Source: Hyphomonas beringensis
GTDB lineage: Bacteria; Pseudomonadota; Alphaproteobacteria; Caulobacterales; Hyphomonadaceae
Reading direction: 5' to 3'
Length of the DNA stretch: 64,000 nt
NCBI RefSeq assembly: GCF_000682755.1
Contig: NZ_AWFF01000054.1
Location: 1 to 64,000, forward strand
Part shown: positions 1 through 64,000 of the stretch, one piece after another
How positions within the stretch are numbered: position 1 is the first letter of the stretch
Layout: every line of letters starts with the position of its first letter
Made by a program: the position numbers and the translations under genes
The notes under the pieces: model-generated
Told to the model about the DNA's origin: nothing
Database searches by the model: none
What the model saw: only the letters and a program-made list of their open reading frames with translations

Positions 1-1
1 C

Positions 2-37
2 GGCGACCAGGCCTTCATCATTCCGACGATGCAATGA
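2..37 (+). CDS. mmsA: C-terminal end of methylmalonate-semialdehyde dehydrogenase (partial)
   Basis: Only the last eleven codons are in the window, reading GDQAFIIPTMQ and then TGA. Many CoA-acylating methylmalonate-semialdehyde dehydrogenases end in a similar phenylalanine-x-x-PTM tail. The next three genes are the rest of the valine/isobutyrate pathway, which is the usual neighbourhood of mmsA. The enzyme would convert methylmalonate semialdehyde to propionyl-CoA in the cytoplasm. The call rests on a very short tail plus context and could be wrong. Confidence 0.45.
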   Translation, partial: GDQAFIIPTMQ

Positions 38-217
38 TTGCTCTGGGAACCTGGAGGGCTGGGACCACCAACATGGTGCTGACCGGCGGTGCGAGCCCTG
101 TCCTCCGATCCGCGCCTATTTTGTCTTCTTCCATGCGTCTCGGGGCTCACTTTGGCGTCCGCGCTGCGGGTCTCCAAGAACAAACCATGGCTCCAAATCT
201 GATTTACGCTGATTGAT

Positions 218-1351
218 ATGCTACTGGACGAACAGCAGAGCCTGATTGTGGATACCGCGAGGGCGTTTGCCTATGAAAGGCTCCGCCCCAACGCCGAGCG
301 ATGGGATCGTGAGAAGTGTCTCGATCGCGATGCCCTCAGTGCACTTGGGGAGCTTGGTTTCGGCGGTATTTATACGGATGAAGGGTATGGAGGATCCGGA
401 CTCGGACGTCTTGATGCGGCTTTGATCTTTGAACAACTCTCGCATGGTTGCATCAGCCATGCGGCTTTTCTCTCGATCCACAATATGGCGACCTGGATGA
501 TCGACCGGTTCGGTAGCGATGCGTTGCGGAGCAAATATGTTCCGCGCCTGTGCGCCGCCGACCTGATCGCTTCCTACTGCCTGACGGAACCGGGAGCGGG
601 GTCCGATGCTGCAAGTCTGCGTACCAGTGCGCGCCCGGACGGCGATAACTATGTTCTCAACGGCGCTAAAGTATTCATTTCGGGGGCCGGCTTCTCGGAT
701 ATCTATGTCGTCATGGCCAGAACGTCCGAAGAGGGAGCAAAAGGCATTTCGGCTTTTGTCGTGGAGAAGGACACGCCGGGCCTTTCATTCGGCAAGAACG
801 AAGAGAAGATGGGCTGGCGCGCTCAGCCCACAGCCATGGTCAATTTCGATGACTGCCGCATCCCGGCCAGCAATCGGATTGGCGAAGAAGGGCAAGGCTT
901 CAAGTTTGCCATGGCGGGTCTCGATGGCGGTCGCCTCAATATTGCCGCCTGTGCTTTGGGCGGCGCTCAGGATGCGCTAGACCGCTCCTTGGACTATGTC
1001 CGTGAGCGCAAGCAGTTCGGCCAGGCAATTGCTGATTTCCAAGCAACCCAGTTCAAACTAGCCGATATGGAAATCGAATTGCAAGCCGCGCGCGCGATGC
1101 TCTATCAGGCAGCCGAGCGTTTGGATGCAAAAACGCCTGATGCCACTACGCATTGTGCCATGGCCAAACGCTTCGTGACTGATACGGCCTTCAAGGTCGC
1201 AAATGACGCGCTGCAATTGCATGGTGGGTATGGCTATCTCGCTGACTATGAGGTCGAGCGGATTGTGCGGGATCTGCGCGTTCACCAGATACTCGAAGGC
1301 ACCAATGAAATCATGCGCGTCATCGTCTCGCGCGAGATGATGAAGAGGTAA
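218..1351 (+). CDS. Acyl-CoA dehydrogenase, probably isobutyryl-CoA dehydrogenase
   Basis: The 377-residue product is a full-length short-chain-type flavoprotein ACAD. TEPGAGSD at 123-130 is the FAD/substrate loop. The C-terminus carries ILEGTNEIM with the catalytic glutamate near residue 360, as in SCAD and isobutyryl-CoA dehydrogenases. It would oxidise isobutyryl-CoA to methacrylyl-CoA and pass electrons to ETF. It lies between the mmsA tail and genes for 3-hydroxyisobutyryl-CoA hydrolase (2-base gap) and 3-hydroxyisobutyrate dehydrogenase, so substrate assignment comes from context. About 180 bases before it hold no convincing gene, and the ribosome-binding site is weak. Confidence 0.88.
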   Translation: MLLDEQQSLIVDTARAFAYERLRPNAERWDREKCLDRDALSALGELGFGGIYTDEGYGGSGLGRLDAALIFEQLSHGCISHAAFLSIHNMATWMIDRFGSDALRSKYVPRLCAADLIASYCLTEPGAGSDAASLRTSARPDGDNYVLNGAKVFISGAGFSDIYVVMARTSEEGAKGISAFVVEKDTPGLSFGKNEEKMGWRAQPTAMVNFDDCRIPASNRIGEEGQGFKFAMAGLDGGRLNIAACALGGAQDALDRSLDYVRERKQFGQAIADFQATQFKLADMEIELQAARAMLYQAAERLDAKTPDATTHCAMAKRFVTDTAFKVANDALQLHGGYGYLADYEVERIVRDLRVHQILEGTNEIMRVIVSREMMKR

Positions 1352-1353
1352 GC

Positions 1354-2391
1354 ATGAGCGAACCAAGTGTTATCGCAAGGAAACAGGTGCGTGCTGGGCG
1401 CCTGACGCTCAATCGTCCGAAGGCGCTGCACGCGCTCAACTCAGATATGGTCAGCCAGCTGATGGATGCCCTGCTTGCCTGGCGCGATGATCCAGAGGTC
1501 GAGTTGGTTGTTCTCGACCATGCCGAAGGGACGCGCGGTTTCTGCGCAGGCGGAGATGTGCGCATGCTGGCCACCTCCGGCGCAGGAGATGGCCGGGAAG
1601 CACGCGCCTTCTTTGCCGCAGAATATCGTCTCAATGTGTTGATCAAGGAATATCCGAAGCCCTACGTCACGATCATGGATGGCATGACAATGGGCGGCGG
1701 GGTTGGCATTTCCGTTCATGGAACGCACCGGGTTGCGACGCCTAACACGGTATTCGCGATGCCTGAGAGCGGGATCGGCCTTTTCCCTGATGTCGGCGGA
1801 GGCTGGTTCCTGCCGCGTTTGGAAGGAGCTACCGGTATGTGGCTCGCCCTGACAGGCGCGCGGCTGAAAGCGGAAGACGTGCTCGCCGTAGGTGTTGCCA
1901 CACATTTTACAGAGGATGCCAGCGGGCTAGCTGATACGCTCTGCATAGAGGGCACCGCCGGGCTGACAGGGTTGAAGACAGACGCAGCGGCAAGCTTCTC
2001 CACACATCAGGGCGAGATCGATACCTGTTTCGGGAAGGCGTCTGTTGAAGAGATCGTGTCCTGCCTGGATGCTGGCTCTGAATGGGCGCAGAAGCAGGCT
2101 CAGGCGCTGGCAACGAAATCACCTCTGACCATGAAGGTCGCTCACCGCCAACTGCGTGAGGGTGGCGCCATGGAGAACTTCCGGGACAATATGAGGATGG
2201 AGTACCGGATCGGGGCGCGCATCGTGCGTACCGAGAACTTCCTGGAAGGCGTGAGGGCCGTTCTGATTGACCGGGATAACCAGCCCATCTGGAAACCCGA
2301 AAACCTCGCGGCGGTAACGCCCAGTCTAGTCGATACATTTTTTGCTCCGCTCGGTGCGGAGGAACTCGAATTCATTGGAGACGTCACATGA
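1354..2391 (+). CDS. 3-hydroxyisobutyryl-CoA hydrolase (crotonase family)
   Basis: The 345-residue crotonase-fold protein hydrolyses 3-hydroxyisobutyryl-CoA to free 3-hydroxyisobutyrate, the valine-pathway step after methacrylyl-CoA hydration. The oxyanion-hole segment FCAGGDVR is at 63-70. The MPESGIGLFPDVGG block at 136-149 contains the glutamate (138) and aspartate (146) typical of HIBCH rather than of plain enoyl-CoA hydratases. The extra C-terminal length (345 against about 260 residues) also fits HIBCH. It starts 2 bases after the ACAD stop and overlaps the next gene by 4 bases (ATGA), so the three are translationally coupled. No separate methacrylyl-CoA hydratase sits in this block. 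Confidence 0.88.
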   Translation: MSEPSVIARKQVRAGRLTLNRPKALHALNSDMVSQLMDALLAWRDDPEVELVVLDHAEGTRGFCAGGDVRMLATSGAGDGREARAFFAAEYRLNVLIKEYPKPYVTIMDGMTMGGGVGISVHGTHRVATPNTVFAMPESGIGLFPDVGGGWFLPRLEGATGMWLALTGARLKAEDVLAVGVATHFTEDASGLADTLCIEGTAGLTGLKTDAAASFSTHQGEIDTCFGKASVEEIVSCLDAGSEWAQKQAQALATKSPLTMKVAHRQLREGGAMENFRDNMRMEYRIGARIVRTENFLEGVRAVLIDRDNQPIWKPENLAAVTPSLVDTFFAPLGAEELEFIGDVT

Positions 2392-3278
2392 CACAAATTG
2401 CCTTTATCGGTCTTGGAAATATGGGCTCCGGTATGTGCGCAAATCTAGCGAAGGCTGGGTATGATGTCCGCGCCTTCGACCTGAACCCAGACGCAGTCAA
2501 GAAGGCAGAGGCCTCTGGCGCCAAGGGCGCGCCGTCGGTTGCTGATGCCGTTCGGGAGGCCGATGTCGTTGTCTCGATGCTGCCTGCCGGCAAGCATGTC
2601 CTGTCGGTCTATTTTGGCGATGACGGGGTTGCGGCTCATGCTGGACCGGGCAAGCTCTTTCTTGATTGTTCGACCATCTCTGTCGAGGATGCCCGTGAGG
2701 CCGCAGGAAAGGCGCAGGCAGCTGGCTTCCCGATGGTGGATGCCCCCGTCTCGGGCGGAACGGCGGCTGCGGATGCTGGTACGCTGACCTTCATGGTTGG
2801 TGGCCCCAAAGAGGCCTTCGACAAGGCAAAGCCCTTCCTGGATGTGATGGGCAAGAATGTCTTTCATGCTGGCGCTGCGGGAAACGGCCAGGTCGCCAAG
2901 ATCGCGAACAATATGCTGCTCGGAATTTCGATGATCGGTACCTGTGAGGCGTTTAATCTGGCCGCGAAACTCGGCCTCGACGCGCAAACCTTCTTCGATA
3001 TTTCCTCAACGGCGTCTGGCCAGTGCTGGTCGATGACAAGTTATTGCCCGGCGCCGGGGCCTGTACCAACCGCCCCGTCGAACCGTGACTACCAGCCAGG
3101 CTTTGCGATAGCGATGATGCTGAAGGACCTCAAACTGGCGCTTGCCTCCGCGCAAGGGGCCGACGCTGAGACACCGCTTGGACAGCTTGCTGAAGAAATC
3201 TACGCGAAGCTCGATGATGATGGTCATGGCGGCTTGGATTTTTCAGGTGTCATGAAGCGCCTGCAGGGAGCGCTCTAG
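2388..3278 (+). CDS. mmsB: 3-hydroxyisobutyrate dehydrogenase
   Basis: This 296-residue NAD-dependent beta-hydroxyacid dehydrogenase oxidises 3-hydroxyisobutyrate to methylmalonate semialdehyde, the substrate of MmsA. It has the Rossmann motif GLGNMG at 9-14, the substrate-binding block DAPVSGG at 118-124 and the catalytic lysine at about 171 in GNGQVAKIANN. Length is standard for the family. The ATG overlaps the end of the hydrolase gene. A second member of this family lies at 25520-26413, outside any valine context. Confidence 0.9.
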   Translation: MTQIAFIGLGNMGSGMCANLAKAGYDVRAFDLNPDAVKKAEASGAKGAPSVADAVREADVVVSMLPAGKHVLSVYFGDDGVAAHAGPGKLFLDCSTISVEDAREAAGKAQAAGFPMVDAPVSGGTAAADAGTLTFMVGGPKEAFDKAKPFLDVMGKNVFHAGAAGNGQVAKIANNMLLGISMIGTCEAFNLAAKLGLDAQTFFDISSTASGQCWSMTSYCPAPGPVPTAPSNRDYQPGFAIAMMLKDLKLALASAQGADAETPLGQLAEEIYAKLDDDGHGGLDFSGVMKRLQGAL

Positions 3279-3405
3279 CATAAGGAAAATGTTGAGTGGT
3301 CGCCATCATGAGTGAAGGGCAGGCTGATCTCCGGCTGTCTTTTGCCTATGCTGGCGCGAGCCATGTGGCAGCTTTTCATTTTTGTTAGCTGGGCGTCTCT
3401 CCAGC

Positions 3406-5037
3406 CTATTCGCTTTTGGCTTGGGCTCGAAGTTCCCGCCTCAGAACTTTACCGGTGGTTGTCATGGGAAGGGAGTCCACAAAACGGATCTCACGAGGGT
3501 ATTCATGCTTGGCAAGACGGTCCCGTACGGACTGTCGGATTTCGTCTGCCAAGGCATCGCTGGGCTCGTGTCCTGGTAACAAGGTGACGTAAGCCCGGAT
3601 GATCTCCGTACGCTCGGGATGCGGCACCCCGATGGCGGCTGCCATGCTGACAGCGGGGTGGCGGATGATTGCATCCTCGATCTCAGTTGGGCCGATGCGG
3701 TATCCTGAACTGGTAATCACGTCGTCGGCGCGCCCGTGGAACCAGTAGAAGCCATCTTCATCCTTGCTGGCCAGGTCTCCCGAAATCAGCCAGTCACCGA
3801 TGAATTTGCCCGCTGTCGCTTCGGGATTTCTCCAATACTCCAGCAGCATGACCGGGTCAGGATGTTTGAAACACAGATTACCGACCTCCCCAACGGGTAA
3901 TTCGTTGCCGTCATCGTCACGAATGCTGGCCTTGTGGCCGGGCAGGGGCGTGCCGAGCGAGCCGATCCGGTAGTGATTGAGCCCGCTGCAATTGCCAAGT
4001 GTCAAGTTTGCTTCAGTTTGGCCAAATCCCTCATTGATGGTGGCCTTGAACATCTCAAGCATTGACGTAAGCAGATCTCTGCCCACAGCTTCGCTTCCGC
4101 TGATGATGCTTCGAAGACGGACGTTATGTGCGTCTATCAGGCTGGCATACGGCTTCAGAAGTTTCATCATTGTTGGTGTCAGAAAGGCATTCCTGATTGA
4201 GTGTTCGCCCATCATGCGCATTGTCAATTCAGGGTCGAAGCCTGCCATAGGGAATACGAGAATCGGCGTTCCGTAATTCCACCCACAGAGCAGGGTGTTG
4301 CCGAGACCGCCCATCCAGGCCCAATCTGCCGGGGACCACATCTTGTCACCTGGCTGAGGGTACAGATCGAACAGAACTTCGGCGCCAGGCAGATGACCGA
4401 ACAATACCTGGTGGCCATGAAGCGTGCCCTTTGGCCAGCCGGTTGTTCCGGAGGTGTAGTTGATGAGCGCAGGCGTATCCGGGGAAAACATCAGTGTTGT
4501 GAACTGGTCTGACGCTTTGTTCAGCGTTTCATGGAACGGCAGGGCGCCACCTTCGGGAGAGCCATCAATTACAAAGACATGCTCAAGACTTGGTGCGAGC
4601 GCTTTCGCCTCCAGCACTTTCGGCAGGTTGGCCTGGTCGGTCACGACAGCCCGGATTTCCGCATTGTTCAGCCTGTATTCCAGACCGTCGACACCGAACA
4701 GGATCGAGGTGGGAACCGTAATGAGGCCTGCTTTCCAGCCGCCCACATGCGAGATGGCCGTTATAGGGTGCTGGGGCAGCAGAACCATAAGCCGGTCGCC
4801 CTGATTGAGACCGAGGCCGGTCAGTACATTGGCAAACTGATTGGCTCGCTGCTGGATCTCCCGGAACGTATAGGTTCTCACGTCCGCGCCGACATGATGG
4901 ATCAGTGCGATCTTGTCAGGATCTTCCGCATGACGGTCGCAAATCTGATGCGCAATATTGCACCGTTCCGGCAGGTTCCAGCGGAAGTTGTCATAGATTT
5001 CGGAATATGTCGCGGCGGGTTTGATAAGGCGTTCCAT
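3406..5037 (-). CDS. AMP-dependent acyl-CoA synthetase (medium-chain or aromatic acid type)
   Basis: The 543-residue adenylate-forming ligase would activate a carboxylic acid to its CoA thioester with ATP. The phosphate-binding loop NYTSGTTGWPKG is at 193-204, the ADP-forming hinge region is seen in SGYRIGPTEIED, and the catalytic lysine is near 530 in TTGKVLRRELR. Overall it resembles the MACS / 2-aminobenzoate-CoA ligase branch. It follows the MaoC hydratase gene on the same strand with a 70-base gap and converges on the valine module. Isobutyrate, benzoate-like or medium-chain acids are all possible substrates; the sequence alone does not decide. Confidence 0.85.
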   Translation of the reverse strand: MERLIKPAATYSEIYDNFRWNLPERCNIAHQICDRHAEDPDKIALIHHVGADVRTYTFREIQQRANQFANVLTGLGLNQGDRLMVLLPQHPITAISHVGGWKAGLITVPTSILFGVDGLEYRLNNAEIRAVVTDQANLPKVLEAKALAPSLEHVFVIDGSPEGGALPFHETLNKASDQFTTLMFSPDTPALINYTSGTTGWPKGTLHGHQVLFGHLPGAEVLFDLYPQPGDKMWSPADWAWMGGLGNTLLCGWNYGTPILVFPMAGFDPELTMRMMGEHSIRNAFLTPTMMKLLKPYASLIDAHNVRLRSIISGSEAVGRDLLTSMLEMFKATINEGFGQTEANLTLGNCSGLNHYRIGSLGTPLPGHKASIRDDDGNELPVGEVGNLCFKHPDPVMLLEYWRNPEATAGKFIGDWLISGDLASKDEDGFYWFHGRADDVITSSGYRIGPTEIEDAIIRHPAVSMAAAIGVPHPERTEIIRAYVTLLPGHEPSDALADEIRQSVRDRLAKHEYPREIRFVDSLPMTTTGKVLRRELRAQAKSE

Positions 5038-5107
5038 TCAGGTGTTTCCAGTAATCTGGTGTGGGCAGAGGGTTTGAGTTCGGATGCTTTCAGGAGACGG
5101 AACAAAC

Positions 5108-5986
5108 TCAAGCTGACAAGATGGTTTTGCCGCTGCGGACGGCAACGATATTACGGTCCTCGATTCGAGCTTCAAATGAGACAGTTTCCCCATCTTTCCA
5201 TAGGTCGATGGATAGAACTTCCCCGGGATAGACCGGGGAAGAGAAGCGTGCCTCGTGATGGATGATCCTTGATGGATCGAGATCACAAAATTCGGTCAGA
5301 ACTGCGCGGCAGCAGATGGCAAAGCTACAAAGGCCGTGAAGAATCGGCCGCGGAAAACCGGCAGCGATTGCGGTATCCGGATCCGCGTGAAGCGGGTTAA
5401 GATCACCCGACAGACGATAAAGCAGTGCCTGATTAGGTGTTGTCGCAATGCGAACAGTGCGGTCGGGCGCTCGTTCTGGTGGCTGGTGAGGCTTAGGTTG
5501 TTCTATTTGAGGGCCGCCGAACCCACCTTCAGCCCGCGCGAAAGCTGTTGTCCGGATCGTCGCGAGGGGCTTCGTATCCCCATCGAGCGTCATTATCTTT
5601 TCATGGGAGAAGACGGCGCCCCGTCCTTCGCCCTTGTCCCACGCGCCAACCATCTTGCTGGTTGCGTTAACCTGGCCGATGAAGGGCAGGGGGCGGTGCA
5701 GGGTAATCGCTTGCTCGCCATGAAGGACGTATCTGTAGTCGATGCCGACATCTTCCATTGCATTGCCATGGAAGCCAACGGCGATGGGAAATGTCGGAAA
5801 GACTTTCAACCCGTCTTCGTAGGCAAACTTCAGCTCTTCACAGTTCATAGGACCCTGCGCCAAGCCGATACCCAACGCATAAATAATGACGTCTTTTTCG
5901 GTCCATTCGTGCCGGGCGGATTTCGTCAAAGCCATGATGCGCTCATAGTCAATCGGAGGGAGAGACGGATCTCTCTTGAATGCCAT
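5108..5986 (-). CDS. MaoC-family enoyl-CoA hydratase (double hot-dog, 2-enoyl-CoA hydratase 2 type)
   Basis: The 292-residue protein has the two-hot-dog architecture of (R)-specific 2-enoyl-CoA hydratase 2, as in the hydratase part of eukaryotic multifunctional enzyme type 2 and actinobacterial steroid side-chain hydratases. The catalytic signature GDLNPLHADP lies at 194-203 with Asp195 and His200, followed by the conserved ILHGLC segment. It would hydrate trans-2-enoyl-CoA to the (R)-3-hydroxyacyl-CoA in a beta-oxidation sequence. A good GGAGAGGA ribosome-binding site precedes the ATG. It is the first gene of a minus-strand pair with the downstream acyl-CoA synthetase. Confidence 0.85.
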   Translation of the reverse strand: MAFKRDPSLPPIDYERIMALTKSARHEWTEKDVIIYALGIGLAQGPMNCEELKFAYEDGLKVFPTFPIAVGFHGNAMEDVGIDYRYVLHGEQAITLHRPLPFIGQVNATSKMVGAWDKGEGRGAVFSHEKIMTLDGDTKPLATIRTTAFARAEGGFGGPQIEQPKPHQPPERAPDRTVRIATTPNQALLYRLSGDLNPLHADPDTAIAAGFPRPILHGLCSFAICCRAVLTEFCDLDPSRIIHHEARFSSPVYPGEVLSIDLWKDGETVSFEARIEDRNIVAVRSGKTILSA

Positions 5987-6177
5987 GGTAGTATCCTCTC
6001 CCTTTATCTGTTCCGCGAATGTTGCGGTCGCTTTTTCAGTTGTTGATCTATCCTAGACGCTGATGCGAACGAGATCAAAACATTTGCTTTATTCTGGGCT
6101 GATTTGCGAGCAATGCGAATGGGCTCGGTTCAGCGCGGATGTGTCTTTTCGGCGCATTTTTACCGAGGCGGCAGGAG

Positions 6178-6193
6178 CCTGCATTAATGCAGG
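6178..6193. promoter_or_regulatory. Perfect 16-base palindrome, candidate operator
   Basis: CCTGCATTAATGCAGG reads identically on both strands. It lies in the divergent gap between the MaoC/synthetase and ACAD operons, about 190 bases from the MaoC start. No regulator gene is adjacent, so the binding protein is unknown. Confidence 0.4.
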
Positions 6194-6392
6194 TGTGATC
6201 TGCAATTTTTTGCTGTTTATCAGCAAACTCACAGATGGTAGCTGACAAGTAAAGCAGATGTACTACCGCTTTGCCGCCTGTGGGACCTGTTAGGGGGCGT
6301 TCGTGTGGCAGGCCCTTCTGGAAGTAGTTGAGGTTCCTGTTTTCGGGGAACAACCTGTATCGCCAAACCTCCGTGCGATGCAGGTGAACACT

Positions 6393-6442
6393 TGGCGCCC
6401 GCGCAATGCTAATGGTCCTCAATCCGCGGGCGCCACTTTTTT
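6393..6442 (+). terminator. Rho-independent terminator-like hairpin in a gene-free region
   Basis: Arms TGGCGCCCGCG (6393-6403) and CGCGGGCGCCA (6425-6435) pair perfectly over 11 bases around a 21-base loop and are followed by C and six T. The shape is that of an intrinsic terminator reading plus. There is no annotated plus-strand gene upstream of it in this gap, so it may end a small RNA or act in the leader of the ACAD mRNA. Confidence 0.55.
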
Positions 6443-6658
6443 CAACCAGTTCCCCGGCCTCAGTCTACTGCCCTGCGTGCCATCGGCGCATAAACATTCT
6501 GAGGTGCGATAAAGAGCTTGAGGATACTGATGTCTTTCTCTTCAGATATGCTTCTAAAGGATCGGCTCCGCCTCTTGACCGAAATCAAAATGAATGTACT
6601 AAAACGACTTCTGGCAGTTCACTGATTTATAGGCCAGAAAACAAATCGGGCGGTATGG

Positions 6659-7735
6659 ATGATTGATTTCGAACTGACAGAGGACCAGAAAGCCGTTTGC
6701 GAGATGGTCCGCGATTTCACTGCAAATGAAGTCGCGCCACTCGCTCGCTCACAGGACACAGCTGGTGAACTGGATAGCGCCCTGATGGATGCGATCTGGC
6801 AGCTGGAAATCGTCCAGAGCCAATGCGAGCCGGATGGCCGCTCTGCGTTCCTGGCTGGACTTGTCCTGGAAGAGCTGGCTGCTGGAGACGCCTCAGTGGC
6901 GACGGCTGTGGCATCTACGATGGCTTACTGTTTGGCAATTACGGATCACGGCACGAGCGACCAGAGGCAAGCGTTGCAGGAGAGCCTCAAGGCCCCCGGA
7001 TTTCAGGCGTTATCGCTTGCCGTGATGGAGCCTTCATTCGGGTTCTCGATTGGTGGTCTGAAGACAGAAGCAGTTGCTTCCGGAGCCGGATTCCGTCTTC
7101 AGGGCGCAAAGTCCATGGTTCCTTTGGCATCGCGCTGCCGCAGTTTTCTTGTGGTTGCCCGCTATCAGGAAGGGGAAGCGGCATTCATTGTGCCGGCCGA
7201 TGCTGCTGGGGTTTTGGTTCGTGAGCCGTGCCAGACAGTCGGGTTGCGGCCGCTAGAGCTTTCCGAAGTTGTCTTCGACAATGTGGGAATTCCTCAGGGT
7301 GCGATGCTTGGTGGGTCCAATGGCAGCAATATTCAGAGTATTATTGATGCTAGCAGGACGGCGCAGGCTTGCATCATGACAGGGCTAAGCGCCGCTGTTC
7401 TGAATCATGTTGTCCCATATGTGAAGGAACGCATCGTGCACGGTACGCCGCTTGCCCAGAAGCAATCGGTTGCCTTCCGTGTCGCGGACATACGGATCGA
7501 CACCGAAGCAATGCGCTGGATGAACTGGCGGTCTGCTTGGGAAATTGAAACAGGACAGAACCCAACGCGGTTGTCAGCACTTAGTTATTCCTTCGCCGGA
7601 GAGAAGACGATGAAGATCGCCGATGAGGGCTTGCAGATGTTTGGGGGGCACGGCTTCGTCCAGGAGCATCCGCTTGAGATGTGGTATCGCAATGCACGCG
7701 CGATATCTGTGCTGGAAGGTGTCGCCGGCATTTGA
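6659..7735 (+). CDS. Acyl-CoA dehydrogenase, short variant
   Basis: The 358-residue ACAD has an N-terminal helical domain, a middle beta-domain and a C-terminal helical domain, with FGGHGFVQEHPLEMW and then ISVLEG placing the candidate catalytic glutamate at 353. The chain stops five residues later (GVAGI), where relatives normally continue about 15-20 residues. The usual TEPGAGSD loop is altered to VMEPSFGFS. With the next gene (30-base gap) it forms an ACAD pair, so a heteromeric flavoenzyme is plausible. The ATG at 6659 overlaps the end of an unrelated open frame, and the ribosome-binding site is GGGCGG-like. Confidence 0.8.
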   Translation: MIDFELTEDQKAVCEMVRDFTANEVAPLARSQDTAGELDSALMDAIWQLEIVQSQCEPDGRSAFLAGLVLEELAAGDASVATAVASTMAYCLAITDHGTSDQRQALQESLKAPGFQALSLAVMEPSFGFSIGGLKTEAVASGAGFRLQGAKSMVPLASRCRSFLVVARYQEGEAAFIVPADAAGVLVREPCQTVGLRPLELSEVVFDNVGIPQGAMLGGSNGSNIQSIIDASRTAQACIMTGLSAAVLNHVVPYVKERIVHGTPLAQKQSVAFRVADIRIDTEAMRWMNWRSAWEIETGQNPTRLSALSYSFAGEKTMKIADEGLQMFGGHGFVQEHPLEMWYRNARAISVLEGVAGI

Positions 7736-7765
7736 GCCGGTTATCGATACAGAGGAACGCAACAA

Positions 7766-8932
7766 ATGGTTGATTTCAGCCTGACCGAGACGGACAAGAA
7801 ACTGATTGATCTTGTCCGAGAGGAAAACGAGATTGGCCGGGCATTCGCACGCGAACTGGACCGGACAATGGAAATCGAGCCGTCGCGGCTGCGTGGGGTT
7901 CATCCCGCAGTTGCTGATCGTGAAGATCCGTTTGAGCTGCTTGAAGGCGTGCATGAGGAAACCAGTGGTCTCGTAATCGCTGAGGCGCTGATGTTCATGG
8001 CCAGCGCCCAGGATGTGGAGTTGCGGGATGTCGGGGGACATGAGGCCTTTGGCTCCATGGTGCTCAGGAACTTCGGGACAGATGTGCAAAAGGAAAAGTA
8101 CGGGCATTTGAACCTGGCGATTGGGATCACCGAGCCTGATGCCGGATCGGACCCCGGAGCGATGCGTTCGTACGCCCGATATGATCAGGAGACAGATGAG
8201 TACGTCCTGAACGGCGAGAAGATCTTTATCTCGTTCTTTAACAAGTTTGACGGCGCTGTGGCGCTGGTGAAGGTGGCTGGGAAAGACGGCTCGCGACCGG
8301 AGTTTGGTACATTCGTTCTTGTCAAAGGCGCACCGGGGCTGATCGAATCTCCGCAGATGCGTAAGCTCGGTGTTAGAAAGCATGAATTGTCTGGGTTCGT
8401 GATGCAGGATTTGCGCGTCCCGGCTGTCGCGCGTCTGGATGCGGACTTCGGCAAGACTCTCAGCAACTTCAATCACAATCGTCCGATTGTCTCAGCCGTC
8501 GCTCTGGCGTCGTGCCGGTCGCTACTTGATTTTACGCGCGACAAACTGAAAGCCGCGGGCGTGGAGCTTGACTATACACAGGGAACTTCCGGGCGGAGCG
8601 CTCTCGTCGACCGGTTCATCCGTCTGGAAAGTCTTTGGGAGGCGTCTTGGGGAACCGTTATGCGTGCCAAGTGGCTGGAGCATAAGCAGGGCATGTATTC
8701 AAATGGGTATCGCACGGAGGCTTCGATTGCGAAGGCGATGGGGGCAAAAGCAGCGCGTGATATCACGCAGGGATGTCTTGAAATACTTGGGCCAGAATCT
8801 TTGTCAGAAGAGTATTTGGCGGAGAAGTGGTTCCGCGATGTTCGTATTGCAGACATCTATGAGGGGGCGGGTGAGATTCAACGAGTTCTCATCGCCCGGG
8901 ATATCTTCGGTTACAAGAAAGAGCTGAGCTAA
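7766..8932 (+). CDS. Acyl-CoA dehydrogenase
   Basis: The 388-residue ACAD has ITEPDAGSDPGAM as the FAD loop and IYEGAGEIQR near the C-terminus, with the catalytic glutamate at about 366, so it keeps the residues that its upstream neighbour has partly lost. An AGAGGAACG ribosome-binding site precedes the ATG. It sits between the short ACAD and an SDR on the plus strand, consistent with dehydrogenation of a CoA-activated intermediate followed by hydroxyacyl oxidation. The substrate is unknown. Confidence 0.83.
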   Translation: MVDFSLTETDKKLIDLVREENEIGRAFARELDRTMEIEPSRLRGVHPAVADREDPFELLEGVHEETSGLVIAEALMFMASAQDVELRDVGGHEAFGSMVLRNFGTDVQKEKYGHLNLAIGITEPDAGSDPGAMRSYARYDQETDEYVLNGEKIFISFFNKFDGAVALVKVAGKDGSRPEFGTFVLVKGAPGLIESPQMRKLGVRKHELSGFVMQDLRVPAVARLDADFGKTLSNFNHNRPIVSAVALASCRSLLDFTRDKLKAAGVELDYTQGTSGRSALVDRFIRLESLWEASWGTVMRAKWLEHKQGMYSNGYRTEASIAKAMGAKAARDITQGCLEILGPESLSEEYLAEKWFRDVRIADIYEGAGEIQRVLIARDIFGYKKELS

Positions 8933-8973
8933 AAGGCTTCGTCTTTATACAAATGCACAGCCAAGGTGGCGAT

Positions 8974-9792
8974 ATGAAGTTAGCGAATAAAGTTGCATTG
9001 ATAACCGGAGTAAGCCCAAACATCGGCGGCGGGATCGCTGAGGAGTTGTGGTCAGCTGGTGCCCGGATCGTTGCGGTAGATGCTGATGCGGACAATGCGA
9101 ATGATTGTGCTAACTACATAAATGCAAATGGCGGCGAGGCGCTGGCGCTGGTGTGCGACGTAACAGACGAAACGCAGGTTGTGCAGGCCGTTAACCGTGC
9201 AGCCGAACAGTTTGGTGGGATTGATATCCTCATAAATAACGCTGCCTTCTTTAACCAGAAGGGAGTGGTGGATATGAGCTATGCCGAATGGCAGGCTCAG
9301 ACAGGTGTCATCCTCGGTGGGGCATTCCTTTTTACCAAGTACGTCGCTTTGGCCATGATCGAAGCGGAGCGGCAGGGTAGCATGATCAACATCATCTCGA
9401 CTGCGGGCCATCAGGGGCAGCCGGGAAATGTCGCGTATTCGACATCGAAGATGGGGTTGATGAATTTCACGAATTCGGTAGCCATGGAACTTGCTCAGCA
9501 TGGGATCCGTGTAAACTCCCTCACGCCCACCGCGACGGACCCGGCTGAATCTGTTGAGCGGGCGCGCCGCTGGGGGCGCGATGTGTCTGAAGATCCGCAT
9601 ACGGCCCGGTTGATCGCTCAGTTTGCGAATCATATTCCGATGCAAAAACTGCCTAAACCCAGCGATTATGGTAAGGCAGCTGTTTTTCTGGCGTCTGACG
9701 ATGCCAGCATGATTACGGGTACCGATATAAGAGTGGATGCGGGCGCGGTGTCAAAATACTGGGCATGGGATCCTGCTTCGCGACACGAATAA
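8974..9792 (+). CDS. SDR-family oxidoreductase
   Basis: The 272-residue classical SDR has an NAD(P)-binding TGVSPNIGG motif at 11-19 (a variant of TGxxxGxG), NNAA at 88-91, and catalytic Ser142, Tyr155 and Lys159 (YSTSK). I chose the ATG at 8974 because AAGGTGG lies just before it. An in-frame ATG at 8953 would add seven residues with no better site. It follows the ACAD by 41 bases and is likely co-transcribed. It probably oxidises a hydroxyacyl-CoA or alcohol intermediate. Confidence 0.82.
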   Translation: MKLANKVALITGVSPNIGGGIAEELWSAGARIVAVDADADNANDCANYINANGGEALALVCDVTDETQVVQAVNRAAEQFGGIDILINNAAFFNQKGVVDMSYAEWQAQTGVILGGAFLFTKYVALAMIEAERQGSMINIISTAGHQGQPGNVAYSTSKMGLMNFTNSVAMELAQHGIRVNSLTPTATDPAESVERARRWGRDVSEDPHTARLIAQFANHIPMQKLPKPSDYGKAAVFLASDDASMITGTDIRVDAGAVSKYWAWDPASRHE

Positions 9793-9867
9793 TATAGTGG
9801 TGAGATAACGCTTCAACGCCCGGAAAAGGGGTGACGGGGAGGCGTTTTAGATGTAACAAGATAAAGC

Positions 9868-9879
9868 AAACGTACGTTT
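9868..9879. promoter_or_regulatory. 12-base palindrome upstream of the TonB receptor
   Basis: AAACGTACGTTT is a perfect palindrome about 95 bases before the receptor start. It is flanked by ATAAAGC, which also appears (reverse strand) next to the 6074-6086 word. Candidate operator; no biochemical support. Confidence 0.35.
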
Positions 9880-9908
9880 TAAAAATGGCGACGTATTGTT
9901 GAGTTGAG

Positions 9909-9925
9909 CCTTTGATATTCAAAGG
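9909..9925. promoter_or_regulatory. Inverted repeat at the TonB receptor promoter
   Basis: CCTTTGA and TCAAAGG flank a TAT spacer, and TATAAT follows at 9938-9943. The repeat sits where an operator over the -35 region would be expected if that -10 is used, although no well-spaced -35 hexamer is evident. Confidence 0.4.
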
Positions 9926-9973
9926 TGAGGCGCGGCGTATAATACAAAAGTTTTCTTAGGGAGGAAACAGAAC

Positions 9974-12334
9974 GTGAAAAAAAACACTAGAGCGATTGTA
10001 GGTAAGTCTGCAGCCTCAGTGCTGGTTCTCGGGTTCATGGCGATCGATCTTGTTGCGGTCGCACAGGAGACCGACGGGATGAGCGAAGCGACTGAAACAG
10101 CGCAAGCTGATCAGGACGAAACCAAGCAGCTTGGCGTTGTTTATGTTACTGCGCGTAAGCGCGAAGAACGTGAAATTGACGTTCCTGTTGCCATTTCGGC
10201 CATGCCAGCTGTTGAGATTGATCAACGAGGTCTCACGAACCTGACTGAGATATCCTCAGCGATCCCGGAACTGCGTATTTCGGAAAATACAATTGGTTAT
10301 GGCGGCAATCTGACCATGCGCGGTATTTCAAGCGCAACCAACACTGCGTCGGTTGATCAGGCCGTGACGGTCAACATCGACGGTGTGCCGGTATCATATG
10401 CCGGTGTCATCAAGCTTGGACAGTTTGACCTCGGACAGGTCGAAGTCCTGAAGGGGCCGCAGGCGCTCTTCTTCGGCAAGAACGCAACGGGGGGTATTGT
10501 CTCGCTGTCGTCTGCGTTGCCGACGGATGAACTCGATTACCGGCTGCGGGGCGAGTATGAATTCGAAGCTGAGCAATACGCTGGCGAAGCTTATATCTCC
10601 GGCCCGCTTTCGGAAGGGGTCAAAGGGCGCCTTGCCGTTAAGTATACCGATAGCAAGGGGTGGCTGGAAAATGTTGTCCCGGATCCTTCCGTCTTTCCGG
10701 GGGCTGTCCCCCCCAAAAACGACAAAGGACCGGCCACAGAAGAGTTTCTTGCCAAGGGCAGCTTGCTTATTGAGCCAAGCTCTGATTTCACGATCAAGTT
10801 TACCGGTGGCTATAGCGATACGGAAACTGAAGGAAACTACTTGCAGTCTCAGCGGATCTTTTGTCCGTATGGGCAGGCACAAGGTCCCTTCGGCTATCCT
10901 GGTCAGGATTGTAAGCTGAATAACGTTACGACTCAGGCTGACATGCCGGGCAGCTGGGCGAATTTTGATCCGCGTTACCCATCTGACGGTGTTCCCTATA
11001 CGAAAACGAAACAGTCGATCCTTGTTTCAGATATCGACTATCAAATTTCTGACGATATCTCATTCAACTCGATCACTGGATTTTATAATGTGAACCTGGA
11101 CGCGTCGGATCATGTTTCAAATGGCGCTATCCCGTTCGTGGGCTTTGCGACCAGCATTGAAAAAACGACGTATTCGCAAGAGTTCCGCTTGTCTAACGAT
11201 GCTTCGAATCGTTTCAACTGGATGCTGGGTCTTTTTCTGCAGGATGATGAGTATACTGAGAACCAGTCTACGGTTGTCGGCGTACTGGGTCCGAAAGCTG
11301 ACTTCCGCATTACGGGCGACACGGTGTCTCCATTCGTGCAGGTTGGCTTTGACCTGACGGATAAGCTTACCTTCACCGGAGGTGTGCGCTACACCGAGGA
11401 AACCAAGCAGCAGCATATCGGGACAGGGCAGTTCGAGGGGCAGTATCCCAGGGAGAAAAGTTTCTATAACTGGTCTCCGGAAGCGACGCTGTCATACGCG
11501 CTTACATCAAATGCCAATGTCTATGTGGCTTATAAAGAAGCCTACAAGTCTGGCGGTTTTCAGACAGAGCATGTTGCTATTCCCAGCGCTCTTAGTTCCG
11601 GAGCGCTTGTGAACAATGCGTTTGATGAGGAAAAGGCTGAGGGTTACGAAATCGGGGCGAAAGCCTATATGCTTGATCAGACACTGCGTGTGTCCGCAGC
11701 GGCTTACCACTTCGAGTACTCGGACCTGCAGCTCAGCAGTTTCGATTCTGAACTGGTGGCGAACATCATCCGCAATGTCGGTGCTGCTACGACCGAAGGC
11801 GTTGAGTTAGACTTTGAGTACCGTCCGGCGGCACTCGAAGGTTTCTGGATCAATGGTGCGGTTGCATACAATGACGCGACTTACGACGAGTACACACCAT
11901 CCTGCTATAATGGGCAGACCGCTGCGTTGGGGTGCGATATTGCAAACGATACGACGGACCTGGCCGGAAAGCACTTGCCGCGAGCACCCAAGTGGGGTGT
12001 GACACTTAGCGGGGCATACGAAGGTTCTCTCAGTTCTGCGCTCGACTATCGCGTCAATGCGGGGCTCCAGTACAGTGATGAATACGAAGGTAACTCAGAT
12101 GCCATCCCGAACTCCAAAGATGATGGTTATGTATCGCTTGATGCCGGCTTTGCTATCATGGACAAGGAGCAGGTATGGGAGCTCGCTCTGATAGGGCGTA
12201 ACCTCTCAGATGAATACTGGATTGCAAGTTCCTATCAGGTGCCGGTTACGGGCAGTGCTACGAGGCTGTCGGACATCGCAGCGACGGTCAATCGTGGACG
12301 GCAAGTCATGCTTCGTCTGACGTACCATCCATAA
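9974..12334 (+). CDS. TonB-dependent outer-membrane receptor
   Basis: The 786-residue receptor begins at GTG after a strong GGGAGGAAA site. A signal peptide (basic MKKNTR, hydrophobic stretch to about residue 30, predicted cut after AVA) leads into a TonB-box-like VVYVTARKREE, a plug domain (about 45-170, with the typical VEVLKGPQALFFGKNATGGIV block) and a long beta-barrel. It would import a bulky or scarce substrate across the outer membrane, energised by TonB-ExbB-ExbD. The chain ends RLTYHP, so the usual terminal phenylalanine of outer-membrane barrels is missing. It stands alone between a promoter and a strong terminator. Confidence 0.93.
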   Translation: MKKNTRAIVGKSAASVLVLGFMAIDLVAVAQETDGMSEATETAQADQDETKQLGVVYVTARKREEREIDVPVAISAMPAVEIDQRGLTNLTEISSAIPELRISENTIGYGGNLTMRGISSATNTASVDQAVTVNIDGVPVSYAGVIKLGQFDLGQVEVLKGPQALFFGKNATGGIVSLSSALPTDELDYRLRGEYEFEAEQYAGEAYISGPLSEGVKGRLAVKYTDSKGWLENVVPDPSVFPGAVPPKNDKGPATEEFLAKGSLLIEPSSDFTIKFTGGYSDTETEGNYLQSQRIFCPYGQAQGPFGYPGQDCKLNNVTTQADMPGSWANFDPRYPSDGVPYTKTKQSILVSDIDYQISDDISFNSITGFYNVNLDASDHVSNGAIPFVGFATSIEKTTYSQEFRLSNDASNRFNWMLGLFLQDDEYTENQSTVVGVLGPKADFRITGDTVSPFVQVGFDLTDKLTFTGGVRYTEETKQQHIGTGQFEGQYPREKSFYNWSPEATLSYALTSNANVYVAYKEAYKSGGFQTEHVAIPSALSSGALVNNAFDEEKAEGYEIGAKAYMLDQTLRVSAAAYHFEYSDLQLSSFDSELVANIIRNVGAATTEGVELDFEYRPAALEGFWINGAVAYNDATYDEYTPSCYNGQTAALGCDIANDTTDLAGKHLPRAPKWGVTLSGAYEGSLSSALDYRVNAGLQYSDEYEGNSDAIPNSKDDGYVSLDAGFAIMDKEQVWELALIGRNLSDEYWIASSYQVPVTGSATRLSDIAATVNRGRQVMLRLTYHP

Positions 12335-12367
12335 TGCGGATATGTCACTGAAGTGATCTTCAATAGC

Positions 12368-12397
12368 GGAGGCGGCTGTGTGCCGCCTCCTTTTTTT
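12368..12397 (+). terminator. Intrinsic terminator of the TonB receptor gene
   Basis: GGAGGCGGC (12368-12376) and GCCGCCTCC (12382-12390) form a perfect nine-base-pair stem around a five-base loop, followed by seven T (12391-12397). Confidence 0.92.
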
Positions 12398-12421
12398 AGA
12401 TAGAAATATGGGTGAACAATC

Positions 12422-13444
12422 ATGAAAGCAGCAGTTTTAGAGAAACGGGGCCGCGACGGGCTGAAGATTATGGATGTGCCCGACCCCATACGTAAGCCGG
12501 GGGAAGCTGTGATGCGGGTCCGTGCGAGCTCTCTAAATCGTGTCGACGCTTACATGCGGGACAACGGCCAGGGTATTACACACGAACTACCGATTATTCT
12601 TGGCGTCGATGGGGCAGGCGAGATCGTGGAAAGTGGTCCCGGCAGTCACTTGAAGCCTGGCCAGAGAGTTATGCTCTTCTCGTATGAGTTCTGCCAGGAA
12701 TGCCGTTATTGTCTTGCAGGAGAGCAGCCGCTTTGCCTGAAGGCTAAAATTTCTGGTGAACATCGTGATGGTAGTTTTGCCGAGTATGTCTCTATGCCCG
12801 AGCGCTGTTTTCTGCCGCTTCCTGATGAGATCAGTTTTGAACACGCTGGTATTCTGCCTGCGGCTTACAACACGGCCTATCGGATGCTGTTTGGTAAGCG
12901 AGCGCTTTTGCCGGGCGAGACTGTTTTGATCGTCGGTGCTGGCGGCGGTGTTTCTGTCGCCTGTATTCAGTTAGCAAAGCATATTGGCGCGCGTGTACTT
13001 GTCACTACGTCCAATGAGGACAAGCTCAGTAAGGCTGCAGAGATTGGGGCAGATGCTGGCGTAAATTACAGAACTGAGCCGGTGAGCCGGCGAATCCTTG
13101 AGCTGACGAACGGCGAAGGCGTCGATATGGTGATCGACAGTGTCGGGGAGGCAAGCTGGGGCGAGTCCCTGCGTTCGTTGCGGCGCGGTGGACGGATTAT
13201 CAGTTGCGGGGCAACGACTGGAGGAAATCCGCCGGTTGAGCTGCAACGCATGTTTATTCGCCAATTGGAGCTTTATGGATCGACTGGCGGCAATATGGAA
13301 GAGGCCCGGCGGTTGTTATCACTCGTCGCAAATAGCGGCCTGCAGCCCGTCATCGACAGTCAGTTCGGGCTGAGTGATATCGCATTGGCCTATGACCGGC
13401 TGGAGGCGCCAGAGCGCTTCGGTAAGGTTTCACTCATTATCTAG
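12422..13444 (+). CDS. Zinc-containing alcohol dehydrogenase-like MDR
   Basis: The 340-residue medium-chain dehydrogenase/reductase carries a structural zinc set C-x2-C-x2-C-x7-C (Cys91, 94, 97, 105) and a Rossmann motif VGAGGGV near 171. The catalytic-zinc ligands of classical alcohol dehydrogenases are not clear, and the region before Gly61 reads NRVDAYMRDNGQ as in quinone-oxidoreductase-like members. Substrate unknown; alcohol, aldehyde or enoyl reduction are all possible. It starts 87 bases after the receptor stop, just past that gene's terminator, and ends at a convergent hairpin. Confidence 0.8.
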   Translation: MKAAVLEKRGRDGLKIMDVPDPIRKPGEAVMRVRASSLNRVDAYMRDNGQGITHELPIILGVDGAGEIVESGPGSHLKPGQRVMLFSYEFCQECRYCLAGEQPLCLKAKISGEHRDGSFAEYVSMPERCFLPLPDEISFEHAGILPAAYNTAYRMLFGKRALLPGETVLIVGAGGGVSVACIQLAKHIGARVLVTTSNEDKLSKAAEIGADAGVNYRTEPVSRRILELTNGEGVDMVIDSVGEASWGESLRSLRRGGRIISCGATTGGNPPVELQRMFIRQLELYGSTGGNMEEARRLLSLVANSGLQPVIDSQFGLSDIALAYDRLEAPERFGKVSLII

Positions 13445-13471
13445 GTATGACTTTGAGGCCAAAGAGTGGTT

Positions 13472-13496
13472 CGGCCTGCCTCTCAGAGGCAGGCCG
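13472..13496. terminator. Bidirectional hairpin between convergent genes
   Basis: CGGCCTGCCTC (13472-13482) and GAGGCAGGCCG (13486-13496) are perfect inverted repeats around a three-base loop, between the plus-strand MDR and the minus-strand synthetase. The plus-side T tract is poor (ATTCTTTTC), so termination is likely but not certain. Confidence 0.6.
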
Positions 13497-13646
13497 CTGG
13501 ATTCTTTTCGCTCGGCTTTGCTGACACGGCAGGGATCGGTGGTCTGGCCATGGCGGTGAACTGCCAGCAGCAAGTTCAACCTTGCCACCGTCGCACTGGC
13601 TTGAGATCTCGGGCCTCAGATTACCAACATCAAATCCGAACAGCTT

Positions 13647-15203
13647 TCACCCGGCTATGTCAGGATAAGCTTTCTTGTCTTGATTCCAGTACCCGTCGCG
13701 TAAAACCCGTTTATATAGTTTGCCGGTTGGCAGTCTTGGTAGCTCCGGCATGAAGTCGATTTGCTTTGGCAATTTGATCCGGCCGAGTTGAGACAGAACA
13801 TGTTCTTGAATTTCAGATGCCAGGTCTTCACCGGCGTCGGACATTTCGAGTGGCTGGACGACTGCAACCAGGCGTTCGCCGAGGTCAGGGTCCGGGGCTC
13901 CAACAACTGCGACGTCGGCAACACGCGGGTGGGTTACGATCACATCTTCGATTTCTTGAGGATAGATATTCACGCCTCCGGAAATGATCATGAAACTCTT
14001 GCGATCAGTCAGATAGAGGTAACCATCTTCGTCCAACCAGCCGATGTCACCAAGCGTACTCCATCCTTTTTCATTATAGGACGTTTCTGTTTTTGCTTCA
14101 TCCTTGTGGTAGCTGAATTGACTGCCACCTTCGAAATAGATCGCTCCTTCTTTCCGTGGTGGGAGCTCTTGGCCATCGTCCGCCAGGATATGAACGGTTC
14201 CGAATTTGGCTTGTCCCACTGACCCTTTGTGTTCGAGCCATTCCTGCGGGGTTATAATTGTCATTCCATTGAATTCGGTGCCGGAATAATATTCGTGGAT
14301 AATAGGCCCCCACCAATCAATCATTTGTTCCTTGATTTGGACCGGACAGGGCGCAGCAGCATGAATGGCCAATTTGTGAGATGAGAGGTCATACTTCTGG
14401 CGGTCAGCGGCAGGAAGCTTCAGCATACGGATAAAGTGCGTCGGGACCCATTGCGAATGCGTCACTTTTTCCTGCTCGATCAACTTCAATGAAAGTTCTG
14501 GGTCGAACTTCTCCATTACGACCACTGTGCCACCAAGCTTCATGGCGCTCAGACTCCAGCGAAGAGGTGCCGCGTGGTAGAGCGGAGCAGGCGACAGATA
14601 CACCATATCTGGGGTGAAACCGAAACGGACTATGCCAAGATCGGTTAAAGAGTCCATCTCTTCGATCGAGGTGTCCGGGAGGTCAAATTTGACGCCCTTC
14701 GGACGGCCGGTCGTGCCGGATGAATACAGCATCGGTGCGCCCATGCTCTCATCCGAGATCGGTGTTTCGGGGTGAGCATTACGCTCGGCGAGATAGTCGC
14801 GCGCACCTTCATTCGGCCCATCGACGACAAAGACAATCAGGTCGGAATTTTCCGCAGCGATTTCGAGCGCCGTTGAGAGCATTTTGCCAGAGGTGAAAAG
14901 GATTTTGGCGTCAGAATCTCCGACAATGTAGCCAGCCTCCTTGGCCGATAGGTGGGTGGAGATACCGGTAAAGTAGATACCGGCACGTTCCGCTGCGAGG
15001 GCAATCTCGAAATAGCGCGGATGATTTTCCAGAAGAATGGCAATAACGTCACCTCTTTTTAGACCGCACTTCCGCAGAAGATGGGCGCACTGATTTGACC
15101 GTTTTTCCAGTTCTGAAAAAGTCACCGACTCGCCGCTTGGAAGCAGTTTGTAGGCAGTTTTTTCCGGTGTCTGGTTTGCGTGATTATGAACGTGTAGAAG
15201 CAT
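13647..15203 (-). CDS. AMP-dependent acyl-CoA synthetase
   Basis: The 518-residue adenylate-forming ligase has the phosphate loop YSSGTTGRPKG at 160-170, the hinge region SGGVNIYPQEIEDVI and the catalytic lysine near 495 (LPTGKLYKRVLR). Its closest feel is the FadD13/FadD3-like group used for bulky alicyclic or steroid-derived acids, but that is an impression rather than a measured assignment. An AGGAAAG site lies about 13 bases before the ATG. It follows acetoacetate-CoA ligase on the same strand after 123 bases. Confidence 0.85.
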   Translation of the reverse strand: MLLHVHNHANQTPEKTAYKLLPSGESVTFSELEKRSNQCAHLLRKCGLKRGDVIAILLENHPRYFEIALAAERAGIYFTGISTHLSAKEAGYIVGDSDAKILFTSGKMLSTALEIAAENSDLIVFVVDGPNEGARDYLAERNAHPETPISDESMGAPMLYSSGTTGRPKGVKFDLPDTSIEEMDSLTDLGIVRFGFTPDMVYLSPAPLYHAAPLRWSLSAMKLGGTVVVMEKFDPELSLKLIEQEKVTHSQWVPTHFIRMLKLPAADRQKYDLSSHKLAIHAAAPCPVQIKEQMIDWWGPIIHEYYSGTEFNGMTIITPQEWLEHKGSVGQAKFGTVHILADDGQELPPRKEGAIYFEGGSQFSYHKDEAKTETSYNEKGWSTLGDIGWLDEDGYLYLTDRKSFMIISGGVNIYPQEIEDVIVTHPRVADVAVVGAPDPDLGERLVAVVQPLEMSDAGEDLASEIQEHVLSQLGRIKLPKQIDFMPELPRLPTGKLYKRVLRDGYWNQDKKAYPDIAG

Positions 15204-15326
15204 GCTGAATTGTTCACTTTCCTAATTGAGATGAAGTCCGAAAAGCTGCGGCCTTCATGGGCGGATCAGCGGTGCCGCCCCTTGGGGTGGCGGTCTGTGT
15301 TAGTTGCTTGGGGTCGTGCTGTTAGG

Positions 15327-17363
15327 TCAAAGATTGTTAGTCGAGAAATTTCTGAACCATTCCAGCGAAGATGCATCTCTTAGCATTTGGGGGTCTGCAA
15401 CGCTCTCAAATGGTGCGCCTTCGAGCAGGCGCCGGACAGGGACTTCCAGACGCTTCCCGGTGATGGTGTAGGGGATCACTGGAGCCTCGATAATCCGGTC
15501 AGGAACATGTCGTGGGCTATTTTCCGATTTCAGGGCATGGCGGATTTGATCACAAAGTTTGCCGGAGAACGTCTCTCCTTGCGCGAGCTGCAGGAACAGG
15601 ATGATCTGGTCTTCCAGGCAAACGACTAGAGAGTCTTCCACATCAGGAATATCCTCGAGTGTGCGGTATATCTCTGCGGTTCCTATACGGACGCCATTTC
15701 TATTGAGTGTCGCGTCAGAGCGACCGAAGATGTAGATCCCGCCACGATCATTGATCATACAAAGATCGCCTTGCTGCCAAGTGCCTGGATAGGTACTGAA
15801 ATAACTATCCCGATAACGCTTGTCATTTGGATCGTTCCAGAAGCCTAGCGGCATGGAGGGGGAAGGTGAGCGGATCACGAGTTCACCTGTTTCATTTCTG
15901 AGGCTGCTGCCATCTTCTGAAAGACAGTCAACATGGATGCCCAAGGCAGCGCCCTGAATTTCTCCGGCATAGACAGGTGATAGTGAAACACCTCCTGCAA
16001 TTGTACTGCAGAGATCGGTGCCGCCTGTCTGAGATGTAACCCAAAGGTCGTCTTTCACATTCTCGTAAAACCAACTGAAGGTTTCTGGCGTTGAGGGCGC
16101 ACCTCCCAGAACAATCATCTCCAGCTTTTCCATATTGAAGTCTGTCGCAGGCACGACGCCGACAGCAGACATTTTTTGCACAAGGCCGGGACTGAACCCA
16201 AGAGCGGTTACGCCGGCTTCTTCGCTCATTTGCCAGAGAGCGGCCGCATCCGGGTAAACCGGACTGCCATCGTAGATGACGATGCTGCTGCCAGTAAGCA
16301 GTGTACAGATGAGGGAGTTCCAAACCATCCAGCTTGTTGTGGTGTAGAAAAAGATTGTCGAATTTGGAGTGAGCTCGGCGGAAAAGTGCTGAGCTTTGAG
16401 GTGCTCGAGGAGGATGCCGACATGGCTCTGGACAATCGCCTTGGGCAAACCGGTTGTGCCGGAAGAAAAGAGGATCCAGAGCGGGTGATCGTGAGCGACC
16501 TGCTCGAATTCGAACGGGCGATCTGTTGGAAGCGTTGTGTTGAGCAGGCTTTCCCAGGAATGCGATGTGATGTTTCCGGTCGATGCAGTTCCGGTCTCGC
16601 CGCCAGGGATATGTACGACGTGTTCCAGACTTGGTATGGCGTCGATGATAGTACTGAGGTTTTCGCGCTTGTCCCTTACGGCCCCGTTAAACCTGTATTC
16701 TGGCGTAGCGAAGATGAGTTTTGGTTCCAACTGTCCGAACCGGTCGATTACGGTCTTCGCGCCGAACTCAGGAGATGCGGAAGAAAAGACCGCACCGATT
16801 GCGGTAGATGCAAGTAGTGAAATTACGGCTTCAACCGTGTTCGGAAGGTAGCAAATAACCCGGTCCCCCGGCTGAATGCCGAGTTTCCGGAGAGCCGTTG
16901 CAAGCCTTCGGACGGAGTCGCCGAGCTCAGACCATGAAACTTCCTGCATTGGCGCGTCTTCTGAAAATGCAAAGATCGCCGTGCTCTCAGGTGCCGTTCT
17001 CTCATGACGAAGGGCATTCTGGCTGAAATTCAGGCGTGCACCTTCAAACCAAATCGCACCTGGCATATTCCGTGTTGAAACAACCTGATCATAACGCCGT
17101 TCGGCCTCGACATCGAAGTGATCCCAAATAGCCGACCAAAAGCCCTCCAGGTCAGATACGGACCAATTCCAGAGCGCATCATAACCGGTAAAATCGAGTT
17201 TTCTTTCCTGCTTGAGCCACTTCATGAAGCGCATCAGGTTTGAATTTTGAATCCTTTCCTGGGATGGTGCCCATAGGCATTCCCCCCAATCTGTTACGAT
17301 TGGAGCGGGATTTTTCAGACCCTGACTAAGGGCAGCAGATCTGCCAGTCTGCGACTTCGTCAT
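15327..17363 (-). CDS. Acetoacetate-CoA ligase
   Basis: The 678-residue protein matches acetoacetyl-CoA synthetase in length and layout: an acetyl-CoA-synthetase-type N-terminal cap (PGAIWFEGARLNFSQNAL at 101-118), the phosphate loop SSGTTGLPK at 300-308 and a C-terminal TGKRLEVPVRRLL with the adenylation lysine. It activates acetoacetate to acetoacetyl-CoA for thiolysis. I chose the ATG at 17363 because GGGAGGG precedes it; the frame is open for 39 more codons upstream without a comparable site. A role in salvaging acetoacetate from ring or side-chain breakdown, or from PHB turnover, is possible. Confidence 0.88.
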   Translation of the reverse strand: MTKSQTGRSAALSQGLKNPAPIVTDWGECLWAPSQERIQNSNLMRFMKWLKQERKLDFTGYDALWNWSVSDLEGFWSAIWDHFDVEAERRYDQVVSTRNMPGAIWFEGARLNFSQNALRHERTAPESTAIFAFSEDAPMQEVSWSELGDSVRRLATALRKLGIQPGDRVICYLPNTVEAVISLLASTAIGAVFSSASPEFGAKTVIDRFGQLEPKLIFATPEYRFNGAVRDKRENLSTIIDAIPSLEHVVHIPGGETGTASTGNITSHSWESLLNTTLPTDRPFEFEQVAHDHPLWILFSSGTTGLPKAIVQSHVGILLEHLKAQHFSAELTPNSTIFFYTTTSWMVWNSLICTLLTGSSIVIYDGSPVYPDAAALWQMSEEAGVTALGFSPGLVQKMSAVGVVPATDFNMEKLEMIVLGGAPSTPETFSWFYENVKDDLWVTSQTGGTDLCSTIAGGVSLSPVYAGEIQGAALGIHVDCLSEDGSSLRNETGELVIRSPSPSMPLGFWNDPNDKRYRDSYFSTYPGTWQQGDLCMINDRGGIYIFGRSDATLNRNGVRIGTAEIYRTLEDIPDVEDSLVVCLEDQIILFLQLAQGETFSGKLCDQIRHALKSENSPRHVPDRIIEAPVIPYTITGKRLEVPVRRLLEGAPFESVADPQMLRDASSLEWFRNFSTNNL

Positions 17364-17538
17364 TATTCCCTCCCTATTATTGTGACTGTTGCCAGTTTCT
17401 TGTGGCTTCAGATTATCCGGGGTGTTTTGACCGCGTAAAGGTATTGCCATTGAAGCGAAGGTCTCCCCAGGCCGTCGCATTCGAGGAAATTCCCGTTATG
17501 TGAGAAAATTTGGGCCTAGCCAGATTTGGCTTCAGGGT

Positions 17539-18192
17539 TCACTTCTCCTTGCCTGTAGTTTTCATGATCTCGGACGCGGCCACTCTATCGGCGATCGATG
17601 GCCATTCGTGTCCACCTTCATGAGGCAGCCATGTCAGCGGAACGCCATCTCGTTTGAGTTTGTCGGCTGTTGCCTGTGCATCAGCGAAATGAAGAACGGG
17701 ATCGTTTTTGCCGTGGGTCCATACGACTGGAACAGCATTATGCTGTGCGCCGGGGGGATATTGCTCAAGCAAGTGAGGCATGATCCTGGCTGATCCAAGC
17801 ACACAAAGCTGCATTTTTTCAGGATGCTCGAGATAGAGGTGAGAGGCCATCACTCCGCCTTGCCCGAACCCCATGACGATGAGGGGGAGGTTTGCGTCAC
17901 ACGTATTGAAGAAATTCGCGATCGCAGCCCGGCTCGTGCTTTCCTGTGCAAGATTTGGCTGCGGCGGCCCTGCTTCACCAGGTGTGATTTCAAACCAGGC
18001 GCAACCGCGCTCTGACGGGCTTCCAACGGGCACGGGGCCGTGCAATGCAAATACGCGAACGTCATCAGGGATGGCACCCTTCATAGCTTGATAGGCGATC
18101 TCGGCTGTGTGCCCAAAGCCGTGTAGCAGGATGAGATTGGCCTTCGCGTCAGAGGGCGATGCACCATAGATGGTGTGGTCGAGGTCGGACAT
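17539..18192 (-). CDS. Carboxylesterase/phospholipase-like alpha/beta hydrolase lacking the serine nucleophile
   Basis: The 217-residue protein has the compact fold of the carboxylesterase/phospholipase family: LLHGFGHT near the start, the elbow at 108-112, Asp164 in HGKNDPV and His195 in EGGHEW. In relatives the elbow reads G-F-S-Q-G. Here it reads GFGQG, with the codon GGG where serine should be, so the nucleophile is glycine while Asp and His remain. It may be inactive, a binding protein or use another mechanism. It lies 5 bases downstream of the MDR gene and is probably co-translated. Confidence 0.8.
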   Translation of the reverse strand: MSDLDHTIYGASPSDAKANLILLHGFGHTAEIAYQAMKGAIPDDVRVFALHGPVPVGSPSERGCAWFEITPGEAGPPQPNLAQESTSRAAIANFFNTCDANLPLIVMGFGQGGVMASHLYLEHPEKMQLCVLGSARIMPHLLEQYPPGAQHNAVPVVWTHGKNDPVLHFADAQATADKLKRDGVPLTWLPHEGGHEWPSIADRVAASEIMKTTGKEK

Positions 18193-18197
18193 CTGGA

Positions 18198-19217
18198 TCA
18201 GGCTCCGAAATCGATCACGATTTTGCCGAAATGTTCGCCACTCGCGAGGTGGCGAATGGCGTCCGGAGCGCTCTCGAACGGAAACACCTTGTCGATCACT
18301 GGACGCAGGCCGCCTTCGGTGATCGCCAAATTGAATGATTCGAACTGCTCGCGATTGCCGACCGAGATACCAAACAATCGGAGGTTTTTGCCAAAGACTG
18401 CGGGCATCAGCAGTTCCTGCGAGCGTCCACCAAGGACTCCGATTATCACGATACGTGCACCTACAGCCGCAGCGACGAGTGACTGGTTGATTGTCCCGCC
18501 TCCGCCAACTTCAACAATAACGTCAACGCCTTGCCCGCCCGTTATTTCAAGGGCTTTGGCGCCCCAGTCTGGCGTCTCGCGATAGTTGATTGTCTCGTCG
18601 GCTCCAAGATCTCTAGCCCGGGTAAGTTTTTCATCTGATGATGAGGTGACAATGACTTTCGCCCCGCGCATTTTGGCGATGAGCAACGCAAAAATGGATA
18701 CCCCGCCTGTGCCTTGCACCAGCACCCATTCGTCCTTTTCCACTTGCCCTTCCACTACAAGCGCACGCCATGCGGTCAGGCCGGCGCACGGTAAAGTGGC
18801 CGCTTCCTGATAGCTCAATGTATCGCTGAATCGGGAAGCCGCTTGCTGTTTTGTTACGAAAAACTCTTGCAGCACGCCCGGTGCGGAGGCGGACCCTAGG
18901 GATACCGACCTGTCGGCTCTGCGAACAGGGCCGGATTGCCAGTTCGGAAAGAAGCTCGGACACACGCGGTCACCGACGCTAAACCTGTCAACGGCCGACC
19001 CTGTTTTCACGACTTCGCCTGCTGCATCCGAAAGCGGTATTTGTGGCAGTGCTCCAAAGGGCGTTCTGTTCTCGATTGTTACCAAGTCACGATAATTGAT
19101 GGATGCGGCATGAAGCTTAATGAGGATCTCGTCAGAGGCGAGGGTTTCGGGCACCTCCTTGTTGACGAGCTGCATGTTATCAATTCCCCATGCGTCCTGG
19201 ACTTCCCATACTTTCAT
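18198..19217 (-). CDS. Quinone-oxidoreductase-like MDR (NAD(P)-dependent)
   Basis: This 339-residue member of the zinc-free MDR group has an N-terminal GroES-like domain (PLSDAAGEVVKTG) and a Rossmann domain around VQGTGGVSIFALLIAK with EVGGGG further on. It probably reduces an enone or oxidises an alcohol with NADP(H). The ATG at 19217 is preferred because AAGGTGG precedes it; the upstream frame adds eleven residues without support. It is the first gene of a pair with the esterase-like gene. The promoter region contains a 13-base word also found before the MaoC operon. Confidence 0.8.
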   Translation of the reverse strand: MKVWEVQDAWGIDNMQLVNKEVPETLASDEILIKLHAASINYRDLVTIENRTPFGALPQIPLSDAAGEVVKTGSAVDRFSVGDRVCPSFFPNWQSGPVRRADRSVSLGSASAPGVLQEFFVTKQQAASRFSDTLSYQEAATLPCAGLTAWRALVVEGQVEKDEWVLVQGTGGVSIFALLIAKMRGAKVIVTSSSDEKLTRARDLGADETINYRETPDWGAKALEITGGQGVDVIVEVGGGGTINQSLVAAAVGARIVIIGVLGGRSQELLMPAVFGKNLRLFGISVGNREQFESFNLAITEGGLRPVIDKVFPFESAPDAIRHLASGEHFGKIVIDFGA

Positions 19218-19357
19218 TGTGGCCACCTTGTCGTTTTGGCGGGCGATCACCCGCTAAATCAAAACATTTGTATTATATCTGTTTGGGCCATTTGCAAGGG
19301 GGGCAAAAGGTTTGGCTTTGGTATTTATGTGAAAGGGTGGGCTCAGAGTCGCTCGTT

Positions 19358-20308
19358 TTAGGCACTCTGTACAGCCGTCACAGGGGAAGAAAGGATCGTG
19401 TCAAACAGCGCGTTCAGTTCCAGGTTGGTTTTTTTCGCTTCGCTTTGTATCCACTCCACAAAAAACTCTGTACCGGGATTTGTATTCCGGCCCGTTCGAA
19501 CGTATAGGTATTGAGTAAGCTCCATGTCGACACAAATTCTGGTCGCCGGTATCAGCGTGCCGGCGACCAGATCGTCAGCAACGAAAAAGAGCAGGCCCAA
19601 GGCGATTCCTGCGCCGCGCCTTGCGGCTTGATAAGTCAGACTTAGACTGTCGAACTCAAGCCCCCGGTCAAAGATGGGAGGAGGCAATCCGATCTTCTCG
19701 AATGTGGCTTCCCAGAAAGGAATCTCGCGTCGGGTATACAGAAGCGGCAAAGCATTGGGTCCGCTCAGTAGGTCAAGGGAAGGTGGCGCTTTGTTGGAAG
19801 CGGCTACAACTGGTGTAAATACAGTAGGAAACAGCTCGAATTGCTGGATACCGCTTTCTACGATGTTTTGAGCTGTGACGGCTGCGTCCAGAGGATCTGC
19901 AGCAAAGCTGATGTCACTAAATGCCTGCTTGAGCTGGATGGGAATATTCGGTTGTGATCTGCGGAACCCTCCAAGCCTGGGGGTTAACCAGTCTGTGGCC
20001 ATACTGGTAAATGTGCGTAGACGTATGGGACGAGAGTGTCCCGAGTCCACATCCCGGCAGGCTGCATCAATCGAGCCAAATGCTGTTGCGATTGCTGCGT
20101 GAAGAGGTTTGGCCCATTGGGTCAGGTCGACCCCGTCATACCTGCGGTCGAATAATTCGCATCCGAAGTAGGCTTCCAGAATTGAAACATGTCGACTGAC
20201 CGCGCCGACAGAAACTCGTAGTTCGCGGGCTGCGGCACTCAGGCTTCCTGTCCGTCCTGTGGCTTCGAAGGCCTTCAGCGCATTGAGGGGAGGAAGTTTA
20301 TACCGCAT
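19358..20308 (-). CDS. LysR-family transcriptional regulator (GcvA-like)
   Basis: The 316-residue regulator has an N-terminal winged helix-turn-helix (LPPLNALKAFEATGRTGS onward, with ARELRVSVGAVSRHV as the recognition part) and a C-terminal effector-binding domain. The PPLNALKAFE start is typical of the GcvA-like group. I set the start at 20308 so that the HTH sits in the usual place; an open frame extends further but reads as non-coding. It diverges from the SDR at 20411 with about 100 bases between, the usual arrangement for a LysR activator of its neighbour. AACCTGA (20324-20330) and TCAGGTT (20371-20377) lie in that gap. Confidence 0.87.
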   Translation of the reverse strand: MRYKLPPLNALKAFEATGRTGSLSAAARELRVSVGAVSRHVSILEAYFGCELFDRRYDGVDLTQWAKPLHAAIATAFGSIDAACRDVDSGHSRPIRLRTFTSMATDWLTPRLGGFRRSQPNIPIQLKQAFSDISFAADPLDAAVTAQNIVESGIQQFELFPTVFTPVVAASNKAPPSLDLLSGPNALPLLYTRREIPFWEATFEKIGLPPPIFDRGLEFDSLSLTYQAARRGAGIALGLLFFVADDLVAGTLIPATRICVDMELTQYLYVRTGRNTNPGTEFFVEWIQSEAKKTNLELNALFDTILSSPVTAVQSA

Positions 20309-20410
20309 GAGAGGCTTTCTATAAACCTGAAGGCTTACTTGCGCAGAATATGACTGGAATGACAATACGCTCAGGTTCAAAATGACCGTTCTACTTGGGT
20401 GCGGAGTGCC

Positions 20411-21220
20411 ATGAATACATTTTTTGAGAACAAGCTCGCGATCGTCACGGGCGGAGCCGGCGGGATGGGACGTGCGCATGCTCTCAGACTTGCAGAGCTT
20501 GGGGCAAATGTTGCGATCCTTGATGTCGATCTGGAAGTTGCTGCCCGGTATGGCGAGGAGTTAACGGCACCTAGTGTGCGTGAGGAGATCCTTGCATTAG
20601 GTCGTAAGAGCGTGGCGATTCAGGCGGATCTTTCGGATCGTCAGACAGCTTTTGACGCGGTTGAAGATATCGAGCGCCATTTTGGCCGCATCGATATTCT
20701 TATAAATAATGCCGGGGGCGCGATTACACCAGTTGATGTCAGCTCGGCCTCGTTAGCCAGCGAAGAAGACCGGCGTAAGTTGTTCGCGGTGAATTTCGAC
20801 ACGGCAGTCAACATGTGCCAGGCCTGCTCGCCGGTGCTGAGCCGGCAAGGTGGGGCAATTGTGAATGTATCAACGATCGGGGTCTGTATGGACGATGCCG
20901 GTGCTCGCTTCGCGATGTACTCTGCTGCGAAAGCCGCGATCGAAAAGTATACGAAGTCGCTGGCTGTGGAACTCGGTCCAAACAATGTACGCGTAAACTG
21001 CGTCGCGCCGGGGCTCGTCACCACAGCCCGTGTTGCGAAACAGGCCTCTGCGCGAAAGCTTGCAACAAGCGACCAGGCCAAAACCATTCCGCTCCGACGG
21101 CTCGGAAGACCCAGCGACATTACCGGCGTTGTGGAGTTTCTGGTGAGTGAGCAGGCTGGTTATGTAACCGGGGAGTGTATCCGGGTGTCAGGTGGCCTGC
21201 AGCTTCTCGCCGCGACCTAG
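20411..21220 (+). CDS. SDR-family oxidoreductase
   Basis: The 269-residue SDR has TGGAGGMG near residue 13, a NNAG block and the catalytic YSAAK. It carries a ten-residue insertion (ELTAPSVREE region) before the second beta-strand. I prefer ATG 20411 over an in-frame GTG at 20399 because GCGGAG is well spaced before it. It is divergent from the LysR gene and first in a run of plus-strand genes ending with another SDR. It probably oxidises a ring hydroxyl or 3-hydroxyacyl group. The substrate is unknown. Confidence 0.82.
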   Translation: MNTFFENKLAIVTGGAGGMGRAHALRLAELGANVAILDVDLEVAARYGEELTAPSVREEILALGRKSVAIQADLSDRQTAFDAVEDIERHFGRIDILINNAGGAITPVDVSSASLASEEDRRKLFAVNFDTAVNMCQACSPVLSRQGGAIVNVSTIGVCMDDAGARFAMYSAAKAAIEKYTKSLAVELGPNNVRVNCVAPGLVTTARVAKQASARKLATSDQAKTIPLRRLGRPSDITGVVEFLVSEQAGYVTGECIRVSGGLQLLAAT

Positions 21221-21243
21221 TGTGCAACTGCAATAAAGGGACA

Positions 21244-21381
21244 ATGGTCATGGACTTCATCGATGCGGCATTCGCGGACACGAAGTCTGTCCAGGCTTTC
21301 GTGCCTGAGTACATCGCCTCGCACGATGACAGAACGGTATTCGTCGATGTTGTGACGCAGGTCAAAACCGATCATGTCTGA
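21244..21381 (+). CDS. Small hypothetical protein (45 residues)
   Basis: A short frame starting MVMDFIDAAFADTKSV follows an AAAGGGA site and ends inside the next SDR gene, overlapping it by 8 bases. The composition is protein-like (acidic, no low-complexity stretch) and the overlap suggests translational coupling. I recognise no family. It could equally be a remnant of a larger gene or an upstream frame that helps initiate the SDR. Confidence 0.4.
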   Translation: MVMDFIDAAFADTKSVQAFVPEYIASHDDRTVFVDVVTQVKTDHV

Positions 21382-22288
21382 GGGGCGAGAGTCAGGTGAA
21401 GGTCGTTTGCGGTTTTCCGGTGATGTCGCGCTCGTAACGGGTGCCGCAAGTGGTCTCGGGCTTAGTCATGCACGGGCGCTCGCTGAACGCGGTGCGCGTG
21501 TCCTGCTCAACGATATTGTCCCTCCTGGTTGCGGCAAGCCTACGGCAGAAGAGGTCGCATCACAGCTTCGTTCGGAAGGGCTTGATGCCGAGGCCGTGAT
21601 TTCCAACGTCGGAATACAATCCGAGGCGGAAGCTTCTGTTGAAGCGGCTATAGAAAAGTGGGGCCGCATTGACATTGTCATCAACAATGCTGGCAACGGG
21701 ATTGCCGGCAAGGTTCAGGATATTGAGACGGAACAGTTACGGCAGATTATGGATGTGCATCTTTATGGCATGTTCTGGACGAGCCGTGCCGCCCTTAAAC
21801 ACATGCGCAAGAATGGCTATGGGCGTATCATCAATACGGCATCTGCCGTCGGCGCTTTTGGGGCTCCTGAAATTGCTCCCTATGTGATTGCAAAGGCCGC
21901 CGTGCTTGGGCTGTCCAAGGCAACGTCCCTCGACAATCGCGACTTTGATATCAAGGTGAACGCGATCTGCCCGGTTGCTGAAACGCCACTGGCCCGATCC
22001 TATTTTGATGCGCATCCGGAGCTGGACGTTTCAACACTGACACCGCAGGCTGTATCACCTGTTATTGTCTACCTCTCTCATAAGAGCTGCCAGCTGACCG
22101 GTGAAATACTGAGTGTTGCTGGCGGACGTGTCGCCCGTATCTTTACGGCGACCGCGCCTGGTGTCACGCGAGAGGGGCTGACGGCGGAAACCGTCGCCGC
22201 AGACCTGGAAGACATCCTGAGCGCAGACGGTTACTCTATTCCCGGAAGCTCCATTGATCAGTATGCCCTTCAGCCAAAGGGTGACTGA
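21374..22288 (+). CDS. SDR-family oxidoreductase, hydroxyacyl-CoA dehydrogenase-like
   Basis: The 304-residue SDR has TGAASGLGLSHA, a NNAGNG block and the active-site YVIAK. Its length and the extended C-terminal part resemble the dehydrogenase half of peroxisomal multifunctional enzyme type 2 (HSD17B4), which acts on (R)-3-hydroxyacyl-CoA made by MaoC-type hydratases like the one at 5108. That link is inference. It converges with the FAD monooxygenase gene, only 12 bases apart. Confidence 0.82.
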   Translation: MSEGRESGEGRLRFSGDVALVTGAASGLGLSHARALAERGARVLLNDIVPPGCGKPTAEEVASQLRSEGLDAEAVISNVGIQSEAEASVEAAIEKWGRIDIVINNAGNGIAGKVQDIETEQLRQIMDVHLYGMFWTSRAALKHMRKNGYGRIINTASAVGAFGAPEIAPYVIAKAAVLGLSKATSLDNRDFDIKVNAICPVAETPLARSYFDAHPELDVSTLTPQAVSPVIVYLSHKSCQLTGEILSVAGGRVARIFTATAPGVTREGLTAETVAADLEDILSADGYSIPGSSIDQYALQPKGD

Positions 22289-22300
22289 TCATGAAAGGTT

Positions 22301-23920
22301 TCAGTGTCCGGTCGCGAGCCTTGCAAGCGCATCTGGATCCGCTGGAAGACTGTTGCCAGTCCAGACGATGTGTAGATCCGGGCGGACCAGTAGGTAGTGG
22401 CAGCCATAAGTCATACGGACATGTTCCTCTTCGCGGCTGACGATTTCAAGCGGAGCGCCTATGTCGTGAAATGCCTTTTCTATTGAGGAGGTGTCGGCGG
22501 TTCCTGTCAGGTCTATAAAGCTGTAATCCGCTCCTAGTACATCCTGCATGGCGGTCCGGTCCTTGAGCCAGATATGCGGGATCCGCACGCCGGGTTCCGT
22601 GGTGGGCAGATAACGAACCGTGTCCCAGCTTGTCGATGCGCCAGGCTCCGAGGCTATAAGGGGGGAGCCTGCATAGGTGTAGCCAAGTTCAGCGCCGACC
22701 ATTTCATGGACACGGCGGTGATGTCTGTTGGCCAATTGGGCAGTCTTATGCCGTTCACGCTGCCCATCTTCTGTGTCCTGATTTATAGCGCCGGTTAGAT
22801 CGACCCGCCACATTCCCAGTCCTTGCGCGGCCCAGCCTGATGCTTCAACATTTTTCTCACCGACCGGACGCCTCTCTGCTTCGTAGCTTGGAAGCAGGCC
22901 CGGGCCGCCCCAGCCATTGATTGTGGCGGCGAGTTTCCAAGAGAGGTCGAGGGCATCGCCCACACCGGAGTTCATGCCAAGCCCCCCGGTCGGGATCACA
23001 AGGTGAACTGCATCTCCAGCCAGGAATACACGGCGATCTGCATATCTTTCAGCTAGCAGCAGGTGCAGGGTCCAGTTGCTGACATTCAATACCTCATAGT
23101 CAAAATCGATGTCCGGTCCGATTTTCTGTCTGATCCAGGCATGCAGGTCGGTATCGTCAGAAATGTCGGAGTTGAGCGTGAACTCCTTGCGGTCTCCCTG
23201 TACGATGATCGCAGAGCCTTCAGCGTCCGTGAAATAGTAATGGCGCCCTTTTCCCATTGGGATCCGGTCATAGAGGGTCTCTGAGCGAAAGCAGATCTGC
23301 TTCATGCTACGAAGACCGCCCTGTCCCTCAAGCTTGATCCCCAGCGCTTTGCGAACGGTGCTCCCACCGCCATCGCAGCCAGCGAGATATGAACACCTGA
23401 TTTCTTCCTGCGGGCTATCTGCCGGGCTCAGGGTGACTGTCACTCCCTCATTATCCTGTGACAGGTCGGTCAGTTCACACGCATACCGGACTGTCACATT
23501 GGGAGTTTGTTCCGCGATGGATTTCAGGAGTGGCTCCAAGCGGTTTTGAGAGACGAGTTGATAAGGCTCCAGCGGTTGGGAGTGGTCAGTCGTCTTTTCG
23601 ATACGCTCACGCATCACGCCTACGGATGGGTAATGCTGTTTGAGCAATGGCGCTTCCGAAAGTGACCGAACAACAAAAATGTCCATCGGAGCATCAGCTG
23701 GATATCCGAGTGAACGGACATCATCTGCAATGCCGAGGCGGCGATAGAATTCCATTGTGCGGGAGTTGGAGCGGTCCATCTTTGGCCAGGGGCCGGTCGT
23801 CGGATCGCGTTCAACAAGAAGCGTTCTGACACCGCGCCGTCCAAGATCTATCGCCATGGTCAGGCCGACCGGGCCCGCGCCGGCAATGACGACGTCAAAT
23901 TGTGATGATGCATTCGACAT
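22301..23920 (-). CDS. FAD-dependent aromatic hydroxylase (MhpA/PheA-like)
   Basis: The 539-residue class A flavoprotein monooxygenase has the dinucleotide fold VVIAGAGPVGLTMA near the N-terminus, the middle GCDGGGSTVRKALG (DG motif region) and the GD motif LAGDAVHLVIPTGGLGMN. It uses NAD(P)H and oxygen to hydroxylate a ring, typically next to an existing phenolic OH, yielding a catechol for extradiol cleavage. ATG 23920 follows GGGAGAAG and is preferred to the longer frame. It is divergent from the flavoprotein at 24119, and the pair could be regulated together. Confidence 0.85.
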   Translation of the reverse strand: MSNASSQFDVVIAGAGPVGLTMAIDLGRRGVRTLLVERDPTTGPWPKMDRSNSRTMEFYRRLGIADDVRSLGYPADAPMDIFVVRSLSEAPLLKQHYPSVGVMRERIEKTTDHSQPLEPYQLVSQNRLEPLLKSIAEQTPNVTVRYACELTDLSQDNEGVTVTLSPADSPQEEIRCSYLAGCDGGGSTVRKALGIKLEGQGGLRSMKQICFRSETLYDRIPMGKGRHYYFTDAEGSAIIVQGDRKEFTLNSDISDDTDLHAWIRQKIGPDIDFDYEVLNVSNWTLHLLLAERYADRRVFLAGDAVHLVIPTGGLGMNSGVGDALDLSWKLAATINGWGGPGLLPSYEAERRPVGEKNVEASGWAAQGLGMWRVDLTGAINQDTEDGQRERHKTAQLANRHHRRVHEMVGAELGYTYAGSPLIASEPGASTSWDTVRYLPTTEPGVRIPHIWLKDRTAMQDVLGADYSFIDLTGTADTSSIEKAFHDIGAPLEIVSREEEHVRMTYGCHYLLVRPDLHIVWTGNSLPADPDALARLATGH

Positions 23921-24118
23921 CTGCTTCTCCCTCTTGAGCACTTGCGTGACCGCAACGCTATCGGTTGGGAGGTTCAACGGAACTCACAGAATGTGTGATG
24001 CGGCATTCAGGAAAATTGAAGGCTGGTTAGCCGATTATGGAATTGCGGTATTTGCCGGACACCATACGGTTTGCTCTTCAATGATAGCCCTGTCAGCGGG
24101 GCATAAGGGGGAGTCTGA

Positions 24119-25516
24119 GTGCTTAGAGAATCTGGTGTACTGCCTGAAGAAACAGACGTTCTGGTGCTGGGTGCGGGTATAGCAGGACATTGTGCAGCAT
24201 TGGCCGCCGCGGATGCTGGTGCCCGCGTGCTCCTGCTGGAAAAGTCCTCCCAACCGGGAGGAAGCTCGGCCATTGCAGGCGGTGCATTCGCCTTTTCTGG
24301 TACGGATGAGCAGAAAGAGGCTGGCGTCGAGGATTCGATTGATTCATTTCGGCAAGCCCTTTTGAGCTCAGGCAAGCAGAAGAATAATCGCGACCTTGTT
24401 GAGCTATTCCTCGAGAAACAGTTGGCCGCATACAGTTTCCTGAAATCGCAAGGCATCAGATTTGAGTTGTTCAAGACGCCGCCGCCAGAAACTCCCCGGG
24501 TTCATCTGACCGGTACCGGTCGCGCGGTGACGAAACTTCACATGCAGGTCCAGGCCCATCCGGGAATTGAATTCTTCAGCAAGTCTGCGGGGGGGCGATT
24601 GGTTCGTAGCGTAGAGAGTGGCCGCGTCGAGGCTTGTCTGGTGATGTTCGGTGATCGGGAAATGGAAGTGCAGGTCAGGCGAGGTGTCGTACTGGCCACC
24701 GGCGGCTTCTCCCGCAGCCGCGAGCTTCTGGGAATTTATGCGCCCGAGCTGACGACGGCTGTCAAGCATGGCGGGGTCGCCAACACAGGCGATGGGCTGA
24801 TCATGGCCTGCGATCTCGGCGCGGGGCAGGCAGATCTTGGTTATGTCGCCGGATCCTTCGGCGGGGCGATCCGCAACTATCCAGATGTTGCTAGCAAGTC
24901 TGACGAAATTCCACCGCTGATCTTTGCGTTTCAGGACACGGCGATCATGGTCAACAAGAACGGGCGCCGTTTTGTCGACGAAGCTCAAAGCTATAAGGCT
25001 CTAGGCTCTATCGGCATGGCGCAGCCTGACGGAGTGGCTTTCCAGATCTTTGATGACACACTCATGTCTGCATCGCTCGGCGATACGAGCGTAAACAATT
25101 ATCAAGAGGCGCTGCTGGGAGGTTATATCCGGGAGGCTGACACAATTGGAGAACTTGCCGAAATGGTAGGGATTGACCCTGCGGTGCTTGAAGAGACCGT
25201 GCGGGTCTACAATGCCGATGCAATTGCAGGAAAGGACAGGGCATTTGGCCGTACACGGAGGCTGAAGCCGATTGATAATCCACCCTATTTTCTTGCGGCC
25301 ACGGCGAATGCTATCACCTCGACTTATGGTGGGGTTGCTGTTGATGGGGCACTGGCTGTGGTGGATTGGTTCGGCATGCCGATTGAGGGGCTTTATGCGG
25401 CTGGTGAGGTCGCTGGCGGTTTTCACGGCGCAGGATATTTCAGTGCTTCATCTCTTTCCAGCTCCGCCACATTCGGGCTTGAGGCTGGCCGCAATGCCGC
25501 TTTGTCTGCAGCCTGA
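24119..25516 (+). CDS. FAD-dependent dehydrogenase, fumarate-reductase/ketosteroid-dehydrogenase-like
   Basis: The 465-residue flavoprotein starts at GTG after AAGGGGGAG. It has the ADP-binding VLGAGIAGHCAA at 17-28, the GGSSAIAGGAF segment, and the C-terminal ATANAITSTYGGVAVDG and AAGEVAGGFHGAGY blocks shared by fumarate reductases, flavocytochrome c and 3-ketosteroid dehydrogenases. It has no signal peptide or heme motif. It could desaturate a cyclic ketone, a step towards ring aromatisation, or act on a dicarboxylate. It ends 3 bases from the convergent next gene. Confidence 0.78.
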   Translation: MLRESGVLPEETDVLVLGAGIAGHCAALAAADAGARVLLLEKSSQPGGSSAIAGGAFAFSGTDEQKEAGVEDSIDSFRQALLSSGKQKNNRDLVELFLEKQLAAYSFLKSQGIRFELFKTPPPETPRVHLTGTGRAVTKLHMQVQAHPGIEFFSKSAGGRLVRSVESGRVEACLVMFGDREMEVQVRRGVVLATGGFSRSRELLGIYAPELTTAVKHGGVANTGDGLIMACDLGAGQADLGYVAGSFGGAIRNYPDVASKSDEIPPLIFAFQDTAIMVNKNGRRFVDEAQSYKALGSIGMAQPDGVAFQIFDDTLMSASLGDTSVNNYQEALLGGYIREADTIGELAEMVGIDPAVLEETVRVYNADAIAGKDRAFGRTRRLKPIDNPPYFLAATANAITSTYGGVAVDGALAVVDWFGMPIEGLYAAGEVAGGFHGAGYFSASSLSSSATFGLEAGRNAALSAA

Positions 25517-25519
25517 GTA

Positions 25520-26413
25520 TTATGTCTTCAGATGGTGAATCATTCGAAAGATAGAATCGAAGTGAGAGATGACCGGGAGCGGAACGCCTTGGTCTCGTGC
25601 CATGTCGAGGGCCATCGACAAGTCTTTCATCAGGATGCCCAGTTGGCCAGCCATCTCCCGGCGAATGTCGGCATTGTAAAAGTCTTCCAGTGTACTCACC
25701 ATGATGCGGATCGGGCTAATGTCGTCAGCGGCGAGTGAGCGGCCGTATTCTCTGGATATATTGGACTCGGCAAATCCGCCTGATACGGCCTCAACGACAC
25801 TGGCCGGCGCTAGCCCATAATGTCTGCCAAGCGTGATAGCTTCAGCGAGCGCGGCGATCGTGCCGAAATTGAGAACCTGATTGCATGCCTTCATGGCTTG
25901 TCCGGAACCGACTGGCCCCACATGAGTGATTTTGCTGGCAAAGCTTTTGAGGATTGGTTCGACCTGTGTGATATCAGCCGTGTCACCGCCAACCATTGCC
26001 GCAAGTGTACCGGCGCGAGCGCCAATTGCGCCGCCCGAAACCGGAGCATCCACAAAGCGAATGGACGCGTTTGCAAGCTTTGCTGAAAAGGCTTTTGCGT
26101 CAGCGGGCGGAACCGTTGAATTGTCGACGATAATTTTGACGCGGCGATGTTCCGCGCTAAGTATGCCCTTATCGCCCGACAGAACGTCGTGCATGGCTGA
26201 GACTCCACCAAGACAAGTGAAGATTACGTCGCATTCAGCCGCCAGCGCGGCGGGCGAGGACATGGCTCTTGCGCCGGCCTCGATGAGCGGTTGCATTTTT
26301 GTTGAGGTGCGGTTCCAAACAGCGAGAGGCCAGCCTGTGCCAATGATGCGCTCCGCCATGGGGGCGCCAATGTCGCCAAGTCCAATATACCCAACACTTA
26401 GCATTTCGTTCAT
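25520..26413 (-). CDS. NAD(P)-dependent beta-hydroxyacid dehydrogenase
   Basis: The 297-residue protein belongs to the 3-hydroxyisobutyrate/6-phosphogluconate dehydrogenase superfamily: GYIGLGDIG near the start, DAPVSGGAIGARAG in the middle and the catalytic lysine in GSGQAMKACNQVL. It is a paralogue of the mmsB product in this window. Its start overlaps the SDR stop by one base, so the two are coupled and may act on consecutive intermediates. The substrate is not deducible; hydroxyisobutyrate, tartronate-semialdehyde-type or cyclic hydroxy acids are candidates. Confidence 0.83.
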   Translation of the reverse strand: MNEMLSVGYIGLGDIGAPMAERIIGTGWPLAVWNRTSTKMQPLIEAGARAMSSPAALAAECDVIFTCLGGVSAMHDVLSGDKGILSAEHRRVKIIVDNSTVPPADAKAFSAKLANASIRFVDAPVSGGAIGARAGTLAAMVGGDTADITQVEPILKSFASKITHVGPVGSGQAMKACNQVLNFGTIAALAEAITLGRHYGLAPASVVEAVSGGFAESNISREYGRSLAADDISPIRIMVSTLEDFYNADIRREMAGQLGILMKDLSMALDMARDQGVPLPVISHFDSIFRMIHHLKT

Positions 26414-27171
26414 CAGAGCCCACCGTCTATGGTTACAATCGTGCCTGTCGTGTAGGCGGAGCGAGGGGAGGCCAGGAAGGCAACAGCGTCGCCGATTTCC
26501 TCGGGAGCGGCGGCCCGGCCAAAGGGAAGGCCTGCCATCAGATCTTGCCAGCGCGATGCGTCGGAGTACTGGCGCTCTGCTTCAGCCTGCAGCAGCATTC
26601 TGAAGCGGTCCGTCAAGACGGGACCGGGATTGATACCCACAACGCGGACACCGTCTGCGCGTGCCTGCTGGGCAAAGGAGCGCGTAAACATCATCAGGGC
26701 TGCATTGCCCGTACTGCCGCAAATATAATCCTTGTTCGGACTAGCCCCGGCCGAACCTATGATGTTTACGATAACGCCGTCAGGTTTTGTAAGTTTCGCA
26801 TAAAGCGCGCGGGTCAAGTCGATATAGCCGTGTACTTTAAGGTCCCAGGCGCGGCGCCATGTTTCGCTTGTCAAATCGAACAGGGATCCCGGCGGGATAG
26901 CGCCGGCATTGTTGATGATGATGTCGACCGAGTTGACGTCACGCGCCAGCGTTTCGATGCTGGTAGGCGTTGCGAGGTCTGCGCTGATCGTCTGGATATT
27001 TACATCATAACGGGAAGAGAGTGTCGTTTTTGCTATGTGCAGGTCTTTGTCAGTACGCGCCACAAGTATGAGGTTGGCGCCCTCTCGGGCAAAGGTTTCG
27101 GCTGTGGCAAGGCCAATCCCTTTCGAGCCTCCGGTGATGAGAACCTGCTTCTTATTAAGTTCAAGATCCAT
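26413..27171 (-). CDS. SDR-family protein with altered catalytic motif
   Basis: The 252-residue SDR has an intact nucleotide site (TGGSKGIGLATA) and NNAG, but the active-site tyrosine is followed by ICGS instead of xxxK: the segment reads KDYICGSTGNAAL. The lysine that lowers the tyrosine pKa is therefore serine. A subgroup of SDRs with Y-x-x-G-S appears to exist, so the fold is probably functional with different chemistry. A GGAAGG site precedes the ATG. It is coupled to the downstream beta-hydroxyacid dehydrogenase and lies 57 bases after the enoyl-CoA hydratase. Confidence 0.8.
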   Translation of the reverse strand: MDLELNKKQVLITGGSKGIGLATAETFAREGANLILVARTDKDLHIAKTTLSSRYDVNIQTISADLATPTSIETLARDVNSVDIIINNAGAIPPGSLFDLTSETWRRAWDLKVHGYIDLTRALYAKLTKPDGVIVNIIGSAGASPNKDYICGSTGNAALMMFTRSFAQQARADGVRVVGINPGPVLTDRFRMLLQAEAERQYSDASRWQDLMAGLPFGRAAAPEEIGDAVAFLASPRSAYTTGTIVTIDGGL

Positions 27172-27228
27172 TTGGCTTCCTTCCAGAATGCGGAGGCAGG
27201 GCTAACAGCTGAAGATCACAGTTTGCGA

Positions 27229-27999
27229 CTAGCGGCCGGTCCATGCAGGTGCGCGTTTTTCCTTGAAAGCCGCCATGCCTTCATAGACGTCTTCGCTTTT
27301 CGCCAGTTCCTGTACCAGCCGAAGTTCAAGTGCCTGTAGCGGTTCCCGTAACTCGACCGGGTCCGTAGAGGCGGCAGCAATCTGTTTCGACATGCGTAAT
27401 GCCATTGGCGAGCAAGCAATCATGTCCTGCGCCCATTGCATGGCTGTTTCCAGGACGCGGCCCGGTTCGGAGATTTCGTTGACCAGGCCAAAGTTGGCGG
27501 CATCCTGTGCTGATATTCTCCGGCCCGTCAGGATGAGACCCATAGCAATATGATGGGGAACTCGGTGAGGGAGGAGCCTTGCGCCGCCTCCCAGGGCCGC
27601 AAACCCTACCTTGGGCTCGGGCAGGCCGAAGCTCGCGCGAGGGTCTGCGACAACCACATCGCACAACATGGCCAGTTCCCATCCGCCTCCGAAGGCCAAC
27701 CCGTTCACGGCTGCGATGAGGGGTTTATTGAGACCTGATCTGTGAGAGAGCCCAGCCCAGCCCTTAGTCGGCATGGGTGCAAGGATATCGTCCGCGAGGT
27801 CGTGGCCTGCGCAGAAGGCTTTCTCTCCCCGGCCTGTCACAATGGCGACACGTAACGCATCATCTTCGCAGTAGCGGTCGAAAATGTCTGAGAGCTCAAA
27901 ACATGCAGCAGAGTCCAGGCTGTTTAAGGCGTCTGGCCGATTGAGCATTATGGTTAGAACGCCGTCAGCTGCCTCAGTCTGAATTAGGTTCCCGGTCAT
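27229..27999 (-). CDS. Enoyl-CoA hydratase/isomerase (crotonase)
   Basis: The 256-residue crotonase has the oxyanion-hole segment FCAGHDL, and AFGGGWELAMLCD and FGLPEPKVG, which keep both acid/base glutamates of hydratases. It would hydrate a 2-enoyl-CoA or cleave a cyclic beta-diketone/hydroxyacyl-CoA, as some crotonases in ring degradation do. GGGAAGAG precedes the ATG. It is first in the minus-strand set with the SDR and the beta-hydroxyacid dehydrogenase and diverges from the extradiol dioxygenase. Confidence 0.85.
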   Translation of the reverse strand: MTGNLIQTEAADGVLTIMLNRPDALNSLDSAACFELSDIFDRYCEDDALRVAIVTGRGEKAFCAGHDLADDILAPMPTKGWAGLSHRSGLNKPLIAAVNGLAFGGGWELAMLCDVVVADPRASFGLPEPKVGFAALGGGARLLPHRVPHHIAMGLILTGRRISAQDAANFGLVNEISEPGRVLETAMQWAQDMIACSPMALRMSKQIAAASTDPVELREPLQALELRLVQELAKSEDVYEGMAAFKEKRAPAWTGR

Positions 28000-28072
28000 G
28001 TCTCTTCCCTTTGAGTGGCTTGTAGCAGAGCTTCTGACCTTGTTTCTGGCGGCTCAGCCCTTCCCAATTCGA

Positions 28073-28088
28073 TAGTACGAGTGTATTA
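28073..28088. promoter_or_regulatory. Imperfect copy of the 50097 palindrome
   Basis: TAGTACGAGTGTATTA matches the perfect palindrome TAGTACAAATGTACTA at 50097-50112 in 13 of 16 positions. It lies 74-89 bases before the enoyl-CoA hydratase start. The two could bind the same regulator. Confidence 0.35.
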
Positions 28089-28256
28089 TATATTCAAGTA
28101 GGCTTGCGTGCTCGGGCAGTCTGTCAGGCAGTTTGCATATGCGAGGCAGAAGAAATATTTAGCGATGTTCAGGAAGTAGGAAGACATAGTAATATACAAT
28201 AAAAACAAAATGTTGTTCCTCTTTTAAGGGGTGGGGCGACTCTTCTTTCTTGCCTG

Positions 28257-28286
28257 TTGACGCAACTATATATTGGTAATACCATT
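28257..28286 (+). promoter_or_regulatory. Promoter with overlapping GntR-type operator before the extradiol dioxygenase
   Basis: TTGACG (28257-28262) and TACCAT (28280-28285) are 17 bases apart. The palindrome ATTGGTAATACCATT (28272-28286) overlaps the -10. TGGT-N3-ACCA is the known operator pattern of the FadR/FCD branch of GntR regulators, and a gntR gene lies at 34335. Binding here would block RNA polymerase. Confidence 0.55.
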
Positions 28287-28389
28287 TTCAAATCGCTGGT
28301 TCGTGCTCTGAAGTCTAGCAGAATTTATCCCTTAATAGGGGTAGTTCGGATGCTTCAGTTTTTGGCTTTTGCTTCGGCAGGGAGGTTTC

Positions 28390-29301
28390 ATGTCACTCGA
28401 GAAAATCAGGTTTCGCAGGTTAGGCTATTTGGCGCTTAATGTGACGGATTTGGACAGGTCGACGAAATTTTATGAAGACATCGTAGGGCTGACCCCTGCA
28501 GGAAGTGCCCTCGGGTACAATTTCTTCCGTTGTAGCGACAAGCATCACGACATCGCTCTGACCCAGGCGAAGGTGCCGGGTGTCAAGCGTATCGGCTGGG
28601 AAATGGAAGGTTCTGAAGCCCTGGCTGCGCTGCGCGATCGCTTCAATGAATACGGCCTTAAGCCCGTGCCTGTATCCAACTCTGAGGCAGACGCACTTGG
28701 GATTAACGAGGCTTTCCGCATTTCCGATCCGGTCTTCGGCGCAACGATGGAATTCTTCTCGTCTATGGACTGCTCAGACGAGGCGTTTACGCCAACGCAC
28801 ACCAAGATCGCACGGCTTGGACATATTGTTCTTGGTGGGCCTGACCTGGCTGCAGCTGAGGAATTCTTTGGCAACCAGATGAACTTTCGTGTTTCGGACC
28901 GCATTGACGGCGCGGTGGTTCATATGCGCTGTTTCCCGAATCCACTGCACCATTCTTTTGGGGTTGGGCGGGCTGCGGCACCGCAGCTGCATCATGTGAA
29001 CTTCATGGTGACAGACATCGATGATATCGGCCGTGCCAATGTCCGGATGAAGCGGGAGGGTGTGCCGATCGTGTATGGTCCTGGTAAGCATCCTCAATCG
29101 GAGTCGATGTTCTTTTATTTCCTCGATCCGGACGGGATCACGTTGGAATACAGCTTTGGCATGGAAGAGTTTCCGGAAACCGACGCGCGCGAGCCGCGGC
29201 TTTTTCCATTGTCAGTGGAATCGTCTGACCACTGGGGAGGATTGCCTGAGCCGGAATTCGCCAAAGTGGGGGCTATTGAGCGTCTGGAATTGACAAGCTG
29301 A
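28390..29301 (+). CDS. Extradiol ring-cleavage dioxygenase (VOC type), copy 1
   Basis: The 303-residue two-domain type I extradiol dioxygenase would open a catechol next to the hydroxyls using Fe(II). The PROSITE extradiol signature is fully met from Gly232: G-K-H, seven residues, F-Y-x2-D-P-D-G-x3-E. Metal ligands are His145, His202 and Glu253; the signature histidine is 234. I chose ATG 28390 because AGGGAGG precedes it. The meta-cleavage hydrolase follows after 117 bases, so their products fit. A paralogue identical at well over half of positions by eye lies at 43186. Confidence 0.92.
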   Translation: MSLEKIRFRRLGYLALNVTDLDRSTKFYEDIVGLTPAGSALGYNFFRCSDKHHDIALTQAKVPGVKRIGWEMEGSEALAALRDRFNEYGLKPVPVSNSEADALGINEAFRISDPVFGATMEFFSSMDCSDEAFTPTHTKIARLGHIVLGGPDLAAAEEFFGNQMNFRVSDRIDGAVVHMRCFPNPLHHSFGVGRAAAPQLHHVNFMVTDIDDIGRANVRMKREGVPIVYGPGKHPQSESMFFYFLDPDGITLEYSFGMEEFPETDAREPRLFPLSVESSDHWGGLPEPEFAKVGAIERLELTS

Positions 29302-29418
29302 CAGACCATTCGTCCAAAAAATCACACCAGACCATCTAAAACGAGTTGAAAAATCATAAAATAGAACGGATGTTTCACTCCGACGGAATGTCCAAATTCA
29401 GGGAAAAGGGAAAATGCC

Positions 29419-30261
29419 ATGTTTGACGCGCCATACGAAAGCAAGTTTGTCGACGATCCAAAAGGGAAGGTTCACTATCTGGATGTCGGGGAAGGGGAAG
29501 TCGTCTTCCTGATCCAGGGCGGTGGGCCTGGCGCATATGGCTACAGCAACTATCGACGCAATGTAGGGCCTCTTGCCGAACAAGGACGGCGTGTCATCAC
29601 GATTGATCTGCCGGGGTTTGGTCAATCGGACAAACGCTATGGACACGAAGGCCTCTTCGATCCGATGGCGGAAGCTGTTCTGGACATCATGAACCATGAG
29701 GGCATTGAGAAGGCGAGCTTCGTGGGTAACTCGCTCGGTGGCGGGACGTCTTTGCGGTTCGCACTGGATAATCCGGATCGCACGAACAAGCTCATTCTGA
29801 TGGGGCCGGGCGGCAGCATCCCTATGACTTCGACGTTTCCGACTGAAGGCCTGCTCCGTATGCTAACATTCTATGATGGTGAAGGCCCAACGATCGAAAA
29901 GCTGCGTAAGGTTGTGGAGCTACTCGTCTACGATCCGTCGGAGATCTCAGATGATCTGCTGGAAGAGCGGCTTAAAACTGCGATGGCACCGCAGACCTTG
30001 AAAGATCCTCCGCTGCGTGGACAGGCTCATAACCCGCGCAACGATCTTTGGCGCGAACGCCTTGACCTACTCCCGCATCCGACTTTGCTCCTTTGGGGGC
30101 GTGAAGATCGCGTGTTGCCTCTGGATGCAGCGTTCATTCTTTTGAAGACGATTCCGAACGCCGATTTGCACGTATTCTCTAAGTGCGGGCACTGGTGCCA
30201 ATGGGAGCGTGCCGATGAGTTCAACGAGATTGTCGGGAAATTCCTTGACCGCTCGTACTGA
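29419..30261 (+). CDS. Meta-cleavage product hydrolase (alpha/beta hydrolase)
   Basis: The 280-residue hydrolase resembles BphD, HsaD and CmtE, which split the C-C bond of ring-fission products into 2-hydroxypenta-2,4-dienoate (or a derivative) and a carboxylic acid. The triad is complete: Ser105 in GNSLGG, Asp230 in GREDRVLP and His258 in KCGHWCQWE. The oxyanion region reads QGGGPGA where most relatives have HGGGPGA. It sits directly behind the extradiol dioxygenase gene. The acid released (isobutyrate, benzoate or a larger ring remnant) cannot be read from the sequence. Confidence 0.9.
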   Translation: MFDAPYESKFVDDPKGKVHYLDVGEGEVVFLIQGGGPGAYGYSNYRRNVGPLAEQGRRVITIDLPGFGQSDKRYGHEGLFDPMAEAVLDIMNHEGIEKASFVGNSLGGGTSLRFALDNPDRTNKLILMGPGGSIPMTSTFPTEGLLRMLTFYDGEGPTIEKLRKVVELLVYDPSEISDDLLEERLKTAMAPQTLKDPPLRGQAHNPRNDLWRERLDLLPHPTLLLWGREDRVLPLDAAFILLKTIPNADLHVFSKCGHWCQWERADEFNEIVGKFLDRSY

Positions 30262-30463
30262 AGATCACGGTCACGTTCGTAGCCGTGTACAACATCAGGT
30301 CGAGCTAATTGATGCCTGACTGAGCTGTTGTCTCTTTTTGAGGGTGCTGCCTGGTTGCTATTGCATGGTGAATTGCCAGCAACGGTGACCAGGCCACTCC
30401 GCCATGCAGATGCTAATATTGGTGCTGATGGCGTGAAGCACAAAATGACGAGGAGGGGGTGTC

Positions 30464-31606
30464 GTGCTCGATACCAGTAAGCGTACAGTCTATAATGACG
30501 ACCACAGTATGTTCCGTGATACTGTCCGAAAGTTCTATGACAAGGAAATCGTGCCACATCTTGATCGGTGGGAGCAGGCAGGCGTGATCGAGCCTGCCAT
30601 CATGAAGAAGATGGGCGAAGCAGGCTTTCTGTGTCCGACAGTGCCGGAAGCTTACGGCGGGCTTGGGCTCGATTTCCGATACAATGCCGTGGTCGCAGAG
30701 GAAAATTCCTACGCCGATTCAATGGTTCTTGTCACTTTGCAGTCCGATGTCGTTGTTGAGTATCTTGTGCATTACGGATCTGAAGCACAAAAGCAAAAGT
30801 GGCTCCCCCGATGCGTTTCTGGCGATACGATTCTCGCCATAGCCATGACGGAGCCGGGTGCTGGCTCGGATCTTCAAAGCGTTCGGACAACGGCCGTCCG
30901 GGATGGCGACGAGTATGTCATCAATGGTTCGAAGACGTATATTTCGGCTGGGCAGACATGTAATTTGCTCATTGTTGTCGCAAAAACGGATACAAGCAAA
31001 GGCGCGAGGGGGATCTCACTGTTCCTTGTTGAAGCTGATAGGCCTGGCTTCAAGCGCGGGCGCAACTTAGACAAGATTGGTCAGCATGCAGCTGACACTT
31101 CAGAGCTTTTCTTTGATAACGTCAGAGTGCCTGCCTCAAATATGTTGGGAGAGGAAAACCAGGGCTTCATCTATATGATGAGCCAGCTCCCGCAGGAGCG
31201 CTTGAGCATCGCGGTTTCTTCACAGGCGATGGCTCAGCGTGCATTTGATGAGGCTGTTAATTTTACAAAAGAGCGGACGGCATTCGGCAAAAAGGTTTTC
31301 GAGTTCCAGAACACAAGATTTACATTGGCAGACCTGAAGGCCAAACTTCAGGTTGGCTGGGCACATCTTGACTGGGCGCTGTCGCGTCATATCGAGAAGG
31401 AGCTGACCGCTGACGAGGCGGCGGCCGCAAAGCTTTTCCATACGGAATTGCTTTGGGAGGTGTGTGACGCTGCTTTGCAGCTGCATGGTGGCGCGGGGTA
31501 TATGAACGAATATCTGATCGCCAGGATATGGCGGGATGCTCGGGTCATGCGGATCTTTGGCGGATCATCTGAAATCATGAAAGAACTCTTGAGCCGCACG
31601 ATCTGA
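30464..31606 (+). CDS. Acyl-CoA dehydrogenase (LCAD/IVD-like catalytic site)
   Basis: The 380-residue ACAD starts at GTG after AGGAGGGGG. TEPGAGSD is at 129-136. The usual C-terminal glutamate is replaced (IFGGSSEIM), and the candidate base is Glu245 in LPQERL, as in long-chain and isovaleryl-CoA dehydrogenases. A close paralogue at 44650 shares the same pattern. It lies between the hydrolase and the ACAD pair, probably under its own promoter (202-base gap before, 295 after). Confidence 0.87.
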   Translation: MLDTSKRTVYNDDHSMFRDTVRKFYDKEIVPHLDRWEQAGVIEPAIMKKMGEAGFLCPTVPEAYGGLGLDFRYNAVVAEENSYADSMVLVTLQSDVVVEYLVHYGSEAQKQKWLPRCVSGDTILAIAMTEPGAGSDLQSVRTTAVRDGDEYVINGSKTYISAGQTCNLLIVVAKTDTSKGARGISLFLVEADRPGFKRGRNLDKIGQHAADTSELFFDNVRVPASNMLGEENQGFIYMMSQLPQERLSIAVSSQAMAQRAFDEAVNFTKERTAFGKKVFEFQNTRFTLADLKAKLQVGWAHLDWALSRHIEKELTADEAAAAKLFHTELLWEVCDAALQLHGGAGYMNEYLIARIWRDARVMRIFGGSSEIMKELLSRTI

Positions 31607-31901
31607 CACTTATTCAGGCGGGGCGAAGGCGCTGTGCGCGCAGACTCCTCGCAAACCTTCTTTTGAATGCTGGTGTGCCCGTCGGAAGGGGTCTCCGCAT
31701 CACGCATTATCAGCCCGTCAGTATGTCTCACGATCAAGCGAAATTGGCCGAAGTAGCCCTTGACGCAAAGTATAAAACAATTGTACTAATTGGTTGGCTT
31801 TCACCCCGAGTTTCAGGTGATTGAGTGGAATTTGCGAACAGGGCCGCTTGCTCATTAGAAGAAACGCGGCCTGCATAGAATAAGACTAGAAGGACAAAGT
31901 C

Positions 31902-33104
31902 ATGGACTTCAATTTGCCGGGTGAAGATGATCCGCGGCGCATCAAGGTTCGGAAATGGTTCGAAGAAAATCCGGATCCGACCTATGCCCAGTTGGCGGAG
32001 CAAGGGTGGACCGCTTCCAACTGGCCGGAGCCGTGGGGCGTTGGTGCCGATGCCGAGATGCAATGGATTATCGACGAAGAGATTGTACGCGCTGGACTCC
32101 AGTTGCCGTACACGATCAATGCGATTGCGCTCAATCAATGCGGACAGTCCTTGCTGAGCTACGGAACTGAGGCGCAACGTCAGAAGTTTTTGCCTGGCGC
32201 ACTGGCCTGTGAAGAAATCTGGTGCATGCTTTTCTCTGAACCATCCGGTGGATCGGATCTTGGTGCACTACGTACGACAGCCCGCCGTGAAGGTGATCAT
32301 TATATCGTCAACGGTCACAAAATCTGGACCTCGGTGGCAGATCAAGCGTCGGTCGGCGTGCTTGTCGCGCGTACGGATCCAAGCAAGCCCAAACATGCTG
32401 GCCTCAGCATGTTCCTGATCGACATGAAGAGCCCAGGGGTGACTGTAAACCCGATCATCGACATGACGGGCAACAAGAACGAGTACAACGAAGTCTTTCT
32501 GGACGACGTAAAGATACCGGCGGATGCGTTGCTCGGCAAGGAAGGTGAAGGCTGGAAGCTGACGATGGAGCAGCTGCAGACTGAGCGCGTTGGCATGACC
32601 AAACCTGGTGTTGTCTGGGGTATGGGGCCGACAGCGCGTGATCTGATGGATGGGCTGATTGAGACAGGGCGGATCAGCGATCCGCTGCTGCGTGATGATG
32701 CTGCAAAAGTCTATATTGAAGGCGAAATCCTGCGGCTGCTGACTTACAGAAACATGACCAATCGCATCAATGGCACCCCTGCCGGGTTTGAAGGGAGTGC
32801 TGGCAAGATGTTATCTTCTCCGCACGGCCAGAGGATGGCGGACATTGCCAAGCGGTCACAAGGGGCCGCGGGTATGATCCGCGATCCTGATGTCCTGCCT
32901 TTGCCTGACAAAAAGTGGGGAATGTTTTCCAACTGGGACTATGCGTATTGGTTCTCGCCGGCCAACACGCTTGGTGTGGGGACTCAGGAAGTGCTTCTGA
33001 ATGTGGTTGCTGAGCGGGTCTTGGGACTTCCCAGGGATTTGGATCCCACAGCAAGAGTTCCCTTTTCGGAAATATCAAATGCGACCGCAAAAGCGGCGGA
33101 ATAG
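31902..33104 (+). CDS. Acyl-CoA dehydrogenase, larger subunit of a probable heteromer
   Basis: The 400-residue ACAD resembles the FadE28/FadE26-type subunits of heterotetrameric dehydrogenases in steroid side-chain breakdown: SEPSGGSDLGALRT loop, QLQTERVG helix carrying the candidate glutamate, and a C-terminal YWFSPANTLGVGTQEV segment. It is followed 8 bases later by a 370-residue ACAD, the standard two-gene arrangement. AAGGACAAAGTC precedes the ATG. The pair suggests a substrate with a bulky ring and a short acyl chain; this is inference from the family. Confidence 0.87.
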   Translation: MDFNLPGEDDPRRIKVRKWFEENPDPTYAQLAEQGWTASNWPEPWGVGADAEMQWIIDEEIVRAGLQLPYTINAIALNQCGQSLLSYGTEAQRQKFLPGALACEEIWCMLFSEPSGGSDLGALRTTARREGDHYIVNGHKIWTSVADQASVGVLVARTDPSKPKHAGLSMFLIDMKSPGVTVNPIIDMTGNKNEYNEVFLDDVKIPADALLGKEGEGWKLTMEQLQTERVGMTKPGVVWGMGPTARDLMDGLIETGRISDPLLRDDAAKVYIEGEILRLLTYRNMTNRINGTPAGFEGSAGKMLSSPHGQRMADIAKRSQGAAGMIRDPDVLPLPDKKWGMFSNWDYAYWFSPANTLGVGTQEVLLNVVAERVLGLPRDLDPTARVPFSEISNATAKAAE

Positions 33105-33112
33105 GTGCGGAA

Positions 33113-34225
33113 ATGAATTTTTCATTGAGTGAAGATCACGAGTTTCTGAGGGATTCTGCGGCGAAGTTCGTAGACGAACAGGTAGACCTTGCACCGCTTC
33201 TTCGTCCGGGAGCTGATGTGTCCGAGGCGGGGTATGACAGGCTTTGGGACAAGATCACCGAGCTTGGGTGGAGTGCGATCATGGTGCCTGAAGCGTATGG
33301 TGGCCTTGGCATGGACTATATCGACCTGGTGATGATCATCGGTGAGATCGGGCGGACCCTTGCGCCGTCGCCATTGTTCGGCACGTTGGCTGGTGCGTGG
33401 GCAATCGAGGCTGCTGGTTCGGAAGCTCAGAAAATGGAGCATTTAGCCAAGCTAGCCGAAGGTATGAAATTTGCCCTCGCGGTTGCCGATGAAAACGGCT
33501 CATACAGCAATATGGAGACTGATGTCGTCGCAAAGCAGGCCTCTGGCGGATATGAACTGTCTGGTACGAAGTCATTCGTTGTGGATGCGGCTTCTGCGGA
33601 TAAACTAGTCGTGTCTGCATTGAACAATGGTCAAAAGGAATATTTCATCGTCGATGCTGCGGCCGACGGTCTGAAAATCGATATATTGCAATGGCGCGAT
33701 ATCACGCGGCAGGTCTGTAAGGTTGAGTTTGACGGTGTTAGTGCCGAACGTCTTGAGGCGAGCCGCGATGATGTGTGGCCGTGGGTTCGCGACCGGCTGT
33801 ATCTAGTTCTTGCAGCAGAAAGTGCTGCAGGTATCCGTGCCGTGCTCAATGATGCTGTGGCTTATGCCAAGGAGCGTGTTGCCTTTGGCCGTCCTATCGG
33901 GGCGTACCAGGCCATCAAGCACCAACTCGCAAATATTGCGGGCGCCGCCGAAGGCGCAAATGCGATGGTTCAATATGCCGCCTGGGCACTGTCGGAGAAT
34001 GATGAGCGTGCCAGTATTGCTGCAGCCATGGCGCAAAGTTACGGCAGCGAACAGTACAAGGAAGCCACTCACCGCAATATCCAGGTGTTTGGAGCGATCG
34101 GTTTTACCTGGGAGATGAAAAATCATCTCTACTACAAGCGGGCACGTTGTAATGCGGAGCTTCTGGGGGCGCCAGCTTCTCAACGCGAGCAGGTGGTTCG
34201 CCTGCTAGAGCGGCAAGCTGCATAG
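33113..34225 (+). CDS. Acyl-CoA dehydrogenase, smaller subunit of a probable heteromer
   Basis: This 370-residue ACAD has diverged FAD and active-site segments: the TEPGAGSD loop reads VADENGSYSN, and the C-terminus has ELLGAPASQRE in place of the EGTNEI block. It would need the 31902 partner for activity, as shown for FadE-type alpha2-beta2 enzymes. The N-terminal MNFSLSEDHEFLRDSAAKF is typical of such partners. It ends at an inverted repeat shared with the convergent gntR gene. Confidence 0.86.
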   Translation: MNFSLSEDHEFLRDSAAKFVDEQVDLAPLLRPGADVSEAGYDRLWDKITELGWSAIMVPEAYGGLGMDYIDLVMIIGEIGRTLAPSPLFGTLAGAWAIEAAGSEAQKMEHLAKLAEGMKFALAVADENGSYSNMETDVVAKQASGGYELSGTKSFVVDAASADKLVVSALNNGQKEYFIVDAAADGLKIDILQWRDITRQVCKVEFDGVSAERLEASRDDVWPWVRDRLYLVLAAESAAGIRAVLNDAVAYAKERVAFGRPIGAYQAIKHQLANIAGAAEGANAMVQYAAWALSENDERASIAAAMAQSYGSEQYKEATHRNIQVFGAIGFTWEMKNHLYYKRARCNAELLGAPASQREQVVRLLERQAA

Positions 34226-34250
34226 GGGCGCGTGTCTCGGTGGTTCAAGA

Positions 34251-34279
34251 GGGGAGGCGAGATTATCACTCGTCTCCCC
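34251..34279. terminator. Hairpin between the ACAD pair and gntR
   Basis: GGGGAGGCGAG (34251-34261) and CTCGTCTCCCC (34269-34279) pair over 11 bases with one wobble around a seven-base loop. The plus side is followed by C and ATTCTTATTT. It lies between convergent genes and could serve both strands. Confidence 0.55.
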
Positions 34280-34334
34280 CATTCTTATTTGGGGCTGATG
34301 TTTCAGTCAGATCGCCATGAGTTGCCTGTCAGCT

Positions 34335-35060
34335 TCATGTCCTGAGATCGAATGGCTCAAGATTCAGGGTATGCAAGCTCTTTGATTTCTCCACGACGTA
34401 GTTGTGCAGTATTTCCATATGCGTGTTCATTGCCTTTGAAGCGGCTTCGCTGTCGCGATTTCTGATATGGCTGAGGACTTCGAGACGCATGGCGACCAGA
34501 TCCGTCAGATAGTCCGGTTTTAGAGCAAGAAGGATTTGCGCGATAATCTCTGAAAGAGATCCGATCATAACGGTCAGAACGTCATTTTTGGCTGCCGTTC
34601 CAAGCAGAGCATAAAAGTCCATGATTTCAGAAATTGAGGTTTCGACATCCTCTGCCAGCAATGCCTGGCGCATTTGCTCAATATTCTTTTCGAGCGCGGT
34701 GAAGTCCACTTCCGTGCCGCGTTCGCAGGCTAGCCTTACGGCTTGGTCGAGTAGGCATTTGCGTGTTTCGGTCAGTTGATCGAGGGACAGCGTCCCAAGA
34801 AATACAAGGTCGTTCACGGTACGCGATACAGCCCGCCCATCGCCCTGGCGGATGAATGCGCCGCCGCTTGCGCCTTTCCTGAATTCCAGAACGCCCGAGT
34901 TTTCGAGGGCGCGTAGAGCTTCGCGGACAACAGGTCTGCCGACGCCAAGTTTTTCCGCAAGATCCCTTTCCGACGGGAGTTTGTCACCGGGCTTGAGATT
35001 GCCACGCATCAGGTCCCGGCGGATAGAATTATGGACTTCTTCAAAGAGACGTAGCGCCAT
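34335..35060 (-). CDS. GntR-family (FadR/FCD) transcriptional regulator
   Basis: The 241-residue regulator has an N-terminal winged helix (KLPSERDLAEKLGVGRP, VVREALRALENSGVLEFRKG) and a C-terminal all-helical FCD effector domain. It is divergent from the Rieske dioxygenase operon. The TTGGTAATACCAA palindrome between them and its near-copy at 28272 match the operator pattern of this family. It therefore probably represses both ring-attack operons until an acid or acyl-CoA inducer binds. The inducer is unknown. Confidence 0.9.
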   Translation of the reverse strand: MALRLFEEVHNSIRRDLMRGNLKPGDKLPSERDLAEKLGVGRPVVREALRALENSGVLEFRKGASGGAFIRQGDGRAVSRTVNDLVFLGTLSLDQLTETRKCLLDQAVRLACERGTEVDFTALEKNIEQMRQALLAEDVETSISEIMDFYALLGTAAKNDVLTVMIGSLSEIIAQILLALKPDYLTDLVAMRLEVLSHIRNRDSEAASKAMNTHMEILHNYVVEKSKSLHTLNLEPFDLRT

Positions 35061-35389
35061 TTTTTGTATCCAGTTTCAATGTTGCCGCCAGCCGGCGATG
35101 GTAAGGATGGGGGGATTGTTTTGCCCGCCTCAGCCCAGATTACCAGCTTGGGAACATAATCTCCAAATTCCTGTAAGGAGACTGATCTGTCCCTGCTTTG
35201 GATTGACGACCAAAAGTCATCATATAAAACATGTATTTTAGTTTGACACGGCGGTTCGCCGGTTTTATCCATTGGTAATACCAATCAGCTGGCGCTTCAA
35301 GCCGAATTGTCTCAAGGCCAGTTGGCAATCAGAATTCCCGACGAAGAACGGGCTGGATCAAGATTAAGATCAAGATGAGGAGGATTGAC
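35061..35389. other. 329-base divergent promoter region
   Basis: The gap between gntR (minus) and the Rieske alpha gene (plus) carries a TTGACA hexamer and a perfect GntR-type palindrome, listed separately. Open frames across it do not resemble proteins. A small CGGCG-GTT-CGCCG hairpin lies at about 35250-35262. Confidence 0.6.
35243..35285 (+). promoter_or_regulatory. Promoter and GntR-type operator of the Rieske dioxygenase operon
   Basis: TTGACA (35243-35248) is a consensus -35. TATCCA lies 17 bases downstream (35266-35271) as a weak -10. ATTGGTAATACCAAT (35271-35285) follows at the expected start of transcription; only its central base triplet is asymmetric. It agrees with the site at 28272-28286 in 14 of 15 positions, spacer included. 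Confidence 0.6.
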
Positions 35390-36679
35390 ATGCCGGATAC
35401 GTTGGTCACCGAAAGTAATACGCAGGGAACATCGCTTATTGTTGATGACCGCGAAGGTGGTTTGTTTAAAGTTCATCGAAAAGCGTTCCTCGATGATGAC
35501 GTCCTGGAGATGGAACGTGACAAGATTTTCAATCGCTGTTGGTTGTTTGCCGGTCATGCCTCTGAGTTGAAGAACCCAAACGATTTCCTTACTCGGAATG
35601 TCGGCGGGAAAGAGCTCATCTTCAATCGCGACCGCAAAGGCGATTTCCACGCATTCCTGAATACATGTCCTCATCGGGGGGCGATGGTAGAACGTCAGGA
35701 ATCCGGTAACGCTCTTGGCTTCAAGTGCTTTTACCATGGGTGGGCGTTTAACAATAACGGCAACTATGCCACGCGCCATCAAAAAGGAACCTACCCTGAA
35801 GACTTCAATCATGATGGATGTGCGAACCTCGTTGAGGTAAGACTCGAGCAGTATCGTGACTTCTTCTTTATCAATTTCGATGATGCTGCAGAGCCGCTGG
35901 AGTCGTATCTTGCAGATTCAAAGCTGATTTTCGATCTTATCCACAATCACGGTCCAGACGGAATGGAAGTTATCGGCGGTGCTCAGAAGTACAGTATACG
36001 CTCTAACTGGAAGCTTCTTATGGAGAACAGTTATGACGGCTACCATGCGGTCGATACGCATGAGACCTACTTTAAGTATCTGACGGATGCGATCGGTGGT
36101 CCAGCGGAGCTGCCACAGGTCACGAATGTGATGGACCTTAACAATGGCCATGCCTCTATTGAAGGGGATGCGCCTTGGGGACGCCCTGTCGCCAAATGGA
36201 TTCCGGCTTGGGGCGAGCAGGCCAAGACTGAAATAGATGCTATCCGGGCTGAAGTTGTCAGCCGTGTGGGTGAGGAAGAAGCTCACAGAATATGCCAGCT
36301 TGGACGAAATACCGGAATTTTCCCAAATCTCGTTATCAACGACATTATGGCGATCACGATCAGGACCTTCTACCCGGTTGCGCCGGGTGTGATGAACGTC
36401 ACCGCATGGGCGTTGGGTGTCAAAGGCGAGTCCCGGGAATTCCGCAAGCGTCGCCTGGACAATTTTCTGGAGTTTCTTGGCCCTGGTGGCTTTGCCACGC
36501 CTGACGATGTCGAGGCGCTTGAATCTGCGTACCGCGGCTACGCAGCATATCAGTTCGCGCCGTGGAATGACATTTCCCGCGGGATGTCGCGTCCGGAAGG
36601 TGAGCCCTTTAAGGCTGATGATGAAGAGCAAATGCGCTGTTTCTGGCGCGAGTGGAACCGTAGAATGGGGGAAGAATAA
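35390..36679 (+). CDS. Rieske aromatic-ring-hydroxylating dioxygenase, alpha subunit
   Basis: The 429-residue terminal oxygenase subunit binds a Rieske [2Fe-2S] cluster through Cys93-x-His95 and Cys113-x2-His116, and mononuclear iron through His219 and His224 in NSYDGYHAVDTH, with bridging Asp216. A third ligand is probably the aspartate in WNDISRG near 399. It adds both atoms of O2 to an aromatic ring to give a cis-dihydrodiol. ATG 35390 has AGGAGG before it. Length and the separate beta subunit suggest the p-cumate/benzoate/biphenyl-type oxygenases. A ring carboxylate substrate is my inference from the decarboxylase-like gene downstream. Confidence 0.93.
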   Translation: MPDTLVTESNTQGTSLIVDDREGGLFKVHRKAFLDDDVLEMERDKIFNRCWLFAGHASELKNPNDFLTRNVGGKELIFNRDRKGDFHAFLNTCPHRGAMVERQESGNALGFKCFYHGWAFNNNGNYATRHQKGTYPEDFNHDGCANLVEVRLEQYRDFFFINFDDAAEPLESYLADSKLIFDLIHNHGPDGMEVIGGAQKYSIRSNWKLLMENSYDGYHAVDTHETYFKYLTDAIGGPAELPQVTNVMDLNNGHASIEGDAPWGRPVAKWIPAWGEQAKTEIDAIRAEVVSRVGEEEAHRICQLGRNTGIFPNLVINDIMAITIRTFYPVAPGVMNVTAWALGVKGESREFRKRRLDNFLEFLGPGGFATPDDVEALESAYRGYAAYQFAPWNDISRGMSRPEGEPFKADDEEQMRCFWREWNRRMGEE

Positions 36680-37200
36680 TGTCTGCGCAAAAACAACAGG
36701 CAAGCGCGAGCGTTGAGCAACCCCAGCCGCGCTCAGCATATGAGGATTTCCTTTACGAAGAAGCTGCCATGCTTGATGAGTGGCGGTTGGAGGAATGGCT
36801 GGATCTGTTTACTGAGGAATCCATTTACGAAGTCCCGCGCGCGGGTGCCGATGACTCGGCAGACTCAGCTGAAGATCTGTTCTACATATCGGACAATTAT
36901 TTCCGTCTTGGACACCGCGTTAAAAGAATGCTGGACAAGGCTGCCCATGCTGAATGGCCGAGGTCGATTCAGTCGCATATCATCTCAAACGTGAGAGTAA
37001 CGGGAAGCGATGAAAAGGGTGTGCACGTCACCTGCCGGTTCATCACCCATCGGGCTAAAAATGATGTCACGGACACCTATGTGGGACATCATAATTACAT
37101 CCTGAAGACTGTGAGCGGAAAGATGCGGATTATGTCGAAACGTTCGTTCCTTGCCTCCGACAGTCTGAGGGAACAGGGTAAGGTTACCATTATTCTGTAG
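36679..37200 (+). CDS. Aromatic-ring-hydroxylating dioxygenase, beta subunit
   Basis: The 173-residue protein has the cone-shaped NTF2-like fold of small dioxygenase subunits, starting with the typical FLYEEAAMLDEWRLEEWL helix and ending in a SKRSFLASDSL strand. It has structural and sometimes specificity roles in an alpha3-beta3 oxygenase. Its ATG overlaps the alpha-subunit stop by one base (TAATG), giving stoichiometric translation. Confidence 0.92.
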   Translation: MSAQKQQASASVEQPQPRSAYEDFLYEEAAMLDEWRLEEWLDLFTEESIYEVPRAGADDSADSAEDLFYISDNYFRLGHRVKRMLDKAAHAEWPRSIQSHIISNVRVTGSDEKGVHVTCRFITHRAKNDVTDTYVGHHNYILKTVSGKMRIMSKRSFLASDSLREQGKVTIIL

Positions 37201-37251
37201 GTTTTCCGGGTATAGTTCGGATGTCTCTAAAATCCGGGAACAGGGGTGCGA

Positions 37252-38256
37252 ATGCCGTTGATTGATGTCCATTGCCATGTGTCGCCGTTTGAATATCCGG
37301 CGGCACCTGGTGGGGAGGCTGCCAGCCGTTGGCCCTGCATGCAATGCGAAAGCAGGGCGGCTGGCACACTGATGATTGGGGACAAGCCATTTCGTGAACT
37401 TGACAATCGTTCATGGGATGCATCGCGGCGCCTGGAGGATATGGATCGCGACGACGTTGCGGTTCAGGTTCTATCGCCCATGCCGGAATTGCTCTCGTAT
37501 TGGCATCACGTGGATGACGCCATTCTTATTTGTGATGCTGCAAACGCTCAGATAGCTGAGATGATTGCGCAGCACCCGGCGCGGTTTCGGGGGCTGGGTG
37601 TCGCTCCATTGCAGGACCCAGAAGCCGCCACGAATTACCTAAAGCGCATCAAGGGCGAATTTGGTCTGTCCGGGGTTGAAATTGGTAGTAATATTAACGG
37701 CAAGATGCTCGGTGATTCGTCTTTCGAAAGCTTCTTTGCAGAGGGTGAATCGTTAGGATTGTGCATTTTCGTTCATGCGCTTCATCCGGTCGCGGCAAAG
37801 GCTGCGGGAGTTACCCCGGTCGAGACGGCATTTGTCTATTTTCCGATAGATGTTGCAATGGCGGCGGCTTCGGTTGCTATGGCGGGACTGCTGGACAAGT
37901 TTCCTCGTCTTCGTATTGCGTTCAGTCACGGCGGAGGGGCGTTGGGGGCTGTTGTCGGACGAATGGATACAGGTTGGAAGGCGACTAAAGGCTATGGCGG
38001 TCGTATGTCTGAAGCGCCGAGTGCAGCGATCCGAAAAATGTTCTTTGATAGTAATGTGCTGGATCCGGACTATCTCTGTTACCTAGTTCAGAATGTTGCG
38101 CCTGGTCAGGTCTTTGCGGGAACCGACTATCCGTATTTGATCCGCCAACAGGATCCATCTGGGTTTATTTCCAAGCTGCCACTTTCGGCGGACGAAATCC
38201 AAAGTTTGAATTGGCACGCTGCTGAGAAGTTCCTTGATGAACGTATTCGCGCCTAA
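37252..38256 (+). CDS. ACMSD-like amidohydrolase, probable metal-dependent decarboxylase
   Basis: The 334-residue amidohydrolase-2 protein resembles aminocarboxymuconate-semialdehyde decarboxylase: His7 and His9 in IDVHCHV, a later His in FVHALHP, His in FSHGGGALG and Asp in GTDYPY supply the single-zinc site. Family members decarboxylate ring-cleavage products or hydroxybenzoates. Directly behind the dioxygenase subunits, it could remove the carboxyl group of a carboxylated ring-fission product, the job of the unrelated CmtD in p-cumate degradation. ATG 37252 follows AGGGG and is better than the GTG six bases earlier. Confidence 0.85.
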   Translation: MPLIDVHCHVSPFEYPAAPGGEAASRWPCMQCESRAAGTLMIGDKPFRELDNRSWDASRRLEDMDRDDVAVQVLSPMPELLSYWHHVDDAILICDAANAQIAEMIAQHPARFRGLGVAPLQDPEAATNYLKRIKGEFGLSGVEIGSNINGKMLGDSSFESFFAEGESLGLCIFVHALHPVAAKAAGVTPVETAFVYFPIDVAMAAASVAMAGLLDKFPRLRIAFSHGGGALGAVVGRMDTGWKATKGYGGRMSEAPSAAIRKMFFDSNVLDPDYLCYLVQNVAPGQVFAGTDYPYLIRQQDPSGFISKLPLSADEIQSLNWHAAEKFLDERIRA

Positions 38257-38313
38257 TCAAGTTTAGGCAATCTGGTTAGAACTTTTCGTACTTCGGTGGT
38301 TCCGGGTGATGCC

Positions 38314-39093
38314 TCAGGCGTCAACAGCGATAGTCTTACCGCATAAACGGGCGCTGAGTATCTGGGAACAGCCTTCCAGTGAAGTGCGATACATCATTGG
38401 TTCTGGTGGCGCCTTGTCATTATAGGGCATGGACGAAGATATCGCGGCGATAATTTCGCCGCCTGGGCCAAGAACGGGGACAGCCAAGCAGATCATGTCC
38501 TCTGCGACTTCCCGGTTATCAATTGCGATCCCGGACTCACGTATGGCGCTGATTTCCTGCCTGAGCACAGAAGGGTCCACGATGGTATACGGCGTAAGCG
38601 GAACGAATGCTCCTTCATTCAGGTAATCGTCGAGCGCATCGCTACTCAGTCCGCCTAGCAGGACTTTACCTACGGCAGAACAATAGGCTTCGAGCTGCAT
38701 GCCTTCGCGTGTAAAACCTGCAGCCCTCGGCGCACGTCCCGGGATTCGAACTTTATATGTGACCATGCCATTTTCAAGCACGCCAAGATGTGATGTGAGG
38801 CCTGATTTCGATGCCAGATCTTTCAAAAGTGGCCTTGCGAGACGGGCTACCAGTGCGGAGACATCGGTGCGCTGATAGAGCAGTGCGGCCACTATGCCGG
38901 GACCAAAGCTGTTTGGTCCATATCGGCTCGCAAAGCCTGCGTCCACGAGTTGGGAGACGAGTCGGTACGCGGTGGAAGTTGGAAGGTTAAGGTCTGAAAC
39001 GATTTCGTTGAATGGTGTTCGCCCGCCGTCCGCGATAATCGCTCGCAGTAGTACCAGAGACTTTTCAAGTGAGGTTGTGTGTGTGCGAGCCAT
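38314..39093 (-). CDS. IclR-family transcriptional regulator
   Basis: The 259-residue regulator has an N-terminal helix-turn-helix (SLEKSLVLLRAI, FNEIVSDLNLPTSTAYRLVSQL) and a C-terminal effector domain with VPVLGPGGEIIAAIS. IclR proteins commonly control aromatic catabolism. It is divergent from the hydratase/aldehyde dehydrogenase/aldolase operon. A GTGAGAATTTCAC element lies between them. Confidence 0.9.
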   Translation of the reverse strand: MARTHTTSLEKSLVLLRAIIADGGRTPFNEIVSDLNLPTSTAYRLVSQLVDAGFASRYGPNSFGPGIVAALLYQRTDVSALVARLARPLLKDLASKSGLTSHLGVLENGMVTYKVRIPGRAPRAAGFTREGMQLEAYCSAVGKVLLGGLSSDALDDYLNEGAFVPLTPYTIVDPSVLRQEISAIRESGIAIDNREVAEDMICLAVPVLGPGGEIIAAISSSMPYNDKAPPEPMMYRTSLEGCSQILSARLCGKTIAVDA

Positions 39094-39112
39094 AAGTGCC
39101 TTCTCCCATATG

Positions 39113-39125
39113 GTGAGAATTTCAC
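39113..39125. promoter_or_regulatory. Candidate IclR operator
   Basis: GTGAGAATTTCAC has matching outer arms GTGA/TCAC and lies 20 bases from the iclR start, in the gap to the divergent hydratase operon. The centre is imperfect. Assignment to IclR is by position only. Confidence 0.35.
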
Positions 39126-39220
39126 ATTTTGGCTTGATTGAAAATACAAGGGGCGAAAATTAAAATGACCGTCTAATAATAATGTTGTTTCCGAAGCAAC
39201 TTCAGGGAAGGATTGCTGGC

Positions 39221-40012
39221 ATGCTTGTCAACGAAGAGCGATACAAGGTCGCTGCTGAAAAACTCCGCGATGCGTATGGTGGCGAGACTGTCGCCCCGTT
39301 GCGGGATTTTCTGCCTCCTACCGACGTGGAAGGTGCCTACGCAATTCAGGCAATAAATTCCAAGTTCTGGAGCAATTCTGGCAGGCGGATCGTTGGCCGT
39401 AAAGTCGGGCTGACTGCAAAAGCTGTGCAGCAGCAACTTGGTGTGGACCGTCCTGATTTTGGTGTTCTATTTGACGATATGCGGCTCGCCAATGGCGGAA
39501 TACTCGATCCGAAAAAGTGCATACAGCCTAAAGCTGAGGCCGAAGTTGCAATTGTTCTGAAGTCGGATATTCGAAGCGAAACGGTCACGCGTAGTGATGT
39601 TCTGAAGGCCGCTGATTATGCCGTTGCCGCACTCGAGATTGTCGATAGCAGAATTTCAGACTGGAAGATAAGTTTCGCCGATACCGTTGCCGATAATGGT
39701 TCATCTGCCTTTTTTGTACTGGGGGAAACCAAGAAGAAACTGGATGACCTAGATCTCTACACGTGTGGGATGGTGATGGAGATCAATGGGCAAATTGCTT
39801 CTCTTGGCGCCGGCGCAGCCTGTCTTGGCCACCCTCTTGAAGCTGCGGCATGGCTCGCATCAACCCTTGCTGCACAAGGCGATCATCTGAAAGCGGGTGA
39901 TGTTGTGCTGACAGGCGCGCTTGGTCCCATGGTGGCCTTGGCGCCCGGCGACGAAGTTGTGGCCAGGGTCGGCGGCCTCGGAACCTGCCAATTCAGTTAC
40001 GGAAAGGGATAA
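39221..40012 (+). CDS. 2-keto-4-pentenoate (2-hydroxypenta-2,4-dienoate) hydratase
   Basis: The 264-residue enzyme adds water to 2-hydroxypenta-2,4-dienoate, giving 4-hydroxy-2-oxopentanoate. It has the family blocks [26 protein letters not shown] and [13 protein letters not shown] of the MhpD/DmpE group within the fumarylacetoacetase-like fold. I chose the ATG at 39221 (GGAAGGA upstream; family length about 260) rather than the longer frame from 39182. It is first in a three-gene operon with the two enzymes that finish this pathway. Confidence 0.92.
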
Positions 40013-40014
40013 CT

Positions 40015-40956
40015 ATGTCCGGTAAGACGAAAGTGGCCATCATTGGTTCCGGGAATATCGGGACTGATCTGATGATCAAGATAATGAGAAAGTCGAGCGA
40101 GCTCGAAATGGCCGCGATGGTCGGTATCGATCCGGAGTCTGATGGACTGGCGCGCGCGAAACGCCTGAAGATTGCGACTACGCATGAAGGTATTGACGGT
40201 CTGACGAAGCTCGACGTTTGGCCAGAGATCGGTATTGTTTTCGATGCTACTTCAGCTGGTGCACACAAGCGCCACAATGAGATCGTGACGAAGGCCGGCA
40301 AGGTGATGGTGGATCTGACGCCCGCCGCGATCGGCCCCTATGTCATTCCGGTCGTGAACGGAGACGATCATCTGGAAGCGCCAAACGTCAACATGGTGAC
40401 ATGCGGGGGGCAGGCTACAATTCCGATTGTGGCTGCGGTTTCCTCGGTTGCGACAGTTCATTATGGAGAAATCGTCGCGTCGATTTCGTCACGATCAGCT
40501 GGTCCTGGAACGCGGGCCAATATCGACGAATTTACTGAAACAACATCGGCGGGGATCGAGCAGGTCGGTGGCGCGGCCAAAGGCAAGGCTATCATCATTC
40601 TGAACCCTGCAGAGCCGCCGATGATCATGCGGGATACGGTCTTCACCTTGTCCAGTGGGGCTGATGAAGCGGAGATAGAGGCGGCGATCACGGAAATGGT
40701 CGAGAAGGTCAAATCTTATGTGCCGGGATATCGCTTGAAACAGAAGGTTCAATTCGAACGCTTTGGTTCGAACAATCCCGTGCGTATCCCTGGGCTCGGG
40801 GAGTTCGAGGGGATTAAGACCAGCGTGTTTCTGGAGGTCGAGGGCGCAGCGCACTATTTACCAGCCTATGCAGGCAATCTCGACATCATGACCTCTGCAG
40901 GTCTTGCTACAGCTGAAAAGATCGCCGTACGCCGGCGTGAGAAGGAGACGGTTTGA
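40015..40956 (+). CDS. mhpF: Acetaldehyde dehydrogenase (acylating)
   Basis: The 313-residue enzyme oxidises acetaldehyde (or propanal) and CoA to acetyl-CoA (propionyl-CoA) with NAD. It has the Rossmann motif GSGNIG at 11-16 and the catalytic Cys130 in NMVTCGGQA. It forms a channelled complex with the aldolase encoded next, whose ATG overlaps its stop (TGATG). The start lies two bases after the hydratase stop. Equivalent genes are named dmpF, bphJ or hsaG in other pathways. Confidence 0.94.
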
Positions 40957-41993
40957 TGGCTTTCGATCCAACTACTGAAAAGCTGTACATACAGGATGTG
41001 ACGCTGCGCGACGGCATGCATGCCATCAGGCATCAGTATGGCATTGAGCATGTCCAGAAAATTGCTGCGGCACTTGATGCTTCGGGTGTTGATGCAATCG
41101 AAATCGCACATGGCGATGGTCTGAACGGGTCCAGTTTCAATTACGGCTTTGGGGCGCACACGGACTGGGAGTGGATCGAAGCGGTGGCTGACGCGGTCGA
41201 TAACGCTGTTCTCACGACGCTTCTGCTGCCCGGCATCGGTACGATTGAAGAGCTGAAACATGCCTATAAGCTCGGCGTGCGGTCAGTGCGCATCGCAACG
41301 CACTGCACAGAGGCTGACGTATCCAGGCAGCATATCGAGACGGCACGCGAACTGGGTATGGACACGGTTGGCTTCCTGATGATGAGCCATATGGTTGAGT
41401 CCGAGCATCTGGCTGAGCAGGCGAAGCTGATGGAGACCTATGGAGCCGAGTGTATCTATGTCACTGACAGTGGCGGTGCGTTGGATATGGATGGGTACAT
41501 CGCGCGGCTGAAGGCATATGACAATGTGCTGAAGCCTGAGACCCAGCGGGGTGTTCATGCGCACCACAATCTTTCACTCGGTGTCGCAAATTCCATCGTT
41601 GCTGTTCAGAATGGCGCCTGCCGCGTAGACGCCTCCCTTGCAGGGATGGGAGCTGGTGCGGGCAATGCGCCTCTTGAGGTGTTCATTGCTGCGGCTGAAA
41701 GAAAAGGTTGGAAGCATGGTTGCGACCTTTTCAAGTTGATGGATGCTGCTGAGGAACTTGTACGTCCTTTGCAGGATCGGCCGGTTCGTGTGGATCGCGA
41801 GACGCTATCGCTGGGATATGCCGGAGTTTACTCCTCCTTCCTCCGGCATTCGGAGAAGGCAGCTACGCAGTATGGCCTTGATACACGCGAAATTCTGGTC
41901 GAGTTGGGGCGTCGCCGCATGGTTGGTGGCCAAGAGGACATGATTGTCGATGTCGCGCTCGACCTTTTGGATGCGAAAGGGGCGTCTGCATAA
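40956..41993 (+). CDS. mhpE: 4-hydroxy-2-oxovalerate aldolase
   Basis: The 345-residue class II aldolase splits 4-hydroxy-2-oxovalerate into pyruvate and acetaldehyde. It has the [10 protein letters not shown] motif with Arg18, Asp19 and His22 and the metal-binding HAHHNLSLG near 200. The C-terminal domain that docks with the aldehyde dehydrogenase is present, with the [13 protein letters not shown] segment. The ATG at 40956 has GAAGGAGA before it. A strong hairpin follows, closing the operon. Confidence 0.94.
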
Positions 41994-42049
41994 ACAGTCT
42001 TTGCAGACATTGGGGCGGGCCTAGTGTGCCGTATAAACCCCATTTCACA

Positions 42050-42072
42050 ATCTGGCGGCGTTGCCGCCAGAT
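42050..42072. terminator. Bidirectional hairpin after the aldolase gene
   Basis: ATCTGGCGGC (42050-42059) and GCCGCCAGAT (42063-42072) are perfect 10-base arms around GTT, between the convergent aldolase and tetR genes. The plus-side T tract is interrupted (GTTGTTCTGG). Confidence 0.65.
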
Positions 42073-42089
42073 GTTGTTCTGGTTTCAGC

Positions 42090-42818
42090 TCAGGATGGGA
42101 ACGCTGCGTCAAGCGCCCGGGTGCGGGCTAGCGCTTTTCCGGCCTTTTTTGTCTTGTCGCTTGCTTTCGCTAATTTCAGCTCATTTGCAGAGCACGGTGC
42201 CTCCAGAAGGCCGGTTCCGCCATCGATCAGATTCTGCAGGGGGTCGAATCCCTCCCAGACCGGATTTTTTTTGCCGGAAGCAACATAGCTCTCATATGCA
42301 GCCTTTGCCGATATGATGTACCAGGAAAAGTAAATCAGGCGCTGCTCAATCACCGGGTGCGGAAGGTCTGACTTGAGCTCCCTGATGTAACGTAGCATTT
42401 GACCGAATACGGAAAAGTTCATTGTCTCAAGAAAGTCGCGCACCATTTTCCGCCGCGTACTCAGGAGGCTATTGAGAAACCGGCTTGCCGTCGGAGAAGG
42501 GTCTTCCATTTTGGATTCGTCTGGGTATCGAACAAGAACCGTAACAATCTCGCGCACTGAAGTCGGGCCACCAGCTCGGTGTAGGTCTGAGAGGCCTTCA
42601 AGCCAGCCATCACTACTATCCCTGAAGATGTCCGCGAGGAGTTCAGAAATGAGGCCTTCTTTGGATTTGAAATAGTAGTTCAGTGATCCGCCATTCTTCG
42701 CACCTGATGCGGCGACGATTTCACGGACTGTTACAGCCTCAACACCGCGTTCGGCGAATAACCTTCTGGCGCACATTTTTATTCTGCTTTTTGTGTCGAG
42801 ATCATCCATTCCCACCAT
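42090..42818 (-). CDS. TetR-family transcriptional regulator
   Basis: The 242-residue regulator has the N-terminal TetR helix-turn-helix (KSRIKMCARRLFAERGVEAV followed by REIVAASGAKNGGSLNYYF) and a helical ligand domain. An alternative start three codons later (MDDLD) is possible. It converges on the aldolase operon and is divergent from the second extradiol dioxygenase. Two inverted repeats lie in the divergent gap. It probably controls itself and the dioxygenase/ferredoxin genes. Confidence 0.88.
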   Translation of the reverse strand: MVGMDDLDTKSRIKMCARRLFAERGVEAVTVREIVAASGAKNGGSLNYYFKSKEGLISELLADIFRDSSDGWLEGLSDLHRAGGPTSVREIVTVLVRYPDESKMEDPSPTASRFLNSLLSTRRKMVRDFLETMNFSVFGQMLRYIRELKSDLPHPVIEQRLIYFSWYIISAKAAYESYVASGKKNPVWEGFDPLQNLIDGGTGLLEAPCSANELKLAKASDKTKKAGKALARTRALDAAFPS

Positions 42819-42858
42819 TTGCTTCGAAAGCCTCCGTCTTGCTCTTTTGATTTTGCTT

Positions 42859-42892
42859 ATACTGTATTAGTAAAATATGTTTTATTCAGTAT
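42859..42892. promoter_or_regulatory. Candidate TetR operator
   Basis: ATACTGTAT at the left end and ATTCAGTAT at the right end form outer inverted arms about 34 bases overall, 41 to 74 bases before the tetR start. The position suits autoregulation. Confidence 0.4.
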
Positions 42893-43087
42893 ATGCTGCA
42901 TCGCACAAATTCAATCGTGCGTCATATATTTTGCCTTCATGTATAGGCTTGCGGGTTAATCCTGAGCATAGCAGATCAATTTCTGGACGGTAACTGCTTG
43001 TATCGGGCGCTCGGCTCAGCGGGCAATGAGGGCTTACCGGACGGATATATTTGCCCGGAATATCAATTTCATCCTTCACCTTTCGAG

Positions 43088-43122
43088 ACATATAATTTAT
43101 ACAAGCGTTCTAAATTATATGT
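43088..43122. promoter_or_regulatory. Perfect 12-base inverted repeat before extradiol dioxygenase 2
   Basis: ACATATAATTTA (43088-43099) and TAAATTATATGT (43111-43122) are exact inverted repeats with an 11-base spacer, 63 bases before the GTG start. The arms have no T run after them, so an operator is likelier than a terminator. Confidence 0.5.
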
Positions 43123-43185
43123 GCCGCTGATATAGTGGCAAGCTTGAAATGAACGCAAGTGAACCCGACCGTGAGGAGTATTGCC

Positions 43186-44091
43186 GTGAATATTGATGAT
43201 ATCAGGTATCGGCGCTTGGGCTACGTGGCCTTAACTGTAACGGATCTTGAGAAATCGAGGCATTTCTACGAGACTCTGGTCGGATTGAAAATGGATGAAG
43301 AACCCGACGGGGAATGCGCGTTTTTCAGATGCAGCGACAGGCACCACGATTTGGTTATCTACACGGGACAAGAGCCCGCATTGAAGCGGGTTGCCTGGCA
43401 GATGGAGAGTGATAAGGCCTTGGAGGCTGTGAGACAGCACTTTTCCGGCCTAGGCATTGAAACCGTGGCGGTAAGCGCTGAAGAGCAGGCCAAGCTAGGG
43501 ATCGGCGAGGCTTTCCGGATGACCGAACCTACGACAGGCGCGACTTTTGAGTTCTATTGCGACATGTTGGACGCGCCTAGCGCGTACGAAACCACGCATA
43601 CAAAAATTGCCCGTTTAGGCCACCTCGTGATCAACAGCCCAGATCGTGCGGCCACGGAAAAGTTCCTTATGGAGGATATGAATTTCCGCGTGTCTGATCG
43701 GATCAAAGGCATGGTCACTTTCATGCGCTGCTTCCCGAATCCCTACCACCATTCGTTCGGTGTCGGGGCGTCTAAATCTGCGGGTTTGAATCATGTGAAC
43801 TTCATGGTCACAGAGATGGCGGATGTTGGAAAGGCCAACAACCGGATGAAGAAAGCGAACGTGCCCATCGTTTTTGGAATTGGCAAGCATCCGCCTTCGG
43901 AATCGGTTTTTATCTATTTCCTGGATCCGGACGGCATGACGGTCGAGTACAGCTACGGGATGGAAGAATTCCCCGAAGAGGCTCCACGTGACCCACGTGA
44001 TCTCCCCGCATCGCTTGAGTCGATTGACTATTGGGAAGGCGTTCCCGATCCTAAAATGGCGAAGATTGGTGTGGTCGAACCTCTGAAATAG
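43186..44091 (+). CDS. Extradiol ring-cleavage dioxygenase (VOC type), copy 2
   Basis: The 302-residue type I extradiol dioxygenase is a paralogue of the 28390 product. It meets the same signature from Gly233 (G-K-H, seven residues, I-Y-x2-D-P-D-G-x3-E) and has ligands His146, His203 and Glu254. I set the start at GTG 43186 because GAGGAG lies seven bases before it; the frame continues upstream without a better site. A ferredoxin gene follows, but no hydrolase, so this copy may cleave a different catechol or serve under different induction. Confidence 0.91.
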   Translation: MNIDDIRYRRLGYVALTVTDLEKSRHFYETLVGLKMDEEPDGECAFFRCSDRHHDLVIYTGQEPALKRVAWQMESDKALEAVRQHFSGLGIETVAVSAEEQAKLGIGEAFRMTEPTTGATFEFYCDMLDAPSAYETTHTKIARLGHLVINSPDRAATEKFLMEDMNFRVSDRIKGMVTFMRCFPNPYHHSFGVGASKSAGLNHVNFMVTEMADVGKANNRMKKANVPIVFGIGKHPPSESVFIYFLDPDGMTVEYSYGMEEFPEEAPRDPRDLPASLESIDYWEGVPDPKMAKIGVVEPLK

Positions 44092-44241
44092 GTCGCCGCA
44101 TGGGGATGATTTTTCCAGCATACGGTTTATTCCGAGTGGTCCGTTCGAGTCCATCAGAAAGCGAACCATTCAAACAGCGGACAAATAAAATTGTGAGGAG
44201 CTCTGGTCAGGGCAAAAAGACCCCTGTCTCGTGTCATAGGT

Positions 44242-44562
44242 ATGCCAAAAATTACTTTTATTGATCACTCCGGTGAGGCCCGCTCTGTAGACGCAGTGGT
44301 GGGCGAGACCTTGATGGAAGCAGGTGTGAAGGCTGGCGTTCCAGAGCTGGAAGCTGAGTGCGGCGGTGCCTGTGCTTGTGCAACCTGTCATGTATATGTC
44401 GAGCAGGCATTTATCCAAAAACTGGGAGCGGCAGGCGACATGGAGCAGGGGATGCTAGAATATGCGGAGTCCTCAGTTCAAGAGAACTCAAGGCTGTCGT
44501 GCCAGATCGTCATAAGTGACGATCTGGAGGGGATGACTGTTCATACCCCTCCTCAGCAGTAA
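44242..44562 (+). CDS. [2Fe-2S] ferredoxin (adrenodoxin/putidaredoxin type)
   Basis: The 106-residue ferredoxin binds its cluster with Cys40, Cys46, Cys49 and Cys87 (C-x5-C-x2-C-x37-C); Cys44 is an additional cysteine in the loop, as in several relatives. It carries electrons to a P450 or a ring-hydroxylating oxygenase. It is the only ferredoxin in the window and no P450 is present, so the Rieske dioxygenase at 35390 is the best partner. No ferredoxin reductase gene is nearby. An intrinsic terminator overlaps its stop codon. Confidence 0.9.
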   Translation: MPKITFIDHSGEARSVDAVVGETLMEAGVKAGVPELEAECGGACACATCHVYVEQAFIQKLGAAGDMEQGMLEYAESSVQENSRLSCQIVISDDLEGMTVHTPPQQ

Positions 44563-44598
44563 GCCTGCAGTTCACAGAATATTCGTGGCAGGCTTTTT
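44562..44598 (+). terminator. Intrinsic terminator of the ferredoxin gene
   Basis: AGCCTGC (44562-44568) and GCAGGCT (44588-44594) pair over seven bases and are followed by a TTTTT run to 44598. The left arm begins on the stop codon. Confidence 0.75.
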
Positions 44599-44649
44599 CG
44601 AACATGATTCTCAGCCTGCCCGATCACCCTTTTGAAGGAAGGATTCTCT

Positions 44650-45792
44650 ATGCCCATTCCTAATGAACGTCTTGCTCAGGGCGAGACACATGCCATCTTT
44701 CGCGAGTCGGTAAAGCGATTTTTTGCGTCAGAGCTGGACCTTGATACGTGGGAGAAGGAACGCCTTACGCCCAGAAGCTTCTGGCGCTCTGCGGGGGAGG
44801 CTGGCCTGCTTTGTCCCACCGTTCCTGAGGCCTATGGCGGTCCAGGGTTGGACTTCTCCTACAACGCGATTGTGACTGAAGAACTCACTTATGCGGGTTC
44901 GTCCGCTAGCCTGCCATTGCAGTCTGACATCATCTCGGATTACTTAGTTCATCTCGGGACGGAAGAGCAGAAAACGAAGTATCTTCCCGGTATGGTCGAT
45001 GGCTCCCTGATTGCCGCAATTGCAATGACTGAGCCCGGGGCGGGGTCGGACCTCCAGGCAATCCGCACTAAAGCTGTTCGCGATGGAAACGAGTACGTCA
45101 TAAGCGGAGCAAAAACTTATATTTCCAGCGGGCAGAATGCTGATTTCGTTATCGTTGCCGCAAAGACCGATCCGGACGCGGGCGCGAAAGGGGTAAGTCT
45201 TCTCATTGTTGATGCAGATCGCCCAGGATTCTCTCGCGGTCGAAAGCTGGATAAGATCGGACAACATTCTGCGGACACGTCTGAGCTGTTCTTTGACGAA
45301 GTGCGCGTTCCGGCAAACGCGCTTATTGGCGGGGAAGGCAGGGGCTTTGCTGCGATCATGACGCTGATGCCGCAAGAGCGGCTTTCGCAGGCCATCATGG
45401 GGCAAGCGGGTGCACAGCGTGCGCTTGATGACACGATCCAGTTTACAAAGGACCGTCAGGCCTTCGGGAAGACAGTGTTTGATTTCCAGAATACGCAATT
45501 CGTGCTCGCAGACATTGCGACATCCCTACAGGTCGGCTGGTCGCATCTCGATTGGGCGATCAATCGGCATGTCGACGGAAAGCTGACCGCCGTGGAGGCA
45601 TCGGCCGCCAAGCTCTGGCACACGGAAACGCAATGGTCGATATTGGACAGATGTCTGCAGCTCCATGGTGGAGCAGGCTATATGGAAGAGTATCCTATTG
45701 CGCGCCAATGGCGTGACGCGCGGGTGCAGCGGATTTATGGCGGGACATCCGAAATCCTCAAACTGGTCGTAGGGCGCTCATTGAAAGGCTAA
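44650..45792 (+). CDS. Acyl-CoA dehydrogenase (LCAD/IVD-like), paralogue of the 30464 product
   Basis: The 380-residue ACAD has TEPGAGSD at 127-134 and the candidate base Glu243 in MPQERL; the C-terminal position reads IYGGTSEIL. By eye it matches the 30464 product along most of its length (for example LCPTVPEAYGG and LDKIGQH segments), so the two arose by duplication. ATG 44650 has GAAGGA before it; an upstream in-frame TTG is not needed. It probably acts with the enoyl-CoA hydratase that follows. Confidence 0.87.
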   Translation: MPIPNERLAQGETHAIFRESVKRFFASELDLDTWEKERLTPRSFWRSAGEAGLLCPTVPEAYGGPGLDFSYNAIVTEELTYAGSSASLPLQSDIISDYLVHLGTEEQKTKYLPGMVDGSLIAAIAMTEPGAGSDLQAIRTKAVRDGNEYVISGAKTYISSGQNADFVIVAAKTDPDAGAKGVSLLIVDADRPGFSRGRKLDKIGQHSADTSELFFDEVRVPANALIGGEGRGFAAIMTLMPQERLSQAIMGQAGAQRALDDTIQFTKDRQAFGKTVFDFQNTQFVLADIATSLQVGWSHLDWAINRHVDGKLTAVEASAAKLWHTETQWSILDRCLQLHGGAGYMEEYPIARQWRDARVQRIYGGTSEILKLVVGRSLKG

Positions 45793-45902
45793 GACCTTTC
45801 GACGAGGTGCAGAAACTCACTCAGCCACAAGGCGCTAATCACGTCCAGGCCGATAGATGCTTCAAAAGCGCCTAATGTTGCAGATAAAAAGGGAATTCGA
45901 TT

Positions 45903-46661
45903 TTGGGTGATTATGGCACAATAGAAGTCGCGCACGAAAAGGGAATTGCCATTATCGCGTTCAATCGTCCGGACACGATGAATTCCATCATCCCGCAGAT
46001 GCTCGAGGATTTCGACACCGCCATGGCGGAGTTTGCGGATGATCCCGAAGTCGAGGTCGTAATTTTGAGCGGGCGAGGGAAAAATTTCTGCGCCGGTCTC
46101 GATGTCGGGATGCTGAAAAGCGAGGGTGCTGGCGCTATTGCGGGGTTCAATCCGGCTCAGACAATTGCGAACTGGCCGGGGCCTGTGATTGCCGCTGTCC
46201 AAGGGGCTGTTGCGACTGGTGGTTTTGAGATTACGGTCGCCTGTGACCTCATTATCGCCGCAGAGTCTGCACGCTTTCTGGATACCCATTCCCGAGTTGG
46301 CCTCCTGCCGGGCTGGGGATTAAGTGCGCGCCTTCATCGTGCAATTGGTATTTACAGAGCGAAAGAGTTGGAACTGACCGGGCGGCCCCTGCATGCGCGG
46401 GAGGCATCCGACTGGGGGCTCGTCAACCGTGTTGTTCCCGATCGGGAGTTACTTGATACTGCGCGCTCCATGGCACGTATGATCCTGGATGGTGCTCCCC
46501 GCATAGCTGCGCCGACAAAGGCATTGATTGATGGCAACAGTATGCGGACTTTGGAAGGAGCGCTGGAGTTCGAGCGTCAGAATGCCGAGCACGTCAATTT
46601 GGGCGCTTCACCTGCCGATCTGAACTTTGCGCATGTCGGATCGGGTAAATCGTCGAAATAG
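45903..46661 (+). CDS. Enoyl-CoA hydratase/isomerase-family protein
   Basis: The 252-residue crotonase starts at TTG, with AAGGGA eight bases before it and no in-frame ATG nearby. FCAGLDVGM forms the oxyanion hole and GGFEITVACD keeps the first glutamate. The second acid/base position reads THSRVGLLPGWG, so the second glutamate of true hydratases is replaced, as in several isomerases and non-hydratase crotonases. It follows the ACAD by 110 bases. Substrate unknown. Confidence 0.82.
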   Translation: MGDYGTIEVAHEKGIAIIAFNRPDTMNSIIPQMLEDFDTAMAEFADDPEVEVVILSGRGKNFCAGLDVGMLKSEGAGAIAGFNPAQTIANWPGPVIAAVQGAVATGGFEITVACDLIIAAESARFLDTHSRVGLLPGWGLSARLHRAIGIYRAKELELTGRPLHAREASDWGLVNRVVPDRELLDTARSMARMILDGAPRIAAPTKALIDGNSMRTLEGALEFERQNAEHVNLGASPADLNFAHVGSGKSSK

Positions 46662-46761
46662 TCGCGGGCGAGGCACCGCGCTGATAGCCAGAGCTTGCGA
46701 CGCATACACAGACAGCCCGGATAAAAGCGGTTTGAGCTATATTTTAAAACGTTCGAACTTT

Positions 46762-46778
46762 CCGGTTGGGTCAACCGG
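46762..46778. promoter_or_regulatory. Perfect inverted repeat in the MFS upstream region
   Basis: CCGGTTG and CAACCGG flank GGT. The element lies about 400 bases before the MFS gene and 100 bases after the crotonase gene. It could be an operator or a weak hairpin. Confidence 0.35.
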
Positions 46779-46975
46779 CGACTGCGCCGTGACCTGAAGT
46801 TTACGCCTGGCAAGCGTGCTCGATAATTTGTGGTTTTGCTACTAGGTAGGAGCCAATTGACTTGAAGCGCAAGGTATATTGGAAATTCCGGGACATCTGA
46901 TGGTTCCCATAGGCTGAGTATAGGGCGATGAAAAGGGGCGTTTCGGATTTGATCCGGTGCGATGCCTGACGCAAA

Positions 46976-46996
46976 AAGTAAAACGTTTGCTTGACC
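46976..46996 (+). promoter_or_regulatory. Palindrome overlapping a -35 element before the MFS gene
   Basis: AAGTAAA-ACG-TTTGCTT has one mismatch between arms, and its right end runs into TTGACC (46991-46996). The arrangement suggests a regulator that competes with or contacts RNA polymerase. Confidence 0.35.
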
Positions 46997-47179
46997 CGGA
47001 AGTGTGGTGCTCATACTGCTTGGGGGAACAGTGTGACTGGGCTCAGGCCGAACGGTTGAAAACGGATCAGCCTATCCAGTCTTGCAGCGTGCAATAGCGG
47101 CAGGGCCAAACGGCCAGACGAGGCCGCGACTTATAGCGGCCGCCAGAGCCGTAGACGCAAAAAAGTCGAGGGAAGAAAG

Positions 47180-48502
47180 ATGACAAGTGACGCTGTGTCC
47201 GCCGGAGAGATCAAGGCGGAAGGAAAGCCGACAAGGTTCCGCGCATGGTACACGGTTGTGCTCCTCACAATTCTTTTCATCTTGTCGTTCATCGACCGGA
47301 GCATTCTTGCGCTGATGGCGGAGCCGGTGGGGCAAGCTCTGGGGCTGGCTGACCGCCAACTCGCGCTCTTGCTCGGATTTGGGTTTGCGATTGTCTACTC
47401 CATATGTGGCCTGCCATTGGCGCAACTGGTCGATACCCGGAACAGGCGTGCTGTTGTGGGGATTGGCGTTGCCATCTGGAGTTTAGGAACAGTTCTATCC
47501 GCATTTGCGGGCGGGTTTTGGAGCCTTCTTGTCCTTCGTTGCGGTGTGGCCCTGGGCGAGGCCGTGCTTACGCCCGCTGCTGTGTCGTTAATTGCCGACC
47601 TCTTTACGAAGGAGAAGCGAAGCTTTCCGATGTCGGTATATCTCTCGGTGGCCAGCTTCATGTCCATTGGTTCCTATACGGTGGGGGCTATGGCGTATGA
47701 TCTGGCAGCGGGAATAAGTGAGGTATCTGGCTTGGAGCCCTGGCAACTGACATTTATTTTTGTCGGTCTGCCCGGGATCTTTCTTTCTGTCATCTTTGCA
47801 TTCACAGCCGCTAATCCAGCCAGAGGCGAGTCGCTTGCGATCGGTCGGGACGATACGTCTTGGGCGGCATTTCTGGGCTATATTCGCAAGCGTGCACTCT
47901 TCTTCGTCCCACTGCTTACTGCGGGCGGTGTCTACACCTTCTATGGTTTGGCTGTGGTGACCTGGTTGCCCACGCTCCTGGTGCGAGAGGAGGGGCTGAG
48001 CTTATCCAATGCAGGCTATCTGCTAGGTTGGATCGGTGTTCCAACAGCTCTGGCAGGAAATTTCATCTGGCCACAGATCGCAATGGCAATTGACCGGAGG
48101 TGGCCGAAGCGCGGAGCGGTCACGGTGCTTATGATTGCCGCATTCGTTGCGGGGCCTGCGTTTGCCGTCGGTATCCTGACGGGTGGAACGGTTCTCTATT
48201 TTTGCCTGGGATTGGGAATTCTCTCTGGCTCAGCATTTGCGGTCATGCCTCCGATTGCCTATCAACAGTTCGGACCAATACGAATGAGAGCGAGGCTTAC
48301 AGCCGTCAATCTGCTTGTCATTGCCATTCTTGGGTATGGCCTCGGGCCGCTAATTGCCGTCGAACTTGGTACGGTGATCGCCGGAGCGGAGCACGGCTTG
48401 GGGAAAGGATTGGCGTGGTTGGCGATACTCGCGACGCCGGTTCTCGTGCTTTTGACGTTCCTCGCGACCCGCCAGTCCGCTCTAGTCGATGACCAGGACT
48501 AA
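47180..48502 (+). CDS. MFS transporter
   Basis: The 440-residue inner-membrane protein has about twelve hydrophobic segments. The first loop reads DRSILALMAEPVGQALGLAD and helix 2-3 GLPLAQLVDTRNRRAVVG is the MFS signature loop. The N-terminal pattern (FIDRSILALM) is like the Spinster-like and aromatic-acid/H+ symporter members found in catabolic clusters. It probably takes up the aromatic or acid substrate of the island. GAGGGAAGAAAG precedes the ATG. The direction of transport and the substrate are unproven. Confidence 0.87.
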   Translation: MTSDAVSAGEIKAEGKPTRFRAWYTVVLLTILFILSFIDRSILALMAEPVGQALGLADRQLALLLGFGFAIVYSICGLPLAQLVDTRNRRAVVGIGVAIWSLGTVLSAFAGGFWSLLVLRCGVALGEAVLTPAAVSLIADLFTKEKRSFPMSVYLSVASFMSIGSYTVGAMAYDLAAGISEVSGLEPWQLTFIFVGLPGIFLSVIFAFTAANPARGESLAIGRDDTSWAAFLGYIRKRALFFVPLLTAGGVYTFYGLAVVTWLPTLLVREEGLSLSNAGYLLGWIGVPTALAGNFIWPQIAMAIDRRWPKRGAVTVLMIAAFVAGPAFAVGILTGGTVLYFCLGLGILSGSAFAVMPPIAYQQFGPIRMRARLTAVNLLVIAILGYGLGPLIAVELGTVIAGAEHGLGKGLAWLAILATPVLVLLTFLATRQSALVDDQD

Positions 48503-48784
48503 GTTATTTTGCCTGCAGTCAGGCGGCGTGCGGGCAGGAGCTGACAATTGTACGCTTCAGTCTGCTGGCCTGTGCCCCTGACCTTATGGAGCCATGTCCA
48601 GTCAAAACCGGCGCGAAAGAGGGCGGATTGAACTCCGGCAAGAAGCTCTGCTCTTCGCGAAGCTTGAGATTGAAATCAGCTGAAGCGAAGCTCGCTGCCG
48701 GTATTATCTCGGTATTCATTCGAAGGCGCGGAATGGTGTGCCAGCTTCGGCTACCATCCCGCGCTTTACGAGTCAGGTTTGAAA

Positions 48785-49993
48785 TTAGCTAACGGCCCCG
48801 CTTTTGGTTACGGCGTCAATTTCTTCATCGGTCTTGCCAAGAGTGGCAAGAATTTCTTCAGTATGCTCACCGAGTTTTGGAGCCCGTTGCCTGACCGAAG
48901 CCGGCGAGTTCTCGAAGTCAGCAAAAAATCCTGACATACGCATCCGGCCGTACTCCGGATCCTCTACATCCAGGAAGCATTCCGACGACTTGGCCTGAGG
49001 GTCTTCCATGAATTCGTCCATGGTATTCACCGGGGCGAGTGGGACGCCGTACTCATCGGCCATGGCAACCACTTGGGCTTTAGTCAGTTTTGAGGCGGGC
49101 TCCTCAAGTTCTTTCCAGAAGAGTGCGTAATTGAATATGCGTGCCCAAGGCGTGTTGAAGCGTTCGTCTTCTATGAGGTCTTCCCGCCCAAAGATTTTGC
49201 ACAGATTCTTGAATTGCGGGTTGAGCTGAACGTGTCCCATCACATACCCGTCTTTAACCCGTAGCGGGTGGTGGATCTTGATATTGGGAATTTTCTGCAC
49301 GTCCGCCGTCTGGAAGACGTAGTTGTTCAGCAGGTCCGGCATCAGGAACGCAGCATAGGACTTCATGAGCGACGTCGAAACCTTCTGGCCCTGTCCGCCA
49401 TTGCGTTCGCGATACAGCAGAGCCGCGACTATTGCATTGCATGTCATGATCGATGCAACCTTGTCCGCGATGATGTGATGGATCGGAGTCGGCTCCTCGG
49501 GGGACCCGATTACCGGCATCGCACCGGTGAGTGCTTGAATGACGTGGTCGTAAGCCGGTTTATCCTTATAGGGACCGTCAGGCCCAAAGCCTGAAAGGCT
49601 TGCATAAATAAGTCCGGGGTTGCTTTCCTTCAGAACCTCATACCCCAGTCCGAGCCGAGCCATCGTATCGGGCTTAAAGTTTTCAAGGACCACATCCGCT
49701 TTGGCGATCAGTTCCAGCGCGATCTTCTTGCCTTCTTCCGATTTCAGGTCGAGGCAAATGCTTTTCTTGTTTCTATTGAACAGCGAGAAGTAAGCGGACA
49801 TCCCCTCGTGCATGGGATGGTTGGTGCGCATCGGATCGCCGCTGGTTGTTTCGATTTTGATAACATTAGCCCCAAGGTCTCCGAGCATTTGCCCGGCATA
49901 TGGCCCCGAAACCATGGTTGCGATTTCAATGACCCGGATACCGGCGCATGGGCCTTCCGCATTAGAGGTTTGATGTTCTGTGTTTACTGGCAT
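48785..49993 (-). CDS. Family III CoA transferase (CaiB/BaiF)
   Basis: The 402-residue protein transfers CoA between carboxylic acids by an aspartyl-CoA thioester mechanism. It has the GIRVIEIATMVSGPYAGQML start, LGANVIKIE and NRNKKSICLDLKSEEGKK blocks, and a candidate catalytic aspartate in IIADKVASIM. I set the start at 49993, where the family homology begins; 37 more open codons upstream look non-coding. It stands alone between MFS and the pseudogene, with a perfect palindrome about 100 bases upstream. Confidence 0.88.
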   Translation of the reverse strand: MPVNTEHQTSNAEGPCAGIRVIEIATMVSGPYAGQMLGDLGANVIKIETTSGDPMRTNHPMHEGMSAYFSLFNRNKKSICLDLKSEEGKKIALELIAKADVVLENFKPDTMARLGLGYEVLKESNPGLIYASLSGFGPDGPYKDKPAYDHVIQALTGAMPVIGSPEEPTPIHHIIADKVASIMTCNAIVAALLYRERNGGQGQKVSTSLMKSYAAFLMPDLLNNYVFQTADVQKIPNIKIHHPLRVKDGYVMGHVQLNPQFKNLCKIFGREDLIEDERFNTPWARIFNYALFWKELEEPASKLTKAQVVAMADEYGVPLAPVNTMDEFMEDPQAKSSECFLDVEDPEYGRMRMSGFFADFENSPASVRQRAPKLGEHTEEILATLGKTDEEIDAVTKSGAVS

Positions 49994-50321
49994 GTTTCTA
50001 CCCCATGACTCCCTTAAGCTGGAGCTGTTCTCTTTGACAGGCGTGTTGATCCGCCTTGAATTTTTCAAGAAGGTGCGATCGCACCCCAGCGCAAAGTAGT
50101 ACAAATGTACTATTGCGTATAGTGAGATAAATCGGCATTGTAAGGCTAAACGACCTTGACGCGCTGGGCCGAGGGTGTGGCCCCGAAATATGGCCGAGCA
50201 CCCGTTCCGCTGCTCAGAAACCTCGGCTGGGCAGGCATTGTCAAAGGAAAGTCGGGCTTGGGGTCTACTGGTCCGCGAAAAACTGAGACTACTGAGTTAG
50301 TCTGACAGCACCTAATCAAGT
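49994..50321. other. 328-base region between CoA transferase and the GH3 remnant
   Basis: The promoter-proximal part holds the palindrome at 50097-50112. The part next to the remnant (about 50147-50306) has a 50-codon open plus frame with no recognisable family, ending shortly before the remnant begins. It could be another degraded gene end; I cannot support a call. Confidence 0.4.
50097..50112. promoter_or_regulatory. Perfect palindrome, candidate operator of the CoA transferase gene
   Basis: TAGTACAAATGTACTA has exact seven-base arms around AA and lies about 104 bases before the CoA transferase start. A near-copy is at 28073-28088. Confidence 0.45.
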
Positions 50322-50881
50322 GTGTTGTTCGGCGACGTGAATCCGTCGGGGCACTTGCTGATGACCTTCCCGGCCTCTGTCGAGTTGAGTTTTATCGGTG
50401 CAGGAGCGTCCGGGCAAACGCTTGACGTGAGGGGCTCAGATGTTGGCGATCGCTGGTATGCGCGCAAAGAGATCGAGCCGCTTTTCCCGTTCGCCTTCGG
50501 GCTCAGCTATACCGATTTTGATCTGAGCGGACTTAAGGTGCGCAAGCAGGGCGCAGCGATAAATGCTTCATTCGGGATGAAGAACACGGGCGCGTACCTA
50601 GGCGCAGATGTTGCTCAGCTTTATCTTGTGTCGGTCGATGGCGAGACGAAGCAGCGGCTTGTCGGTTTCGCGAAGCGAGAGCTTGATCCGGACGAAATGC
50701 AGGACGTAGCCTGCAGATTGATCCACGTCTGCTGGCTGCATGGAAAGATGACAGCTGGCAGGTTCCGGCGGGTCGGTACGAATTCGCTTTGGGTGAGGAT
50801 GCCGACAGCTTGGGCGCTGCCGTAGCCATTATCCTGGGTGACTTTACTATTTCGCCTGATGGGAAAAAGATTGTTCGCTAA
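50322..50881 (+). pseudogene. Glycoside hydrolase family 3 beta-glucosidase, 3' fragment with frameshift
   Basis: Translation from 50322 gives VLFGDVNPSGHLLMTFP and then EPLFPFAFGLSYTDFDLSGL, the C-terminal GH3 domain and start of the fibronectin-III-like domain of BglX-type beta-glucosidases. Near 50709 the frame breaks. One base later the domain continues as LQIDPRLLAAWKDDSW and AGRYEFALGEDA, ending at TAA 50879-50881. The N-terminal three quarters of the enzyme are absent; a stop lies at 50313-50315 in frame. It is therefore a truncated and frameshifted remnant, probably marking an old insertion, deletion or recombination junction. Confidence 0.82.
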
Positions 50882-50996
50882 TTTTGAGTGTTACAGAGAA
50901 AAGGGGATTAAGGTGGCTTATTCTAGTGGCGTGCCTCGGAAAATAACGGGGATCCCCTTTCCGTGACTGCAAGACATCAACCGAAATCGTCCAGTG

Positions 50997-51857
50997 TTAC
51001 GAGACGGTATCAGTTCGTGTGACAGTAGTGTCGAGAAAGCTATCTATTAGAGATGCTCTCTGGTCGGAAAAGCTCGGATCTGTATAACTCGGCAAGACCT
51101 TCATGCGCCCTGACATGACTACCTCGGCAGCTTGAACGGTGCCCGCAAGCAAGGGGTCGTCCTTTGATGCCAGCATGAGCGTTTCTTTTTCAACAAGCGG
51201 CATTCGCTTTAGTGCGGGCCATGCGAATGCGGCATGGTAGGCGAGTGGATAAGTCTCATTTGCTTTTAAAACTTCAAGCACCCAGGCATGGAGATCATAT
51301 GCGCTTGGCAGGCCTGCGGAACGGCTGGACTTTGCCACACGGTCGTACCAAGGAAAAAACAAGTATTGATCACGGCAGAAATGGAAAGCCTGTGTCAGAT
51401 AAGCGCCATCAAGATCCGGTTTGAAGGGGGGCGCATAATGCTGCATGAATGCATCGCGCTGCTCGCGAGAAAACACACTTATACCTTCAAGTACAAGATG
51501 CCCCACACTTTCAGGCGCCGCGATTGCGAGTTCGGCTGCTATGGCAGCCCCTGTGTGCGAGCCGTATATGTGTGGCTGTTTCAGCCCTAATTTTGCAAGT
51601 AGCAGCAATAGTGCCTCAGCATAATCCTGTACCGAAGGCTTCGCTTTAGGCAGTTTAGGGCTGTCGCCATTTCCCGGCGTATCTGGTGCAAAGACGCTAT
51701 AACCTCTATTCGCGAGATCTAGCATCAAGCCTTCCATCTGACGCGAGCTGCCTGGGGAGGCATGAACAATTACGATTGCAGGGCCATCTCCACAATAGCG
51801 GTAATGGACTTGCCTGTTCCCAATGTCGATGAAGCGGCGCAGGGGTGTGTCGGTCAT
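50997..51857 (-). CDS. Alpha/beta-hydrolase-fold protein without canonical triad (GSHTG elbow)
   Basis: The 286-residue protein has the fold (IVIVHASPGSSRQ oxyanion strand, VFAPDTPGNGDS), but the elbow at 99-103 reads G-S-H-T-G, placing His101 where the serine nucleophile belongs. The acid position is plausible (SKDDPLL), and no histidine is present near the C-terminus where the triad histidine should be. Its upstream partner (2-base gap) has the same replacement. It is the last gene of a four-gene minus-strand operon (VOC, MDR, two hydrolase-like). Its activity may be non-hydrolytic. Confidence 0.82.
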   Translation of the reverse strand: MTDTPLRRFIDIGNRQVHYRYCGDGPAIVIVHASPGSSRQMEGLMLDLANRGYSVFAPDTPGNGDSPKLPKAKPSVQDYAEALLLLLAKLGLKQPHIYGSHTGAAIAAELAIAAPESVGHLVLEGISVFSREQRDAFMQHYAPPFKPDLDGAYLTQAFHFCRDQYLFFPWYDRVAKSSRSAGLPSAYDLHAWVLEVLKANETYPLAYHAAFAWPALKRMPLVEKETLMLASKDDPLLAGTVQAAEVVMSGRMKVLPSYTDPSFSDQRASLIDSFLDTTVTRTDTVS

Positions 51858-51859
51858 AT

Positions 51860-52657
51860 TTATAGTTTTGAGAGCACAAGTCTGGCTGTCTCTTCCGGCC
51901 AGACGTCCATGAAATTATAAACCCAATTCGGCAAGTCGACGATCTCGCCATTTTTCAGCAGAGGCTTTGCGCGTAGGGTTGCTTCGGTCAAATCGTCATT
52001 TGGATTTAGAATGGTGATGCGATGCTCCAGTGTACGCAGGGCGTCTTCGTACCCGGCCCAGGAGAAGGCAGCGTGATGACCCCATTCATAGGCCTCACCC
52101 CCCATGAGATTCAGCGCCATGGAGTGGCCCAACATTTCGTAGGTTACGCCCGCACTTCGACGCTCAATAATCCGCTCCCACATTATCTTGAAGCGAGTGC
52201 CCTCATCATCCAGTGGAATCGGCTCAAACATGTTGCTGAACATCTCCCGCTCTTCTGGCGTGAGGAGCGCGGCAGAGATCATGACAAGGCTTCCAACACG
52301 GTGGGGGTATTTCATAGCCATCGCGGCAATGACTTTAGACCCAGTATGGTTTCCAAACAGATCAATCTTCTCATGCCCCATTTGATCTGCCACACGCCAC
52401 ATTTCTTCAGCGTAGAGGTCGATAGTGGCTTCGCTTTCTGAGCCAGGCCTGTCTGACATGCCATAGCCGGGGTAGTCTGGCGCAATAACCAGACGTTCCT
52501 CGGCGGCAGCTCGCGCAAAGTTTAGGAACTCCGCGCCGCTTTTGGGGCTTTGGTGCGCGCAATAGAGAGGGAGCTTTCCGCTCTCTGCCTCTCCCGCAAT
52601 ATAGGCATGTATCTGACCGTACTTGCCGTCGAAATAAGCCTTTCGCACATTTGTCAT
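51860..52657 (-). CDS. Alpha/beta-hydrolase-fold protein without canonical triad (GNHTG elbow)
   Basis: The 265-residue protein has APDYPGYGMSDRP and a nucleophile elbow at 102-106 reading G-N-H-T-G, with His104 at the nucleophile position. The C-terminal region DLPNWVYNFMDVWPEE resembles the catalytic-histidine segment of hydrolases but lacks the histidine. Together with the adjacent gene it forms a pair with the same unusual elbow. The two may form a heteromer or act in sequence. It lies 2 bases from the MDR gene upstream. Confidence 0.82.
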   Translation of the reverse strand: MTNVRKAYFDGKYGQIHAYIAGEAESGKLPLYCAHQSPKSGAEFLNFARAAAEERLVIAPDYPGYGMSDRPGSESEATIDLYAEEMWRVADQMGHEKIDLFGNHTGSKVIAAMAMKYPHRVGSLVMISAALLTPEEREMFSNMFEPIPLDDEGTRFKIMWERIIERRSAGVTYEMLGHSMALNLMGGEAYEWGHHAAFSWAGYEDALRTLEHRITILNPNDDLTEATLRAKPLLKNGEIVDLPNWVYNFMDVWPEETARLVLSKL

Positions 52658-52659
52658 AG

Positions 52660-53679
52660 CTATGCTTTCTCTGGGCTTACGGTCACAACAGCTTTCCCGC
52701 GGTTCTGGCCGTTCATGAGGCGTTCGAACAGTGCGGGGGCGTTCTCGAGGCCTTCTTCTCTATCCTCGGCGAAAGCAAGTTTTCCATCTTGAATCCACTT
52801 GCCCGCCTCGCCTGCAAATTCGTCCCATTTGGAATAGAAGTCATAGACAACGAGGCCGAACAATTGTGCGCGCTTACCGATGATGGTGCCCATTGGAAGC
52901 GGGTTGGGAACTCTATCCTGACTTTGGACCTGATATCCAGCGGCAAGCCCGCAGAGTACGCCACGTGCATAGGTGCGAGCATTGTCGAGCGCAGTGATTG
53001 CCATGTCTGCGGAAACATTTTCAAAGAAAATGCTTAAGCCATCAGGCAGAGCCTTTTTGAGTTCTGCTTCCCAGCCATCAATCTTGTAATCTATACAGGC
53101 GTCGAAGCCGTAGGTGTCTGTGACGATGGCGCACTTCTCAGCCCCTCCGGCAATTCCTACAACTCTTTCTGCGCCCTTGATGCGGGCTATCTGGCCAACA
53201 GTGCCGCCAACAGGACCTGCAGCAGCGTTCACCAGAACTGTGTCACCTTCGCCAACGTTTGCAAGCTGAGTGATGCCTGCCCATGCTGTGAGGCCCGGCA
53301 TACCGAGTACGCCAGCATGAGAGGCTAGAGGTGCCTGAGTTGGATCGAGCTTTCGAAATGCACCTTCTTTCAGAGATACGAATTCCTGCCATCCTCCCTC
53401 CATGGACTGAATCCAGTCACCTTTGGAAAGGCCGTCGAGGTTTGATTGTACGACCTCACCCACAATTGCTCCGGGAATAGCCTCTACACCTGGGGTCGGT
53501 GGCGCTTCTCCCATATGCTTGCCACGAAGACGTGAGCCAATGTACGGGTCGAGCGATAAGTGTACGACGCGTACAAGGATCCCCTGATCAGGACATTCCG
53601 GAGTCGGAATATCCAATTCAACGAAGTCCGATGCGACGGGTTTGGAATTCAGAGGGTGACGCAGGCTAATCAGTTTCAT
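52660..53679 (-). CDS. NADP-dependent enone reductase-like MDR (CurA/YfmJ-type)
   Basis: The 339-residue protein belongs to the prostaglandin reductase/leukotriene B4 dehydrogenase group of zinc-free MDRs: LSLDPYIGSRLRG near the start, GMPGLTAWAGI, VNAAAGPVGGTVGQIA as nucleotide fold and the YDFY segment. Such enzymes reduce the double bond of alpha,beta-unsaturated ketones with NADPH. It lies 6 bases after the VOC gene and 2 bases before the hydrolase-like genes. This hints at a cyclic enone intermediate, by inference. Confidence 0.83.
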   Translation of the reverse strand: MKLISLRHPLNSKPVASDFVELDIPTPECPDQGILVRVVHLSLDPYIGSRLRGKHMGEAPPTPGVEAIPGAIVGEVVQSNLDGLSKGDWIQSMEGGWQEFVSLKEGAFRKLDPTQAPLASHAGVLGMPGLTAWAGITQLANVGEGDTVLVNAAAGPVGGTVGQIARIKGAERVVGIAGGAEKCAIVTDTYGFDACIDYKIDGWEAELKKALPDGLSIFFENVSADMAITALDNARTYARGVLCGLAAGYQVQSQDRVPNPLPMGTIIGKRAQLFGLVVYDFYSKWDEFAGEAGKWIQDGKLAFAEDREEGLENAPALFERLMNGQNRGKAVVTVSPEKA

Positions 53680-53685
53680 TGCAGG

Positions 53686-54567
53686 TTAACTTTCCACCAT
53701 TTCAACGAGTGTACCGTCCGGCGCTTTCATAGTGCCAGCGCGTTTACCCTTGTAGATCGGGCCTTCGCGGACGACAGGTTCTGTAATCCATGGGCCTGTA
53801 AGGCTGTCAAAGTCAGGGTGCCACAGCGTTCCAATGGCGCACCCAGGAACCAGCATTCCGGGCAGTTGCGGGCGGTTAATGGCGGCATCAGGGTACTGGT
53901 CCAGTTCCAGGAACACATCTCTACCGTGTATCATGGTTGAGATGACATGCATGTCCTGCTCAGGCAGATCATAGGCCGCAGCAAGCATGGTGTAGACGAT
54001 TTCCATGTCTCGGCCCATTTCAACTCCGACATGTTCTTCCATCCATTTGTTGGATGCGCGCATATCTGAACATCCCATGACGAGGATGAACAGTTTGTCG
54101 ATAGCGGCTTCGGCTCTCGGCAAATCAAATGCGGGAAGGTCGGATTTGATCTGTGTAAGATATACAATCTCTTCGTCAGGTCCTTTGACTTGCATCGGAT
54201 GGATTGCCGGCAGTCCGTCGATTTCGCGAGGCGGGCCAATGATTTCGAACGGGCTGTCCTTCATGCGCTCGTTGGCGGCAAGAACGTCTTCAACGCAGAT
54301 CTCGATTGCATTCCAGCCATATGATCTGAGGGCCTTGAAGCCATCGACCTTTGGCTGCTCGATAAGGCGCAGGAATATATCTGCCCCCGAGGCAGGTTGC
54401 ATCACGACATAGTTGGCCCCGGCCGTTTTAGGAGCGTCCCAGCTATCCGCCAGGTCCTGAGGAATTGTTCCTCGTTCAACCACGGAATAATCAAGATAGC
54501 TTGTATAGAGATCGGCAGATCTTTCGATATCTGACACAGTCAGTGTAGCGCTGCGGAGCAACTTCAT
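53686..54567 (-). CDS. VOC-superfamily protein (glyoxalase-like, two domains)
   Basis: The 293-residue protein has two vicinal-oxygen-chelate modules (SATLTVSDIERSADLYTSYL at the start; KLFILVMGCSDMRASNKWM near 160) and ends TLVEMVES with a possible metal glutamate. It does not meet the extradiol dioxygenase signature, so ring cleavage is unlikely. Isomerase, lyase or dioxygenase-like chemistry is open. It is the first gene of the minus-strand four-gene operon and is divergent from the DUF1330 gene. Confidence 0.75.
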   Translation of the reverse strand: MKLLRSATLTVSDIERSADLYTSYLDYSVVERGTIPQDLADSWDAPKTAGANYVVMQPASGADIFLRLIEQPKVDGFKALRSYGWNAIEICVEDVLAANERMKDSPFEIIGPPREIDGLPAIHPMQVKGPDEEIVYLTQIKSDLPAFDLPRAEAAIDKLFILVMGCSDMRASNKWMEEHVGVEMGRDMEIVYTMLAAAYDLPEQDMHVISTMIHGRDVFLELDQYPDAAINRPQLPGMLVPGCAIGTLWHPDFDSLTGPWITEPVVREGPIYKGKRAGTMKAPDGTLVEMVES

Positions 54568-54615
54568 TCGTCTTGTACCTTTACCTATGCGTGAAATTTC
54601 ACGTACATTAAAAGA

Positions 54616-54625
54616 TATATCATTT
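54616..54625 (-). repeat. Shared promoter word, copy 1
   Basis: The minus strand reads AAATGATATA, identical to words at 56698-56707 and 58954-58963. It lies in the divergent gap between the VOC and DUF1330 genes. Confidence 0.45.
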
Positions 54626-54662
54626 AGATATTGTGTGTCTCTGTCAATGATGAGGAATGAGT

Positions 54663-54962
54663 ATGGCCGCCTATATGATTGTTATGTGCAAGATTAAGGA
54701 TCGCGAGCGATTTGTAGCCGAGTATGCGATCCCAACGGCAAAACTGGCTGCCAAATTAGGTGGAGAGTACGTCGTGCGTAGCCCCAATCTGACTTGCCTT
54801 GAAGGTGATATCGATGAGGCGACAAGCGTGGTTATTTCAAAATGGCCTTCGCGCGTGGCCCTTGATGAAATGTGGAACAGTCAGGAGTATCAGCAGCTGA
54901 AGGAAAAGCGTCGTGCATTTTCCGAGGTGCAAATTGTGGTGACTGAGGACAATTCAGTGTGA
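54663..54962 (+). CDS. DUF1330-family small protein
   Basis: The 99-residue protein has the ferredoxin-like alpha/beta-barrel pattern of DUF1330 (AAYMIVMCKIKDRERFVAEY, then GEYVVRSPN and IVVTEDN). Members are dimeric and their function is mostly unknown, though related folds act as small monooxygenases or isomerases. The ATG at 54663 has GAGGA before it; another ATG lies two codons upstream. A strong terminator follows directly. Confidence 0.75.
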   Translation: MAAYMIVMCKIKDRERFVAEYAIPTAKLAAKLGGEYVVRSPNLTCLEGDIDEATSVVISKWPSRVALDEMWNSQEYQQLKEKRRAFSEVQIVVTEDNSV

Positions 54963-54970
54963 GAAAAAAT

Positions 54971-55005
54971 AAGAGGCGCCTAATTATTAGGCGCCTCTTT
55001 CAGTC
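54971..55005. terminator. Bidirectional intrinsic terminator
   Basis: AAGAGGCGCCTAA (54971-54983) and TTAGGCGCCTCTT (54987-54999) form a perfect 13-base-pair stem with loop TTA. The minus strand continues with TTATTTTTT, so it should end the minus-strand small gene at 55031 as well as the plus-strand DUF1330 gene. Confidence 0.88.
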
Positions 55006-55030
55006 TTTTGCTTCTAGAAGCAGACTAACA

Positions 55031-55393
55031 TCATGCTCGTTCTGCGAGTTCGTCGGCGACCTCTTCAGACTCAGCTTCGTCACCGGTTTCAATGGCTTCG
55101 CCTTCCTGTTGGATAATGCGAAACACCCGAGCTAGATATTCCTGGGTCCACAGGCCACGTTCATCTGCTTCAGTGCGGCTGGCGCGGAAACTCTCGATCG
55201 CTGCCTTTGTCACAGGCTCCCCCCGTTCCAGAAGGCGTTCGATCGTGTCCATACGTTCTCTCGTTACAGCCAATTCTTGCGTAAGAACCAGTACAATATT
55301 TGTAAGGCGTTCGACATCCGGGTTGTCCATGAAGTATGGACGCTTGCCTTTGGCTTTAGCGCCGGCGAGTTTTATGGGATCTATATTGCTCAT
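55031..55393 (-). CDS. Hypothetical 120-residue protein coupled to the methyltransferase
   Basis: The protein starts MSNIDPIKLAGAKAKG and has a long helical middle (NIVLVLTQELAVTRERMDTIERLLERGE) suited to a coiled coil, then a very acidic tail (ETGDEAESEEVADELAE). Its ATG overlaps the methyltransferase stop by one base (TAATG), so the two are translated together. I recognise no domain. A small regulatory or scaffold subunit is a guess. Confidence 0.7.
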   Translation of the reverse strand: MSNIDPIKLAGAKAKGKRPYFMDNPDVERLTNIVLVLTQELAVTRERMDTIERLLERGEPVTKAAIESFRASRTEADERGLWTQEYLARVFRIIQQEGEAIETGDEAESEEVADELAERA

Positions 55394-56625
55394 TATGCAC
55401 TCTTTCTTGCGCCGACAACGTGCCATGCGGCTTTGCGTCCAAAGTCTTCGCTGTCGTCGTCAGCTGCGTCCGGGAAGACATCTTTGTCTACAATTGCGGC
55501 AACACCGCCGTGGATGAGCTCGTCCTGCTTGAAGCCTGCGCGGATCATCCAGTCGTCGAGATCCACTTCATGCATTTTTGTCCAGAATGGTTCATTGTTA
55601 TAGAATGCATCCCAGTCACGCATGGCTTGCTCAAACAAGGACATGCTGCTGTCATATTGCGGCTGTTCAACATGCAGAACAATCCCGTCATTTTTCAGTA
55701 CACGGAAAGATTCGCTGAAGATGTGCGGCATGGTCTTGTAACTGGTTTCGTGCAGGAACATTGTTGACTGAACCCAGTCAAAGCTTTCGTCATCGAAACT
55801 GCTCAGATCTGCGGCATCGCCTTGAATGAATTTGACATTTTCAATGCCCATGGATTTGGCGCGGGCCAGTCCATAGCGCAGCATGGGGGCGCCCACATCA
55901 ATCCCGATAACTTCTGCCTCCGGGAAGGCTTCTGCCAGCGGAAGTACGTTATGACCGAGTCCGCAGCCTATATCCAGAATGCGCTTAGGCTTGAAATCTT
56001 CACCGAGGTTTTTGCGGACCCACTCTGCAACGGCTTTGCCGCCGCCATCATTATACAGCCCCAACATGCCCCCTGTCGTTGCAAACAGACCGATGTCATA
56101 ATTTGCCGGGCCAGTGATATCGCCTTCAACCAGCTCAGTATGGTAGCTGCCAGGCATGCAGTGATGGTCAATCGCCTCCACACCCCTAGGAAGAGGCAGC
56201 TTACTATCCAGCAACAGGCGAGGGTCTGAATTTGTGAGATCGGCGGCTTTCGTATTCAGTTCGTCAGCCTGACGCAAAACGACCCAGCGACCTGCCTGCT
56301 GGCGGGATTCCATCGTGGCGCGGCGTAGGGCAGACCACCATTGCCAAATTGGATCTTTCGCGAGCGCTTTGCGTACTTCATGACGCGAAGCGAAAGGCTT
56401 GCCCTCAGTCTTGATGCGCTCAGGCTCAATGCGAGCTTCATATGCCTTCCCGATAAAGGGCATGACTTGTGTGGAAAGATGGCGGTTCATCTGTGCAAGG
56501 AAATTGAAGCGTGCAGATTCATCATGGCTGACATTGGGGTACATGCCATGCTGTCCGGCAACGCGGTAGTCAGGGGGGCCCTCATATTGGGGCTTTCTTT
56601 CTTGAGTATACTGAGTGTCAGCCAT
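55393..56625 (-). CDS. Class I SAM-dependent methyltransferase with N-terminal extension
   Basis: The 410-residue protein has the SAM-binding motif RILDIGCGLGHNVLPLA at about 216-232, then VIGIDVGAP and GDAADLSSFDDESFDWV, the standard motifs I-III. The first 190 residues have no obvious family and contain RHEVRKALAKDPIWQWWSAL. It may methylate an intermediate or a carboxylate. In a catabolic island such an enzyme is odd. It is coupled to the 120-residue protein downstream and divergent from the small protein at 56746. Confidence 0.8.
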   Translation of the reverse strand: MADTQYTQERKPQYEGPPDYRVAGQHGMYPNVSHDESARFNFLAQMNRHLSTQVMPFIGKAYEARIEPERIKTEGKPFASRHEVRKALAKDPIWQWWSALRRATMESRQQAGRWVVLRQADELNTKAADLTNSDPRLLLDSKLPLPRGVEAIDHHCMPGSYHTELVEGDITGPANYDIGLFATTGGMLGLYNDGGGKAVAEWVRKNLGEDFKPKRILDIGCGLGHNVLPLAEAFPEAEVIGIDVGAPMLRYGLARAKSMGIENVKFIQGDAADLSSFDDESFDWVQSTMFLHETSYKTMPHIFSESFRVLKNDGIVLHVEQPQYDSSMSLFEQAMRDWDAFYNNEPFWTKMHEVDLDDWMIRAGFKQDELIHGGVAAIVDKDVFPDAADDDSEDFGRKAAWHVVGARKSA

Positions 56626-56697
56626 TACCGATCCTTTCCTCGAAGATGATTACCCCAAACTGAGAGATATTCTTATAGGGGGCTTTCATTGAGATTT

Positions 56698-56707
56698 AAA
56701 TGATATA
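56698..56707 (+). repeat. Shared promoter word, copy 2
   Basis: AAATGATATA lies 48 bases before the 56746 gene, three bases after a TTGAGA hexamer. It is identical to the copies at 54616 and 58954. Confidence 0.45.
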
Positions 56708-56745
56708 CCATTGTTTGGCCTTATCCAGTAGGGGAGATTACCTAA

Positions 56746-57060
56746 ATGGCGCAAAAAATAGTCGTATTGTTCAATTTGAAGCCTGATTGTTCGGTGAAAG
56801 AATATGAGGCGTGGGCAAAGTCCAAGGATATTCCTACTGTGAATGGGCTCGGGTCTGTGGATCAATTTGAGGTCTATAGATCTGCGGGACTTATAGGTTC
56901 CGACCAAGCGCCTCCTTATAAGTATATTGAGATAATCGATGTGAATGACATGGAAGGTTTTGGTGGAGAGGTGAGTACCGAAGCCATGCAAGCGATTGCG
57001 GCGGAATTTCAGGCCATGACATCCGACCTGTTCTTCATTCTCACAGAAAAGCTGGGCTAG
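56746..57060 (+). CDS. Small REDY/HapK-like protein
   Basis: The 104-residue protein (IVVLFNLKPDCSVKEYEAWAKSKDIPTVNGL pattern, with KYIEIIDVNDMEGF) looks like the REDY/HapK-like dimeric alpha/beta-barrel group. Function is unclear; relatives occur with pigment or degradation genes. A GGGGAG site precedes the ATG. It is followed 9 bases later by an SDR gene and forms the start of a plus-strand operon. Confidence 0.6.
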   Translation: MAQKIVVLFNLKPDCSVKEYEAWAKSKDIPTVNGLGSVDQFEVYRSAGLIGSDQAPPYKYIEIIDVNDMEGFGGEVSTEAMQAIAAEFQAMTSDLFFILTEKLG

Positions 57061-57069
57061 GAGGCTGCT

Positions 57070-57909
57070 ATGGAAAAGCGCCTTAGAGGCAAAGTCGCGG
57101 TAATTACTGGCTCTGGTCGACGCGGAGGTTTAGGCGAAGCCATTGCGCGAAGGCTGGCAAATGACGGCGCCGAAATCGTCTTGTCAGACCTGGGGGCACC
57201 ACGTGATACGGCAACAACAGCTGATCATATTGGCCTCAACGAGGAGATGGAGAGCATTGCGGAAGACCTGCGTGGTCTGGGAGCCACTGTCTCGTGCAAG
57301 ACGTGTGATGTTCGAAGCCTTGAGGAAGTTCGCGCTTTGGCCGCTCATGCGGCAAGCACGCATGGCGGACTCGACATCTGGGTAAACAATGCCGGTATTG
57401 GCTACATTATGAAGCCATTGCTGGATGTTACGGAATCGGACTGGCGTGCCGTTATCGACGTAAATCTCACCGGAGCCTTTTTTGGTATCAAGGCGGCGGC
57501 GGAGCACATGGTCAAACAGGGCAGAGGCGGCCGGATTATCAATATTGCCTCCCAAGCGGCAAAGTCAGGCTTTCCGCATGCGCAGGCCTATACAAGCTCC
57601 AAGCATGGTTTGGTCGGACTGGTCAGGTCGGCAGCTATTGAGCTTGGCGCCCATGCCGTAACGGTTAATAATGTTTGCCCTAATCACGTTACAACCGGAT
57701 TGGGTGCATGGCAGAACGAGTATTTTGCCAAAGTGACCGGGGCTTCATCCGTACAGGACTATATGGAGGCCATGGCCAAACGTATTCCTTTGGGGCGTCC
57801 TGGTTTGCCTGAAGACACGGCAAATGCTGTCTCGTGGCTATGCTCTGAAGAAGCTGCATACATCACCGCTGAAAGCATGAATGTCTCAGGAGGCGAGGAG
57901 CCCCACTGA
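57070..57909 (+). CDS. SDR-family oxidoreductase
   Basis: The 279-residue SDR has ITGSGRRGGLGEA as nucleotide motif, NNAG, INIASQAAKSG and the active-site YTSSK. An insertion after the second strand (GAPRDTATTADHIGLNEEME) is typical of mycofactocin-like or carveol-dehydrogenase-like SDRs. That is an impression only. AGGAGG precedes the ATG. It lies between the HapK-like and deacetylase genes and probably oxidises an alcohol of the substrate. Confidence 0.83.
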   Translation: MEKRLRGKVAVITGSGRRGGLGEAIARRLANDGAEIVLSDLGAPRDTATTADHIGLNEEMESIAEDLRGLGATVSCKTCDVRSLEEVRALAAHAASTHGGLDIWVNNAGIGYIMKPLLDVTESDWRAVIDVNLTGAFFGIKAAAEHMVKQGRGGRIINIASQAAKSGFPHAQAYTSSKHGLVGLVRSAAIELGAHAVTVNNVCPNHVTTGLGAWQNEYFAKVTGASSVQDYMEAMAKRIPLGRPGLPEDTANAVSWLCSEEAAYITAESMNVSGGEEPH

Positions 57910-57970
57910 CGGCTCTCGAGCGAGACATACGTAACAACGCGCCCAGTATGGCGAGTAAGGATAAACCAAA

Positions 57971-58870
57971 ATGAATTTGCCAAGTGATCCTGCACCAAAG
58001 GATTTTGCGTGGCCTGGCGGCAAGAAGCTTGCCTTGTCGATTGTCGTCAATGTTGAGGAAGGCGCGGAGCGCCGGATTGATGAGGGCGACAAGCGTCCTG
58101 AGCCAGTGGATGAACTCGGTGCTGTGCCTGGAAAACCTATACGTGTGCACGGGAACGAAACCAATTATCAGTATGGAATCAACCAGGGTGCCCCTCGCAT
58201 ATTGCGAATTCTCGATAAGGCAAAAATGCCTGCCACATGGACCGTTTGCGGTCAGGCGCTCGAAAAAGCACCGTGGCTTGCCAAGGCGATTACTGCGCGT
58301 GGGGATGAGCCCTGCAATCATGGCTACAAGTGGAACTTCACCACTTTCATGACGCCTGAGGAAGAGCGGGATTTCATTAAACGCGGCACAGAATCTATTG
58401 AGAAGACGACGGGCCGCCGACCGTCAGGCTGGCTGTCACGTTATCTCCATTCGGATATTACCCGCCGGATCATTATTGAGCAGGGGTATTCGTATCACAT
58501 GGATGACTACTCTGATGATTTCCCGTATTGGGCGCTCACAGAGATGGAAGACGGTAGTCAGAAGCCAATCGTTATTCTGCCTTATGCGATAGACACAAAT
58601 GATATGAAGTTCTGGATTGCGCCATCTTTCACGCCTGAGATGTGGCTGGACTATGCAAAGCGTACGTTCGATTTCCTGAGAGAGGAATCGAAAGGCCAGG
58701 GGGCTCGAATGATGAGCCTGGGGTTGCACCTTCGGATTATTGGTCGGCCAGGTCGAATTGATGCTTTCCGGGCTTTCCTGGACTATGTTGCGACGTTTGA
58801 GGATGTCTGGGTTGCCAAGCGCGAGGACATCGCAAAACATTTCGCCGAGAATGTGCCCGCTCCTAACTAA
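57971..58870 (+). CDS. PuuE-like polysaccharide-deacetylase-family hydrolase
   Basis: The 299-residue NodB-fold protein is of the allantoinase/cyclic-imidase branch: SIVVNVEEGAE near the start (metal/base region), CNHGYKW in the middle and GLHLRIIGRPGR near the C-terminus, where relatives usually have LHPRIxGRPGR. No signal peptide is present, so it is cytoplasmic and unlikely to act on cell-wall polymers. It could open a ring amide, imide or lactone-like bond. AAGGATAAACC precedes the ATG and a strong terminator follows. Confidence 0.82.
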   Translation: MNLPSDPAPKDFAWPGGKKLALSIVVNVEEGAERRIDEGDKRPEPVDELGAVPGKPIRVHGNETNYQYGINQGAPRILRILDKAKMPATWTVCGQALEKAPWLAKAITARGDEPCNHGYKWNFTTFMTPEEERDFIKRGTESIEKTTGRRPSGWLSRYLHSDITRRIIIEQGYSYHMDDYSDDFPYWALTEMEDGSQKPIVILPYAIDTNDMKFWIAPSFTPEMWLDYAKRTFDFLREESKGQGARMMSLGLHLRIIGRPGRIDAFRAFLDYVATFEDVWVAKREDIAKHFAENVPAPN

Positions 58871-58901
58871 GTGGTTGCTGGATAGCTAAAAACTTAAAAA
58901 G

Positions 58902-58925
58902 GGCGCAGGTGACTGCGCCTTTTTT
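58902..58925 (+). terminator. Intrinsic terminator after the deacetylase gene
   Basis: GGCGCAG (58902-58908) and CTGCGCC (58913-58919) form the stem with loop GTGA, followed by six T. A upstream A-run allows extension of the stem. Confidence 0.88.
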
Positions 58926-58946
58926 GTTGAATTGAGAGAAATGCGT

Positions 58947-58987
58947 TTGACCCAAATGATATAACCATACTAATTTGTCCGGACAAA
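58947..58987 (+). promoter_or_regulatory. Promoter region and palindromic operator of the CitE-MaoC-ACAD operon
   Basis: TTGACC (58947-58952) is followed by TACTAA (58968-58973) at a short 15-base spacing. A perfect 14-base palindrome TTTGTCCGGACAAA lies at 58974-58987, just where transcription would start. A repressor bound there would block the operon. No regulator gene is next to it. Confidence 0.5.
58954..58963 (+). repeat. Shared promoter word, copy 3
   Basis: AAATGATATA lies one base after the TTGACC hexamer, a position similar to copy 2. The three copies occur within 4.4 kb, each in a promoter region. Confidence 0.45.
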
Positions 58988-59001
58988 CTTTGGAGAATGA
59001 A

Positions 59002-59811
59002 GTGACCGCCATATTCAGATCCCTTCTTTTCGTACCTGGAGCGAGACCGGACCGTTTCGACAAAGCTGTCGCCACAGGTGCTGATACAATCATCATCGAT
59101 TTGGAAGATGCTGTGCTGCCTGAGCAAAAGTCGACTGCGCGGGAAGCTGCACTCGAATGGCTGGCCAATGCACCCTCTTCGACACGAGCCGGTCTCCGGA
59201 TCAACTCGCCTCGTACCGCAGATGGGTGTGCGGACATTGCCGAGCTTGTGGTGTCTGGCGTTACGCCTGACTTCATAATGGTGCCGAAAGCCGAAACAGG
59301 CACGGACATAGAAATCGTAAGCGAAGCGCTTGGTAGCAAAAAGCTCATGGCTGTTATCGAAAGTGGCAGAGGCCTTTCACATGCCATGGACATAGCGACT
59401 AAGAGCACCATGGGGGTGCTTTTTGGCGGCGCTGATTTCTCTGCGAGTCTTGGGGCAGATTTGTCTGATCCCTCTGCCATGAATTACGCGAGAGGTGTCA
59501 TCGCCAGTGCTTGTGGATCTGCAGGCGTGCCAGCCTATGATGTTCCATTCCTGGATGTTGCCGATGAGGACGGCCTGCGTGATACGACAAGCCGGGTCAA
59601 GGCTTTTGGTTTTTCGGGGCGCGCATGCATTCATCCAAAGCAAGTAGAGGTTGTGAAAACAGTCTTCACGCCAACTGAACAAGAAGTCGCTGAGGCTGAA
59701 GCCATCATCGAAGCATTGAAGGCTTCGCAAGGTGGGGCTGTGCTCCACCGAGGCAAGCTTGTTGACCGCCCCATTATTCTAGCTGCGCAACGCGTACTGG
59801 CCAGTGCCTGA
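59002..59811 (+). CDS. CitE/HpcH-family CoA-ester lyase
   Basis: The 269-residue TIM-barrel protein matches citrate lyase beta-like and citramalyl/malyl-CoA lyases: RSLLFVPGARPDRFDKA at the start, IIDLEDAV, PKAETGTD, the metal ligand glutamate in AVIESGRGL and aspartate in GGADFSASLG. It would split a 3-hydroxy-dicarboxyl-CoA into acetyl-CoA or propionyl-CoA and an oxoacid. GTG 59002 with GGAG upstream is preferred over a TTG nine codons earlier. It heads an operon with MaoC, ACAD and two CoA transferases. Confidence 0.86.
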   Translation: MTAIFRSLLFVPGARPDRFDKAVATGADTIIIDLEDAVLPEQKSTAREAALEWLANAPSSTRAGLRINSPRTADGCADIAELVVSGVTPDFIMVPKAETGTDIEIVSEALGSKKLMAVIESGRGLSHAMDIATKSTMGVLFGGADFSASLGADLSDPSAMNYARGVIASACGSAGVPAYDVPFLDVADEDGLRDTTSRVKAFGFSGRACIHPKQVEVVKTVFTPTEQEVAEAEAIIEALKASQGGAVLHRGKLVDRPIILAAQRVLASA

Positions 59812-59829
59812 CATAAACGGAGACAAAAT

Positions 59830-60351
59830 ATGGTTCAAAATATAAAAGAGGTTGGCCCCAACCGATACCGCGAAACCTTTGGCCGCTATTTCGAAGATTT
59901 TTCTGAAGGCGATATTTACGAGCATCGTCCTGGTAAAACGGTGCTGGATTACGACAATCATCTCTTCACTCTGCTGACGCTGAATACTCACCCGATGCAT
60001 TTTGATACCGAGTTTGCCAAGGCGAGCGAATTTGAGCGAAATCTCGTTGTTAGTCCTTACACGCTCGCGCTTTTGATCGGTATGAGTGTTACGGATTGCA
60101 GTCAGAAGGCGGTTGCTAATCTGGGTATGGACGAAGTCAAATTCACAGCCCCTGTGTTTGCGGGCGATACCATTTACGGCGAAAGTGAAGTCCTCGGGAA
60201 ACGTGAAAGCAAGTCCCGTCCAGGCCAGGGGATCGTCACTATCGTAACTCGCGGTTTCAATCAGGACGGCAAGATGGTCTGCACATTCAAGCGGAACATG
60301 CTCATCCCTTCGCGCGGAAACGCCGTCGAAGACAAAGTTGGAAATTATTGA
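59830..60351 (+). CDS. MaoC-family hydratase (mesaconyl-CoA-hydratase-like)
   Basis: The 173-residue single hot-dog protein has RYFEDFSEGDIYEHRPGKT and the active-site region LLTLNTHPMHFDTEFAK with the N-x-H-x2-H-x-D pattern of mesaconyl/itaconyl-CoA hydratases. It would hydrate an unsaturated dicarboxyl-CoA. Beside a CitE-like lyase this gives the hydratase and lyase steps that convert a mesaconyl- or itaconyl-type CoA ester to acetyl-CoA and pyruvate. The exact substrate is not proven. Confidence 0.85.
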   Translation: MVQNIKEVGPNRYRETFGRYFEDFSEGDIYEHRPGKTVLDYDNHLFTLLTLNTHPMHFDTEFAKASEFERNLVVSPYTLALLIGMSVTDCSQKAVANLGMDEVKFTAPVFAGDTIYGESEVLGKRESKSRPGQGIVTIVTRGFNQDGKMVCTFKRNMLIPSRGNAVEDKVGNY

Positions 60352-60360
60352 GGTCCCGAC

Positions 60361-61545
60361 ATGACAGATAATCTGAGTGAAGATGATCGCCTGATTCTAG
60401 ATGCCATCGGGAAGTGGCTCAATCAAAAAGTCAAACCAGTTGCGATGCGGTTGGAGCATGACGACGAATACCCTCATGACCTTGTAGAGGACATGAAGGA
60501 ACTTGGCCTTTTTGGGGCGATCATTGATGAGGAATACGGCGGTTTGGGCCTATCGGCTTCAACCTATTCAAGGGTTGTCACGCTCATCGCGGAAGAGTGG
60601 ATGAGCCTGAGCGGGATCTTCAACTCCCATCTCATGATGGCAACGATTGTCCAGAAGTTCGGAACCCAACGGCAAAAAGAATATTGGCTGCCAAAGTTCG
60701 CTACTGGCGAAATCCGCGGTGGGCTTGCCCTAACAGAGCCTAATGCCGGTACAGATCTTCAAGCCATTACGACGCGTGCAAAAAGGGTCGGCGACAAATA
60801 TGTCGTCGAAGGCGCCAAGACGTGGATATCCAACGCGATTCAAGGCAATTGTGTTGCCCTTCTGGTCAAGACTGACCCTAGCGCAGAACCGCGCTATCAG
60901 GGAATGTCTATGCTGATTACGCAAACGAAAACAGCGCCTGATACGGATGACCATCTGCCTGGTGTCAGAAACGGAAAGAAGCTCGAAAAGCTGGGGTACA
61001 AGGGCATCGACTCCGGCGAACTCATTTATAATGATTATGAGTGCAGCGCAGACCTCAGCCTTGTGGGCGGTGAAGAAGGCAAGGGCTTCTACATGGCGAC
61101 AGGCGGGCTGGAAATTGGCCGTATCAATGTTGCTGCGCGTTCCGTTGGTATTGCCAAACGTGCCTTGAGGGAATCTGTTGCCTATGCGCAGTCACGGAAA
61201 ACGATGGGAAAACCCATTTCCGAGCATCAGGCCATTCAACTGAAACTCGGCGAGATGGCCGCTAAAACAAGGGCTGCTGAGTTGCTCGTGGAAGATGCTG
61301 CGCGGCTTTTTGATCTTGGTCAACGTGTAGACATGGAAGCGGGAATGGCGAAGTATTTTGCTTCCGAGGCTGCGCTGTATTGTGCCACTGAAGCAATGCG
61401 CATCCATGGTGGCTACGGTTACTCAAAGGAATATCCCATCGAACGGCTATTCCGTGACGCGCCACTCATGTGCATTGGGGAAGGTACGAATGAAATGCAA
61501 CGCATCATCATCGCCAAACAACTCGTGAAGCGGAATCCCGTCTAA
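60361..61545 (+). CDS. Acyl-CoA dehydrogenase (SCAD type)
   Basis: The 394-residue ACAD has LTEPNAGTDLQAI as the FAD loop and IGEGTNEMQ near the C-terminus with the catalytic glutamate at about 374. It lies 9 bases after MaoC and its stop overlaps the CoA transferase start (TAATG). In this operon it would provide the unsaturated CoA ester for the hydratase, acting on a saturated dicarboxyl-CoA such as methylsuccinyl-CoA; this is inference from gene order. Confidence 0.87.
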   Translation: MTDNLSEDDRLILDAIGKWLNQKVKPVAMRLEHDDEYPHDLVEDMKELGLFGAIIDEEYGGLGLSASTYSRVVTLIAEEWMSLSGIFNSHLMMATIVQKFGTQRQKEYWLPKFATGEIRGGLALTEPNAGTDLQAITTRAKRVGDKYVVEGAKTWISNAIQGNCVALLVKTDPSAEPRYQGMSMLITQTKTAPDTDDHLPGVRNGKKLEKLGYKGIDSGELIYNDYECSADLSLVGGEEGKGFYMATGGLEIGRINVAARSVGIAKRALRESVAYAQSRKTMGKPISEHQAIQLKLGEMAAKTRAAELLVEDAARLFDLGQRVDMEAGMAKYFASEAALYCATEAMRIHGGYGYSKEYPIERLFRDAPLMCIGEGTNEMQRIIIAKQLVKRNPV

Positions 61546-62684
61546 TGGCTTTACCCCTTAAAGGCGTTCGTATCCTTTCAGTTGAACAGTATGGTGCGGG
61601 TCCATATGGCACAATGCTGCTCGCTGATCTTGGTGCTGAAGTTATCAAGATTGAAGATAAAGCCCGCGGGGGCGATGTTTCGCGCTCGGTGGGCCCCTTC
61701 ACCATCGGAGAGGGTGATAGCCAGTTCTTTCAGACATTTTCGAAAGGAAAGAAGTCTGTGTGTCTGGATTTGAAGTCTGAAGATGGAAGAGCGGCCCTTC
61801 ACAAGCTTGTCGCAACTGCCGATGCGGTTGCGAATAATTTACGTGGTGATCAGCCTGAAAAGCTGGGGCTGACATATGAAGCGCTAAAGCAGACGAACAA
61901 AAAAATCGTTTGCGCGCACCTGTCTGCATATGGCCGTGGCACGGAGCGTGCGGCCTGGCCAGGCTATGATTATCTCATGCAGGCAGAAGCAGGCTTCATG
62001 ATGATGACAGGGGAGCCTGATGGCCCTCCGGTCCGCTCCGGCCTTTCAATGGTCGATTTCCATACAGGCAGCCATCTCGCGACATCGCTGCTGGCGGGTA
62101 TAATCGGTGTGATGCGTACGGGAGAGGGGTGTGATGTAGATGTTTGTCTGTTCGATACGGCGCTGCATCAGACATCTTATCCGGCTACCTGGTACTTGAA
62201 CGAAGCGCACAAAACAGAGCGCCTTACGCGTGGGGCGCATCCCTCAATAGCGCCCTCACAATTATTCAAGACAAAGGACGGCTGGGGGCTGCTGATGTGT
62301 CAGACTCCGAAGTTCTGGAATGTCTTTTGCGCCATAACTGGCGATGAAGTTCTGACTTCGGACACCAGGTTCGCGACTGTCCATGCGCGTCGTGAAAACA
62401 TTGAGGCACTGACAAAACGAATTGATGAAATTCTGTCGGAACGCACAACAGCTGAGTGGATGGAAATACTGGGTGGAAAGGTGCCATTCGCGCCTGTACT
62501 GGATCTCGCGGGCGCGCTTGATAGTCCCTATGCAGAGGCAATCGGAATGATCGAAACGGTTGAGCATCCAAGTATGGCGAACGGGCTTAGGACGCTTGCG
62601 TCTCCGTTTCGTGTGAACGGTGAACGTGCAAGATCCAGCCGCGCGCCCATGATGGGCGAGCATAATGATGAGTTGCTGAAGTGA
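61545..62684 (+). CDS. Family III CoA transferase, first copy in operon
   Basis: The 379-residue CaiB/BaiF protein has GVRILSVEQYGAGPYGTM, LGAEVIKIED and SVCLDLKSEDGR, with a candidate catalytic aspartate in MVDFHTGSH. It transfers CoA to an acid, here probably the substrate of the ACAD encoded upstream. It overlaps the ACAD gene by one base and the next CoA transferase by four (GTGA). Confidence 0.88.
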   Translation: MALPLKGVRILSVEQYGAGPYGTMLLADLGAEVIKIEDKARGGDVSRSVGPFTIGEGDSQFFQTFSKGKKSVCLDLKSEDGRAALHKLVATADAVANNLRGDQPEKLGLTYEALKQTNKKIVCAHLSAYGRGTERAAWPGYDYLMQAEAGFMMMTGEPDGPPVRSGLSMVDFHTGSHLATSLLAGIIGVMRTGEGCDVDVCLFDTALHQTSYPATWYLNEAHKTERLTRGAHPSIAPSQLFKTKDGWGLLMCQTPKFWNVFCAITGDEVLTSDTRFATVHARRENIEALTKRIDEILSERTTAEWMEILGGKVPFAPVLDLAGALDSPYAEAIGMIETVEHPSMANGLRTLASPFRVNGERARSSRAPMMGEHNDELLK

Positions 62685-63847
62685 AGTTAGACGGACTGAA
62701 AGTTATCGATTTGTCCGCGTTTTTGCCCGGACCGCACATGACCATGACCATGGCTGATCATGGGGCTGACGTGATAATGGTTGAGCCCGCAAATGGTTTG
62801 GGTGAGCCAGTGCGCGATATTGGGGAGAAGACGCCGGATGGCGTGTCTGTCTGGTTTCGCAACGTGGCTCGCGGGAAACGAAGCCTGAAGCTCAATCTAA
62901 AGGACCCGGATGGGCTCGCCGTGCTGCATGCGCTCGCGCGTGAGGCAGATGTTTTCGTGGAGGCATTCCGGCCAGGTGTCGTAAAACGGCTCTGCGTTGA
63001 TTATGAAACTTTGTCTCGCATCAATCCGCGTCTTGTTTACTGTTCAATTTCCGCATTTGGGCAAGATGCTTCGCTGGCGCAGAAGCCAGCGCATGATGTG
63101 TCAGTTCAGGGGTTTGCGGGTTTGGTTGATCTCAATAGGGGCCAGGATAATCTGCCCGCCATGCCACATATTCCTTTTGCTGATGCAGCAGCCTCACTCA
63201 CGGCGCTGTCGGCAGTATTGATGGCACTTTATCGCCGCGAGAAAACAAATGCGGGTGAGTATATTGACCTTTCCATGTTTGATGCTGCGATTGCTTGGAC
63301 TCCCAATGTACTTGGGCCAACTTTTGCCGAAGGTCGCGCACCCTCCCCAAAGGATATGCGAAGCTTTGGTGGCAGTGCCATGTACAATCTCTACCGTACT
63401 TCCGATGACGAATATATTATTCTGGGTGGTAGTGAAGTGAAGTTTGCCGCAAATCTTCTCGCTGCCTTGCAAAGGGAAGATCTGCTGTCATACGCGAAAC
63501 TACCGCCAGGGCCTGCTCAGGCTCCTTTGCGGGACTTCTTCAGGGATACCTTTTCGGGTAGCACTTTGGCATACTGGAAAGAGTTTCTCGCCGATGTGGA
63601 TTGTTGCTGGAGTTGGGTGAGAAGCCTGATGGAGGCATTCGATGATCCGTTCACAGGGGAGCGGGGTATGGTGTGTACGGATGCGAATGGTAACCGCCAT
63701 ATAGGGCCGCCTATAAAGTTCAGGTTCGAGCCGGCTGAGCTTCGGCCTGTTACTCCAGAGTATGGTCAGCATTCTGAGCAAATAGTACAGAGTCTTGGCT
63801 TTACCGTGGAGCAGGTTTCGAGCTTGAAGGCCAAAGGAACGATCTAA
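62681..63847 (+). CDS. Family III CoA transferase, second copy in operon
   Basis: The 388-residue CaiB/BaiF protein starts at GTG within the end of the previous gene. It has KVIDLSAFLPGPHMTMTMAD, GADVIMVEP and RSLKLNLKDPDG, with a candidate aspartate in PFADAAASL. Tandem copies suggest two subunits or two acids handled in sequence, as for succinyl-CoA:malate-type transferases with two different subunits. Its stop overlaps the next start by one base. Confidence 0.87.
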   Translation: MKLDGLKVIDLSAFLPGPHMTMTMADHGADVIMVEPANGLGEPVRDIGEKTPDGVSVWFRNVARGKRSLKLNLKDPDGLAVLHALAREADVFVEAFRPGVVKRLCVDYETLSRINPRLVYCSISAFGQDASLAQKPAHDVSVQGFAGLVDLNRGQDNLPAMPHIPFADAAASLTALSAVLMALYRREKTNAGEYIDLSMFDAAIAWTPNVLGPTFAEGRAPSPKDMRSFGGSAMYNLYRTSDDEYIILGGSEVKFAANLLAALQREDLLSYAKLPPGPAQAPLRDFFRDTFSGSTLAYWKEFLADVDCCWSWVRSLMEAFDDPFTGERGMVCTDANGNRHIGPPIKFRFEPAELRPVTPEYGQHSEQIVQSLGFTVEQVSSLKAKGTI

Positions 63848-64000
63848 TGCAAGATATGTTTCAGGCGACGCGCGCTCATCAAGGCATATGGGAGGGGACA
63901 TACACACATCTCGATCTTGCAGCGCAAATTGTGGATGCGCATAAGTCTCGGGTGGTCTGTGAATTTCCCGAGAGTGGTGACGTTTTCTATAGGCAGCACA
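63847..64000 (+). CDS. Unknown protein, N-terminal part (runs off the window)
   Basis: The visible 51 residues begin MQDMFQATRAHQGIWEGTYTH and contain DLAAQIVDAHKSRVVCEFP. The W-x-G-x-Y start and the strand-rich pattern resemble DUF3598 or lipocalin-like catabolic-cluster proteins, but this is a weak impression. It is translationally coupled to the CoA transferase (TAATG) and belongs to the same operon. Confidence 0.6.
   Translation, partial: MQDMFQATRAHQGIWEGTYTHLDLAAQIVDAHKSRVVCEFPESGDVFYRQH

Follow-up and report, generated by a model that had tools for sequence, protein, structure and literature searches.

The window analysed here, a stretch of 64,000 nucleotides from Hyphomonas beringensis, contains two neighbouring minus-strand genes for alpha/beta-hydrolase-fold proteins in which a histidine stands at the nucleophile elbow. 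P1 (50997–51857, 286 aa) has the elbow G-S-H-T-G within IYGSHTGAAI, and P2 (51860–52657, 265 aa) has G-N-H-T-G within LFGNHTGSKV. Both were read from the DNA and assigned by Pfam and by clades of 13 and 29 His-elbow sequences, respectively, and P2 also by a structure model. The elbow codon lies at 51555–51557 (minus strand) for His101 of P1, from DNA reading and alignment, and at 52346–52348 (minus strand) for His104 of P2, from DNA reading, alignment and model. The alignments place an Asp after strand 7 in both proteins, Asp234 in P1 and Asp221 in P2, the latter encoded at 51995–51997 (minus strand) and seen also in the DNA and the model. Ser is absent from both elbows, as is the Asp nucleophile of haloalkane dehalogenases, epoxide hydrolases and fluoroacetate dehalogenases, and no His follows strand 8 in the SYTDPSF region of P1 or the NWVYNFMDVW region of P2. 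The meta-cleavage hydrolase at 29419–30261 in the same window retains Ser-Asp-His in the motifs GNSLG, GREDRV and KCGH. These readings bear out what the first-pass annotation had claimed for the two elbows in neighbouring genes, for the missing C-terminal triad histidines and for the intact triad of the meta-cleavage hydrolase.

Next to P2 on the minus strand lie genes for an MDR-family reductase (52660–53679), assigned by profile and synteny and curcumin-reductase-like with a score of 282 bits that falls below the curated cut-off of 440, and for a two-domain VOC (glyoxalase-superfamily) protein (53686–54567) assigned by profile and synteny. The gaps between VOC and MDR, MDR and P2, and P2 and P1 are 6, 2 and 2 bases, so that VOC-MDR-P2-P1 reads as one operon, which agrees with the operon first proposed for P1 and P2. 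Beyond it are a DUF1330 protein that recurs in the clusters (54657–54962, plus strand; clustering and profile), a small protein of cluster c7 (55031–55426, minus strand; clustering) that travels with the methyltransferase-like gene, the 410-aa methyltransferase-like protein itself (55393–56625, minus strand; profile and clustering) and, on the plus strand, a HapK/RedY-like protein (PF11639; 56746–57060) identified by profile and association counts. Profiles assign the remaining plus-strand genes: an SDR dehydrogenase (57070–57909), a PuuE/cyclic-imidase-like hydrolase of the polysaccharide-deacetylase family (57971–58870; see also PMC9304392), an HpcH/HpaI-CitE-type lyase (PF03328; 58975–59811), a mesaconyl-CoA-hydratase/MaoC-type hydratase (PF19315, PF01575; 59830–60351), an acyl-CoA dehydrogenase (60361–61545) and two family III CoA transferases (61545–62684 and 62681–63847). 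On the other side of P1, a short plus-strand frame (50322–50825) has a partial match to the C-terminal domain of glycosyl hydrolase 3 (26.2 bits against a cut-off of 31) and is possibly a gene remnant.

Both proteins pass the cut-off of Pfam Abhydrolase_1 (PF00561, 25.8 bits), P1 with 65.8 and P2 with 59 bits, and neither matches an NCBIfam model at its cut-off. The AlphaFold2 model of P2, built from 13 sequences, has a pLDDT of 90.8 and a pTM of 0.89 and shows a complete canonical fold, in which strand 98–103 leads into His104 and then into helix 106–116, i.e. the nucleophile elbow. Alignment and model both place the His at the elbow, which speaks against a true nucleophile elsewhere, the refuting condition named at first pass. 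The model of P1, whose alignment had P2-type rows only, is poorer (pLDDT 72.4). VIA-align puts perhydrolases and esterases first among the Foldseek matches to the P2 model, with 4dgq_A at the top (Z 29.0, rmsd 2.3, 252 aligned).

Relatives were sought at increasing distance. Among 299 genomes of the source's order, a P2 search gives matches at 1e-3 in 290, mostly weak, and above 200 bits in 25 (43–100% identity); 11 relatives were found in genome contigs, including Henriciella, Hyphomonas and Parvularculaceae MAGs. The corresponding P1 search matches 27 of the 299 genomes at 1e-18. Searches with the P1+P2 alignment A1, which contained one wrong-strand row (L095, excluded from the domain set described below), match 34 of 385 genomes of the class at 1e-25, and 7 of 398 genomes of the phylum, and give 216 matches among solved structures, with a His at the elbow in none of the five that were aligned.

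A His at the elbow is characteristic of the family. It is present in 129 of 164 non-redundant domains from all loci fetched, a biased sample and not a census frequency, since the loci were drawn with family queries. Among these 129 domains, Thr follows the His in 125, and the motif's Gly before and after are present in 122 and 123; exceptions at Thr include GIHAG in a P2 relative of G160 and GFHAG in L145. Ala or Phe replaces the elbow His in L147, L149, L152, L154 and L156. The Asp after strand 7 is found in 118 of the 124 His-elbow domains with a residue at that site, and His-Thr and Asp are constant over members of about 25–30% identity. Of 18 other domains, most of them degenerate, 15 have the same Asp as well (Fisher p 0.09), so that conservation does not demonstrate a coupling of His and Asp. 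The C-terminal loop holds some His in 31 of the 87 His-elbow domains in which it could be aligned. On this evidence the absence of a C-terminal His is true of P1 and P2 and is not fixed across the family; the elbow His hardly varies, and the usual C-terminal base does.

Of the 164 domains, 145 entered a tree (19 were left out for gaps) that was calculated with the three elbow columns excluded and places P1 and P2 in separate deep clades. The P2 clade contains 29 rows (SH-aLRT 99) and the P1 clade 13 (SH-aLRT 97), and the elbow His is present in all 29 and all 13. The His/non-His label requires 6 changes on the tree, compared to 21.6 in shuffles. The retention of the motif throughout both clades rules out a sequencing or frame artefact; the first-pass annotation had argued against a sequencing artefact from the intact meta-cleavage hydrolase. 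A recent tandem duplication is likewise ruled out, by the 22–23% identity of P1 and P2 together with their separate clades.

The gene neighbourhoods of 20 P2-type genes were compared, a choice among the P2 relatives that leaves out G130, G085, G174, G115 and G293. In 14 of them a VOC, an MDR and a P2-type gene succeed one another on the same strand, all within ~2 kb, and the order is missing in L048, L058, L061, L065, L066 and L067. The clusters around this gene order include enzymes for imide/lactam opening and for C4/C5 acids. The L048 copy is a further P2-type protein of the source genome outside the window (C2:40270-41031, 46%, elbow GYHTG), and the stretch read around it holds neither a VOC nor an MDR gene. 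In plasmids, VOC matches occur in eight records, all from sphingomonads; in all eight a P1-type gene with the elbow GSHTG directly follows the VOC gene, and the same records contain the methyltransferase-like protein at 60–63%. These neighbourhoods support a co-occurrence of HTG proteins with MDR and VOC genes, which the first-pass annotation had named as a check for HTG pairs. His-elbow and MDR-like domains are joined in one open frame of 624–656 aa in L086, L087, L090 and L092, four genomes of one genus, where the MDR-like parts, labelled by sequence reading and by BLAST clustering with the MDR-like frames of the window, share 90–93% identity with the L086 part.

Outside the source's order, the VOC-MDR module is missing from many His-elbow neighbourhoods. 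The partners that recur, as judged by clustering and Pfam, are methyltransferase-like, HapK-like and SDR proteins, the PuuE-like polysaccharide-deacetylase and isochorismatase families, LeuCD-like proteins, the PEP-mutase/ICL family, HMGL-like proteins, FAD_binding_4 oxidoreductases, CoA transferases, TonB receptors and, in five loci, CpeT; the TonB, SDR and CoA-transferase labels in other loci derive from similarity clusters. Cluster c8 is a recurrent membrane-like protein, mostly of 216–245 aa with two longer frames (L050–L054, L063, L064, L099, L100 and others), and five copies scanned gave no convincing Pfam family. Recurrent proteins of ~170 aa (L059:10228-10764, L055:969-1475) have weak, sub-cut-off similarity to DUF3598_N, and L054:16022-16528 of the same cluster has no match at E 0.01.

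A moved base is the simplest reading of a pattern in which the His at the elbow and the Asp after strand 7 are retained while the usual His is free to vary. We propose, tentatively and with somewhat less than even confidence, that the base has been moved to the elbow as a His-Asp pair without a covalent nucleophile, and that the proteins carry out C–C or ring cleavage on an N-heterocyclic substrate. P1 and P2 form part of a subfamily whose nucleophile elbow reads G-x-H-T-G. With the conserved post-strand-7 Asp holding it in place, the elbow His would take over the job of the His after strand 8; in P2 we infer a contact between His104 and Asp221. The His after strand 8 would be dispensable once the base is relocated, and both a serine-type nucleophile and an acyl-enzyme would be absent. 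Thr105 and the residue that follows His35 would still form the oxyanion hole with their backbone NH groups. Such a site may suit a carbon-acid or water-activating reaction, e.g. retro-Claisen or retro-aldol C–C cleavage, hydration or isomerization, on a substrate that the neighbouring VOC protein and MDR reductase would prepare beforehand. Indirect support for an altered activity, as surmised at first pass, comes from the conserved His-Thr and post-strand-7 Asp and from the catabolic-cluster setting.

It is rather unlikely that the His-elbow domains are instead non-catalytic and act in binding, as carriers or as scaffolds, like the NDRG-like alpha/beta hydrolases without a triad. Their triad is incomplete, and P2 narrowly passes the Pfam Ndr model (PF03096) with 25.7 bits against a cut-off of 23.3, which P1 does not reach (19.7 bits); Abhydrolase_1 scores higher for both. 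The family also contains two-domain proteins (L074, L096, L097, L099, L100, L134, L136–L142, L165, L166 and others), and among 32 such frames, counted from stop to stop with near-copies such as L099/L100 included, 19 combine a His-elbow domain with a non-His domain, 12 have His in both and one in neither. The second domain without His in 19 of 32 frames means that degeneration does occur in the family. However, wherever a two-domain frame has a His elbow at all (31 frames), its first domain carries one, and His-Thr and Asp remain fixed over the range of identities given above, although a fold used for binding alone has no obvious need of them. Among the 12 frames with His in both domains, at least two (L074, L155) lack HTG in the second, and the first elbow reads ATHTS in frames of L099, L100, L110 (as L096) and L111 (as L097).

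A heteromer of P1 and P2 that shares a single composite active site is a distinctly improbable reading. The two genes are adjacent, co-oriented and 2 bases apart, and adjacent single-domain His-elbow genes are found in other clades, in G160:C1 (GIHAG and GFHTG; L191, i.e. G160:C1:12000-28000) and in G435:C9 (L173), where both elbows are GHHTG; the two-domain frames of the wider family, 19 of which join a His-elbow domain to one of another kind, would be a further form of the same arrangement. Nevertheless, a P1-type gene lies beside P2 in only one of the 20 P2-type neighbourhoods (G070), and there it is incomplete and stops after about residue 152 of P1; the separate deep clades of the two proteins also speak against a composite site. 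The conserved P1/P2 pair is rejected, and the heteromeric enzyme that the first-pass annotation had put forward is not supported as such a pair. As a theme, pairing is more frequent, as seen in G160, in G435 and in the 32 two-domain frames.

A covalent role for the elbow His, through an acyl-histidine or similar intermediate, has a small probability. The residue does occupy the nucleophile position in the P2 model, but no such case appears in section 2.7 of PMC11878206, and the C-terminal His that usually serves as second base varies among the proteins. Similarly slight is the chance that the elbow His is a ligand of a metal or haem, shared with other side chains. Alignment A2 also shows invariant histidines at positions 17 and 35 (His17, His35), but no second ligand was identified near the elbow, and His35 occupies the position of the fold's usual strand-3 HGxP-type His. 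An ordinary esterase with its nucleophile elsewhere is scarcely credible: esterases, perhydrolases and related enzymes are what Pfam and the fold comparison match, but the elbow is without Ser, Cys or Asp and holds His in model and alignments. An ordinary Ser or Asp hydrolase is ruled out by the same His in the DNA and the alignments.

As to the substrate of the proposed moved-base enzymes, the imide- and lactam-opening enzymes in the clusters, together with maleate-type hydratases and lyases and CoA enzymes, suggest a nitrogen-heterocyclic carbon source, judged from gene content. The deacetylase family that includes PuuE, HpPgdA and an imidase of P. putida is tied in PMC9304392 to the opening of cyclic imides, after which an amidase acts; the gene set of these clusters parallels this. 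The branch present in the window, with its HpcH/CitE-type lyase, hydratase, dehydrogenase and CoA transferases, would fit the needs of a methyl-branched C4 diacid.

A bilin-like substrate is a lead only. Within the order, 18 of 30 genomes that have P1/P2 relatives contain CpeT/CpcT-family genes (PF06206), compared to 1 of 30 without a strong match (Fisher 2.6e-6), both sets being hand-picked, different in their families and uncorrected for kinship; 16 of 41 CpeT genes lie within 30 kb of a gene of the His-elbow family. HapK-like proteins exceed their cut-off in 28 of 30 and 2 of 30 of these genomes, respectively. Outside the order the counts are 2 of 28 and 0 of 19 for CpeT and 11 of 28 and 0 of 19 for HapK-like proteins, where the 28 are from 34 matched genomes and include some whose matched domains are without the elbow His (e.g. 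L147, L149, L152), and the 19 include very small genomes. The lead is weakened by these outside-order counts, by the plasmid collection, in which one CpeT query found no match, and by the source genome, in which CpeT is absent; the CpeT and HapK members may be unrelated to bilins. Among 14 control genomes the CpeT family occurs in Synechococcus only. The CpeT/CpcT-like cluster (L052:15359-16300, L055:4174-5124, L062:2810-3823, L063:3994-4932, L119:3953-4987; L062 is PF06206 by Pfam) lies beside catabolic clusters in heterotrophic Caulobacterales-type genomes, its proteins have signal-peptide-like starts as judged by eye, and the G160 pair lies 4–8 kb from two CpeT-family genes. Searches of solved structures with CpeT-like and c26 proteins gave no match, and the open-licence literature searched gave no useful match on bacterial pathways that involve bilins, imides, HapK or CpeT.

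The conserved swap in proteins of catabolic clusters points to an undescribed way of using the alpha/beta-hydrolase fold. This fold is one of the largest among enzymes, and its Ser/Cys/Asp-His-Asp arrangement is regarded as nearly universal; a conserved elbow His with loss of the usual His would, if the proposal is true, mean that the triad's base is able to change place. It would also give a function to proteins annotated merely as alpha/beta hydrolase or hypothetical protein, and the VOC-MDR module and the imide/lactam openers make both chemistry and substrate testable. No description of the His-elbow motif was found in the open-licence literature searched, and an earlier account may exist elsewhere.

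The usual triad of the fold is described in PMC7034887. Section 2.7 of PMC11878206 gives serine as always present at the nucleophile elbow and then lists exceptions with Asp, with Cys and without serine, none of them with His. The serine-less cases in that section, carboxy lyases with a D/E-H dyad and CGI-58, resemble P1 and P2 in working without an elbow serine and differ in that no elbow His is described for them. Compared to Abhydrolase_1 (PF00561), P1 and P2 share the fold, the HxSP motif of strand 3, the position of the elbow and the Asp after strand 7, but have His-Thr at the elbow in place of Ser, Asp or Cys, and their C-terminal His is not conserved. The meta-cleavage C–C hydrolases BphD, HsaD and DxnB2 have the same fold, with DxnB2 (4lyd) among the fold matches of P2, but against HsaD P1 and P2 score 35.9 and 41.9 where the curated cut-off is 400. 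These hydrolases act in catabolic operons and keep Ser-Asp-His. Non-hydrolytic, base-driven chemistry on the alpha/beta-hydrolase fold is known from HOD/QDO, MenH and the hydroxynitrile lyases, which keep both a Ser at the elbow and the His after strand 8. They are alike to the mechanism proposed here in their base-driven chemistry and differ from it in that Ser elbow and strand-8 His, where P1 and P2 would use a base at the elbow itself.
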